A program made the translations under genes and the position numbers. A DNA stretch of 35,491 nucleotides from a virus. This document shows, one piece after another, positions 1-35,491 of the stretch (position 1 is its first letter; the number at the start of each line of letters is the position of its first letter). The notes under the pieces were generated by a model. That model saw only the letters and a list, made by a program, of their open reading frames with translations. It did not search any database and was not told the DNA's origin. The DNA lies in IMG/VR virus record IMGVR_UViG_3300032116_000686, positions 1 to 35,491 of that record; one strand, 5' to 3'.

Positions 1-4
1 GCTT

Positions 5-154
5 ATGGTGAGCGACCGTTGCATCAATAACTATGGTTCGCTAGGCTTTCAGACGTTCCTTAGCAATCAGGCTTTTTCTTTGACGGATCGAGATAAGCTT
101 GAAGCTCTGCTAAAAGTTAATGCTAAAAAGTACCCACAATGTGAAGGCGTTTAA
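5..154 (+). CDS. small hypothetical protein (49 aa), possibly truncated by the window edge
   Basis: The frame is open from the window edge. The first ATG is at 5 and the stop is TAA at 152-154. I do not recognise the product. It has no hydrophobic segment, and it has one Cys near the N-terminus and one near the C-terminus. The four bases before the ATG (GCTT) match the end of the AAGGAGCTT ribosome-binding sequence that recurs before genes at 1075, 1244 and 1574. So the gene may be complete with its Shine-Dalgarno cut off by the window edge. Equally it could be the tail of a longer protein. Its stop lies inside a short hairpin (145-159). Confidence 0.45.
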   Translation: MVSDRCINNYGSLGFQTFLSNQAFSLTDRDKLEALLKVNAKKYPQCEGV

Positions 155-159
155 CGCCT
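145..159. other. short inverted repeat at the end of the first gene
   Basis: AGGCGTT and AACGCCT flank a single T, giving a 5-7 bp stem that overlaps the stop codon of the first gene. No T-run follows, so it is more likely a transcript-processing or stabilising hairpin than a terminator. Similar hairpins follow genes at 33369, 33814 and 34031. Confidence 0.5.
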
Positions 160-187
160 AGTTTACAGAATAAGAAGGAATGAACTT

Positions 188-523
188 ATGAAAAACCAAG
201 AAAACCAAAAGGCTCAAGGGTCTTCATTTAATCACTTTGCAGGATACAGCATTTTCGGTCTCGGTATGCTGGTGCTTGGGTGCTTCTTTATGCACGCCAC
301 GATCGCCAACGGTTTTATGACACCGCCAACACCACTTGATGCACAGACATTTCAGTGTCAAGAGTTAGGGCGACGCTCTAAAGGCTTCCCTGAAGCTTAT
401 GAGAACCTTCGTAAAGGTGGATGTGGAATGCTTAAGCCCTATCGTGATGCTTTCTCTGATGCTCCCCCAGTGCCTTTGAAGCTTGAAACAACGGAGGCAT
501 CGAACACGCAGGGAAAGCCGTAG
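188..523 (+). CDS. single-pass membrane protein; zero-frame product of a putative -1 frameshift gene
   Basis: This is a 111-residue product read from ATG 188, behind AGAAGGAA. Residues 1-19 are polar with two Lys. Residues about 20-41 form one transmembrane helix, so the N-terminus is predicted in the cytoplasm and the remainder in the periplasm. The outside part has two Cys (57 and 79) that could form a disulfide. The last codons are GGA AAG CCG TAG, preceded by G. Together these give G GGA AAG, the heptamer used by phage lambda gpG/gpGT for -1 frameshifting. A fraction of ribosomes is therefore expected to continue into the transglycosylase-like frame. The family is unknown to me. A gene next to a peptidoglycan-cleaving enzyme and small membrane proteins suggests a role in lysis or envelope attack. 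Confidence 0.75.
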   Translation: MKNQENQKAQGSSFNHFAGYSIFGLGMLVLGCFFMHATIANGFMTPPTPLDAQTFQCQELGRRSKGFPEAYENLRKGGCGMLKPYRDAFSDAPPVPLKLETTEASNTQGKP

Positions 524-536
524 CCCACCATAGGGC
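491..536 (+). promoter_or_regulatory. -1 programmed ribosomal frameshift signal (GGGAAAG)
   Basis: Slippery heptamer G_GGA_AAG at 511-517, phased exactly for tandem -1 slippage in the frame of the gene at 188. The zero-frame stop TAG is one codon later (521-523). An internal Shine-Dalgarno-like ACGGAGG lies at 491-497, about 13 bases upstream, as in dnaX-type stimulators. A small GCCC/GGGC hairpin (523-526 with 533-536) follows. The -1 frame is open from 487 onward and has no ATG, GTG or TTG until 709. Confidence 0.75.
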
Positions 537-1071
537 GAAACCAACTAAGCCGAAACCAAGTGCAGGTTATGAGGCTTCACCAGGCTATCGACTCGTAAGA
601 GCCAAGCTGGTTTGGAAGCTAGGCGAAGCAGAAGGCACACGCCTAGCAAAGGTTGCTTACGATAGGGTCTTATGGCATCAAACCCAAAAGACAAAAAGCA
701 CAATTACCTTGACGATGTGGTACACGATTGTCAATCACAAAGAGAATGCCCAGTGGCGATTTGATGCCACAAATCCAAACTACAAAAGGGATAAAAAGGG
801 CAATTTCTTTCGTGATAAAAAAGGTCGCAAGATTATTGAGTCTTGGGATTGTGGAATCGGTCAACGCAATATGCCTTACTGTACTGCTGAATCCTTTGAT
901 CCTGAAAAGGGCATCATTGCCAGCATCGACACCTTAGCATATAAGAACCTTAAGTTTGCCAATAAAGACATTTGGATGACCTTCAAGCGTTACAACGGAG
1001 GAGGACCCCAAGCGACCGAATACGCCAATGGGTGTATGAGATTTTATAACCAGTATATGAAAGGAGCTTAA
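517..1071 (+). CDS. lytic-transglycosylase-like domain, -1 frame extension of the gene at 188 (fusion of about 294 aa)
   Basis: After slippage at 511-517 the -1 frame adds 184 residues to the first 110 of the gene at 188. The extension has a His/Lys/Pro-rich linker (fusion residues about 113-127) and a helical segment. It then looks like an SLT (GH23-type) fold: VNHKEN with a candidate catalytic Glu at about residue 186, then SWDCGIGQRN resembling the GLxQ motif region, then a C-terminal YNGG...YA...YNQYM helix pair. With the upstream transmembrane helix the product would be a membrane-tethered, periplasmic peptidoglycan-cleaving enzyme. The only usual start in this frame is TTG 709, which has no good ribosome-binding site and would drop the first helices. 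An internal start or a sequencing error in GGGAAA are the alternatives. Confidence 0.68.
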   Translation, partial: AVAHHRAKPTKPKPSAGYEASPGYRLVRAKLVWKLGEAEGTRLAKVAYDRVLWHQTQKTKSTITLTMWYTIVNHKENAQWRFDATNPNYKRDKKGNFFRDKKGRKIIESWDCGIGQRNMPYCTAESFDPEKGIIASIDTLAYKNLKFANKDIWMTFKRYNGGGPQATEYANGCMRFYNQYMKGA

Positions 1072-1074
1072 CGG

Positions 1075-1242
1075 ATGAATGAGTGGAAAAATGTGCTTTT
1101 AATAGCATCAATTGCTGGACTATTTCACGTCTTTTGGAGCTACTCACAAGGGCTTGGAATAGAGGCTATTGCCGTGTGTGCATCGTCCTCCTTGTTGTTT
1201 TTCCTAGCTTTTGTCTACCTTGATTTAAAGAAAGGAGCTTAG
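1075..1242 (+). CDS. small two-helix membrane protein (55 aa), possible holin
   Basis: ATG 1075 follows AAGGAGCTTAACGG. The 55-residue product has two hydrophobic stretches, about residues 7-22 and 27-48, joined by a short polar loop, and ends in a charged LDLKKGA tail. Size, two helices and position directly after the transglycosylase frame fit a small class II-type holin, but no family motif proves this. The stop lies inside the Shine-Dalgarno of the next gene (AAAGGAGCTTAGCATG), so translation is probably coupled. Confidence 0.7.
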   Translation: MNEWKNVLLIASIAGLFHVFWSYSQGLGIEAIAVCASSSLLFFLAFVYLDLKKGA

Positions 1243-1243
1243 C

Positions 1244-1561
1244 ATGGCTGAAATTATGCAAGATGTTATTGTCGATTTGGAAACACCTATTTTGACCATT
1301 ATGAACAATGGAGAAATTAAGAACATTAGCAAAGCATTTATTGTGATTCCTGATAAGTTCGTAGTACATACAACTCGTGGGTCTTTTGTAGGGAAACAAG
1401 CGATCAAGCGTGTGCGTAAGCTCTTTGAGACAGAGAGTTTAAAAGGTTTAAAGCTTAAAGGTTTTACAGTATCACCCTACTCAAACAGAAGGGGTAATCG
1501 TAGAAAATGCTTCATTCCAAAGTGTTTAGATATGTCTGTTATTAAGATTAAACTAAGCTGA
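1244..1561 (+). CDS. hypothetical protein (105 aa)
   Basis: ATG 1244 is one base after the previous stop, with AAAGGAG eight bases upstream. The family is not recognised. The first half is acidic and beta-rich (VIVDLETPILTIM...). The second half is strongly basic, with clusters of Lys and Arg after residue 45 and a Cys-Pro-Lys-Cys pattern near residues 89-94. The basic half could bind nucleic acid, but nothing else supports that. It belongs to the same rightward transcription unit as its neighbours. Confidence 0.6.
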   Translation: MAEIMQDVIVDLETPILTIMNNGEIKNISKAFIVIPDKFVVHTTRGSFVGKQAIKRVRKLFETESLKGLKLKGFTVSPYSNRRGNRRKCFIPKCLDMSVIKIKLS

Positions 1562-1573
1562 AAGGAGCTTAAT

Positions 1574-1750
1574 ATGACACCGTTTTTAATTGTAGTTATC
1601 GGTTTTCTGATCCTCCTCCCCCTTGTAGCGTGGCAAGACGAAAAACGCCTAGCTAAACGGCAAGGGCGACCACTTCTCGGCGTGAAAGAAACGCTTGCCG
1701 TGTTAGAATTGGGTTTCCAAGAAGGATTCTTTGAAAGGAAGGAAAGATGA
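1574..1750 (+). CDS. small membrane-anchored protein (58 aa)
   Basis: ATG 1574 is preceded by the recurrent AAAGGAGCTTA. Residues 4-19 are a single hydrophobic helix (FLIVVIGFLILLPLVA), followed by a basic and amphipathic cytoplasmic-type tail (KRLAKRQGR...). The topology suggests N-terminus out and C-terminus in, or a signal-anchor. The stop TGA overlaps the ATGATG start of the next gene, so the two are translationally coupled. Function unknown. Confidence 0.65.
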   Translation: MTPFLIVVIGFLILLPLVAWQDEKRLAKRQGRPLLGVKETLAVLELGFQEGFFERKER

Positions 1751-2124
1751 TGCCATTTTTTGCACATGCTAATGGGGCTTTTTATTGTAGTGATTATGCA
1801 CCTTATGATGAAAGGCATGATAAAAAAAATGGACGGTTTACTAATAATTACTTGAACTGTCATATCATCACATTTGAAACGCTCAAAGAATTATTAGAAG
1901 CAAGCACACCGTTAAGCCCTGTAAGTGTGGTCATTGAAAGATGCGAAGACGATGCTTTAGATGCGGTGCTAGAAGGTAAAGCAGTTACTTACTTAATTGG
2001 AACAAAAGAAGGATTATGTTGTACTCCAATAGCAATGATAGAATACCAGCTTCCACCAGTCTTATTTATCGAAAAACTTGGTTATAAAAAGTATCGTGTA
2101 ACTAATTTTGAAAGGAAGGAATAA
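1747..2124 (+). CDS. hypothetical protein (125 aa)
   Basis: The start ATG 1747 overlaps the preceding stop, behind AAAGGAAGGAA. The product is soluble and mixed alpha/beta, with no transmembrane segment. It has four Cys, including a CC pair at about residues 91-92. I do not recognise a family. The final codons carry the AAAGGAAGGA that serves the next small gene, and TAATG couples the two. Confidence 0.65.
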   Translation: MMPFFAHANGAFYCSDYAPYDERHDKKNGRFTNNYLNCHIITFETLKELLEASTPLSPVSVVIERCEDDALDAVLEGKAVTYLIGTKEGLCCTPIAMIEYQLPPVLFIEKLGYKKYRVTNFERKE

Positions 2125-2237
2125 TGCCAGTTTACGAAGTGGTTGTTTATGTCGAGGCTGATTGCCTTGAACACCTACACGACATCTTGGAAAGTGTGGA
2201 AATGGATTATGACGAAGACAGTATTAGAGAAACATAG
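2124..2237 (+). CDS. small acidic protein with VEAD motif (37 aa)
   Basis: ATG 2124 overlaps the previous stop (TAATG) and has AAGGAAGGA upstream. The product starts with a beta-strand (MPVYEVVVYVEAD), followed by an acidic helix. The pattern strand, V-E-A-D/S, helix recurs in the next gene (2251) and in the one at 3651, suggesting a family of small paralogues. It resembles the short VEA-x-EEA proteins common in phages and mobile elements. Function unknown. Confidence 0.55.
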   Translation: MPVYEVVVYVEADCLEHLHDILESVEMDYDEDSIRET

Positions 2238-2250
2238 AAAAGGAAACGAA

Positions 2251-2454
2251 ATGATGCCTACATATTTAGTTGATGCCCCAGTTGTGGGAGGTAATACACA
2301 CGAAAATAAAATTGGAAGAGCTTCTATAGAAGTCGAAGCGGATTCACCTGAACACGCTAGAGAACTCGCAGGAGAAATATCTACAGATGAATGGGATATT
2401 GAAATGGAGTGGGGTTTGGATATTGACGACGCCGATATTACGGAGGTTGAATAA
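2251..2454 (+). CDS. small acidic protein with VEADSPEHA motif (67 aa)
   Basis: The ATGATG at 2251 lies behind AAAAGGAAACGA. A longer open frame runs upstream but overlaps the preceding gene and has no ribosome-binding site. The product is very acidic. Its core SIEVEADSPEHARELAGEI is a beta-strand followed by a helix, like the genes at 2124 and 3651. The stop is directly followed by the ATG of the next gene. Confidence 0.65.
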   Translation: MMPTYLVDAPVVGGNTHENKIGRASIEVEADSPEHARELAGEISTDEWDIEMEWGLDIDDADITEVE

Positions 2455-2943
2455 ATGCGTAGACCTATGACACTTGGCAATGGGACGGTCGTCCTAGACG
2501 CTGACAAAATAACCGACTTTGACGTAATGGGCGATATGTTGACGATTGAGCATGAGTACCAAACGCACTTGCACTTCCCCGACAAATCTGAAAAAGAAAT
2601 CCTGCAAGAGTTTGTCTTTGCGTGGGACAAAGCCCTGAACCCACCGATTAAGGTAACGCAAGCGGTGCTGGATGCTATGGACAAAGTGCCTGAAGCTAAT
2701 TATAAAGTTCAGAATAGCGGACACTATACGGAATGTTATTATGATACTCACTGGGGACAGAAACTTGTTGACCGTAAATATATTCCAAGAGGAGCATGGG
2801 TTTACGAAAAAGTAAACTACCACGAAACAGGAGTAGACATCTTTGACGCAGAGCTACAAATCGGCGACTACATCCAAGCCGATTGCCCCTTGGCGTTGCA
2901 AGTGTTGTTACAGTTTAATACAGAAGGAGAGAAGTATGCCTAA
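2455..2943 (+). CDS. hypothetical protein (162 aa)
   Basis: ATG 2455 immediately follows the previous TAA, with GGAGG in the end of the upstream gene. The protein is soluble and rich in aromatic residues and His, with no clear catalytic motif. It opens with a beta-hairpin-like segment (LGNGTVVLDADKI), then helical segments. It overlaps the next start by eight bases. No family recognised. Confidence 0.65.
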   Translation: MRRPMTLGNGTVVLDADKITDFDVMGDMLTIEHEYQTHLHFPDKSEKEILQEFVFAWDKALNPPIKVTQAVLDAMDKVPEANYKVQNSGHYTECYYDTHWGQKLVDRKYIPRGAWVYEKVNYHETGVDIFDAELQIGDYIQADCPLALQVLLQFNTEGEKYA

Positions 2944-3397
2944 CGAAATAAGACCCTGCACGTTGTGGGGACAGACGTTTGATGCAATAGGGGCGAGCGT
3001 TCTGCCAAGCGGGCGAGATATGGGAGTATACACCAAAGACAACAGAGTTATTCGCTTTGAGTTTGCCACTCGTGAAGCCCTTGAAATTAGCTACATGGAA
3101 GCTATAACCACCATAGCCAACGCCCTCAACTCCCCTGTGCTGGCGAAGGAGGAGGTGCTGGCAGGGTTGGAATACAAAGAGGTGATTGGATACTGTGACG
3201 CAGGCTTGCAACACAGTGGAGTTGTTGGTAACTTCGCAGGCACTTGGAAGCTAAATAGAGGAAGCTGGGGGCTTATGGATTTTGGCTTGGAAGATTGCGG
3301 AATATACAAAGTCAAAGCCAAAGAAGACGACCCCAAAACAGCCGAGTACCTACGCCAGTTCACGCTTGACGGTGTGCGGATTAAGGAGGGTGTGTAG
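2936..3397 (+). CDS. hypothetical protein (153 aa)
   Basis: ATG 2936 is chosen because AGAAGGAGAGAAGT precedes it. A longer version starting at 2843 would overlap the upstream gene by a hundred bases without a ribosome-binding site. The product is soluble, with strands at the N-terminus and an alanine-rich helix around residues 49-80. No known motif. Translationally coupled to both neighbours. Confidence 0.65.
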   Translation: MPNEIRPCTLWGQTFDAIGASVLPSGRDMGVYTKDNRVIRFEFATREALEISYMEAITTIANALNSPVLAKEEVLAGLEYKEVIGYCDAGLQHSGVVGNFAGTWKLNRGSWGLMDFGLEDCGIYKVKAKEDDPKTAEYLRQFTLDGVRIKEGV

Positions 3398-3658
3398 GTG
3401 GAATTATATACAATTTTCGTAGAAGATAAACGAGGTTTTGATGACAGCTTCTTTATAGACATAATAGATGGTCATGCAAGGAGAGCGGAAGCCAGAGCTA
3501 GGCAAAGTGCTAATGAAGACGGGTGGCATTTAGAGCATATTAAGACCACAGCTCTGTTGACAATCGAGCATTGGCGTGGTTTATCTGTAAGTGAAAACCT
3601 TAGGGATGAATACATGGAACGGATGATGAAATTTGAAAGTTGGTTAAATAATGCCTAA
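3398..3658 (+). CDS. hypothetical protein (86 aa), GTG start
   Basis: The GTG at 3398 follows AAGGAGGGTGTGTAG, a strong ribosome-binding site that overlaps the upstream stop. The protein opens with a strand (ELYTIFVEDK). An Arg/Ala-rich helix (RRAEARARQSANEDGW) follows, which resembles the VEA-EEA architecture of nearby small genes, and then an amphipathic C-terminal helix. Function unknown. Confidence 0.62.
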   Translation: MELYTIFVEDKRGFDDSFFIDIIDGHARRAEARARQSANEDGWHLEHIKTTALLTIEHWRGLSVSENLRDEYMERMMKFESWLNNA

Positions 3659-3800
3659 GTTTGAAGCAGTTGTACGCTATGCTGTGCAGGGTTATCAGTT
3701 TGACACCTTGCAAGTGGAGGCTTCTAACCAAGAAGAGGCGGAGCAAAAAGCACTATGCTTTGATTATTGGAGTGTTAAAAGACGGACTCTCAAAAGCTGA
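3651..3800 (+). CDS. small VEA-type protein (49 aa)
   Basis: ATG 3651 overlaps the end of the preceding gene. The core LQVEASNQEEAEQKA has the same strand-helix pattern as the genes at 2124 and 2251. The other frame over 3661-3849 also stays open and would give a C-terminus ending in acidic and Phe residues (FDDFIRDVS) more like other VEA-EEA proteins. So a frameshift near the A-run at about 3752 is possible, natural or a sequencing artefact. Confidence 0.5.
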   Translation: MPKFEAVVRYAVQGYQFDTLQVEASNQEEAEQKALCFDYWSVKRRTLKS

Positions 3801-3850
3801 AAAGACTTTTGATGATTTTATTCGTGATGTTAGCAAGAAAGGAAACTAAA

Positions 3851-4120
3851 ATGCAAGAAATTATAACCAAAATAATGGAGAAGTTACACTTCCCAACGAA
3901 AAACGTGGAGGCGTTAGTGGCAAGTCTTGAGACGTGGGATATTCAACGCCTGCTTGCCTTGTCTGTAATGACCAACGATACAGAGATAGTGGCGTATCGG
4001 ATTGACCACCATGTTTTTATATTGGATCCTGAAAAAGAGAAAATCACTCTTCTTTCAGAATGGCGTACCTGCTCGCTAGGCTCCGAGCTGGTGGCAGGAT
4101 TGAAAGGCGGTGAAGGGTGA
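3851..4120 (+). CDS. hypothetical protein (89 aa)
   Basis: ATG 3851 is behind AGAAAGGAAACTAAA. An open frame begins at 3809 but without a ribosome-binding site. The protein has an N-terminal helix, then a strand-rich part around residues 44-75. It ends in KGGEG, where GTGA couples it to the next gene. No family recognised. Confidence 0.6.
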   Translation: MQEIITKIMEKLHFPTKNVEALVASLETWDIQRLLALSVMTNDTEIVAYRIDHHVFILDPEKEKITLLSEWRTCSLGSELVAGLKGGEG

Positions 4121-4458
4121 AAATCTACCAAATTAAAGACGAGGCAAGCTATGAAAAAGCTTGTAGTAAAATCTACGACTTAATGCAACTTGAAAGCCTT
4201 ACGGATAAGCAGGGCAAGACCCTAGACAAGCTAGCTAAAGATGTGGAGCTTTACGAGGCTTATGAGGAGCTGAAACGTCTTAAAGAGTCCCTTAAAAGTG
4301 CGGAGGAAGACATCCGAACGGTTGAAGCACTAGAGGGAGTGTCAGAGGCTAGAAAAAACTATTTATTATGGGAAGCAAGAAAAAGACGCACCACTATTCT
4401 TCGCCAGTTCGTACTTGCACACCATGAATTAGCAGAAATCAAGAAAGGCGGTGAATGA
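4117..4458 (+). CDS. coiled-coil protein with a HigA-antitoxin-like N-terminal segment (113 aa)
   Basis: GTG 4117 overlaps the upstream TGA. Residues 1-52 (IKDEASYEKACSKIYDLM..., ending ELYEAYE) follow the pattern of the N-terminal region of HigA-type antitoxins (IRTEADYxxALxxIxxLM...TLVEAYE). In those proteins this part precedes a Cro/C1 helix-turn-helix. Here no HTH follows. Instead residues 50-110 are a charged helix of coiled-coil type. No HigB-like toxin lies next to it. It may be a solo antitoxin-derived decoy or simply a helical adaptor; both are inference. Confidence 0.62.
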   Translation: MKIYQIKDEASYEKACSKIYDLMQLESLTDKQGKTLDKLAKDVELYEAYEELKRLKESLKSAEEDIRTVEALEGVSEARKNYLLWEARKRRTTILRQFVLAHHELAEIKKGGE

Positions 4459-4598
4459 TGTTTACAAATAAAGATTCCCTCAAGATGATAGGGATGTTTC
4501 TTTTACTTTTGTTTATCGCACCAGTGCTTGCTTATGGCTTTATGGCATGGTGTAAGCTATTATTGTCATGGCTAGCATTTTTGCCTAAAGTTGGTTAA
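4455..4598 (+). CDS. small hydrophobic membrane protein (46-47 aa)
   Basis: ATGATG at 4455/4458, overlapping the previous stop, behind GAAAGGCGG. After a short polar start the whole protein is hydrophobic: one helix of about residues 10-30 and a second shorter one around 33-43, broken by a single Lys. This could be a holin or other membrane protein. It is the last gene before the terminator at 4613. Confidence 0.6.
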   Translation: MMFTNKDSLKMIGMFLLLLFIAPVLAYGFMAWCKLLLSWLAFLPKVG

Positions 4599-4612
4599 AA
4601 TAAAAGCAACGC

Positions 4613-4660
4613 ACGCACCCGACCTCTCGAAGAAGTAGAAAAGGGTGCGTTTTTGTTTTA
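4613..4660. terminator. bidirectional rho-independent terminator between convergent blocks
   Basis: Perfect 8-bp stem ACGCACCC (4613-4620) with GGGTGCGT (4643-4650), then TTTTGTTTT on the plus strand. On the minus strand an equivalent T-rich stretch lies at 4606-4597. It sits exactly between the rightward gene cluster and the leftward endolysin gene, whose stop is inside the T-run region. Confidence 0.85.
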
Positions 4661-5134
4661 ATAAGGCACATCCCGATCCGCTCCCTTGTCGTTGTGGACG
4701 AAGCCCTTTGCACGGTTGATGCCTAAGCCACCGACCCAAAACTTCTTATAGAGCAAGTATTCGTAAGAAGTGGGGAGGTCGCCATTTGTAAACTGCCAGT
4801 CAACCGCAAGCCCTGTCATGTGCCAAGACTTGGAAGCTCCACCAATACGCTCGTTGTGAGAAGGTACACGAAGCCACGAGGTGACACGCATAGGGCGTTT
4901 CCAATACGCCCTAGCTTTTTCCATTTGTAACGCCATGAGGTAGGCGTTGTCAAGCATCGCCCTTGTCGTCTGTTGCCACTCACTAGGGAACCCTTCTCTA
5001 TCGGGGCGAATCCCTACGAACACTTCACCCCATTTAAAGTTGGTTGTAATGTTTCGATTCACCAGTAGGTCGTAGTCCTTTGACTTGATGAGCGAAAAGG
5101 CGGATGCGACGGCAAGTATATTTTTAGCGTTCAT
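4658..5134 (-). CDS. endolysin, peptidase M15A family (158 aa)
   Basis: Zinc peptidase that cuts the peptide stems of peptidoglycan. The M15A signature is complete: N-x-x-x-GGA-x-x-S-x-H-x-x-G-x-A-x-D (NERIGGASKSWHMTGLAVD), then GGLGIN and FVHNDKG. His105, Asp112 and His147 are the expected zinc ligands. The start is ATG 5134, preceded by GGAGACAAGGA and overlapping the upstream TGA. A 14-residue longer reading has no ribosome-binding site. The short Lys plus hydrophobic start (residues 3-16) could be a weak signal or SAR-like segment, otherwise a holin is needed. Single-domain endolysins of this size are usual in phages of Gram-negative bacteria. Confidence 0.88.
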   Translation of the reverse strand: MNAKNILAVASAFSLIKSKDYDLLVNRNITTNFKWGEVFVGIRPDREGFPSEWQQTTRAMLDNAYLMALQMEKARAYWKRPMRVTSWLRVPSHNERIGGASKSWHMTGLAVDWQFTNGDLPTSYEYLLYKKFWVGGLGINRAKGFVHNDKGADRDVPY

Positions 5135-5307
5135 TCCTTGTCTCCAGTTTCTTTTTCCCAGTCCACATTTCGCCACCGCTTTATGTTTGATTCGGCATCG
5201 ATGAAGTTTGAAAAATTACCCATGAAATGATCGACGGTATTCTGTCTAAAGAAAGCTCCGTCGTTGTAAAGCTCAACTTGGAATGTGATAATGCTTGTGT
5301 CTTCCAT
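5131..5307 (-). CDS. hypothetical protein (58 aa)
   Basis: Read from ATG 5307, preceded by AGAGG at a good distance. A further in-frame ATG upstream (5340) lacks a ribosome-binding site. The product is short, soluble and acidic at its end. Its TGA overlaps the endolysin start (ATGA), so it probably couples endolysin translation. Family not recognised. Confidence 0.6.
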   Translation of the reverse strand: MEDTSIITFQVELYNDGAFFRQNTVDHFMGNFSNFIDAESNIKRWRNVDWEKETGDKE

Positions 5308-5373
5308 TATGATTTTACCTCTAAAATTATATTCAAGCATGGCTTCATTGTTATTTTTGGCGTGAAATTACAT

Positions 5374-5535
5374 TTAATACTTGTGAACCGTGTTACCCTC
5401 AATCCAATAATGAGGGCGTGGGGTGCGTTGAACTACTCGATTTTCTCGAGTGGTTGCTTGTATTGGTATCAATCCACCGATGAAAAACAAGGTGATTGAG
5501 ATGCCAAGCATAACGAACATGGGGGTGAAGTTCAT
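5374..5535 (-). CDS. small membrane protein (53 aa), possible holin or spanin-like
   Basis: ATG 5535 behind the strong TAGGAGGAC. Residues about 6-25 are hydrophobic (MFVMLGISITLFFIGGLIPI), followed by a basic, soluble tail of 28 residues ending WIEGNTVHKY. This is one helix at the N-terminus with the C-terminal part presumably outside. Its position just upstream of the endolysin supports a lysis role. It lacks a coiled coil, so it is not a typical i-spanin. Confidence 0.65.
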   Translation of the reverse strand: MNFTPMFVMLGISITLFFIGGLIPIQATTRENRVVQRTPRPHYWIEGNTVHKY

Positions 5536-5545
5536 AGTGTCCTCC

Positions 5546-5574
5546 TAAAGAAAAGGGGCTATGGGGAAGCCCCT
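5546..5574 (-). terminator. rho-independent terminator or attenuator on the minus strand
   Basis: Reading leftward, AGGGGCT (5574-5568) pairs with AGCCCCT (5560-5554) over a 7-base loop, and is followed by TTTTCTTT (5553-5546). It lies directly before the ribosome-binding site of the gene at 5535, so it would reduce downstream lysis-gene transcription rather than end the operon. Confidence 0.65.
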
Positions 5575-5610
5575 GCTTTCTCTCTATAATCACATATCAC
5601 ACATATCACA

Positions 5611-5751
5611 CTAAAACTTTAAAAGCTTCAACGCATTGACGACGGCTTTTAAAGCAACATCGTCAAAAGGATTTTTCGTACTTTTCACGATGTCATCCCC
5701 AAACTCTTCAAGGGCGTATAACGCCAATTTTAAAACAGCGTTCCAAAACAT
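5611..5751 (-). CDS. small amphipathic protein (46 aa)
   Basis: ATG 5751 behind TATTGGAGGATTGATT. The product is nearly all helix with alternating hydrophobic and charged residues, including a central acidic cluster and Lys-rich end. It has no clear transmembrane segment. Unknown family. It lies between the coiled-coil membrane protein and the terminator at 5574. Confidence 0.6.
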   Translation of the reverse strand: MFWNAVLKLALYALEEFGDDIVKSTKNPFDDVALKAVVNALKLLKF

Positions 5752-5823
5752 AATCAATCCTCCAATAGGTTTTCTAAACTAACACAATCCTTATGGTGCA
5801 ACAACATAAATCGCATAAAGGCT

Positions 5824-6108
5824 TTAAGCTTTTTCATTTTTCCCCTTTTTTGCTTTTGGTATTGTATCCTCTTTTAGTGACTTAAACAAGCCTTTTAAGT
5901 AGCCAATCTCTTCTTTCAGGGAAAATAGATCCTTGCGTAACACAACATTTTCAGCTTGGCACTTCTCGTTACTTTCTTTTAAATCACGCTTTACTTCTGA
6001 AAGCAAGTCGTTTTGTCGCTTCCATAAAACAGTTACGACTGTACCCATAATGGTTAAAGCACTAATAAATAAAGTCTGGTCAGCACTGGTCACATGAATA
6101 GCCCCCAT
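5824..6108 (-). CDS. membrane-anchored coiled-coil protein, Rz/i-spanin-like (94 aa)
   Basis: Residues 8-29 form one transmembrane helix. Residues 32-80 form a long charged coiled coil (NDLLSEVKRDLKESNEKC...), and the tail is Lys-rich. A single N-terminal helix with a periplasmic coiled coil is the layout of inner-membrane spanins, which link to an outer-membrane partner at lysis. No outer-membrane lipoprotein partner is evident, so the spanin role is inference. The ATG abuts the stop of the next upstream gene. Confidence 0.7.
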   Translation of the reverse strand: MGAIHVTSADQTLFISALTIMGTVVTVLWKRQNDLLSEVKRDLKESNEKCQAENVVLRKDLFSLKEEIGYLKGLFKSLKEDTIPKAKKGKNEKA

Positions 6109-6431
6109 TACACGCCCTCCTCAACAGGCAAGAAAGGCTTAATCTCGTCGATAGGAACAACTGAAAATTGAGCTAAAACATCGAGGGTTAAATCCTTTAT
6201 GATGTGGTGAAAGATACCACCGTCTTGTGCTTCTGTGAGTACATCTGCACAAAGGAACATCCGACCGTCTGTTAAGGGCATGGCTTGAATCAGATTCTTA
6301 TTGTTTTCAGGTGTAACCTCACTAGCCATTTGAGCATAGGTTTCTTGACTAAACACTAAGGCGGTATTCCGTAAGTCTTGAGGGATACCCTCACTAAACA
6401 CAACCCCTATCATCTCTTGAATTGTTGGCAT
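6108..6431 (-). CDS. hypothetical protein (107 aa)
   Basis: ATG 6431 behind AGGAGAAGACC. Soluble and acidic, with helical segments; the stop touches the start of the coiled-coil protein downstream. No recognisable motif. Its place directly after the receptor-binding-like gene may mean an assembly chaperone or virion part, but this is a guess. Confidence 0.6.
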   Translation of the reverse strand: MPTIQEMIGVVFSEGIPQDLRNTALVFSQETYAQMASEVTPENNKNLIQAMPLTDGRMFLCADVLTEAQDGGIFHHIIKDLTLDVLAQFSVVPIDEIKPFLPVEEGV

Positions 6432-6440
6432 GGTCTTCTC

Positions 6441-7241
6441 CTAAAAGGCTGTTGAAATAGCAGTCATTAAGTTAGTAACGGCGGTTTCTAGTTTAGCTAG
6501 ATCGATTGATGTTCCTAGTGAGTAGAAGGCGATGCGTTCCGCCGTTAATAATTGTGGACTTCCTGCATTGTTCGACCCAAAAATAAAGTAATTAAGATTC
6601 ATACTGCTATTGCTGTTTTGGGTAATAACAACATTGGCACTTTCGGACCGAATGGTAAAGTTAGCAGAACTTGCTCGTGTCAAACCGCAAAATGGGGATG
6701 TTCTTGTTGCACGAACTGTCCCTTGAATAGCCCCATTACGACTTCTGACTCGTGTATCTGTTTCTAGTTGTGTATCCCCACTATTAAGGAATCCAGTCCC
6801 TAAAATAAACCCACCCCCTGACCCAATAAGCCTTGTCGCATACCCTGAAACGTGATAATTATTAAGTGGGTCGGCTGAATCTAGCCTATTTGAATTAAGA
6901 TATTTAGTCGTCGCATTGCCCAACAAACCAGTCTTTCTATTATAATCCCCACCAACAAAGTTGACGTTTGTAGGGGCTGTACCCACCAAAGGAACTAAAG
7001 CACCACTTAGTGTTCTAGCCCCTGCAAGGATACAAGAGGCGTTAATAGCCGTCCAAATACCTTGTGCTTTACAATACACAACAAAGGAATTGATAGCGTC
7101 TTTTACACCTGTTTCAAGTGAGGCACTATCCGCTGTTTCAACGGCTGTAATGTAGGCTTGAGCGTCTGTGTCGTAGCCTCCACCACCACCGCCTCCGCCT
7201 GAAAAGCTAAAGCTTTGTGTAAATGAAAAGTTAAACGCCAT
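6441..7241 (-). CDS. virion-associated, lectin-like or receptor-binding-type protein with poly-Gly hinge (266 aa)
   Basis: ATG 7241 behind GAGGGAGAG. The first 14 residues (MAFNFSFTQSFSFS) are a short aromatic/Ser peptide, followed by eight Gly. Then comes a domain with DAQAYITAVETAD, VVYCKAQGIW, ASCILAGARTLSGALVPLVG and DYNRKTGLLGNATTKYLN. These motifs recur in many marine and other phage tail or decoration proteins that carry a concanavalin-like beta sandwich. The likely role is binding the host surface, with the N-terminal peptide fixing it to the virion. It stands apart from the other tail genes and is expressed from its own promoter (7304-7276). Confidence 0.7.
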   Translation of the reverse strand: MAFNFSFTQSFSFSGGGGGGGGYDTDAQAYITAVETADSASLETGVKDAINSFVVYCKAQGIWTAINASCILAGARTLSGALVPLVGTAPTNVNFVGGDYNRKTGLLGNATTKYLNSNRLDSADPLNNYHVSGYATRLIGSGGGFILGTGFLNSGDTQLETDTRVRSRNGAIQGTVRATRTSPFCGLTRASSANFTIRSESANVVITQNSNSSMNLNYFIFGSNNAGSPQLLTAERIAFYSLGTSIDLAKLETAVTNLMTAISTAF

Positions 7242-7275
7242 TGACTCTCTCCCTCAAGCTTTACATTTTATTAAC

Positions 7276-7304
7276 AGTATAGGATAGTTTTGCAAGTGAT
7301 GCAA
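7276..7304 (-). promoter_or_regulatory. sigma70-type promoter for the 7241-4658 leftward block
   Basis: On the minus strand TTGCAT (7304-7299), 17-base spacer, TATACT (7281-7276), giving a start near 7269 and a short leader to ATG 7241. Its -35 hexamer is part of the ATGCAAGGG repeat and lies inside the spacer of the opposite promoter. Confidence 0.65.
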
Positions 7305-7318
7305 GGGTATGTTATAAT
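7290..7318 (+). promoter_or_regulatory. sigma70-type promoter of the primase/helicase-like gene
   Basis: TTGCAA (7290-7295), 17-base spacer, TATAAT (7313-7318) with an extended -10 TGT just upstream. Predicted start about 7325. The spacer contains ATGCAAGGG at 7299-7307, the same motif that clusters in the non-coding hub at 32396-32913. Confidence 0.75.
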
Positions 7319-7348
7319 AAAGTTAAAATGCGTTTTAAAGGAGGAGCT

Positions 7349-10261
7349 ATGAGAGTAAACGAGTATCCTATTCAGGATGTGATGAAGCATCTCGGCATCA
7401 AGCAAGAAGGCGGACGCTTTGAACACCAGTGCGATGAAACACTTGAACTAAAAGGAATCGCAAACGCTTACTTCTATAGCAATAATACCTTTTACTGCCC
7501 TTCATGCTTTAAGCTTGGTAACAATAAAACACTCATTGAGGATACCAAGAAGTTTAAAACAGAAAGAGAAGTGAATCACTGGGCGTTACAATACTTTAAT
7601 GAGTATGAAGTATCCCCACTCCTTAGTGTCAACACTGGTGACTTCATAACACAACTCGGCAAAATAACTGCTCATTCTATGTCTGCATTATCAGATAGTC
7701 TAAAGACTCAAGAATGGCTCAAGTCTAAGTATGGTTTTCTCAACGAGGATATTATTTCTTTCCAGCTTGGCTTATTGACCGATACCGTCCTGCATAATAC
7801 CTCTGATGACATTGTGAAGCTTTACAACTTAAAAGATGCTATCGGATCTGTCACGCTTCCTATTATTTATAATGGGGACGTGGTAGCCATTAAGCTATTC
7901 TCCACACGCCATGATTCCAAAACGCCAGCAAGTCTCATAGGTGACTTAAAGGGGTTTGCTATCCCGTGCTTTAATTACACAACTGCCAAGCAAAAGCTTA
8001 ATGAAGATATTGAAAAGGTCAGGAAGAATAGCCTACAAGAAGCAAACGTCCTGCTGGTCTGTGAAACTGAATTAGATGTACTTGCCCTTCGTAAGTTTTG
8101 CAACATCGACACTGCTATTGCCTTGCCCTCTCTCCAAAACCACACTCTTGAGCAAAGGAAGCAGATCGTCGAACTAGGGAGCTTGGCAAACGATACCATT
8201 ATTTGCTTTAATAATATAGCAAAGTCTAAAGAAACCGCTGAACAACTCGCTCAAAACCTTTTAAATCTTGGAAGTGACTTCAAGGTTATGAGCCTTCCTA
8301 AAGATATGGATACCATTAGCGAAGGGCTTCAAAACGCTATCAACTCGGATGCTTTTATTGAAGAGGTAAGAAACAAGCTCTATTATGGCTACTCTTTCCT
8401 CTCCGAATACATTGAAGAGCAACGTGGCAACCTTACAGTGGATGCCGTCATCAATCGAATATGCGAATGGATAGCAAGACTCCCTTCATCATCTACAAAG
8501 CTTTATACCACACAACTTGCTAACATTCCTAAGAAATCAGATTTTTTCGTAGACAAGGCGTTTCGCTCACGATACTTGGTTGAAGAGAAGGTCGCCAATA
8601 GTCGCATCATTCAAATGAGGCGTAACTTTGGCAGAAATGAAGAATCTGAAATTGTCATGTCTGATGACAACAACGAGGGGGTGACTCGTTTCTTCATGCA
8701 GGATTACTGGTACGATATAGAAGAGCAAAATCTTAAAGCTCAAAAAACTATCTACACTAAGGTCAAGCAGGTGAGGCGTGACGGCACAGAAGAGCAAGTC
8801 TGCTCGGTTCGTGTACCTGTTACTGTTAGAGCCTCTGCAACGAACGCTGGGGCTATGTCGTATAGCTTTTTCCCTATTGAGCCAATCTATCTTGACGAAT
8901 ACGAGAAAGGCTTTCTTGCTCCTTATGACTTGGCAGGCTCCGCTCCACAATGGCAATTAGACGGCAATAGTCCTTACACGTTTAGATCCTTCCTAGAGGA
9001 AAAAGGAAACGTCTCTGTTGATGCCTTGAAGTTGTTTGAAGACATTAGAGGCGTATTGCATGACTACTACTACTTCAAAGACCCTAATTATGCGGACATT
9101 TTAACCGCCTTTGTTATGATGACCTACGTTTATATGCTTGTAGATTCAGTCCCCTACCTCCATATTAAAGGCTCGGCTGGTAGTGGTAAGTCTCAACTGG
9201 TTGACTTGCTCCAACAAATGACGTTCAACTCTGAAAAACTGGTGAACGCCAATAGTACCCACATTTACCGCATCGTTCACAGTAAAAGATGCACCCTGTT
9301 TATGAATGAAGAAGAGCATCTTAACAATTCACAAAACCTAAGAAACACAGACATCTTGCCAATCCTTAAAGACTCCTACTCTAAAACAGGGGGGGAAGTG
9401 CCACGGTTTGATGACATCAAAGGAAGCAATTACAAAGTGACTCGCTACAACGCCTACTGCCCTAAAGTGTTTTCAGGGACTAAGCCAGTCGAGAAGATTC
9501 TTGCTACAAGAGCCATTGTTATTGAAACCGCAAAAGTCCCCCCTGAAAAACTAAAAGGGATGAAGGACTATAGCCTTAACAAGATTTATCTCGAGAGCCA
9601 TTTTCAAGACATCCGTAACCGCTTAATGATTTGGTCACTCACACAGTACCATACCTATTTCAACAACTATCAGTCAGGCTTACAAGAGCTAAGGGATGAA
9701 AAAATCGGGAACCGTGACCTTGATGTATGGTCGCCTATTTATGCGTCTTTTGGAACCGTTGGACTTGAAGAAAGAGGCATGGAGATTATCAATGATATAT
9801 CAGGGCGATCCGCCGAGAAAGCAAAGCTCGATAAAGAGAACTCGGACTTTGCTGAAATAAGCCAGCTTATCTATGACCTAGTACACGAGTTCAAAACAAC
9901 AAATGGCAACAAGCCTTGTGCTGGCGGAAAGGGGCTTGCTAAGAATTATCTAGGCTTCTTCTTCGCTCAAGGCAAATGCTGGATGAATAAATCTTTATTC
10001 GATAAAAACTTCCCAATCGTTTTAAAAGAGAGATGCCCTACTAACAAATACTCAAATGTTTATTATACGAATCAACGCCCCTTTTGGACGAATATCGGAT
10101 ACCTGCTTAACCGTAAGTATCACTCGGATGTCCCTGAAGTGGGATACAAAAGAAACAGAAGCACCTATCAAATAGACCCTGACAGTTTCGACAAGGTCAT
10201 AAATGATTATCATATAAATATCTCTGATGACAATAAGATGTTTAGCGACTTGTGTGGCTAG
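7349..10261 (+). CDS. replication protein: zinc finger, Toprim-like and P-loop ATPase (primase/helicase-like, 970 aa)
   Basis: The start is ATG 7349, because AAAGGAGGAGCT precedes it. An ATG at 7328 would be almost leaderless. Residues about 18-45 hold a CHC2-like zinc finger (HQC ... CPSC). A Toprim-like domain lies at about 230-330: motif CETELD is intact, but the usual DxD is replaced by FNNIAKS, so metal-dependent primase chemistry is doubtful. The ATPase is at about 600-770, with Walker A GSAGSGKS and Walker B-like LFMNEEE. A CPKVFSG...TRAIVIE segment resembles DUF3631/DUF927-type primase-associated helicases. This is the only replication gene seen, so the phage must borrow a polymerase. 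Its stop overlaps that of the convergent gene through the palindrome CTAG. Confidence 0.82.
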   Translation: MRVNEYPIQDVMKHLGIKQEGGRFEHQCDETLELKGIANAYFYSNNTFYCPSCFKLGNNKTLIEDTKKFKTEREVNHWALQYFNEYEVSPLLSVNTGDFITQLGKITAHSMSALSDSLKTQEWLKSKYGFLNEDIISFQLGLLTDTVLHNTSDDIVKLYNLKDAIGSVTLPIIYNGDVVAIKLFSTRHDSKTPASLIGDLKGFAIPCFNYTTAKQKLNEDIEKVRKNSLQEANVLLVCETELDVLALRKFCNIDTAIALPSLQNHTLEQRKQIVELGSLANDTIICFNNIAKSKETAEQLAQNLLNLGSDFKVMSLPKDMDTISEGLQNAINSDAFIEEVRNKLYYGYSFLSEYIEEQRGNLTVDAVINRICEWIARLPSSSTKLYTTQLANIPKKSDFFVDKAFRSRYLVEEKVANSRIIQMRRNFGRNEESEIVMSDDNNEGVTRFFMQDYWYDIEEQNLKAQKTIYTKVKQVRRDGTEEQVCSVRVPVTVRASATNAGAMSYSFFPIEPIYLDEYEKGFLAPYDLAGSAPQWQLDGNSPYTFRSFLEEKGNVSVDALKLFEDIRGVLHDYYYFKDPNYADILTAFVMMTYVYMLVDSVPYLHIKGSAGSGKSQLVDLLQQMTFNSEKLVNANSTHIYRIVHSKRCTLFMNEEEHLNNSQNLRNTDILPILKDSYSKTGGEVPRFDDIKGSNYKVTRYNAYCPKVFSGTKPVEKILATRAIVIETAKVPPEKLKGMKDYSLNKIYLESHFQDIRNRLMIWSLTQYHTYFNNYQSGLQELRDEKIGNRDLDVWSPIYASFGTVGLEERGMEIINDISGRSAEKAKLDKENSDFAEISQLIYDLVHEFKTTNGNKPCAGGKGLAKNYLGFFFAQGKCWMNKSLFDKNFPIVLKERCPTNKYSNVYYTNQRPFWTNIGYLLNRKYHSDVPEVGYKRNRSTYQIDPDSFDKVINDYHINISDDNKMFSDLCG

Positions 10262-10602
10262 GGGCAGATTTGAGCAACTAAAGTAAACACACCGATTACA
10301 GCATTTGAACGTAAGTTTAAGGCTTCCTTGTAACCAGTGTTAATAAATGACCCTGTAGATTCTGTGCGTTGGGTTGCACTCAATACCGTAGACCAAATCT
10401 CGTTAGAAGCAGTCGCCCCTGAACCACTGAATATGTCTATAACGGCTGTGCCTGTAGGAAATGAGAAACCAATGACTCTGTAGAAACCAACATCTAAAGC
10501 AGGCAATAGCAAAAAGTCTGCCCCTGCGTTTGCGGTGTCGTGTGTGACAAAAATAGTGATTTGATCACCTGCCACTTTTTTAGAGGTAACTGCGTTCGGC
10601 AT
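10258..10602 (-). CDS. hypothetical beta-rich protein, probable small virion protein (114 aa)
   Basis: ATG 10602 behind TAGGAGATT. The sequence is poor in charge and rich in Ser, Thr, Gly and Ala with alternating hydrophobic residues, typical of a small beta-barrel virion protein. It is the last gene of the leftward structural operon, after the tail fibre region. No terminator follows. Its stop and that of the converging replication gene share CTAG. Confidence 0.6.
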   Translation of the reverse strand: MPNAVTSKKVAGDQITIFVTHDTANAGADFLLLPALDVGFYRVIGFSFPTGTAVIDIFSGSGATASNEIWSTVLSATQRTESTGSFINTGYKEALNLRSNAVIGVFTLVAQICP

Positions 10603-10624
10603 TGTCTAATCTCCTATAGTTTAC

Positions 10625-10996
10625 TTAACTTTCTAAAATGGCTTGTACGGCTTGCTTTAAAGCCTCTAGTTGTGCGTTTCCGTTGGTTTCTATGCGACCA
10701 ACAACTACTTTCGCTACTTCAACCTGCCCAGCGTTTAAGGCTGTGGCAATCTGCCCCGAATAAAGCAATAGATCCGCTTGGGTCTCATAGTCTAGCGAAG
10801 CAATTAAACCAGTCAACTCTACCAGCTTTTGTTGGGGCGTTTTAGGCAAGGTGATTACTGCTTCGCTGTAGCCTTCAAGAGAATCTGCCTCAACCAGCGT
10901 TTCATTATCGCCTAGCTCCCAGTCTGCTTCCACCATGCGAAAGCCTGTGTAGGTGGCATTGTCTTCATCGAAATTAGTAAATGCGTAAAATGGCAT
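10625..10996 (-). CDS. hypothetical protein downstream of tail fibre, possible fibre assembly factor (123 aa)
   Basis: ATG 10996 follows the tail fibre gene closely. The N-terminal half is acidic and beta-like (MPFYAFTNFDEDN...WELGDNE). The C-terminal half is helical (QQKLVELTGLIASL..., ending in QAVQAILES). The short acidic head and helical tail, directly after a fibre gene, recall fibre assembly chaperones, but no motif confirms it. Confidence 0.6.
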   Translation of the reverse strand: MPFYAFTNFDEDNATYTGFRMVEADWELGDNETLVEADSLEGYSEAVITLPKTPQQKLVELTGLIASLDYETQADLLLYSGQIATALNAGQVEVAKVVVGRIETNGNAQLEALKQAVQAILES

Positions 10997-11007
10997 GCGT
11001 GAAATCC

Positions 11008-12429
11008 TTATAAATTGATTGTGTAGCCTAGAACATGTATATCCGCCCCACCTGCATTCCTGCGGTAATCAAATTGTTGCGAACTATTTAAAGTCTGCGT
11101 AGCGGGATATAACGACGGCGAGTTCCAGTCGTTAGCTGCAAGATTGAAATAAGCGACACGTTTGCCTGTGCTTATAGTGGAGCCTGTCATTCTAGTCCAA
11201 ACACCTCCCCCCAAACCCGCAGTGTCCCCTTGTATACTTACATTTATAAACGCCACACGGCTATTTGGGGGGATAAAAGAACTGCAACTAACTGCTGTAA
11301 AACTAGAAGCAGTACCGAATGACAGTATTTGATACGCACTTGTTTCTTCCGCATCTCTGTAAAGAACCGTAGATGACTTGCCATTCCATTCTTCAAGCAC
11401 AAACGGTAGAATGTTAGCCGAACCGTCCGTTCTCAAAGTCAACGGCAACTGCACGACCTTTTGAACCACTGTGGCAATCGTTAATGTGCTGGCTCCATTG
11501 GTGGTAGATGCAACGTAACCGCCTGAATACGCATAGACGTAGTACCATGTGTTGTTAGCAACCGTCAAGCCGTCAGCGAGTCCGTTCGCTCCGTTGGTAG
11601 CCAAGTCAAGGTTACGGCTCGCACTCGCAAGGACGATGTTTGCTGTGTTGTCTTGAGTTCTTGCAGTCAAGGCTCCGTTGAAGTTGACTCGCTTGGGTTG
11701 AGCCGAGTCGTAAGTGGGGACAGGGGCGTTCAAGTATCCGTTTGGGAGGTCTAAATCCACCGCCTCATAAGCCGTCGCACCAGCATTGACACGAGCATAC
11801 TTCAAAGCGTTGCCTGTAACGGTGGGATTCTTTACGGTATTGAGCGTGTTGATAGAGCTTGTATTTGTCGCAACCTGCGTAACCGTTGCGTTTGAAATAT
11901 CTACACCAATAGCAATAGGGTCAGCGTTGGTTAATTGACCACCTTCCCATTTTAAGTATTTGTCATTTTCAATCGTAATCGGATTGATGCCACTAGCTGA
12001 CTCAAAGCCCCCAATCCTTACAACATCAACACCCAAAGTCCCTGCAAGCTGTTGATTCTGCACAACAATTTTATCAAGTTGTGATTCTAAAGGCTTAGGT
12101 GGCACGTTGTTACCATTGCTTAATTGCAAGTCCTGTGTTACTGGAATATCACGAATTATCGACACTACAGCTCCGTTAGCTGGAGCTGTTAAAAATACGA
12201 CGTTCGCATTAACAAGCTTGCCAGCAAAAGAAGCAGGCGGAGTAGTTGAGCTAATCGTGTAGTGCGTGGTCTTGGTTTTTAACACGCCGTCTAGGTAGAC
12301 CTTAACATCGTCGTCATCAAAAATAGTAAGCCCTGTTAAGACATCGCCCGAAAGAGAGTTAATTGCAAAGGTTGTGACTGATCCATTGCCTGTATAAAAT
12401 TGTTTATTCACACTTGACGTAACAGTCAT
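11008..12429 (-). CDS. tail fibre protein with T7-type N-terminal anchor (473 aa)
   Basis: ATG 12429 behind TAGGAGGATTTGTA. Residues 5-100 match the phage T7 gp17-type N-terminal domain pattern: FYTGNGSVTTFAI, VKVYLDGVLK, HYTIS, NVVFLTAPANGAVVSIIRD. This domain attaches fibres to the tail. Residues about 105-190 form a shaft (ESQLDKIVVQNQQLAGTL), and the C-terminal part is a Ser/Thr/Gly-rich beta region that presumably contacts the receptor. The position after the ejection proteins follows T7 order. Confidence 0.85.
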   Translation of the reverse strand: MTVTSSVNKQFYTGNGSVTTFAINSLSGDVLTGLTIFDDDDVKVYLDGVLKTKTTHYTISSTTPPASFAGKLVNANVVFLTAPANGAVVSIIRDIPVTQDLQLSNGNNVPPKPLESQLDKIVVQNQQLAGTLGVDVVRIGGFESASGINPITIENDKYLKWEGGQLTNADPIAIGVDISNATVTQVATNTSSINTLNTVKNPTVTGNALKYARVNAGATAYEAVDLDLPNGYLNAPVPTYDSAQPKRVNFNGALTARTQDNTANIVLASASRNLDLATNGANGLADGLTVANNTWYYVYAYSGGYVASTTNGASTLTIATVVQKVVQLPLTLRTDGSANILPFVLEEWNGKSSTVLYRDAEETSAYQILSFGTASSFTAVSCSSFIPPNSRVAFINVSIQGDTAGLGGGVWTRMTGSTISTGKRVAYFNLAANDWNSPSLYPATQTLNSSQQFDYRRNAGGADIHVLGYTINL

Positions 12430-12466
12430 TTACAAATCCTCCTATTATAGTTTAGCATTATTCCAC

Positions 12467-15400
12467 CTATTCAACAAGGGGCTTTCCTCGATAGTTTCTA
12501 GTCGTTTCTGCGTACTGCTCAAGGGGGGTCATCTCTTTTAAGTCATCGACAACTTCTTGATACTTCTCGCCGTCTTGTGCCATTTGTGCATACTCACGAA
12601 TCAAAGGCTCCCCACCGTAGTTCATCATCACCTTTAGCAATGGTAAGTTATACGCTGGCAACTGACGAAGGAGCAAGTTCAACTCACTCAAACGCTTTTC
12701 TTTTTGGCTTTCATCGTGACGTTGCTCTTGAGCATACGTCATATCGCTAGTGTCTTTGAACTCGCCACTGACAAATGACAATGTGGTTCCAAACCCTCTA
12801 AGCCCTGTTGAAGCCAGTGGAGCAAACAAAAGGTTCGCCATTGTTTCAGGGAGGCTACTATCACGGCTCATAGTATCCATAACGGCTCGTAAGTGCGTTC
12901 CTACAGGCAAGCCTAACATCCAGCTTTGCGTTACCTCTCCCATGACTCTTGCCAGCTTTTCTTCATCGTTTAAGCTGTCGTCCTGTAGAGTCTCGCCTAC
13001 TGCCAAAAAGCCTTCATGCTCATTGTTAAACAAGCCGTTAATGGTATTGAGCAAGGCTCCGCCAGCCGTTAGGACTACCGAGTATTGAGCATACTTCGAC
13101 GCAATCTTACTGGCTCCTAATATTCCTTTGCCGTAAGTCTTTTGGATACGTTCAATCTGCCTAGCCTCAACCTCTAAAGAGTTCGTAAGAAACCGTTTTA
13201 AGTGAAATAACGTGGCGGTGGCGATTTTATCTTTTGGAGAGGCTGACTTCATGTACTGCGACATAGAGCCTGAATCTTTAAAGATGTAAGATACTTCGTC
13301 CGAAATGTTGTTGACAAACTGACCAAACGCAAACGCTTTTTTGTTGATGTACTTGGTCGTTTTAATATCTCGCAACTTCTGCTGATTATTTTTAAGCTTA
13401 TCAGGAAGATTAAGCATAAACTCCTCAAGGGTATTGAACACAATCCCTTCTTCTGCCTTTGCCTTAGCGTTGTAATTGATGCGTTGCTGTTCATAGTAAG
13501 GCTTTAACTCAAGGTCGATACCTTCTTCCAAGTCCTGCAATGCCTTTGCTTTTAGTTCAGGGTTCTCATACTTAGAGCCTATACGCTCCTTAAACTCTGC
13601 CTCTGTAATCGTACGGTTGACTCCTTGTTGCAATGCTTCTAAATCCATGATTCCTAGCTTCTTGGTACTTAACGCATTGTCAAAAATATCATCTAAAACG
13701 GACACCATGTTTCTATCGAGTCTAAACGTCTGTAAGTGTGTTTCCATTACAGGGTTCATCTTCTGCTTTAAGTCTATCGTGTCTTTCACAACCTGATGCA
13801 AGCGTAAGTTCGTTGCCATTTTCTGAAAGAACGTGACGTGTTCCATAGGGATACCACCCAACGCAGAAACAAGGGGGGATTTGTTGAACTTCTGAATCCG
13901 TCTCAATGTGGCGTTCGTGGTATTTTCAGATCGTGCAATGGCGTTCTGCATATCGTACACCATAGCATACTCTTTCATTGCCCCTAGAAGCTGAACGGTA
14001 GACACAAAGTTTTCAGGCGTTACGTCTTTCTCGTCAATGTTTAACACTTTTGCAATGACTGGCTTAAAGCGTGTCGCCATGTCTTGACGTGCTATCCCCC
14101 CAGCCATATACCGAAAGCTCATAGCAAAAATGTGAGACGTGTTCTTCATGCCTTCTACTAGGGTCATGCTGTTTGCCATAATCTCGCCAAGTTTATAACT
14201 TCTCTGCAAGGTATCCAATACCGTGTTTGTAAGAAACAGGCTAGGGCTTATAAGCTCTTTTGGGAACTGCGTAATCAACCCTTTCCAACTATGCTCAAAG
14301 TCACTCGCATTTAATGCCTTGCCAGTCCATGTCGCCTCGTAAAACGCATCACCAAACGCCTTGTTGAAATCGGTCGTGTCTAGGATAGGATTCTTAATCA
14401 TATTCATAAATGACTTCTGCGTCTCATAAGGCACGTCTTTAATGGCGTTCATATTGGCTGGGAAGATGTAGTTTTTAAGGGATAGTCCGCCCTGTTGATT
14501 TTGAACAAACCTTGTAAACAACTCACGACTTACAGGGCTGTCTAGTTGGTCGGTGGAATACTTACGAAAGGTCAATGCTGGGTTAGAACCAAATAACTGT
14601 AGGATGCTAAAATCTTTTGAGATATTCTCGGTATCGTGCTTTAAAATGTTTGCAAGTATAGAACCTTGAGCCTCTCCACCTTCACTATAAGCGGACTTAA
14701 AGCGTGTGTTATTTTCCATAAGGTAAGCAAAGTAATTGTCAGCATCCTTGAAGTAAAAAGAACGCTGGGTAAACTTACGAGTGATTGACGGCAAGTTAAT
14801 CCCGATCACGTCAATTTGTCCTGCTTCATCTTTAATTGCTGGAATCAACTCACTGTCAAACATCGCTTTTACAATGTATTTGTACCTTGTTAGAATAAGC
14901 TTGTCTAAGTTCTGCTTCTGTCCGTTTAGCTTAAAGAAGTCATCCCCTAGCGTTTTTTGGTGGTCGCCATACTTCATAAACTTGACCGCCATTGCGTCGA
15001 TGCTTTGGTCAATCATTTTCTTTGTAATGTTAGGGTCTACCGTTTCGCCCTCTTTCAAGCTGTTGATATGCCCTTGCATCTTTTCTACAACAGACTTAAA
15101 CACAATATCCGCCTTACTATGGATGTTTGGCATCACATAGTTTTTGTTCCACTCAATATCCAAGCCTAGCTCTTGAGCCTTGACGAGGTAGGTGTTTAGC
15201 TGGCGATACCACCCTGTCGTCATGGAGGTAAGAATCTCTTTGTTAATAGCGTCTGACGTGTCTATCATGTCGTTTTCACTTAAAGACTTGTCCACGATTT
15301 TTGAGATTTCTTCGGTCGTTAAAGCCTTGTACTTTTTCTTCTCGTTTGGGGCAAGGTGCTTTTCTAAATCCTTCCAAGTGGTATGAATAGACTCCAAGAA

Positions 15401-15973
15401 CACACGGTCAATTACATCGCCGTGTGCTACGCCGTTCATAATGTTTGACTTAAAGCGTCCACTATTAACCAAATCACCATACTTTGCTTGCATTAAAGCA
15501 TAATTGAAGTTGAGTGTGCCTTCACCTGTAAACACGCCCTTCCACTCTTCCGCTAAGCCAAGTGGGTTTAAGTCTTGAATATCCTTAGCGATTTCATGGA
15601 TTCTATCAGGGAGTCTGCCTGCACCTGTGAGGGGTTCCGCTGTTCCGAATGTCATTATCGGATCAATACGATTGCCTCGTGTTGTGGCAAGAATAGCAAG
15701 CACAAAGTCTTCTTTCGACACGTTTTTTCCTGTTATACGGTTTAGTTCAGCTCGTGAAGATTCTAAGAAGCCAGCGGAGATGTTCGCCGTCTTGGCATCT
15801 GCTTTTACTTTGGCAATACCGTTAATGGCTAGGTTTTCCATTAAGCCGTGAAGGCTCTTATTGTCACCAACGGCATTTTTATAGGCTTGCACGATTCGGT
15901 CAAGTCTAACAATATCCGCTTCTGTTGCGAAGCCGTACTTGGCTGGTGTTGCGTCTAAACTACACTTGCTCAT
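12467..15973 (-). CDS. large internal virion (ejection) protein, gp16-like by position (1168 aa)
   Basis: The start is ATG 15973, overlapping the stop of the upstream gene. The protein is very long, mostly helical and Lys/Glu-rich, with few Cys. A hydrophobic stretch lies at about residues 965-990 (ILGASKIASKYAQYSVVLTAGGALL), as expected for ejection proteins that cross the host envelope. I see no transglycosylase motif, unlike T7 gp16. Size, order (last of the internal proteins, before the fibre) and the neighbours support the role, not sequence motifs. Confidence 0.72.
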   Translation of the reverse strand: MSKCSLDATPAKYGFATEADIVRLDRIVQAYKNAVGDNKSLHGLMENLAINGIAKVKADAKTANISAGFLESSRAELNRITGKNVSKEDFVLAILATTRGNRIDPIMTFGTAEPLTGAGRLPDRIHEIAKDIQDLNPLGLAEEWKGVFTGEGTLNFNYALMQAKYGDLVNSGRFKSNIMNGVAHGDVIDRVFLESIHTTWKDLEKHLAPNEKKKYKALTTEEISKIVDKSLSENDMIDTSDAINKEILTSMTTGWYRQLNTYLVKAQELGLDIEWNKNYVMPNIHSKADIVFKSVVEKMQGHINSLKEGETVDPNITKKMIDQSIDAMAVKFMKYGDHQKTLGDDFFKLNGQKQNLDKLILTRYKYIVKAMFDSELIPAIKDEAGQIDVIGINLPSITRKFTQRSFYFKDADNYFAYLMENNTRFKSAYSEGGEAQGSILANILKHDTENISKDFSILQLFGSNPALTFRKYSTDQLDSPVSRELFTRFVQNQQGGLSLKNYIFPANMNAIKDVPYETQKSFMNMIKNPILDTTDFNKAFGDAFYEATWTGKALNASDFEHSWKGLITQFPKELISPSLFLTNTVLDTLQRSYKLGEIMANSMTLVEGMKNTSHIFAMSFRYMAGGIARQDMATRFKPVIAKVLNIDEKDVTPENFVSTVQLLGAMKEYAMVYDMQNAIARSENTTNATLRRIQKFNKSPLVSALGGIPMEHVTFFQKMATNLRLHQVVKDTIDLKQKMNPVMETHLQTFRLDRNMVSVLDDIFDNALSTKKLGIMDLEALQQGVNRTITEAEFKERIGSKYENPELKAKALQDLEEGIDLELKPYYEQQRINYNAKAKAEEGIVFNTLEEFMLNLPDKLKNNQQKLRDIKTTKYINKKAFAFGQFVNNISDEVSYIFKDSGSMSQYMKSASPKDKIATATLFHLKRFLTNSLEVEARQIERIQKTYGKGILGASKIASKYAQYSVVLTAGGALLNTINGLFNNEHEGFLAVGETLQDDSLNDEEKLARVMGEVTQSWMLGLPVGTHLRAVMDTMSRDSSLPETMANLLFAPLASTGLRGFGTTLSFVSGEFKDTSDMTYAQEQRHDESQKEKRLSELNLLLRQLPAYNLPLLKVMMNYGGEPLIREYAQMAQDGEKYQEVVDDLKEMTPLEQYAETTRNYRGKPLVE

Positions 15974-18900
15974 AAATCGAATCCTTCACAACTTAAAATC
16001 TGTTTAAACATTCTGTTCATTTCAGGGTCGCCTAAAAAGCTAGCCACTTCTTTATCAAACCCTTCTTCTTTCAGGTCTCTTAAAAGCGTCAATAGTTCAG
16101 GGGGGGCTTGACCGTCTCGGATCAAATCATTTAATCCTTCATCTATGACTCTAGGATCATCATAGTAGGCATTCTTTTTTGAAGCAAGGGCTAGCTTTTT
16201 TATTGTTTCTAATTTTTTATCAGGGGCTTTTACTTCGGGCTTAGGCTCTACCTTTGCCTTGTATGGTGTGTCTATGCCTTTGTCAGTTAATTTTATAGGA
16301 GTATCTAGGCTATCCGCCAGCTCTTTTACAAGCTGTGCTGTCGTTTTATCTTCTACCGAAAATAAAGTCGTTTGGCGTGGGTCACCCGACTCATCTACTT
16401 TGCTATAATAGTCCTTTATAAAAACCTCTAATTTTTTACTGCTGTTTTTGTAATTGTCAAAAACTTGCATTAAGTAATTTTGAGTTAAGGTTAATCCGTC
16501 ATCAAACAAGCTTCCTTGTGCGTAGTATTCATCAAGCTTTGTATTTTTTGCTTTTAAATCAAGAAGCTTTGATGTGACAACACCAATATCCCCCGATATG
16601 TCTAATGGCTTTCTAATGCCTTGCTCAATCATCCCACGCATAGAAACAATAGTGGGGGATGCCCCAACGATAGCTTTACCTAAGTTTTTGCTAGACTCTT
16701 CTACAGAATCTAACATATTACTGATAGCACGTTGTCCTTCAGGGGCATCAATCGCCTTTGCTACAACTGCATTTTCAATACGCTTTAACCCAACGGCTGT
16801 TAACTGCCCTTCGGCGGTGACGATTGCCCCTCTCTCGTTAGCAGGAACAACTTCGTTTACAAAATCTCGTATAAACTCTATATTTATATCTCCAGCCGTA
16901 TTAGGGTCAAGCACTTGTAGAATATCAGAACTTAGCTTGCTTGCATCTGTCTTTGCCTGTTCTAAAACACTCATTGAAGCCAAGTTTGATTCATTCGCTT
17001 TTTTAGTAAAAGCAACTCGATCTGTTCCTGATTGATTAACTCGCACTAAAACAGGTTGCTTTAATCCATTGACTGCTTCAGGTGATATGCCGTACTTGCT
17101 TGCGTTATTCACCAAGTAGTTTTTATACTCGGTTGCTTTTTGTGGAACGCTATCATAAGCCACCTGTAAGGCAAGCGTTCTTCCGTTACCGCTTTCTACT
17201 ACCATGTCACTTCCCACAATAGGGCTACCGTCACTAATGGTAGAAGACTCTGCTAAGCGTTCAGGAATAAGCTTGTTTGCAATGGTTGTTATCTGCTCAC
17301 GGCTTGCCTCTCGACTTCTATCTCGTGGTTGAAGTTCTGACGGATAGGCAGGGTTTGCCTTTAGGTCTCTTGTGTTGCTTGGAATCAACTCATCCATTTC
17401 AACAACACGATATTCTAAATCGTAAGCGTTGCCGTCATTATCAAAAGCACGAACTACATATCCCTCTAACGGTGGGGTTTCTAGTCTGCTTTGTATTTCT
17501 TTTTTTACATCTATATCAGATTCTATTGCTTCATCCAAGCTTTCTTTTTTCGCTACGGCTCCATGCTTACCGTCCAGCTTTTCAGCCTGCCTTACGCTGT
17601 AAGTGCTGGCTTCCTCATCCTCAATCATCCGCCCTACAGTGCTAGGCTTAATATCCACATTTGCTAAAGGGTCAGGCTTTACAATATCACCATAAAAGGA
17701 TTCTGTCTTCTTAACGCCTAACGCATCGCCTGCTTGCTCTAGGTTTATCTTTTCGGGGTCAATGGAACTAGATGCCCCAAGTAGAAGCTTCTGTTTCGCT
17801 ACGTCGGGGTTAGAGTGCTTACTAGCCACAAGCTCGATGTTTTGTGTAAGCTCCTGTGTGCTGGTGCTTAATTCGCCCAAGTGTTCGCCTGTTTCTTTTA
17901 AGTTTATCGTTTTGTTTGGATCAACAGGGGCATCTAAAATCTGCTCAATCGTAACAGGCTTGTTCCCTTTAATGGCAAACATGGTTTGAAAGTCTGCCAT
18001 GTTATACTCGCCTGCTTTTTCGCTCTGCTCCATGCCTCGCATAATAGAACGAATGGCAAGCTCCCTGTCTTGGTACTGTAAAGCAAGCTTGTTTATTTGA
18101 TTGCCTATCTTATTGACCTTACCGCCCTTGTCAATCAACGCCTGCCCCTTGCTGGCTAGGCTCTCATAGTCTGTAAGCTTTGGTGCTTGTGATTCCTTGC
18201 CTGTGACGGTTGGCTCCTCAACACGCACACTGGCATTGTCTACAACATCCCCTAGCGTCTCATCGGCTGATTTGATAATAGGCTTTGAGAAGTCCATATC
18301 CAAATTGTCTGAACGGCTGACGACATCAAGCATACCGCCCAAGTCTTCCATGACGACATCGGAATAAACGCCTTCAAGCTCCTTAGCACTTCTCTCTAAG
18401 TTCGTGCCTTCAAGCGTATTTCTAGCAAAGGACGCATTACTCGCTTCCGCTTCGGTTTTTACTTCATCCAATACGTCTGATAACATCTTCACTGGATGAA
18501 TTGACTCGTCAACCCTTGAGCCTTTGTAAATATCAATAACTTTGCCAACGCCTTTTTCTAAACCGATGCCTGCAAAGCGAACGGCTGGGTTTGCAACTAA
18601 ACCAACGCCAAACTGCGTAACTCCCATTTCAATAGCGTTCTTGTAGCTTGCCCCTTGCTTGAGTTCGTTTACGGTCGTCAACGCAGAGCCTACACCGTTC
18701 TCAATCAACGTAGAGTGAGCTAGCGTTTTAATAACCTGTGAGCCTTTGCTTCCTGTTTTGTAGACATCACTACTGACATCTAAGACACGTCTCGCTGTTG
18801 TGGCGACCTTTTGTAGCTTAGAGGCAAGGCTTACACTGTGAGCAAGCGTTACTGCTCCAGCACCAGCTAAGCTCAAGCCTCCAGTCGCAGGAGCAAGGAG

Positions 18901-19434
18901 TGCCGCTGCCCCCCACACAATCGCTTCTTCTGCTAACGCACTAGGCACGTTTGCTAAAATCGTGGGAGCTGAAAATCTTACTTTGTTCCAGTTTTCATTC
19001 CCTGTAAAGTTACTAGCGATTCTTGCATCTTCAACCTGTTGTTTGTAATCGTCCGCAATAATTTTGGCTCGTGCTTCTGACATATCACGACTAAAGTTAA
19101 ACCCAACAGCATCACCGTATCGCTTCTGTAACTCTTCTTTCTTAATAATCGGAGCGTTACCGTCCCCACCTTGAAGCAATAAAGGGGCATACTTAAACTT
19201 ACTTTCTAGCCAGCTCGTCGCTTGGTTCTGTCTAAATACTGGCGTAAACCAATCGCCCTCGAACTTAGGAGCAATGGCTTCTTCGGGAGCTGGTGGCGGA
19301 ACATAATCTTGCGGATTGTCCGTGTAGTCTTGAGCGTATTGCTCCGCTGTTTGACCCATGCGATAAGGCTTCAAGCCTCCGTATGTGTCGTATTCTACAC
19401 GACGTTGGATTGCTTTCAAATCAATATCTATCAT
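15970..19434 (-). CDS. large ejection protein with embedded DdrB-ParB-like domain (1154 aa)
   Basis: ATG 19434 overlaps the preceding stop. Residues 1-160 are an N-terminal virion-type part, followed by an Ala/Gly-rich hydrophobic segment at about 165-200. Residues about 665-960 match the DdrB-ParB domain of polyvalent proteins: YDLEYRVVEMDELIPS, QPRDRSREAS, VVESGNGRTLALQVAY, PVLVRV, then KANESNLASMSVLEQA. This domain is related to ParB-type DNA-binding or nuclease folds and occurs in phage proteins thought to be injected with DNA. The role is probably a virion protein that enters the cell and acts on DNA or counters defence; the effector part is inferred. Confidence 0.78.
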   Translation of the reverse strand: MIDIDLKAIQRRVEYDTYGGLKPYRMGQTAEQYAQDYTDNPQDYVPPPAPEEAIAPKFEGDWFTPVFRQNQATSWLESKFKYAPLLLQGGDGNAPIIKKEELQKRYGDAVGFNFSRDMSEARAKIIADDYKQQVEDARIASNFTGNENWNKVRFSAPTILANVPSALAEEAIVWGAAALLAPATGGLSLAGAGAVTLAHSVSLASKLQKVATTARRVLDVSSDVYKTGSKGSQVIKTLAHSTLIENGVGSALTTVNELKQGASYKNAIEMGVTQFGVGLVANPAVRFAGIGLEKGVGKVIDIYKGSRVDESIHPVKMLSDVLDEVKTEAEASNASFARNTLEGTNLERSAKELEGVYSDVVMEDLGGMLDVVSRSDNLDMDFSKPIIKSADETLGDVVDNASVRVEEPTVTGKESQAPKLTDYESLASKGQALIDKGGKVNKIGNQINKLALQYQDRELAIRSIMRGMEQSEKAGEYNMADFQTMFAIKGNKPVTIEQILDAPVDPNKTINLKETGEHLGELSTSTQELTQNIELVASKHSNPDVAKQKLLLGASSSIDPEKINLEQAGDALGVKKTESFYGDIVKPDPLANVDIKPSTVGRMIEDEEASTYSVRQAEKLDGKHGAVAKKESLDEAIESDIDVKKEIQSRLETPPLEGYVVRAFDNDGNAYDLEYRVVEMDELIPSNTRDLKANPAYPSELQPRDRSREASREQITTIANKLIPERLAESSTISDGSPIVGSDMVVESGNGRTLALQVAYDSVPQKATEYKNYLVNNASKYGISPEAVNGLKQPVLVRVNQSGTDRVAFTKKANESNLASMSVLEQAKTDASKLSSDILQVLDPNTAGDINIEFIRDFVNEVVPANERGAIVTAEGQLTAVGLKRIENAVVAKAIDAPEGQRAISNMLDSVEESSKNLGKAIVGASPTIVSMRGMIEQGIRKPLDISGDIGVVTSKLLDLKAKNTKLDEYYAQGSLFDDGLTLTQNYLMQVFDNYKNSSKKLEVFIKDYYSKVDESGDPRQTTLFSVEDKTTAQLVKELADSLDTPIKLTDKGIDTPYKAKVEPKPEVKAPDKKLETIKKLALASKKNAYYDDPRVIDEGLNDLIRDGQAPPELLTLLRDLKEEGFDKEVASFLGDPEMNRMFKQILSCEGFDL

Positions 19435-21893
19435 TGATAAGCCCCTACCTGTCTCTGCACATTAACAGGAACATACTTGCTTACGTTGGAGTTTGGAACA
19501 ACGCTAATATGAAAGTGCTTGTCTGCTTTCGCCCCTTCATCCCCCCATGAAATGACGTTGCTTTTCATAATCTTTCTAAGGGTTGCCATTTGAGTTTCGG
19601 TTAAGTAGTCTAGCCGTCCGCCGTCATACAAAACCTTTGCGGTAGCGTGCATCTTTGAACCGTGACCATTAAGCTTAATCTTTCCACCGACGCTGTTAAG
19701 CCCTACAATAAGCGAGTAGAGTTGTTGCTGTGTCTCTCTAGGACTCCCCACATTGTCGGCTACATCAAAGGCGATTCTGCCATTGTTGCCATGCTCGCCT
19801 GACTTAACACGATCCGCCGAGTTGATAAGCAACCGACTTGCCCCTGTCTTTTCAAGTACCTGATTAACGCTTGCTAAAGCCCCAATCGTGGGGATGCTTT
19901 GTTTCACGCTTGAGTTTTGAGTTAAGCTAAACCCAATCTTTCCAAACTGGGGGATGTTCACTTTTTGCCCTGTGCTAATAGCCCTGCCTACGGCTTCTAA
20001 GCTTTGAGCGTTTTTCTTTGCTTTGCTTAAAAACTTATTCCCTAGTGAATCGTAGTTAGACTTGAACTTGTCTATAAACGTGGGAAGTAATTTGCCATCT
20101 TTGTTAAACACGCCATTTTCGCCAACGTCTTTAACTGTTTGGGCGAGAACCAAATTGCTAAAAACAGAAGGGGGGAGCATATTTGTAGACTTGAACAACA
20201 AGGCATTTTTGTTATTGTTATTTGCCGTAACCAGTGCGTCAATCAATCCCTTTTTCTCATCCTTAAACAAGGTGTCAAACTTTTGTGAAATCCTGTAGGT
20301 TTGCAAATAGGAAAAGGCTTCCTGTGGACTGTCTGAAAGCTTCATCACGGAGTGGAGCGTTTGTTGGTCTGTAATGCCTGAAAGCTTGCCGTATGTTCTC
20401 ATAAAAGCATCATAAGCTGGAGTCCCAATTTTAACCTGATAATGGTTGTAAAGCCCTGTAACTTGCTTATCATTGGTTGACACATTTCTCATCTGTTTTT
20501 CAAAAGTCTCTTGATCAACAGGGATTATTTGATACGTCTTTACAAACTCACTGCGAGATAACCCATTTTGGTCTAAAGCTATTGCATCCGCTGTACTCAA
20601 GACCCCTGTCTGAATAGACGATGTTCCAACCTTGTAAGCAACGTCGCTCATCCGCTCTTGTTGCTCTTTTCTTTTTTCTTCTAATCTTATCTGCTCGGCT
20701 CTAAATCTATCTTGAGCGGTAAGCACATCTTGAGCCACATTCGGGTTTTTAATTTTACTTACGTCAATGCCTAGCGGATTTTCTCGTAGCCTTTTCCCTA
20801 GCTTTTCGGATTCATTAAGTTGGTCTAATTGTTCCTTTACAAGTATTTTTTCTTGAGCGCCTACATAAGGGCTTGCTAATATCTTTTGAAGACTAGCCCT
20901 TGTTTGTATAATGGCTTCACCACTTCCGCCATTTAAAGCAAAGCTAGTGGCACTACTGCCAGCCTGTAAAGCCATTTTGGTTTGCGTCTGAATAATACCT
21001 TGTGCTTGCTTTGCTTGTGCTTGGACGGATTCCGCATACGCCTGTCGCCCCTGTGCGTCTAGCTTTGATTGTGCCTCAATCGACAACTGACTCAATGCTG
21101 GTATGTTTAGTATTACATCAAGAGACGTATTCAAATCTACTAAGTAATCGTTATAACTTTTTGAATTATAATAAGCATCCATTGTTTTTTGATAAAGTTC
21201 TTGGTTGCCTTGAGATGACTTTAAAGCTTCTGTTTCTACTGAAAGAATCATTTGGTCATGCTGACTCAATTTGTTTTTAACCGCAGTGCCAATGTACTGA
21301 AAATCAAGCTGATTTCTTTTGTCTTGTGGCAGAGGGGCAGTTTTTGTTGCGTTATGAATTGCATTTACTTGTAATGACAAATCTAAGTTTGACATACTTG
21401 CCACTTTTGCTAGATTCTCGCCAAGCTGAATATGAGCCAAGTTTAACTCGGCGGTTTTCATTGCCTTTTGTTGATCCAACGGCAATAACTCCAACATCGA
21501 ACGAGTGCTTACATCTATAGCATCATTACGTTTCCTACTCCATGTGTTCTGAAAGCCTGTGAGATACCCCTGCTTTGTTTCTGTGGAACGCTTAATATAA
21601 TCGCTGTAAAGCATAGGCTCTTCACCCTGTATGGTGACATAGCCTTTTGGGTCTATTGTGTTCAGCACTTGAGCGTCTTGGGCTTCTTGAGCCTTGAGGT
21701 TCTCTCCAAGCACCGTGTAGTCCACTTGGCGATTCGCATCCTGCGTTTGGTTAATATGGTTCTCAATAGCTCCGATTGTCTTCATAACGCCTGACATATC
21801 GGCTTGCTGATATTGAGCTACGCCGATGCTGGGACTTCCTTGTGAAATCTGCGACTGGATGCCTGTATAGCGTGATTGTTGATTGCTTCCCAT
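19431..21893 (-). CDS. internal virion protein, gp15-like, with C-terminal M15-type peptidase-like domain (820 aa)
   Basis: The start is ATG 21893, just after the upstream stop with GGAGGAGCAGG before it. A 20-residue longer reading overlaps the upstream gene. Residues about 20-680 are helical and Gln-rich, like T7-type inner-core proteins. Residues about 660-800 hold INSADR, a modified SxHxxGxAxD motif (GEHGNNGRIAFD: His701, Asp710) and HFHI (His793/795). Together these look like zinc ligands of an M15/VanY-type peptidase. Such a domain would open peptidoglycan during DNA entry, the job done by the transglycosylase of T7 gp16. The His-Asp spacing is two residues longer than usual, so activity is not certain. 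Confidence 0.72.
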   Translation of the reverse strand: MGSNQQSRYTGIQSQISQGSPSIGVAQYQQADMSGVMKTIGAIENHINQTQDANRQVDYTVLGENLKAQEAQDAQVLNTIDPKGYVTIQGEEPMLYSDYIKRSTETKQGYLTGFQNTWSRKRNDAIDVSTRSMLELLPLDQQKAMKTAELNLAHIQLGENLAKVASMSNLDLSLQVNAIHNATKTAPLPQDKRNQLDFQYIGTAVKNKLSQHDQMILSVETEALKSSQGNQELYQKTMDAYYNSKSYNDYLVDLNTSLDVILNIPALSQLSIEAQSKLDAQGRQAYAESVQAQAKQAQGIIQTQTKMALQAGSSATSFALNGGSGEAIIQTRASLQKILASPYVGAQEKILVKEQLDQLNESEKLGKRLRENPLGIDVSKIKNPNVAQDVLTAQDRFRAEQIRLEEKRKEQQERMSDVAYKVGTSSIQTGVLSTADAIALDQNGLSRSEFVKTYQIIPVDQETFEKQMRNVSTNDKQVTGLYNHYQVKIGTPAYDAFMRTYGKLSGITDQQTLHSVMKLSDSPQEAFSYLQTYRISQKFDTLFKDEKKGLIDALVTANNNNKNALLFKSTNMLPPSVFSNLVLAQTVKDVGENGVFNKDGKLLPTFIDKFKSNYDSLGNKFLSKAKKNAQSLEAVGRAISTGQKVNIPQFGKIGFSLTQNSSVKQSIPTIGALASVNQVLEKTGASRLLINSADRVKSGEHGNNGRIAFDVADNVGSPRETQQQLYSLIVGLNSVGGKIKLNGHGSKMHATAKVLYDGGRLDYLTETQMATLRKIMKSNVISWGDEGAKADKHFHISVVPNSNVSKYVPVNVQRQVGAYQ

Positions 21894-21894
21894 G

Positions 21895-22482
21895 TTAGCC
21901 TGCTCCTCCGCCAGCCATTGCTTGAGCCACTGCTTTACCAGCACCAGCACCAAGGTCTGCTAAGCCAGACCATAATTGAGCTTTCTTTGCAAACTGTGCA
22001 GAGTAAATCTCGTTTTGCGTTTGTACTTCTTGTACCAACATCTCGTGCAACTGTGAACGCAAACTAAAGTTCATGTTACGCCCTTCTTGAGCGTAAACTT
22101 CTGAATTACTACCCCCCATTTGTAACGCCCCTTGTAAACGATTCGATAAGGCTAGCCCCATTTGGTCGGCAATATCAATCTGTCCAAGCTGTTGAACGTT
22201 TGCTCGCTTCTCCTGCTGTAATCGTAAATTGATTTGAAGCTGTTTAATCTTTGCTTTGGCTATGTTTTGGTTTATTCCCATGCCTATAGCCCCAGCCACA
22301 AGCCCAGCTCCAGCCATTGCGGTAGCATAATTTGTTTCGCCCCCACCTCCACTAGACTTATTAGCAGAATCACGAAGCCCACTCATCACGTTATCCGTTG
22401 AAATAGTCCTGTCAGATGAAGCACCGCTTTGTGATGCACTGGAGCCTCGTCGTCTCCGATATTGACTCATATCAATCGCCAT
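21895..22482 (-). CDS. internal virion protein, gp14-like (195 aa)
   Basis: ATG 22482. It has a basic N-terminus (QYRRRRGSSAS), a Ser/Gly-rich linker, an Ala/Gly hydrophobic helix at about residues 50-72, long Gln/Arg helices, and an Ala/Gly-rich end (GAGAGKAVAQAMAGGGAG). Composition, length and location between a gp13-like and a gp15-like gene match T7 internal core protein gp14, which forms the channel base in the outer membrane during ejection. The assignment rests mainly on synteny. Confidence 0.7.
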   Translation of the reverse strand: MAIDMSQYRRRRGSSASQSGASSDRTISTDNVMSGLRDSANKSSGGGGETNYATAMAGAGLVAGAIGMGINQNIAKAKIKQLQINLRLQQEKRANVQQLGQIDIADQMGLALSNRLQGALQMGGSNSEVYAQEGRNMNFSLRSQLHEMLVQEVQTQNEIYSAQFAKKAQLWSGLADLGAGAGKAVAQAMAGGGAG

Positions 22483-22483
22483 G

Positions 22484-22918
22484 TTATAGCCTTTCGTAGG
22501 TTAGTAATCTATCTTCTATCTTAGCATCTTTCTGAACAAAATTAAAGTGCTTTGCGAACTTTTGTGCGACGACATCATCTTTACCGATATAAGCCGTCCA
22601 CTTACGCCCTTCTGTTTTTTTAAAAATCTCTTTAACAAATTGAAATAACATCTTAGGGTTTGTCTCGGCTCTTATAGCAAATGACGGAACAAGCCTGCCG
22701 TCTTTCGTCTCTCGAATCCCCCCACGCAATATCGGCTGTCCGTTCTGCCACGCACAAAACTCTGACGAATCATAACGGTAACGGTGCATTTCATCCCAGT
22801 TCAACCACTCGTAATCATACAAAACATAGGGACGCAAGACCGTAATTGTTATATCTGTGTAGCCGAGATGTCGAAAAATATCGCCGTAATCGTAAGCGGT
22901 AAAGGCTCTTCTATCCAT
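22484..22918 (-). CDS. gp13-like internal protein with GNAT-like fold (144 aa)
   Basis: ATG 22918 lies 70 bases inside the end of the tail tubular B gene. GGAGG lies upstream at a long distance, and no later start fits. The strand pattern FCAWQNGQPILRGGI, a middle helix, then GKDDVVAQKFAKHFNFVQ resembles the C-terminal half of GNAT acetyltransferases and the DUF2833 / T7 gp13 family. It may assist virion morphogenesis. Acetyl-CoA-binding residues (the Q/RxxGxG/A loop) are not clear, so it is probably structural rather than enzymatic. Confidence 0.66.
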   Translation of the reverse strand: MDRRAFTAYDYGDIFRHLGYTDITITVLRPYVLYDYEWLNWDEMHRYRYDSSEFCAWQNGQPILRGGIRETKDGRLVPSFAIRAETNPKMLFQFVKEIFKKTEGRKWTAYIGKDDVVAQKFAKHFNFVQKDAKIEDRLLTYERL

Positions 22919-24846
22919 AACTTTAATACGATTTCCTCCGAGTTCTCGCAGTCAATCCGCTGTGCCTCTGTCGTACCTGTTCGAGGAGTCTTAGCAACCG
23001 ATGTTTCTAACGTCTTGGTTAAACTAATCGTGTCAACATTATACTGTGGATCTGGTCTATCAAACAACGCCTGTGCGTAACAATACATCGACTCCCAAAA
23101 AGAAACCTTAAACTGCTGTATCTGCTTTCTCATTCCTTGCATTTCGGCTACGGTTGCCCCTACGTCAATCGTTTTAACGGTAGAGGTATAAGGCAAGCCA
23201 ATAGCTACAACGCTCGCCTCAAATGGCAAGGTGAAACCTCCTGAACCGTTTACGGCAACAGTCCCCACCGCTCCGTCTGCAATATAATGACACGTCTTGT
23301 TTGCAAGATGCGTGGCTCCAGTAAAGGTGTCGGTTGCTGTGCCGTCATACTTAATGTATAAATCCGCATACCTTGCACTGATTGCCTTGTCTTCCGCAAA
23401 GAAGCTGGAATCATATTCTCTCGCCATAATGCTGATAAACTTAGAACCGCCACGAGTCCCCATAACCCACAACTCATCAACGCCTGTGCTGGTATTTGGT
23501 AATACGCAAAGATGTTCTATTGTAGATTCTGCAATAGTGTGCCGAGCAACCGCAATTACTTTCTGCTCTTCGTGATACGTCATAGATGCTAACGTACCGT
23601 CGTCAAACACAAACCATATCAAAGGAGTGGGATACGCAACATAACGCATCCGACTTACACGTTTATTGAAAATATGCGACCAATAAAGTGTCAAATCTTG
23701 TGAAACGTAACCTTTTTGCTCATCACTATAAGCAAAAGAATAAACTTGGTTGCGAAGGCGAGACACACAAATAATGTTACCCTCAACGACAACAGGTTGA
23801 ACATTACTCATCGCAATAGAAGAAGTCAACGTCATTGAAAAACTAGAAGGCGTAATTGTGTCAATGTTACTTGTAAACAAACCTGATTCCGTACCAATAA
23901 CCAAGCCAATATCTGAAACCATAAACTGAATGGTAGATGCTACGGCTGATGCAAGAGTAAAGAATATCGCATTTGTCGTGCCTATATTGTCCGCAGATCC
24001 AACCTTGCTACTTGGAGCAAAACTATCCAACTGATTTAATTGTGAACCCCAGCCACTTGACGGTAATGTAGGTGTGTTAGCATACCATAATCGGTTTTGA
24101 TGAAACACTACGTTTGACGGATAGTTTCCTGTATAAAAAGCCCCTAGTCGCCAAATGGTAGTTGTTCCACTATGTCCTGTTTGGTTTGGTGCCGCAGTCC
24201 ATGTAACCACCGTCGCACTGGTATACGCTGTAATAGTTCCCCATAACCAAACACCTGTACTTGGGTTTTCAAAGCGTACAAGCCGTCCTACGTCGTTCGC
24301 AGTGAAGAGGGAAGCACTTGCTGTCATAGTGTGTGCAGGCGTAGATCCTGAAAGTGTTAAAGTAGTAGCCGATGTGTTAATGCTCTCGTATGGTCCGTCA
24401 ACAAAAGACACTGTAGCAAGCGTCCAGTTATTGTCCGCTAATCGTGTAAGTTTTCTTGGCTGAAAGCTGGGGTGACATATATAAACCACGTCGTTAATTT
24501 GCGTCGTCTTTATATCTGCTACCGTGCTTGTGCCATAAGGGGTTGTTAATGAATAAGGAGTGCCACCACTTAAAACCGCACCGTTACGGTTATAAACTCT
24601 CATTGTTAGATTTCCAAATACCAAAAGTAATGCTTGTGAGTTGTTAAAAATAAACTCAACGAAACGCAAACCTGTTGTGCTGTCAAAGTAATTGACGGCT
24701 GGGCGACGTGTAATAGCTCCACTTACAAGAGGATACATATTTTCTAATTCAGCCACAAAGGTTTCATACGCTTGCAAATCAAAGCGTTGGTGATACTTAG
24801 GAGACACCTCTCCTGATGCAAAAGAGTTTTGCTTACAAAGTACCAC
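22849..24846 (-). CDS. tail tubular protein B (gp12-like, 665 aa)
   Basis: The GTG start at 24846 overlaps the TAG of the upstream gene, with GAGGG before it. The N-terminus KQNSFASGEVSPKYHQRFDL, then YPLVSGAITRRPAVNYF, is the hallmark of the T7 gp12 tail tube/nozzle family (SFxxGEvSP, RRPg). The rest is beta-propeller-like with recurring strand motifs. It forms the distal end of the short tail together with the gp11-like adaptor. Confidence 0.9.
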   Translation of the reverse strand: MVLCKQNSFASGEVSPKYHQRFDLQAYETFVAELENMYPLVSGAITRRPAVNYFDSTTGLRFVEFIFNNSQALLLVFGNLTMRVYNRNGAVLSGGTPYSLTTPYGTSTVADIKTTQINDVVYICHPSFQPRKLTRLADNNWTLATVSFVDGPYESINTSATTLTLSGSTPAHTMTASASLFTANDVGRLVRFENPSTGVWLWGTITAYTSATVVTWTAAPNQTGHSGTTTIWRLGAFYTGNYPSNVVFHQNRLWYANTPTLPSSGWGSQLNQLDSFAPSSKVGSADNIGTTNAIFFTLASAVASTIQFMVSDIGLVIGTESGLFTSNIDTITPSSFSMTLTSSIAMSNVQPVVVEGNIICVSRLRNQVYSFAYSDEQKGYVSQDLTLYWSHIFNKRVSRMRYVAYPTPLIWFVFDDGTLASMTYHEEQKVIAVARHTIAESTIEHLCVLPNTSTGVDELWVMGTRGGSKFISIMAREYDSSFFAEDKAISARYADLYIKYDGTATDTFTGATHLANKTCHYIADGAVGTVAVNGSGGFTLPFEASVVAIGLPYTSTVKTIDVGATVAEMQGMRKQIQQFKVSFWESMYCYAQALFDRPDPQYNVDTISLTKTLETSVAKTPRTGTTEAQRIDCENSEEIVLKLWIEEPLPLTITAIFFDISATQI

Positions 24847-25451
24847 TATCGAAACCCTCGCCCATTAGGAGCGTAAGGACTATTGGCTAGGTAAGACTGA
24901 CCATAAACATCTTGGTTGACAAGCTTAATGTCTTCATGTACGCCGTCATGTGCAACACACTTGCCCCAATGCTCCAAGAAGTCAGCGTTTAATAATTGCT
25001 GGGTAACGCCAGTCGCCGTGACTGAACTAATCATTTGCTTTGCCATGTAATAAGCTAAAGCTGTTCTAAACAATGGCGATGTTTTATCAATATCAATCGT
25101 GTAAGTATACTCGGCATAAAGAATATCACCGCTTGTTACATGGATGCCGTCTGCTCCGATGCGAAACTTTACTTGCCGTCCGTCCGCATCAACGACATCC
25201 TTTAATGATAATGCTCCTTGTGGCATAGCTCGAACGCTACTGAACCCAACAAAGGGAGTAACTCCTGAAATAGCCACAAGTTCTGCTGTCTTTAGGGCAT
25301 AATTGAAGTAATGAGAAGACAGTAGATGAGCATAAGACCTGTCATAAATAATGTTAAGTGTTCTTGATTGTGAAGAAGTAGCGTCCAAATCAAAAACTGG
25401 AGGCTGTTTCACTAGCAATAACGCTTGGTTACAAACCTCCAGTTTTGACAT
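24846..25451 (-). CDS. tail tubular protein A (gp11-like adaptor, 201 aa)
   Basis: ATG 25451. CNQALLLVKQPPVFDLDATSSQSRTLNIIYD and the aromatic HYFNYALKTAEL segment match the T7 gp11 family (short helix, SxxAR/xxLxxxYdxar, W/FxfA). Size about 200 residues is usual. It forms the ring between portal and nozzle. The order portal, scaffold, capsid, gp11, gp12 is as in T7. Confidence 0.88.
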   Translation of the reverse strand: MSKLEVCNQALLLVKQPPVFDLDATSSQSRTLNIIYDRSYAHLLSSHYFNYALKTAELVAISGVTPFVGFSSVRAMPQGALSLKDVVDADGRQVKFRIGADGIHVTSGDILYAEYTYTIDIDKTSPLFRTALAYYMAKQMISSVTATGVTQQLLNADFLEHWGKCVAHDGVHEDIKLVNQDVYGQSYLANSPYAPNGRGFR

Positions 25452-25454
25452 AGG

Positions 25455-25874
25455 TTAAACTCCTGAAACTAACAGGGATACCTTGATTTTCCTAGCAGTG
25501 GTGGGGTTGGCTCCACCAATGGTTAAAAACAACGTCTCGCCTGCACTAGCCGTACGAGTACGATCTACAAGCCCTGCCTGAAGAGAGGTCGTGCCAGCGG
25601 AAGCTGTGGAGGTAGCTGCTAAGTATTTACCAGCAGTACCAGTAATCCCAATCGCTACGGTGGTTGATGCACCAAGTGCTTCATACGTTACCGTAGATGC
25701 ACCCAACACAGCATCCCCACCTTCTAATGCGATAAGTTCAATGGTATCTCCATTAACAAGACCAGTGGTCAATACATCAATGTCGTAATGACGCACCTTT
25801 GAGCGGTATTCAGGATCTAATCTACGGCTTTTAGCCGTTTGTTGTTTTCTAGGATCAGATAAAAAGTTTGCCAT
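25455..25874 (-). CDS. putative head decoration or fibre protein (139 aa)
   Basis: ATG 25874 behind AAGGAACCTAGTTT. After a basic N-terminus (RKQQTAKSRRLDPEYRSKVRH) the remainder is low-charge, Thr/Ala/Gly-rich and beta-alternating, ending in KIKVSLLVSGV. Such a protein between capsid and tail tubular A genes is often a minor capsid or decoration protein. No family is recognised. Confidence 0.62.
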   Translation of the reverse strand: MANFLSDPRKQQTAKSRRLDPEYRSKVRHYDIDVLTTGLVNGDTIELIALEGGDAVLGASTVTYEALGASTTVAIGITGTAGKYLAATSTASAGTTSLQAGLVDRTRTASAGETLFLTIGGANPTTARKIKVSLLVSGV

Positions 25875-25886
25875 AAACTAGGTTCC

Positions 25887-26843
25887 TTATTTTTTACAAT
25901 CCACACGGAAAGCGGCTTCTTCATACACACGCATGACGTTGTATGCCATTTTAGAATAAACTTGACCATTGTACTTTTTCTCGGGCATATTAGAAGATGC
26001 ATAAGATTTGACGTTTTCAGGGTCGTAAATAAATGCCTTCGGATGCCAAGCGTAAAGCTTCTGAATTGTATCCGTCGCCGTGTATTCTTTAATGTTGCTT
26101 GAAAAATACACAAACTTAATGCTTCTGTAGTTGGAGATTCTATTTTTCATAGGATCCCATTTGAAAAATGTAGCATATTCAGAACTTGAAGTACGAGCTT
26201 GATTATACAATAAACTGGATTGACGCTCCGTCATTAACATACAAAGACTAAAGCCATTCATATGTTCAAACTCATCCCCAATCAGCTTGTTGTCTTCAGC
26301 TCTATTTATTAACTCGTCAAGTTTTGTTAAGCTCAAAGCAGTGTTTGTTCCACTTGAGTTAAAATCACGAGCAATAATGTTACTAGAGTTAAACGAGCGA
26401 GTTGTCGTACCCGTTGTTCCGTCAGCGTTCAATATGTTAGTAACAATAACATCTTCTTCAAAAGCATCAATAAAAACATCGTTTCTCTTTTTGTTCAATG
26501 CTTCTGAAATCATTTTGACGTAATGGTTCTCGGGGGAGAACGAAATTGAGTCTAAATCAGCGAACTCATCAATAGGAATAGCGTCCACATCCCAGTATTT
26601 TTTGAAAAACGTACGCTTTTCAAAATCAATATCTTGGTAAGTTGTATCGCCAAAACGCTGATCGTAGGCTTTAGCGGAAGCAGAACGCCCACCTTGATTC
26701 CATGTTTTTGCTTCATTCCCTGCAGGAATAGGGTAAGCTGTCATCATGGGATTAAAAATAGAAGATATTGTTCCAATCTTCTCTCTTACTGAATTATCAA
26801 ATGCAGTAGAGTTTAAAGCTGGCAAGTTATAATTAGCTGGCAT
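25887..26843 (-). CDS. major capsid protein (318 aa)
   Basis: The start is ATG 26843 with GAAGAGG upstream; a TTG one codon earlier is also in frame. The layout (N-terminal arm, long spine helix in the middle RNDVFIDAFEEDVIV, later WHPKAFIYDP and a C-terminal strand set) fits the HK97-type fold of podovirus capsid proteins. It follows the scaffold gene with a 51-base gap. No head protease is present, consistent with a T7-like scaffolded assembly without a cleaved arm. Confidence 0.82.
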   Translation of the reverse strand: MPANYNLPALNSTAFDNSVREKIGTISSIFNPMMTAYPIPAGNEAKTWNQGGRSASAKAYDQRFGDTTYQDIDFEKRTFFKKYWDVDAIPIDEFADLDSISFSPENHYVKMISEALNKKRNDVFIDAFEEDVIVTNILNADGTTGTTTRSFNSSNIIARDFNSSGTNTALSLTKLDELINRAEDNKLIGDEFEHMNGFSLCMLMTERQSSLLYNQARTSSSEYATFFKWDPMKNRISNYRSIKFVYFSSNIKEYTATDTIQKLYAWHPKAFIYDPENVKSYASSNMPEKKYNGQVYSKMAYNVMRVYEEAAFRVDCKK

Positions 26844-26894
26844 CAAACCTCTTCCCTTCTTATATTAACAACTACGCCCTATTAAAATAGTACA

Positions 26895-27689
26895 CTATCC
26901 TTTTTGATATTGCAAGCTCTTTATTCTTATAGCCTCATGCTTATTCATAATGCTATTCCATGTATTTTGTGCTTGGTTATAAAGAGGGTTAGCACGATCT
27001 GTCAACGCATTACGCAACGCTGGAACTTTAATTACTTCATTGTTCCATTCGTCTTGTGCAGTAGCAAAAGAGCCTGATACACCTTGACCGTTGCCGTCAA
27101 AATACTTAGGCTCTGCTAAGTCTTTAGCAACATCATTTAGAAAAGTAAGCATCTCTTTGTTTGAGCCAAAAGATGTGATGATAAGGTTCTGTACTTCTTC
27201 ACTAGCCCGAGAGTCAATCAGATTCTTAATGCCTTTCATGTTAGCGTCAAAGTCCGCTCCCCATTCAGCTTCAAGCTCTTTACGAGTGGCTTCTGTTTGA
27301 GCAATGATCTGCTTTTCAAATAAGGCTTCCTGTTTTTTAACCATTTCAGCTTGTAAGTTTAACAACTCGCTGGCTTGTTGAGCGGTGTAGCCCTTTTCTT
27401 TAGCAAAGGCTTTAAACTCTTCAAGAAGTTCAGGTGGGGCTTTGTACATATCGCCGATGTCTTCACCGTAGGCTTTAGACAAATCAGCGGTTTCCCATTC
27501 TTTTTCAGCTTCAATTTGAGCTTTAGTACGACGGTTACGCTTTGCTTTCTCTTCTTGCGTTTCCTCTACTTCTTGCTCTTCTCCAGTTTCTTCTTCAACT
27601 TCACTATCAACAGGTGCGGTTTCAGCAAAAGGTGTTTCTTCTGCTGGCGTTTCAACAACTTGTTCTTCTTTGATTTCTTCAATCGACAT
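26895..27689 (-). CDS. capsid scaffold protein (264 aa)
   Basis: ATG 27689 behind TGAGGAGGACG; a start 18 bases earlier lacks spacing. The N-terminal 60 residues are Glu-rich and disordered (VEEETGEEQEVEETQEEK). They are followed by a helical body with KKQEALFEKQIIAQTEATRKEL and a basic C-terminal helix (NKHEAIRIKSLQYQKG) that would bind capsid protein. Composition and place directly upstream of the capsid gene define it as scaffold. Confidence 0.85.
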   Translation of the reverse strand: MSIEEIKEEQVVETPAEETPFAETAPVDSEVEEETGEEQEVEETQEEKAKRNRRTKAQIEAEKEWETADLSKAYGEDIGDMYKAPPELLEEFKAFAKEKGYTAQQASELLNLQAEMVKKQEALFEKQIIAQTEATRKELEAEWGADFDANMKGIKNLIDSRASEEVQNLIITSFGSNKEMLTFLNDVAKDLAEPKYFDGNGQGVSGSFATAQDEWNNEVIKVPALRNALTDRANPLYNQAQNTWNSIMNKHEAIRIKSLQYQKG

Positions 27690-27999
27690 TATAAACGTCC
27701 TCCTCATTTACCCACACTTGGGCTTGACTACTATTAAAAAATAAACCAATATCTATGTTTAGAATCCCAAGAATCCCTGCGATAACAGACTGCTCGCCAG
27801 CACTAAACGCATAGTCAGTGGCGGTCTTTCCTGTAACTGGAGGGTCAAAAAAGGTGCTACGATCCAGCAAGTCCATTAACACAAACTTACCGTCTTGTGT
27901 TCCAAATACTTTTTTGTACGTTTCAATCGTTTTAATCTTGGCTGCTTCAGGCGTTAGTTCTGCACGAAGTTTGTTAAGTTGACTTTTAAACGGATTCAT
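27679..27999 (-). CDS. Bbp19-like small structural protein (106 aa)
   Basis: ATG 27999 overlaps the upstream stop. The segment YKKVFGTQDGKFVLMDLL followed by DRSTFFDPP and FSAGEQSVIAGILGIL matches the Bbp19 family pattern (FgTxxGkxVLxdLl ... GxrxvixxIl), found near portal and capsid genes of podoviruses such as BPP-1. It overlaps the scaffold start by 11 bases. Role unknown. Confidence 0.72.
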   Translation of the reverse strand: MNPFKSQLNKLRAELTPEAAKIKTIETYKKVFGTQDGKFVLMDLLDRSTFFDPPVTGKTATDYAFSAGEQSVIAGILGILNIDIGLFFNSSQAQVWVNEEDVYNVD

Positions 28000-28160
28000 T
28001 TTTTGTCCTTTAATTCTTGCTTTTCTTTCCAGTCAAGAAAATCGTTTAATTCTTTTTCTTCTTCATAATAAGTCCATACTCCCAAAATTAAAGACACTGT
28101 AAATACATAAAGCATAAGTCTGTTTAAGAAGGGGTCACTAAACCATTCGCTCATTTTCAT
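27996..28160 (-). CDS. small membrane protein in the head module (54 aa)
   Basis: ATG 28160 overlaps the portal gene stop (ATGA), with GGGGAA upstream. It has a transmembrane helix at about residues 12-31 (NRLMLYVFTVSLILGVWTYY) and then a highly charged Glu/Lys helix to the end. TGA overlaps the ATG of the Bbp19-like gene. A membrane protein between portal and scaffold genes is unusual. It could aid virion assembly at the membrane or lysis; not recognised. Confidence 0.65.
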   Translation of the reverse strand: MKMSEWFSDPFLNRLMLYVFTVSLILGVWTYYEEEKELNDFLDWKEKQELKDKK

Positions 28161-29794
28161 TGCTGATTCCCCATAGCTTCTGCGGTGGCTAGACTCTGCT
28201 CTGCACTACCTGCGTTCTTAGCAATGTTCGTGGCTTGCTCCATGCCTTGAAGTTTTTGTTGTTGTTCTTGCTGTTGAGCCATTGCTTGTTTAATTTGCTC
28301 AATATCTTGAGGGCTTTTTAACACCCCTGTTGGAATATCGGTGGCAATCGACATATACTGTAAGATATAATCCGTGTTGATGTACTGCGGAATAGCAGGG
28401 TCGATTTGAGCCATACCCATGGCGAGTTGTAAGAACTGCTGAACACCGTCTAGGCTCTGCATCTTTTGAGCTTTAGCGAGTGGTGAGCGATATTCAATCT
28501 TTACATTCTGCAAGTCTTCAGGAGGAGGAGGCATATGTCCGTCCTCTAAAAGAATCGAGATGCAACGCTCAATCAATCTATCTAAGTATTCAGGCTCTAG
28601 CCGTCCGATTTGTGGAGAGATATTTGTAATTCGAAGCATTTGACGAGTAGATGATTCCGTAGCAGACATACGAGCCTGCTTGTCTTCTTGAATCATATCC
28701 GCAAAGAAAAGTTCCGAAATCTTACGCTCCCACATATCAATCGCATTTAACGCAATATCAGGGCGAGCCTTGCTATCCAATACTTTAATCGTGTTCTCGA
28801 ACGTGCCACCTTGAAGCTTGTCAATGACCGTTACACCGTCAGGGGTAAGGTTAAGCCCACGTCCTGCGATTGAGTCCGCAGAGACGAGCAGAGGGGGGTT
28901 TGCGAGCTTGTTTACACCCTGTAAAGCGTTCTTTACCATAGCAGACATAACCTTCAAGTCAGGTATGGCTATCATAGCTTGGCTTCGTCCATAGACTTCG
29001 CCCGAGTATACTGTCCAACGTGGTGTCACATACGGCATCGTCGATAAATACATTTCTTCAAGAATCAAATCGTTTGTTTTTAAAATGTAACAAGACTTAT
29101 ACTTTTTAGCTTTGGAGTTGTTGCTTTTGGGATTATATTTGTCGTTTGGCATCACGACGTGTAAACATTCAACCGTGGTATCGGGGTTTGCTTGGAACTG
29201 TTTGAAGGATTGAGCATCCCCTTGTATGGCTTTTTGGAAGCGTCCCTCTAGGCTTCGAAGAGTAGTTGTAAAATGGCGAGCCACTGTGTTAATTTCACCA
29301 TTAAAGTCAGTGTCGATAAACATCTCTCTAAGAGGTACAGAAATAAAGCGGATGCGTTTTTCAGGATCGGATGCAATGTACATCCCAGCCAGTCCATAAG
29401 CGGTGTAATCCGTTAATAGTTCAAGGCTCTTTTGATAAAAGTTCGTTGACGAAAACGTGGAGTATAACGTCTCTTCTAACAAATCAAGGTACTGACGAGC
29501 CTCGTAGGAGGTGCTTGAAGGGTTGATAAAGCTGGTTTCTAGGGTAAACCACCGCTGTTCGGCTGGGGCGACTAATCCTTGAAGGGTAGAAGCAAAACGG
29601 ATGTTATATTTAACACCAGCTTTAGAATAAACTTCATGGCTACGGTTGCCTTCTGTAATACGTCCACTCGTAAACCAGCCGTCTCTATCCATAACAAAGC
29701 GGTCTATGTCTGAATACAGGTGTTCCATTTTGGAGCGTTCTGTTTTCATGTTTTCAAATCGTTTAAGAATCGACTGTATTTTATAATCTTTCAT
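28157..29794 (-). CDS. head-tail connector / portal protein, T7-like (545 aa)
   Basis: ATG 29794. Family features of the T7 gp8-type head-tail connector: RFENMKTERSKMEHLYSDI, TGxR-like SGRITEGNRSHEVYSKAGVKY, FASTLQGLVAPAEQRWFTL, LTDYTAYGLAGMYI, QMLRITNISPQIGRLEPEYLDRLI, and a Gln-rich C-terminal tail (QQQEQQQKLQGMEQA). The length is in the usual 500-560 range. It forms the dodecameric portal through which DNA is packaged. Confidence 0.92.
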   Translation of the reverse strand: MKDYKIQSILKRFENMKTERSKMEHLYSDIDRFVMDRDGWFTSGRITEGNRSHEVYSKAGVKYNIRFASTLQGLVAPAEQRWFTLETSFINPSSTSYEARQYLDLLEETLYSTFSSTNFYQKSLELLTDYTAYGLAGMYIASDPEKRIRFISVPLREMFIDTDFNGEINTVARHFTTTLRSLEGRFQKAIQGDAQSFKQFQANPDTTVECLHVVMPNDKYNPKSNNSKAKKYKSCYILKTNDLILEEMYLSTMPYVTPRWTVYSGEVYGRSQAMIAIPDLKVMSAMVKNALQGVNKLANPPLLVSADSIAGRGLNLTPDGVTVIDKLQGGTFENTIKVLDSKARPDIALNAIDMWERKISELFFADMIQEDKQARMSATESSTRQMLRITNISPQIGRLEPEYLDRLIERCISILLEDGHMPPPPEDLQNVKIEYRSPLAKAQKMQSLDGVQQFLQLAMGMAQIDPAIPQYINTDYILQYMSIATDIPTGVLKSPQDIEQIKQAMAQQQEQQQKLQGMEQATNIAKNAGSAEQSLATAEAMGNQQ

Positions 29795-29797
29795 AAA

Positions 29798-29986
29798 CTA
29801 TTGATAAGCTCCGAGTAATGTTTTTTTACTGGTTTCAACAGGTTCTTGTGGTTTGCTTCCTGCAAACAAAGTATCTTTTAGCAAAGAGCTGGTGCGTTGT
29901 AAGTAAGCTTTGCGTTCCGCTAAGCTTTCTGAATCGCTTAAAGTTGGTGTTTTTGGTGCTTCTTGGATTTTAGGCTGACCACCCAT
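29798..29986 (-). CDS. small hypothetical protein between portal and terminase (62 aa)
   Basis: ATG 29986 behind AAAAGGGAGATTTATTT. Pro/Ser/Lys-rich at both ends with a central helix (SLAERKAYLQRTSSLLKDTL). Hydrophilic, without motifs. Small Ser/Gly/Pro-rich proteins at this place occur in several podoviruses, but the function is unknown to me. Confidence 0.6.
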   Translation of the reverse strand: MGGQPKIQEAPKTPTLSDSESLAERKAYLQRTSSLLKDTLFAGSKPQEPVETSKKTLLGAYQ

Positions 29987-30001
29987 AAATAAATCTCCCT
30001 T

Positions 30002-31405
30002 TTAATCTAGGTATTTATAATCTACTATAACATTTACGGTGGAAGGTTTCAAGCTTAACTTTTCATGTTTCTCATTTTCAGCCCACCACACGGCAAATGC
30101 TCTTAACGCATCGGCTCCATGCGAGTATTTATCATGTACAGGCATCTTTTGATAAACCCCTGCATCGGCATCATACTTTCGTTTATAGTTTCTTAGGCAC
30201 TCAAGCCCTTCGCTGGCGTTCTCGGAGCAGAACAACATTCTAGGCAGGAGTAACCGTACTTGTTCTATTCCGTCAAGCAATGGAGGTTTACGAGCCTTCT
30301 TGGAGACGGTATCGGAGAGGTAGTGAAAGGTAACACCATTTTGTTTAGCAATGTCAAACTTGGTTAGTCCTGATTCGTTACATTGCAGGACATCATGTGG
30401 GGCAATATGTTTATGGACGTTATAGGGTTTACGATTGACCTCATGGCAAATCGTCGGCAGTGGTGTTGAAATCCATTCTTGATAATCTATGGCATGAACG
30501 ATACCTGTTTCAGTATCAACTTGTAGCCACCAAACGGAGGTAGCATCATTATAGCCAAAGTCCCAGCCAGTGTAGGTTTTGAGTTTGGGGTTATAGGGTA
30601 GGTGTTTAACATTACCTCTTTCATGTAGCTGATCGAGTTGTTGAGCGTAGTAGGTTCCTGATACAGGGGCGTTAAAGTCGCAGTAGTATTCTTGAAGGAT
30701 AATCTCTTCAGGGGTTTGTTTTCTATCTCGAATGTTTTGTATATCTTCTTGGCTAATCACAGGCACGACCTTTCCGTTTACGATTTTACTGGTATCCTCA
30801 ATAGTAAGCAAAGAAGTATACCAGTGTTTGTTCTGTTTAGCTGCTTCATACAGGTAATATAAGGCGTTGCGACCCTTTGGTGTACCGTTAGCTAGGAACC
30901 AGCCTCCATTCTCAACCAGCACAGGCTCAATAATGGTCTCATACACAGACGGTTTCTTCCATTCAGAAAACTCGGACGCAATAACCCCTTTAGGGTTTGA
31001 CCCCCTCAACGAGTCAGGCTTATCCGCTCCTACTACTTGTATCGTCGAGTGACTCTTAGGGTCTTTCCCTTCAATGTTATCCCTTGTCTTCAAATAGATA
31101 ATCATCTCTTGGTCACTAGAGTTCTTGTACAGCAGTTGAGCAGGGATGTAATCAATAATCCGCTTGCCTTGTGAATCAATCGATTGCCAGAACGCCTTGC
31201 GTCCTTGTGAGTATTCAGGAAACGCATACCAATAGTTCCCAGCCGTCTCAAACGCAGAAGATAACAATATCTCCCAACACGTCTTATCCTTTCCAGCTCG
31301 TCGATGCCAAACAAGCAAGATACGCTTAACCCCATTCTCAATCGCCTTAAATACAGGCAGTTGATAACGGCGTGGACGATATTCAGGATCAACCAAAACA
31401 ATCAT
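30002..31405 (-). CDS. terminase large subunit (467 aa)
   Basis: The start is ATG 31405, behind AAGGG. The ATPase domain has RRYQLPVF (adenine-binding), Walker A-like HRRAGKDK at residues 34-41 and Walker B-like GVIASEF with the acidic pair at about 143. The C-terminal RNase H-type nuclease begins with GWDFGYND at about 290, and HGADALRAF lies near the end. It drives DNA packaging at the portal. Length is typical. The ATG lies under a rightward promoter-like sequence (31405-31433). Confidence 0.94.
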   Translation of the reverse strand: MIVLVDPEYRPRRYQLPVFKAIENGVKRILLVWHRRAGKDKTCWEILLSSAFETAGNYWYAFPEYSQGRKAFWQSIDSQGKRIIDYIPAQLLYKNSSDQEMIIYLKTRDNIEGKDPKSHSTIQVVGADKPDSLRGSNPKGVIASEFSEWKKPSVYETIIEPVLVENGGWFLANGTPKGRNALYYLYEAAKQNKHWYTSLLTIEDTSKIVNGKVVPVISQEDIQNIRDRKQTPEEIILQEYYCDFNAPVSGTYYAQQLDQLHERGNVKHLPYNPKLKTYTGWDFGYNDATSVWWLQVDTETGIVHAIDYQEWISTPLPTICHEVNRKPYNVHKHIAPHDVLQCNESGLTKFDIAKQNGVTFHYLSDTVSKKARKPPLLDGIEQVRLLLPRMLFCSENASEGLECLRNYKRKYDADAGVYQKMPVHDKYSHGADALRAFAVWWAENEKHEKLSLKPSTVNVIVDYKYLD

Positions 31406-31433
31406 TGCGAATCCCTTAAACTTGTGCTATACT
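31405..31433 (+). promoter_or_regulatory. orphan rightward promoter overlapping the terL start
   Basis: TTGCGA (31405-31410), 17-base spacer, extended -10 TGC then TATACT (31428-31433) on the plus strand. No plus-strand gene follows. Instead a rho-independent terminator ends at 31527. Confidence 0.55.
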
Positions 31434-31439
31434 AAGTGG

Positions 31440-31527
31440 GCATATCGTATACCTTTTTATTTATCATGGTTTCACTCCGATTCTACTCTGTAAAACAACC
31501 CCCCCAGCTCAACACTGGGGGTTTTTT
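31440..31527 (+). ncRNA. candidate small antisense RNA (about 88 nt)
   Basis: Between the predicted start near 31440 and the T-run at 31522-31527 there is no ORF with a ribosome-binding site. The transcript would be antisense to the leader of terL mRNA and the last codons of the gene at 31509. Its 3' end is the CCCCCAG/CTGGGGG hairpin. This rests on promoter and terminator shape only. Confidence 0.4.
31501..31527 (+). terminator. rho-independent terminator (strongest on the plus strand)
   Basis: CCCCCAG (31501-31507) pairs with CTGGGGG (31515-31521), followed by TTTTTT (31522-31527). On the minus strand the same hairpin is followed by GGTTGTTTT, a weaker signal that could partly attenuate leftward transcription into terL. 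The stop codon of the gene at 31509 lies in the loop. Confidence 0.7.
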
Positions 31528-31745
31528 ATAATGTGTAATACTGATTGAGTAATTCTTCTTGCTTCATTATTTAATTCTTTAGCCTCTTCTAACCCACGAA
31601 GCAGACTAACAGTAATAGCGTATTTTCTTTGTGGCACACTCATAAACTCTTCCCTTAAAGGGGCAAGTGTTTGATAAAGGGGAATAGGATTGTTTTTAGG
31701 GATTTCTTTTTTTGACCAAAATAGATTTAACAAATCTTTCCACAT
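31509..31745 (-). CDS. hypothetical protein (78 aa)
   Basis: ATG 31745 behind AAAAAGGAGTAATAGCAG. The N-terminus is aromatic (MWKDLLNLFW), then a charged helical body (LLRGLEEAKELNNEARRI) and no motif. It sits between the putative small terminase and the large terminase, so it may belong to packaging. The last codons run through the hairpin at 31501-31521. Confidence 0.6.
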   Translation of the reverse strand: MWKDLLNLFWSKKEIPKNNPIPLYQTLAPLREEFMSVPQRKYAITVSLLRGLEEAKELNNEARRITQSVLHIIKNPQC

Positions 31746-31764
31746 CTGCTATTACTCCTTTTTC

Positions 31765-32085
31765 TTATTCAACCAACTCTCTACTCGCATCCAACACCAC
31801 TCCTTTCATCTCCTCCACATCGTAACCACTCATATCTAAATTGACCAACTGTAACGTCAGCCCACTCACACCCTTCTCACCTAACTTCATCATCACATCC
31901 ACCAACTTGCCAGCACTCAACAACTTAATCTTGTCATCCTCACTACGCATTAAATCCTGTAACACCAAGATCGGGTTCTCTCCACTCTCCAATCCCTCCC
32001 TTAACGTTCCCACCATGTCCAAATCACCCTCACTCGTATAACACAACAATGGATTGCGTTTATCACCTGAAGGAACTGGAAACAT
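31765..32085 (-). CDS. putative small terminase subunit (106 aa)
   Basis: ATG 32085 behind AAAGGAGTCCTCT. First gene of the leftward late operon. The region SEDDKIKLLSAGKLVDVMMKLGEKG resembles the central helix pair of small terminases (xxRxxAAkxLlxym), and TerS usually precedes TerL. No helix-turn-helix is obvious in the short N-terminus, so the call is mainly from position. Confidence 0.55.
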   Translation of the reverse strand: MFPVPSGDKRNPLLCYTSEGDLDMVGTLREGLESGENPILVLQDLMRSEDDKIKLLSAGKLVDVMMKLGEKGVSGLTLQLVNLDMSGYDVEEMKGVVLDASRELVE

Positions 32086-32162
32086 AGAGGACTCCTTTAA
32101 TTTGTATAGTGCTTAGGATTTTGGTTTAGTTTATGGGGGGATATAAAACCATTTACCCATGT

Positions 32163-32235
32163 CCCCGAAGGGGGGGAGCAGGCTTCCTGCGAACCCCCCG
32201 AGGGAGGGCGGGTAGCGGTGACCCCGTAGGCAGGT
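32163..32235 (-). promoter_or_regulatory. GC-rich structured leader upstream of the late operon
   Basis: In an AT-rich intergenic region this stretch is very rich in G and C. Two mutually exclusive hairpins can form. A long one pairs G32171-32176 with C32194-32199 and GCAGG 32178-32182 with CCTGC 32186-32190. A short one, in leftward RNA, is CCCC-UUCG-GGGG (32173-32163), a very stable tetraloop. A further CGGG/CCCG pair lies at 32209-32225. It would be in the 5' leader of leftward transcripts. A packaging (cos/pac) site is an alternative reading. Confidence 0.55.
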
Positions 32236-32261
32236 GGTGTATACCTCCTGATAGTTACTCA

Positions 32262-32299
32262 ATTATAATAACACATTTAAAACTTGTTTTAAAGGTGTT
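32262..32299 (-). promoter_or_regulatory. putative late leftward promoter with palindromic operator
   Basis: Minus-strand TATAAT at 32267-32262 has no good -35. In its place lies a 30-bp inverted repeat (32270-32299), arms AACACATTTAAAAC and GTTTTAAAGGTGTT around TT, with one mismatched pair out of 14. This is the usual arrangement for a dimeric activator or repressor site. Transcription would start near 32255 and run through the structured leader to the gene at 32085. Confidence 0.5.
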
Positions 32300-32395
32300 T
32301 ACTTATCACGAAGTGATTCCATATAAATTATATCTCCCTAATTAAACAGGTGGAGTAGGGAAAAATTTTTTTAAATACCATGTTTTCCCCTTGTC

Positions 32396-32913
32396 ATGCA
32401 AGGTTTTAGCGTTTTAGTCCTGATTGCATGGTAAACGTCTGATAATCTACATTATGTTCTGGGGTGTAAAGGGTTGCTATGCCTGCGTTTCTTCCTTCAC
32501 GCTATCAAGCGTCTGCCTTCACGTGGCAGCAATGCACACCTAGCGATGATGCAAGGGCTATAAGCCTTCATGCAAGGGCATACAGGGTATTGAACAAGGA
32601 TATAAGGGTTATGAGACTTTATTAATTATTTTATTATATATATATATATATGTATATATAAGGGGAATAAAGGAAAAATGTAAAACTCCCTCCAGTCATA
32701 TCAAGGCTTCCCCCCCTTGCATGTCCCTTCTCTGCCTGTTTTGCTGATCCCTGCGTGTGCCTCTACCCTGTGCTGTGAGACGTTCTCCCGAGTTGTCAAG
32801 CACTTGCAACGTCATACAATTGCGTCCCCCTTGCATTGCCCTTGCGTTAAAAGGTGTAGACTTGTGGCTAGTGTGGGTTTGTGTATTGCTATACATTTTC
32901 CAAACCCTTGCGT
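32396..32913. other. putative replication origin: opposed ATGCAAGGG iterons around an AT-rich core
   Basis: No protein-coding gene is credible here. ATGCAAGG(G/T) occurs at 32396, 32549-32557 and 32570-32578 on the plus strand. The inverse CCCTTGC(A/G)T occurs at 32714-32722, 32828-32836, 32839-32847 and 32905-32913. Pairs are spaced 21 and 11 bases, whole helical turns. Between the two groups is an AT-only tract at about 32622-32660. Short hairpins lie at 32499-32512, 32513-32529 and 32556-32566. The pattern is that of an iteron origin, but no initiator is proven. Confidence 0.5.
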
Positions 32914-32968
32914 AATTTGACTAGATTGCCTCATCTCCTCCGTATGATGTAAAGATATATTACACCTG

Positions 32969-32997
32969 TTGACATATAATATATAATATATTATAAT
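32969..32997 (+). promoter_or_regulatory. consensus sigma70 promoter for the early right arm
   Basis: Perfect TTGACA (32969-32974), 17-base spacer, perfect TATAAT (32992-32997); start near 33004, about 55 bases before the first early gene. The AT-only repeats in the spacer make the region easy to melt. The exact match implies strong, immediate use by host polymerase after entry. Confidence 0.88.
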
Positions 32998-33058
32998 GTA
33001 TATATAAGGTTGATTAAAGAACGCCTTATGTTTATGTTTTACAGATAATTAGGAGTTT

Positions 33059-33358
33059 ATGATTATGAAAGTTTTAAATGATTTTGAAAATGCCATTAAG
33101 CAAGACTTGGAAGGCAAGACGCTATTTGTAATGGTTACAAGTGTTTCAGCTAGTGGTATGAGCCGGACAATGCGTGTATTCACAAGCAACGGTATAAACG
33201 ACCTTGTCGAAGTCACTCATTCAGTTGCAAGCGTTTTGGACTTATCTAAAACAAACAAAGGCTTGCGGATTCGTGGTTGTGGCATGGATATGACTTTTGC
33301 ACTTGTTAATGATTTAAACCACACTTTAGGCTTAAGCTTGAAGCGTGAGATTTTATAA
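33059..33358 (+). CDS. conserved-looking small phage protein (99 aa)
   Basis: ATG 33059 or 33065 (ATGATTATG) behind TTAGGAG; first gene after the consensus promoter. The segment VMVTSVSASGMSRTMRVF together with GLRIRGCGMDMTFALVNDL is a pattern I have seen in small uncharacterised phage proteins (SxSGMSRxM ... GCGMDMxF). The His and Cys are not arranged as a known catalytic site. Being first-transcribed it may act in host takeover; inference. Confidence 0.75.
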   Translation: MIMKVLNDFENAIKQDLEGKTLFVMVTSVSASGMSRTMRVFTSNGINDLVEVTHSVASVLDLSKTNKGLRIRGCGMDMTFALVNDLNHTLGLSLKREIL

Positions 33359-33368
33359 GTTATTACAC

Positions 33369-33392
33369 GCTAGGGGTCTAAACGCCCCTAGC
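33369..33392. repeat. intergenic hairpin, first copy of a 36-bp direct repeat
   Basis: GCTAGGGG and CCCCTAGC form a perfect 8-bp stem with an 8-base loop. The surrounding 36 bases (33367-33402) recur at 33812-33847 with two differences, both sparing the stem. No T-run follows. Confidence 0.8.
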
Positions 33393-33414
33393 ACCTATTA
33401 AAGAAAAGGAGTTT

Positions 33415-33804
33415 ATGATTATGACTTATTGGACTACAAAAAGAAAAGAATCAGAATTAAGTTTTATATCTGATGCCTCGCCTTTTTTTAATAAGCTAGA
33501 ACTAAAAGAAGAAGAAGGGACTAGCTATTTAGGGCGTGTTTTTGTAAAAGAAGTATCAGAAAGAAAGATCCTTGAACTGGAGGCTAGAAAATGGAAAGAT
33601 AGCCACGTTATTAACGTACAAATGGACGGATACTACAGAGGCAAGAACTTAAGAAAGGTTCTAGCCGTGTTTAGCCCTAGTGAAAAAACCCTAAAAAGTC
33701 ATGTTTCAAATAGCTTAAACCGCTTTCATCATATCGATATACTGCCGAACGACGTAAAGGTCGAGCATTGCAAAGTGACGAAATTGTTTAAATATACCTA
33801 TTAG
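33415..33804 (+). CDS. hypothetical protein (129 aa)
   Basis: ATG 33415 behind AAAAGGAGTTT, with the same AGGAGTTTATGATTATGA start context as the previous gene. The protein is highly basic (many Lys and Arg in KILELEARKWKDSH, RGKNLRKVLAV, KTLKSHVSNSLNRFHH). It is mixed alpha/beta and soluble. It could bind nucleic acid. No family recognised. Hairpin repeats flank it on both sides. Confidence 0.65.
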   Translation: MIMTYWTTKRKESELSFISDASPFFNKLELKEEEGTSYLGRVFVKEVSERKILELEARKWKDSHVINVQMDGYYRGKNLRKVLAVFSPSEKTLKSHVSNSLNRFHHIDILPNDVKVEHCKVTKLFKYTY

Positions 33805-33813
33805 CCCCCCAAC

Positions 33814-33837
33814 GCTAGGGGTTTAAACGCCCCTAGC
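33814..33837. repeat. intergenic hairpin, second copy of the 36-bp direct repeat
   Basis: Same 8-bp GCTAGGGG/CCCCTAGC stem, loop differing by one base from the copy at 33369. It lies 10 bases after the stop of the preceding gene and 27 before the next ATG. Confidence 0.8.
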
Positions 33838-33863
33838 ACCCATTAAAAAAGGATTTAAACACC

Positions 33864-34031
33864 ATGACCCAACAAGCCAACGCCATCGTCTTATCCCTCC
33901 TCGCAATCATGCTAGCATGTTCATTTGTGCTAGCTGGTGCGATTACAATCGGGAGCTACGTTAAGACGCACCACGACGACGTGAACAAGCCTAGAATGAA
34001 TCCTTTAATCGAACAAGGAGTGAAACCATAA
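33864..34031 (+). CDS. small membrane protein (55 aa)
   Basis: ATG 33864 with AAGGA ten bases upstream, in the context AAGGA-N-ACCATG shared with genes at 34095 and 34374. Residues 8-31 form a transmembrane helix (IVLSLLAIMLACSFVLAGAI) with a polar C-terminal tail of 24 residues. No charge precedes the helix and the tail is basic around KTHH, so the orientation is uncertain. Unknown function. Confidence 0.62.
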   Translation: MTQQANAIVLSLLAIMLACSFVLAGAITIGSYVKTHHDDVNKPRMNPLIEQGVKP

Positions 34032-34044
34032 GGCTTTAAAGCCT
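34031..34044. repeat. perfect 14-bp palindrome after the gene at 33864
   Basis: AGGCTTTAAAGCCT, beginning at the last base of the stop codon. It is another member of the gene-end hairpin series. Confidence 0.6.
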
Positions 34045-34094
34045 CACCCTGTTGGTAATTTAGCTAGTCACCATAACGAAAGGAAACTAAAACC

Positions 34095-34268
34095 ATGACC
34101 TTTGAACAAACAATGCACACCATAGAGTCCCACCTTGAAGCACTGCAAGCCGAATATGACCGCTTGCTTGAAGAAAATAACCAGTTGAAAGAAAGTATTT
34201 TGCGAAAAGATAAAAAGATTAACCAGCTAGACACATTTTTTAAACTTAATCAGAAGAAGAAACGCTAA
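34095..34268 (+). CDS. small coiled-coil protein (57 aa)
   Basis: ATG 34095 behind GAAAGGAAACTAAAACC. Almost the whole product is a leucine-zipper-like coiled coil with heptad Leu/Ile (IESHLEALQAEYDRLLEEN, LKESILRKDKKINQL) and a basic KKKR end. It would dimerise, and the basic end could contact nucleic acid. TAATG couples it to the next gene. Confidence 0.62.
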   Translation: MTFEQTMHTIESHLEALQAEYDRLLEENNQLKESILRKDKKINQLDTFFKLNQKKKR

Positions 34269-34357
34269 TGACTAAAAACCCTCCCCCCTGCTACCCCTAT
34301 GTAGCCGTTATCGCCATTGTAGGCTTGCTCTTCATGCTCGCCTATGCACCAAGTTGA
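34268..34357 (+). CDS. very small membrane peptide (29 aa)
   Basis: ATG 34268 overlaps the previous stop (TAATG). Residues 10-26 are hydrophobic (PYVAVIAIVGLLFMLAY) after a short Pro-rich start. No Shine-Dalgarno of its own beyond coupling, so the call is tentative. Phage membrane peptides of this size can act as toxins, pinholins or superinfection factors. Confidence 0.45.
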   Translation: MTKNPPPCYPYVAVIAIVGLLFMLAYAPS

Positions 34358-34373
34358 AAAGGAAATGCACACC

Positions 34374-34556
34374 ATGTTGAGCCAAGAAGAAACAGAAATG
34401 CAAAACTATTGCCGTAACATTGAAACCGATACAATGAAAGCGATTAAAGCTTACATTGACAAAGAAGAACGCAAAAGACAGTTAAGCATAATGTTATTAT
34501 GGGGGATCGCCTGTACCCTTCTCGGAATAGGCATCTATCTTTTCATCACACTTTAA
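34374..34556 (+). CDS. tail-anchored membrane protein (60 aa)
   Basis: ATG 34374 is preferred because AAAAGGAAATGCACACC matches the leader layout of the two preceding genes. ATGs at 34344 and 34365 are in frame but worse placed. Residues 1-36 are a charged helix. Residues about 38-58 are a C-terminal transmembrane helix (LSIMLLWGIACTLLGIGIYL). The result is a cytoplasmic domain anchored by its tail. Last gene before the strong terminator. Confidence 0.62.
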   Translation: MLSQEETEMQNYCRNIETDTMKAIKAYIDKEERKRQLSIMLLWGIACTLLGIGIYLFITL

Positions 34557-34567
34557 ACATAAACTCA

Positions 34568-34593
34568 CCCCCTAGCAATAGGGGGCTTTTTTT
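34568..34593 (+). terminator. strong rho-independent terminator of the early operon
   Basis: CCCCCTA (34568-34574) pairs with TAGGGGG (34579-34585) over GCAA, followed by C and seven T (34587-34593). It is 12 bases after the last early stop. Confidence 0.9.
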
Positions 34594-34789
34594 ACCACTA
34601 ACACAAAACCCCCTGTAACCATAAAATCACAAGGGGCGTGTGTACTTTGAAATAATCCACAACCAGTATAACACATTTATGCAAATAATGCAAACCTTAC
34701 AGAATTAATCCTAAGCTTCCAAAATAGCGTTACCCTTGTCAATATACCTAAAACGCATTTACGCACCGTGTGAGCTATGCTAGCCATTG
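34594..34789. other. intergenic region between convergent genes
   Basis: No gene seen. It contains two close ATGCAAA copies (about 34679 and 34688) resembling the origin iteron, a CCCCCTGT/ACAAGGGG inverted repeat at about 34609-34637, and the 9-mer CTAAGCTTC twice (about 34711 and 34788). Confidence 0.4.
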
Positions 34790-35152
34790 CTAAGCTTCTT
34801 CTGAAAGTGGTAGTCCCAACAAGGTATTAACCTTTTCTTGAATAGCTTGATGATTTGACTCGAAAAACGGTAAAATCTTATCTATGGTTTCAAGAGAAAG
34901 AAGAACTTCTTTTTCTTTACGCCCTTTGAGTATTACTCCATTTTTATCACTGTGGTCTTCTAAAAATAAATAAACGCAATACAAGCTAGACGTTGTATTG
35001 TCAAGCCACACGTAACCTTTTTTAAAACGTCTGTCTTTGTTCCCTTCAATAAACTGATCCGCTAAATCGTGAACATGAACAGTTAATTCATATTCAAGAG
35101 ACTCGATAATATCACTCGCTTTATCGTGGGCTTCTGTATTTATAAAAACCAT
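34790..35152 (-). CDS. hypothetical protein (120 aa)
   Basis: ATG 35152 behind AAGGAGATTATACC. The protein is soluble and acidic, with an N-terminal His/Glu helix (IIESLEYELTVHVHDLADQF), a strand-rich centre (KKGYVWLDNTTSSLYCVYLFLED) and C-terminal helices. No known motif. It is the only leftward gene in the right arm, isolated between two rightward terminators, so it is probably controlled separately (a repressor-like or anti-defence role would be a guess). Confidence 0.65.
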   Translation of the reverse strand: MVFINTEAHDKASDIIESLEYELTVHVHDLADQFIEGNKDRRFKKGYVWLDNTTSSLYCVYLFLEDHSDKNGVILKGRKEKEVLLSLETIDKILPFFESNHQAIQEKVNTLLGLPLSEEA

Positions 35153-35177
35153 GGTATAATCTCCTTAACTAATTACC

Positions 35178-35201
35178 GCCCCGACCTTTGGGGCTTTTTT
35201 T
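35178..35201 (+). terminator. rightward terminator upstream of the leftward gene at 35152
   Basis: GCCCC (35178-35182) and GGGGC (35190-35194) form the stem, followed by seven T. No plus-strand gene lies between this and the terminator at 34593, so it may be a backstop or may end a short antisense transcript. In leftward mRNA it forms a hairpin in the leader. Confidence 0.7.
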
Positions 35202-35384
35202 ATTATAACACAATTATGGCGAATATGCCACAATTAAAACGCACTTAACCATTGATGCACACGATTTAACCATTTCTTGTGCAAAGCATTAACCACCTGC
35301 ACAAGTTTAGCCGTTTTGTGTGCAATATGCCTTAAAAAACAAAAAACAAGCCTATATATATTATTTAAGTTTACTTAAATAAAC

Positions 35385-35426
35385 ATTATCATTAACATTA
35401 ACATTAACATTAACATTAACATTAAC
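35385..35426. repeat. hexamer tandem repeat (ATTAAC)6 plus one degenerate unit
   Basis: Six perfect ATTAAC units from 35391 to 35426, preceded by ATTATC. Period and purity suggest slippage-prone DNA or binding-site phasing. Confidence 0.9.
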
Positions 35427-35427
35427 A

Positions 35428-35491
35428 GTTCGTTTTGTTCAACAAAATGAACATGTGTTCGTTTTGTTCATGTTTGTTCAACATGTGTTCG
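35428..35491. repeat. interleaved direct and inverted GTTCG/TGTTC repeats at the window end
   Basis: GTTCGTTTTGTTCA occurs at 35428-35441 and 35457-35470 (step 29). AACATGTGTTCG occurs at 35450-35461 and 35480-35491 (step 30). GAACA/TGTTC half-sites make a 12-bp palindrome at 35449-35460. GTTCGTTTTGTT with AACAAAATGAAC forms a hairpin at 35428-35452. The window stops inside a unit. Confidence 0.85.

Follow-up and report, generated by a model that had tools for sequence, protein, structure and literature searches.

A conserved slippery cassette predicted to fuse a hydrophobic export module to a peptidoglycan-cleaving domain by −1 ribosomal frameshifting in phages

The gene at positions 188–1071 of a 35.5-kb IMG/VR virus record (35,491 nt, end repeats absent; this whole stretch of DNA is referred to here as the window) is probably decoded by programmed −1 ribosomal frameshifting, with a fusion of an export module to an enzyme as the minority product; the probability of this reading, which draws on comparative sequence analysis, is put at about 0.83. 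In the proposed mechanism, most ribosomes would stop at 521–523 and release a 111-aa protein in which an N-terminal hydrophobic signal or anchor is joined to a small cysteine-pair domain lying outside the cytoplasm. The others, a minority, would slip at the heptamer G_GGA_AAG, aided by an upstream GGRGG block and a short GC hairpin, to yield a 294-aa protein that would take a lysozyme-superfamily-like domain across the membrane.

Results

Layout of the gene and its decoding signals

The zero-frame gene (188–523, plus strand, as are all elements of this gene) starts at an ATG that is preceded by a Shine-Dalgarno-like GAAGGA (174–179), and its 111-aa product carries a hydrophobic segment at residues 22–40 (codons 251–307) and a cysteine pair, C57 and C79. 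Near its end lies the slippery heptamer G_GGA_AAG (511–517), which is in phase (codons CAG GGA AAG CCG TAG) and is followed by the zero-frame stop TAG (521–523). The sequence ACGGAGG (491–497) lies 13 nt ahead of the heptamer, and the GGAGG within it (493–497) is a possible internal stimulator that would act by anti-Shine-Dalgarno pairing. In the −1 frame, which is open over 487–1071, the earliest ATG, GTG or TTG is a TTG at 709 that lacks a good Shine-Dalgarno sequence. A slip would give a product of 294 aa, of which residues 111–294 are encoded in the −1 frame (517–1071) and comprise a linker followed by the lysozyme-like domain (approximately 556–1068). An earlier note on this DNA, made from the letters alone, had proposed a frameshift on the basis of the in-phase heptamer with the nearby stop, the internal ACGGAGG, the −1 frame open without a start codon before 709, and products of 111 and 294 aa from one start; all of these are present as it described, the two products as reading frames. 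The present analysis adds a downstream hairpin, the conservation of the arrangement in other phages, and a separate endolysin-like gene in the window.

Heptamers of the form X_XXY_YYZ (Y = A or T) at most six codons from the stop were found in 3 of the 89 window ORFs of at least 60 aa, and only the ORF at 188–523 opens a long −1 extension (185 codons, versus 45 and 13 for the other two). By codon preference, learnt from the long genes of the window, most bins up to 487 score better in the zero frame and most bins from 488 onwards in the −1 frame; the switch falls in the 488–547 bin. Taken simply as a 7-mer, GGGAAAG shows no enrichment in the window (2 copies versus 4.9 expected); it is its phase, place and conservation that matter, rather than its abundance. 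Transcriptional slippage was considered as well and rejected, since the GGGAAA run is too short.

Relatives and the conserved cassette

Homology searches with the −1 domain of the window alone returned nothing from IMG/VR, GTDB genomes, INPHARED phages or plasmids. Relatives were reached by a scan for the short motif W-D-C-G-x-G-Q, which yielded two true homologues (L170 and L173), and by a scan for the cassette around the heptamer, which yielded a third relative (L180). Further hits (L169, L171, L172, L174, L177–179, L181 and L182) were chance pattern matches and were rejected as relatives. The cassette DNA had no match among named phages, and only four contigs, including the window, are known to carry it.

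A 25-nt block, GGRGGCATCGAACACGCAGGGAAAG, is common to all four contigs and identical apart from R, and G_GGA_AAG stands in the zero-frame phase in each of them. The three relatives have the same layout, namely, a short zero-frame ORF whose product begins with a hydrophobic segment, the 25-nt block, a stop 0–1 codons past the heptamer (TAA in the relatives), a hairpin, and an open −1 frame that encodes a domain of peptidoglycan-cleaving type. The immediate stop contexts differ among the contigs (CCG TAG, TAA, and CCC TAA). The earlier note had pointed to homologous phages as the place to look, where single uninterrupted ORFs would speak for a sequencing error; instead, the frame break is kept in all four contigs, as are the heptamer and the open −1 frame. 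Three of the four contigs closely share DNA in this region, which limits the independent support that they provide.

The −1 frames of L170 and L173 encode homologues of the lysozyme-like domain of the window (58% and 65% identical to it, respectively). L180 combines almost the zero-frame protein of L170 with the cassette, stop and hairpin found in L173, while its −1 frame encodes a GH108 muramidase (Glyco_hydro_108, Pfam 5.2e-20) that is non-homologous to the window domain. Proteins similar to this muramidase occur in 143 phage records, and many of the best matches are annotated as lysozyme or endolysin. In pairwise comparisons, sequence similarity appears or is lost at either side of the cassette; judged by these alignments, the catalytic domain is replaced in L180 by an unrelated GH108 muramidase exactly at the cassette joint. 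The presence of a GH108 domain in the same place gives independent support to a wall-cutting role for the window domain.

The portal protein of the window is approximately 30% identical to portals of HTVC010P-type pelagiphages. G018 (with Terminase_3 and a tape measure) and G019 (with a Mu-type portal) gave no match to the window portal, and phages that differ in virion type thus seem to have the cassette in common.

Hairpin and codon-level constraint

The GC hairpin of the window (GCCC-ACCATA-GGGC, 523–536) begins 5 nt past the heptamer and has a folding energy of −7.5 kcal/mol (z −2.65); in the other contigs it begins 6 nt past the heptamer, and over all contigs, the window included, the energies range from −7.5 to −8.9 kcal/mol. 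The stem GCCC/GGGC is kept and the loops differ (ACCATA, ACGGAA, and TGTAAG). Since the stem of the window is in a different codon phase from that of the others, protein coding does not explain it, and such a stem at that place arises in about 0.1–0.2% of shuffled sequences. The hairpin is short (a stem of only 4–5 bp); the 83-nt fold past the heptamer is unremarkable as a whole (z −0.04), so that only the short hairpin stands out, and Rfam gave no match for the region. The GGRGG block is found 13 nt ahead of the heptamer in all four contigs, and, together with the hairpin, may be regarded as a candidate stimulator of slippage.

All four contigs spell the A-S-N-T-Q-G-K of the cassette with the same codons. 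With 59% codon identity at conserved residues elsewhere, the chance of seven identical codons out of seven is approximately 2.5% for one pair of the window and a relative, which gives modest support to a constraint at the RNA level. The invariance of the 25-nt block may in part stem from recombination instead of constraint.

Selection on both reading frames

The −1 domain shows dN/dS values of 0.20–0.22 among the window, L170 and L173, at dS values of up to about 1.4 and with no disruption, versus about 0.7 or higher when these bases are translated in the other frames. For the zero-frame N-terminal (anchor) part, the comparison of L170 with L180 gave a dN/dS of 0.12. Purifying selection on both frames makes it very unlikely that a sequencing error or a decaying gene lies behind the pattern, and the low values in both parts argue for working proteins rather than decay products.

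The two protein modules

In the −1 domain, an invariant Glu (E186 of the fusion, 742–744, in NH[KR]EN) aligns with the catalytic Glu of c-type lysozymes, and an invariant Asp (D221, 847–849, in WDCG[IL]GQ.N) aligns with the lysozyme motif D.G..QIN; both residues would on this alignment be the counterparts of those in lysozymes. The Glu and the W-D-C-G-x-G-Q-x-N motif are invariant in the three homologues (window, L170, and L173). A profile search of the PDB had c-type lysozymes as its top four matches at weak E-values (0.0057–0.06), and a search with L173 alone again returned c-type lysozymes (best E 0.0055, likewise weak). Pfam, PHROGs and NCBIfam gave no SLT/GH23 or other family match for the window domain, and AlphaFold models were poor, whether built from one sequence or from three (pLDDT 51), with no match in the PDB. 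These data hint at a lysozyme-superfamily-like domain, which may be a hydrolase or a lytic transglycosylase. The description of the domain as lytic transglycosylase-like in the earlier note is supported only in part: the weak matches point to lysozymes, and the three family databases lack an SLT/GH23 match.

The zero-frame products of the relatives also have a hydrophobic N-terminus and two cysteines; counting the window, the two are 22–28 residues apart. The N-terminus is possibly a membrane anchor or a cleaved signal peptide. The proposal of a membrane anchor fused to an enzyme is thus borne out to the extent that a conserved −1 frameshift layout places a peptidoglycan-cleaving domain behind a hydrophobic module for membrane insertion or export; a stable tether and a cleaved signal peptide are both possible.

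Separate lysis genes and gene context

A gene for an M15 peptidase (4658–5176, minus strand; likely start ATG 5134; Pfam M15_3, 2.5e-14) lies apart from the frameshift gene, on the strand of the structural genes, as it does in G018. An M15 peptidase gene is also found in G019, and L180 has an amidase. Near it, the window encodes a small membrane protein (5824–6108, minus strand) that is about 70% identical in G018 and L180 and, from its place, is possibly holin- or spanin-like. The DNA at 4800–5800, from part of the M15 gene up to the gene of the small membrane protein, is 73–80% conserved with G018 and G019. Judging from strand and Pfam match, the M15 peptidase is probably the canonical main endolysin of the window, and, given such a separate gene on that strand, the main late endolysin is probably not the frameshift product. 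The idea that it could be the only endolysin of the phage was dropped when the M15 gene was found, and a simple description of it as the lysis enzyme is unlikely to be right. The frameshift gene is on the strand opposite to the M15 and structural genes. In G018 it follows AAA_24 and DnaC/IstB-like recombination/replication genes on the same strand, and it may therefore be expressed earlier; this timing, and the role that it may imply, are read from gene place only.

Elsewhere in the window, a protein encoded at 6441–7241 (minus strand) is 45–48% identical to proteins of unknown function of the cyanophages KBS-S-2A and S-CBS4 (phrog_17104, 7e-77), which contrasts with the pelagiphage-like portal and terminase of the same window. 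A large virion-region protein (15970–19434, minus strand) contains a ddrB-like ParB superfamily domain (Pfam 5.5e-37).

Assembly quality and near-identical contigs

The late half of the window is partly covered by four near-identical contigs, found by portal and terminase searches. They show zero net indels relative to the late genes of the window, except for a 126-bp gap in the terminase gene of L093, and the assembly hence looks sound at the single-base level in the late half. These contigs end at approximately 32.6–33.2 kb, and the region 188–1071 lies outside their coverage (0 of 4 reach it). The 126 bases that are absent from L093 (30513–30638) are kept by the other near-identical contigs. 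Three of the contigs (L011, L012, and L093) end at 32614–32680, where an inverted repeat is located (32634–32661), which points to a break in the assembly or a variable site. In otherwise almost invariant surroundings, two of the contigs have in common a cluster of four substitutions that spans 49 bases (27865–27913), and a 36-bp direct repeat (33367–33402 and 33812–33847, 94% identical) lies on either side of a 129-aa ORF.

Discussion

Programmed frameshifting has to be weighed against three other explanations of the same frame break. The loss of one base from GGGAAA in an ordinary fused gene, by sequencing or assembly error, would produce an identical pattern in a single genome; the relatives effectively refute this explanation, since the frame breaks at one and the same heptamer in four contigs that come from different samples and differ in stop context; in addition, the near-identical contigs are free of net indels in the late genes except for the gap in L093. 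It is also unlikely that the region holds two genes, with the −1 domain translated from its own internal start (TTG 709, ATG 715, or an upstream start in L170 and L180) or by reinitiation. Reinitiation past a nearby stop is common in phage operons as a matter of general knowledge, and L170 and L180 do have an upstream in-frame ATG in the −1 frame. This ATG lacks a clear Shine-Dalgarno sequence, however, and in the window and L173 the −1 frame is devoid of start codons both near the stop and from the cassette to well within the domain. Several neighbouring operon genes have clear ribosome-binding sites of the AAGGAG type, whereas the −1 frame has none. Furthermore, a start at TTG 709 would drop the conserved segment SEGYEAS.GYRLV and begin about a dozen residues ahead of the proposed catalytic Glu, and two separate genes would leave the conserved heptamer, stop and hairpin unexplained.

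That the 25-nt block is kept as a recombination joint for enzyme-domain swaps, with frameshifting secondary or weak, fits the exchange of anchors and catalytic domains exactly at its two sides and the absence of clear DNA similarity between the window and the other contigs upstream of the block. A pure joint, however, need not keep an in-phase heptamer, a stop and a downstream hairpin, and the −1 domains are under selection and without starts of their own, which makes a joint with little or no frameshifting very improbable. A frameshift signal and a recombination joint can both hold.

Under programmed frameshifting, the reading preferred here, the slippage itself and its rate, the membrane topology and the enzymatic activity are what we infer from the alignments and motifs. 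The most likely purpose would be dose control of an exported, potentially lethal enzyme, i.e., the wall-cutting form would be held at a small fixed fraction of a catalytically empty partner and serve as an accessory to the separate late endolysin. Tentatively, and with considerable doubt, the cassette might be a portable frameshift joint at which phages of differing virion types exchange anchor and muramidase modules, with a ratio that keeps the enzyme harmless before lysis and an abundant zero-frame product that restrains it as an antiholin restrains a holin; the antagonist role of the zero-frame product is speculation.

If frameshifting is indeed conserved here and sets the dose of an exported wall enzyme, lysis or wall remodelling would be added to the functions controlled by recoding, and a recoding signal would double as a joint for the exchange of non-homologous enzyme domains. 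Since the −1 part can be without a start codon, enzymes of this kind are split or overlooked by standard gene callers, and similar lysins may hide in other genomes. In the open-licence literature, we found no account of a muralytic phage enzyme that carries an N-terminal anchor and arises through a conserved −1 frameshift, which is weak evidence of absence.

The programmed frameshifts known from tailed phages mostly concern tail chaperones and variants of capsid or tail-tube proteins, and the heptamer of lambda is the same G_GGA_AAG as in the window. Lambda gpG/gpGT and other tail-assembly chaperones share with the mechanism proposed for the window a −1 slip late in the first frame that gives two products from one start, with a common N-terminus (Xu et al. 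2004, cited in PMC6316719; reviewed in PMC5009743), and differ in that they are tail chaperones and not exported or membrane-linked wall enzymes; the window adds the GGRGG block and the hairpin. G_GGA_AAG has been described as highly shift-prone in E. coli (PMC5009743). In the capsid gene of phage Privateer, GGGAAAG is a predicted frameshift signal, and mass spectrometry revealed the longer, minor form of the capsid protein (PMC7881722); the signal is the same, whereas the protein is structural and its extension is not an enzyme. The E. coli dnaX gene resembles the window in that an internal Shine-Dalgarno sequence and a stem-loop flank a heptamer ending in AAG (PMC5009743). The shifted product is the shorter one in E. 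coli dnaX and would be the longer one in the window. The Shine-Dalgarno stimulator of the dnaX frameshift was reportedly described by Larsen in 1994.

To our knowledge, neither an N-terminal anchor module nor a domain swap is on record for the Lactococcus phage lysin of Shearman (1994), a work considered here through its title and citations. According to these, that lysin is, like the product predicted for the window, a phage wall enzyme encoded across two overlapping frames, and it has been cited as a frameshifted lysin (PMC10885494). SAR endolysins, e.g., R of phage 21 (PMC6139136), likewise carry a muralytic domain on an N-terminal hydrophobic segment and are exported via the host translocon; they are encoded by single-frame genes and have no excess of a catalytically empty partner, unlike the arrangement predicted for the window.
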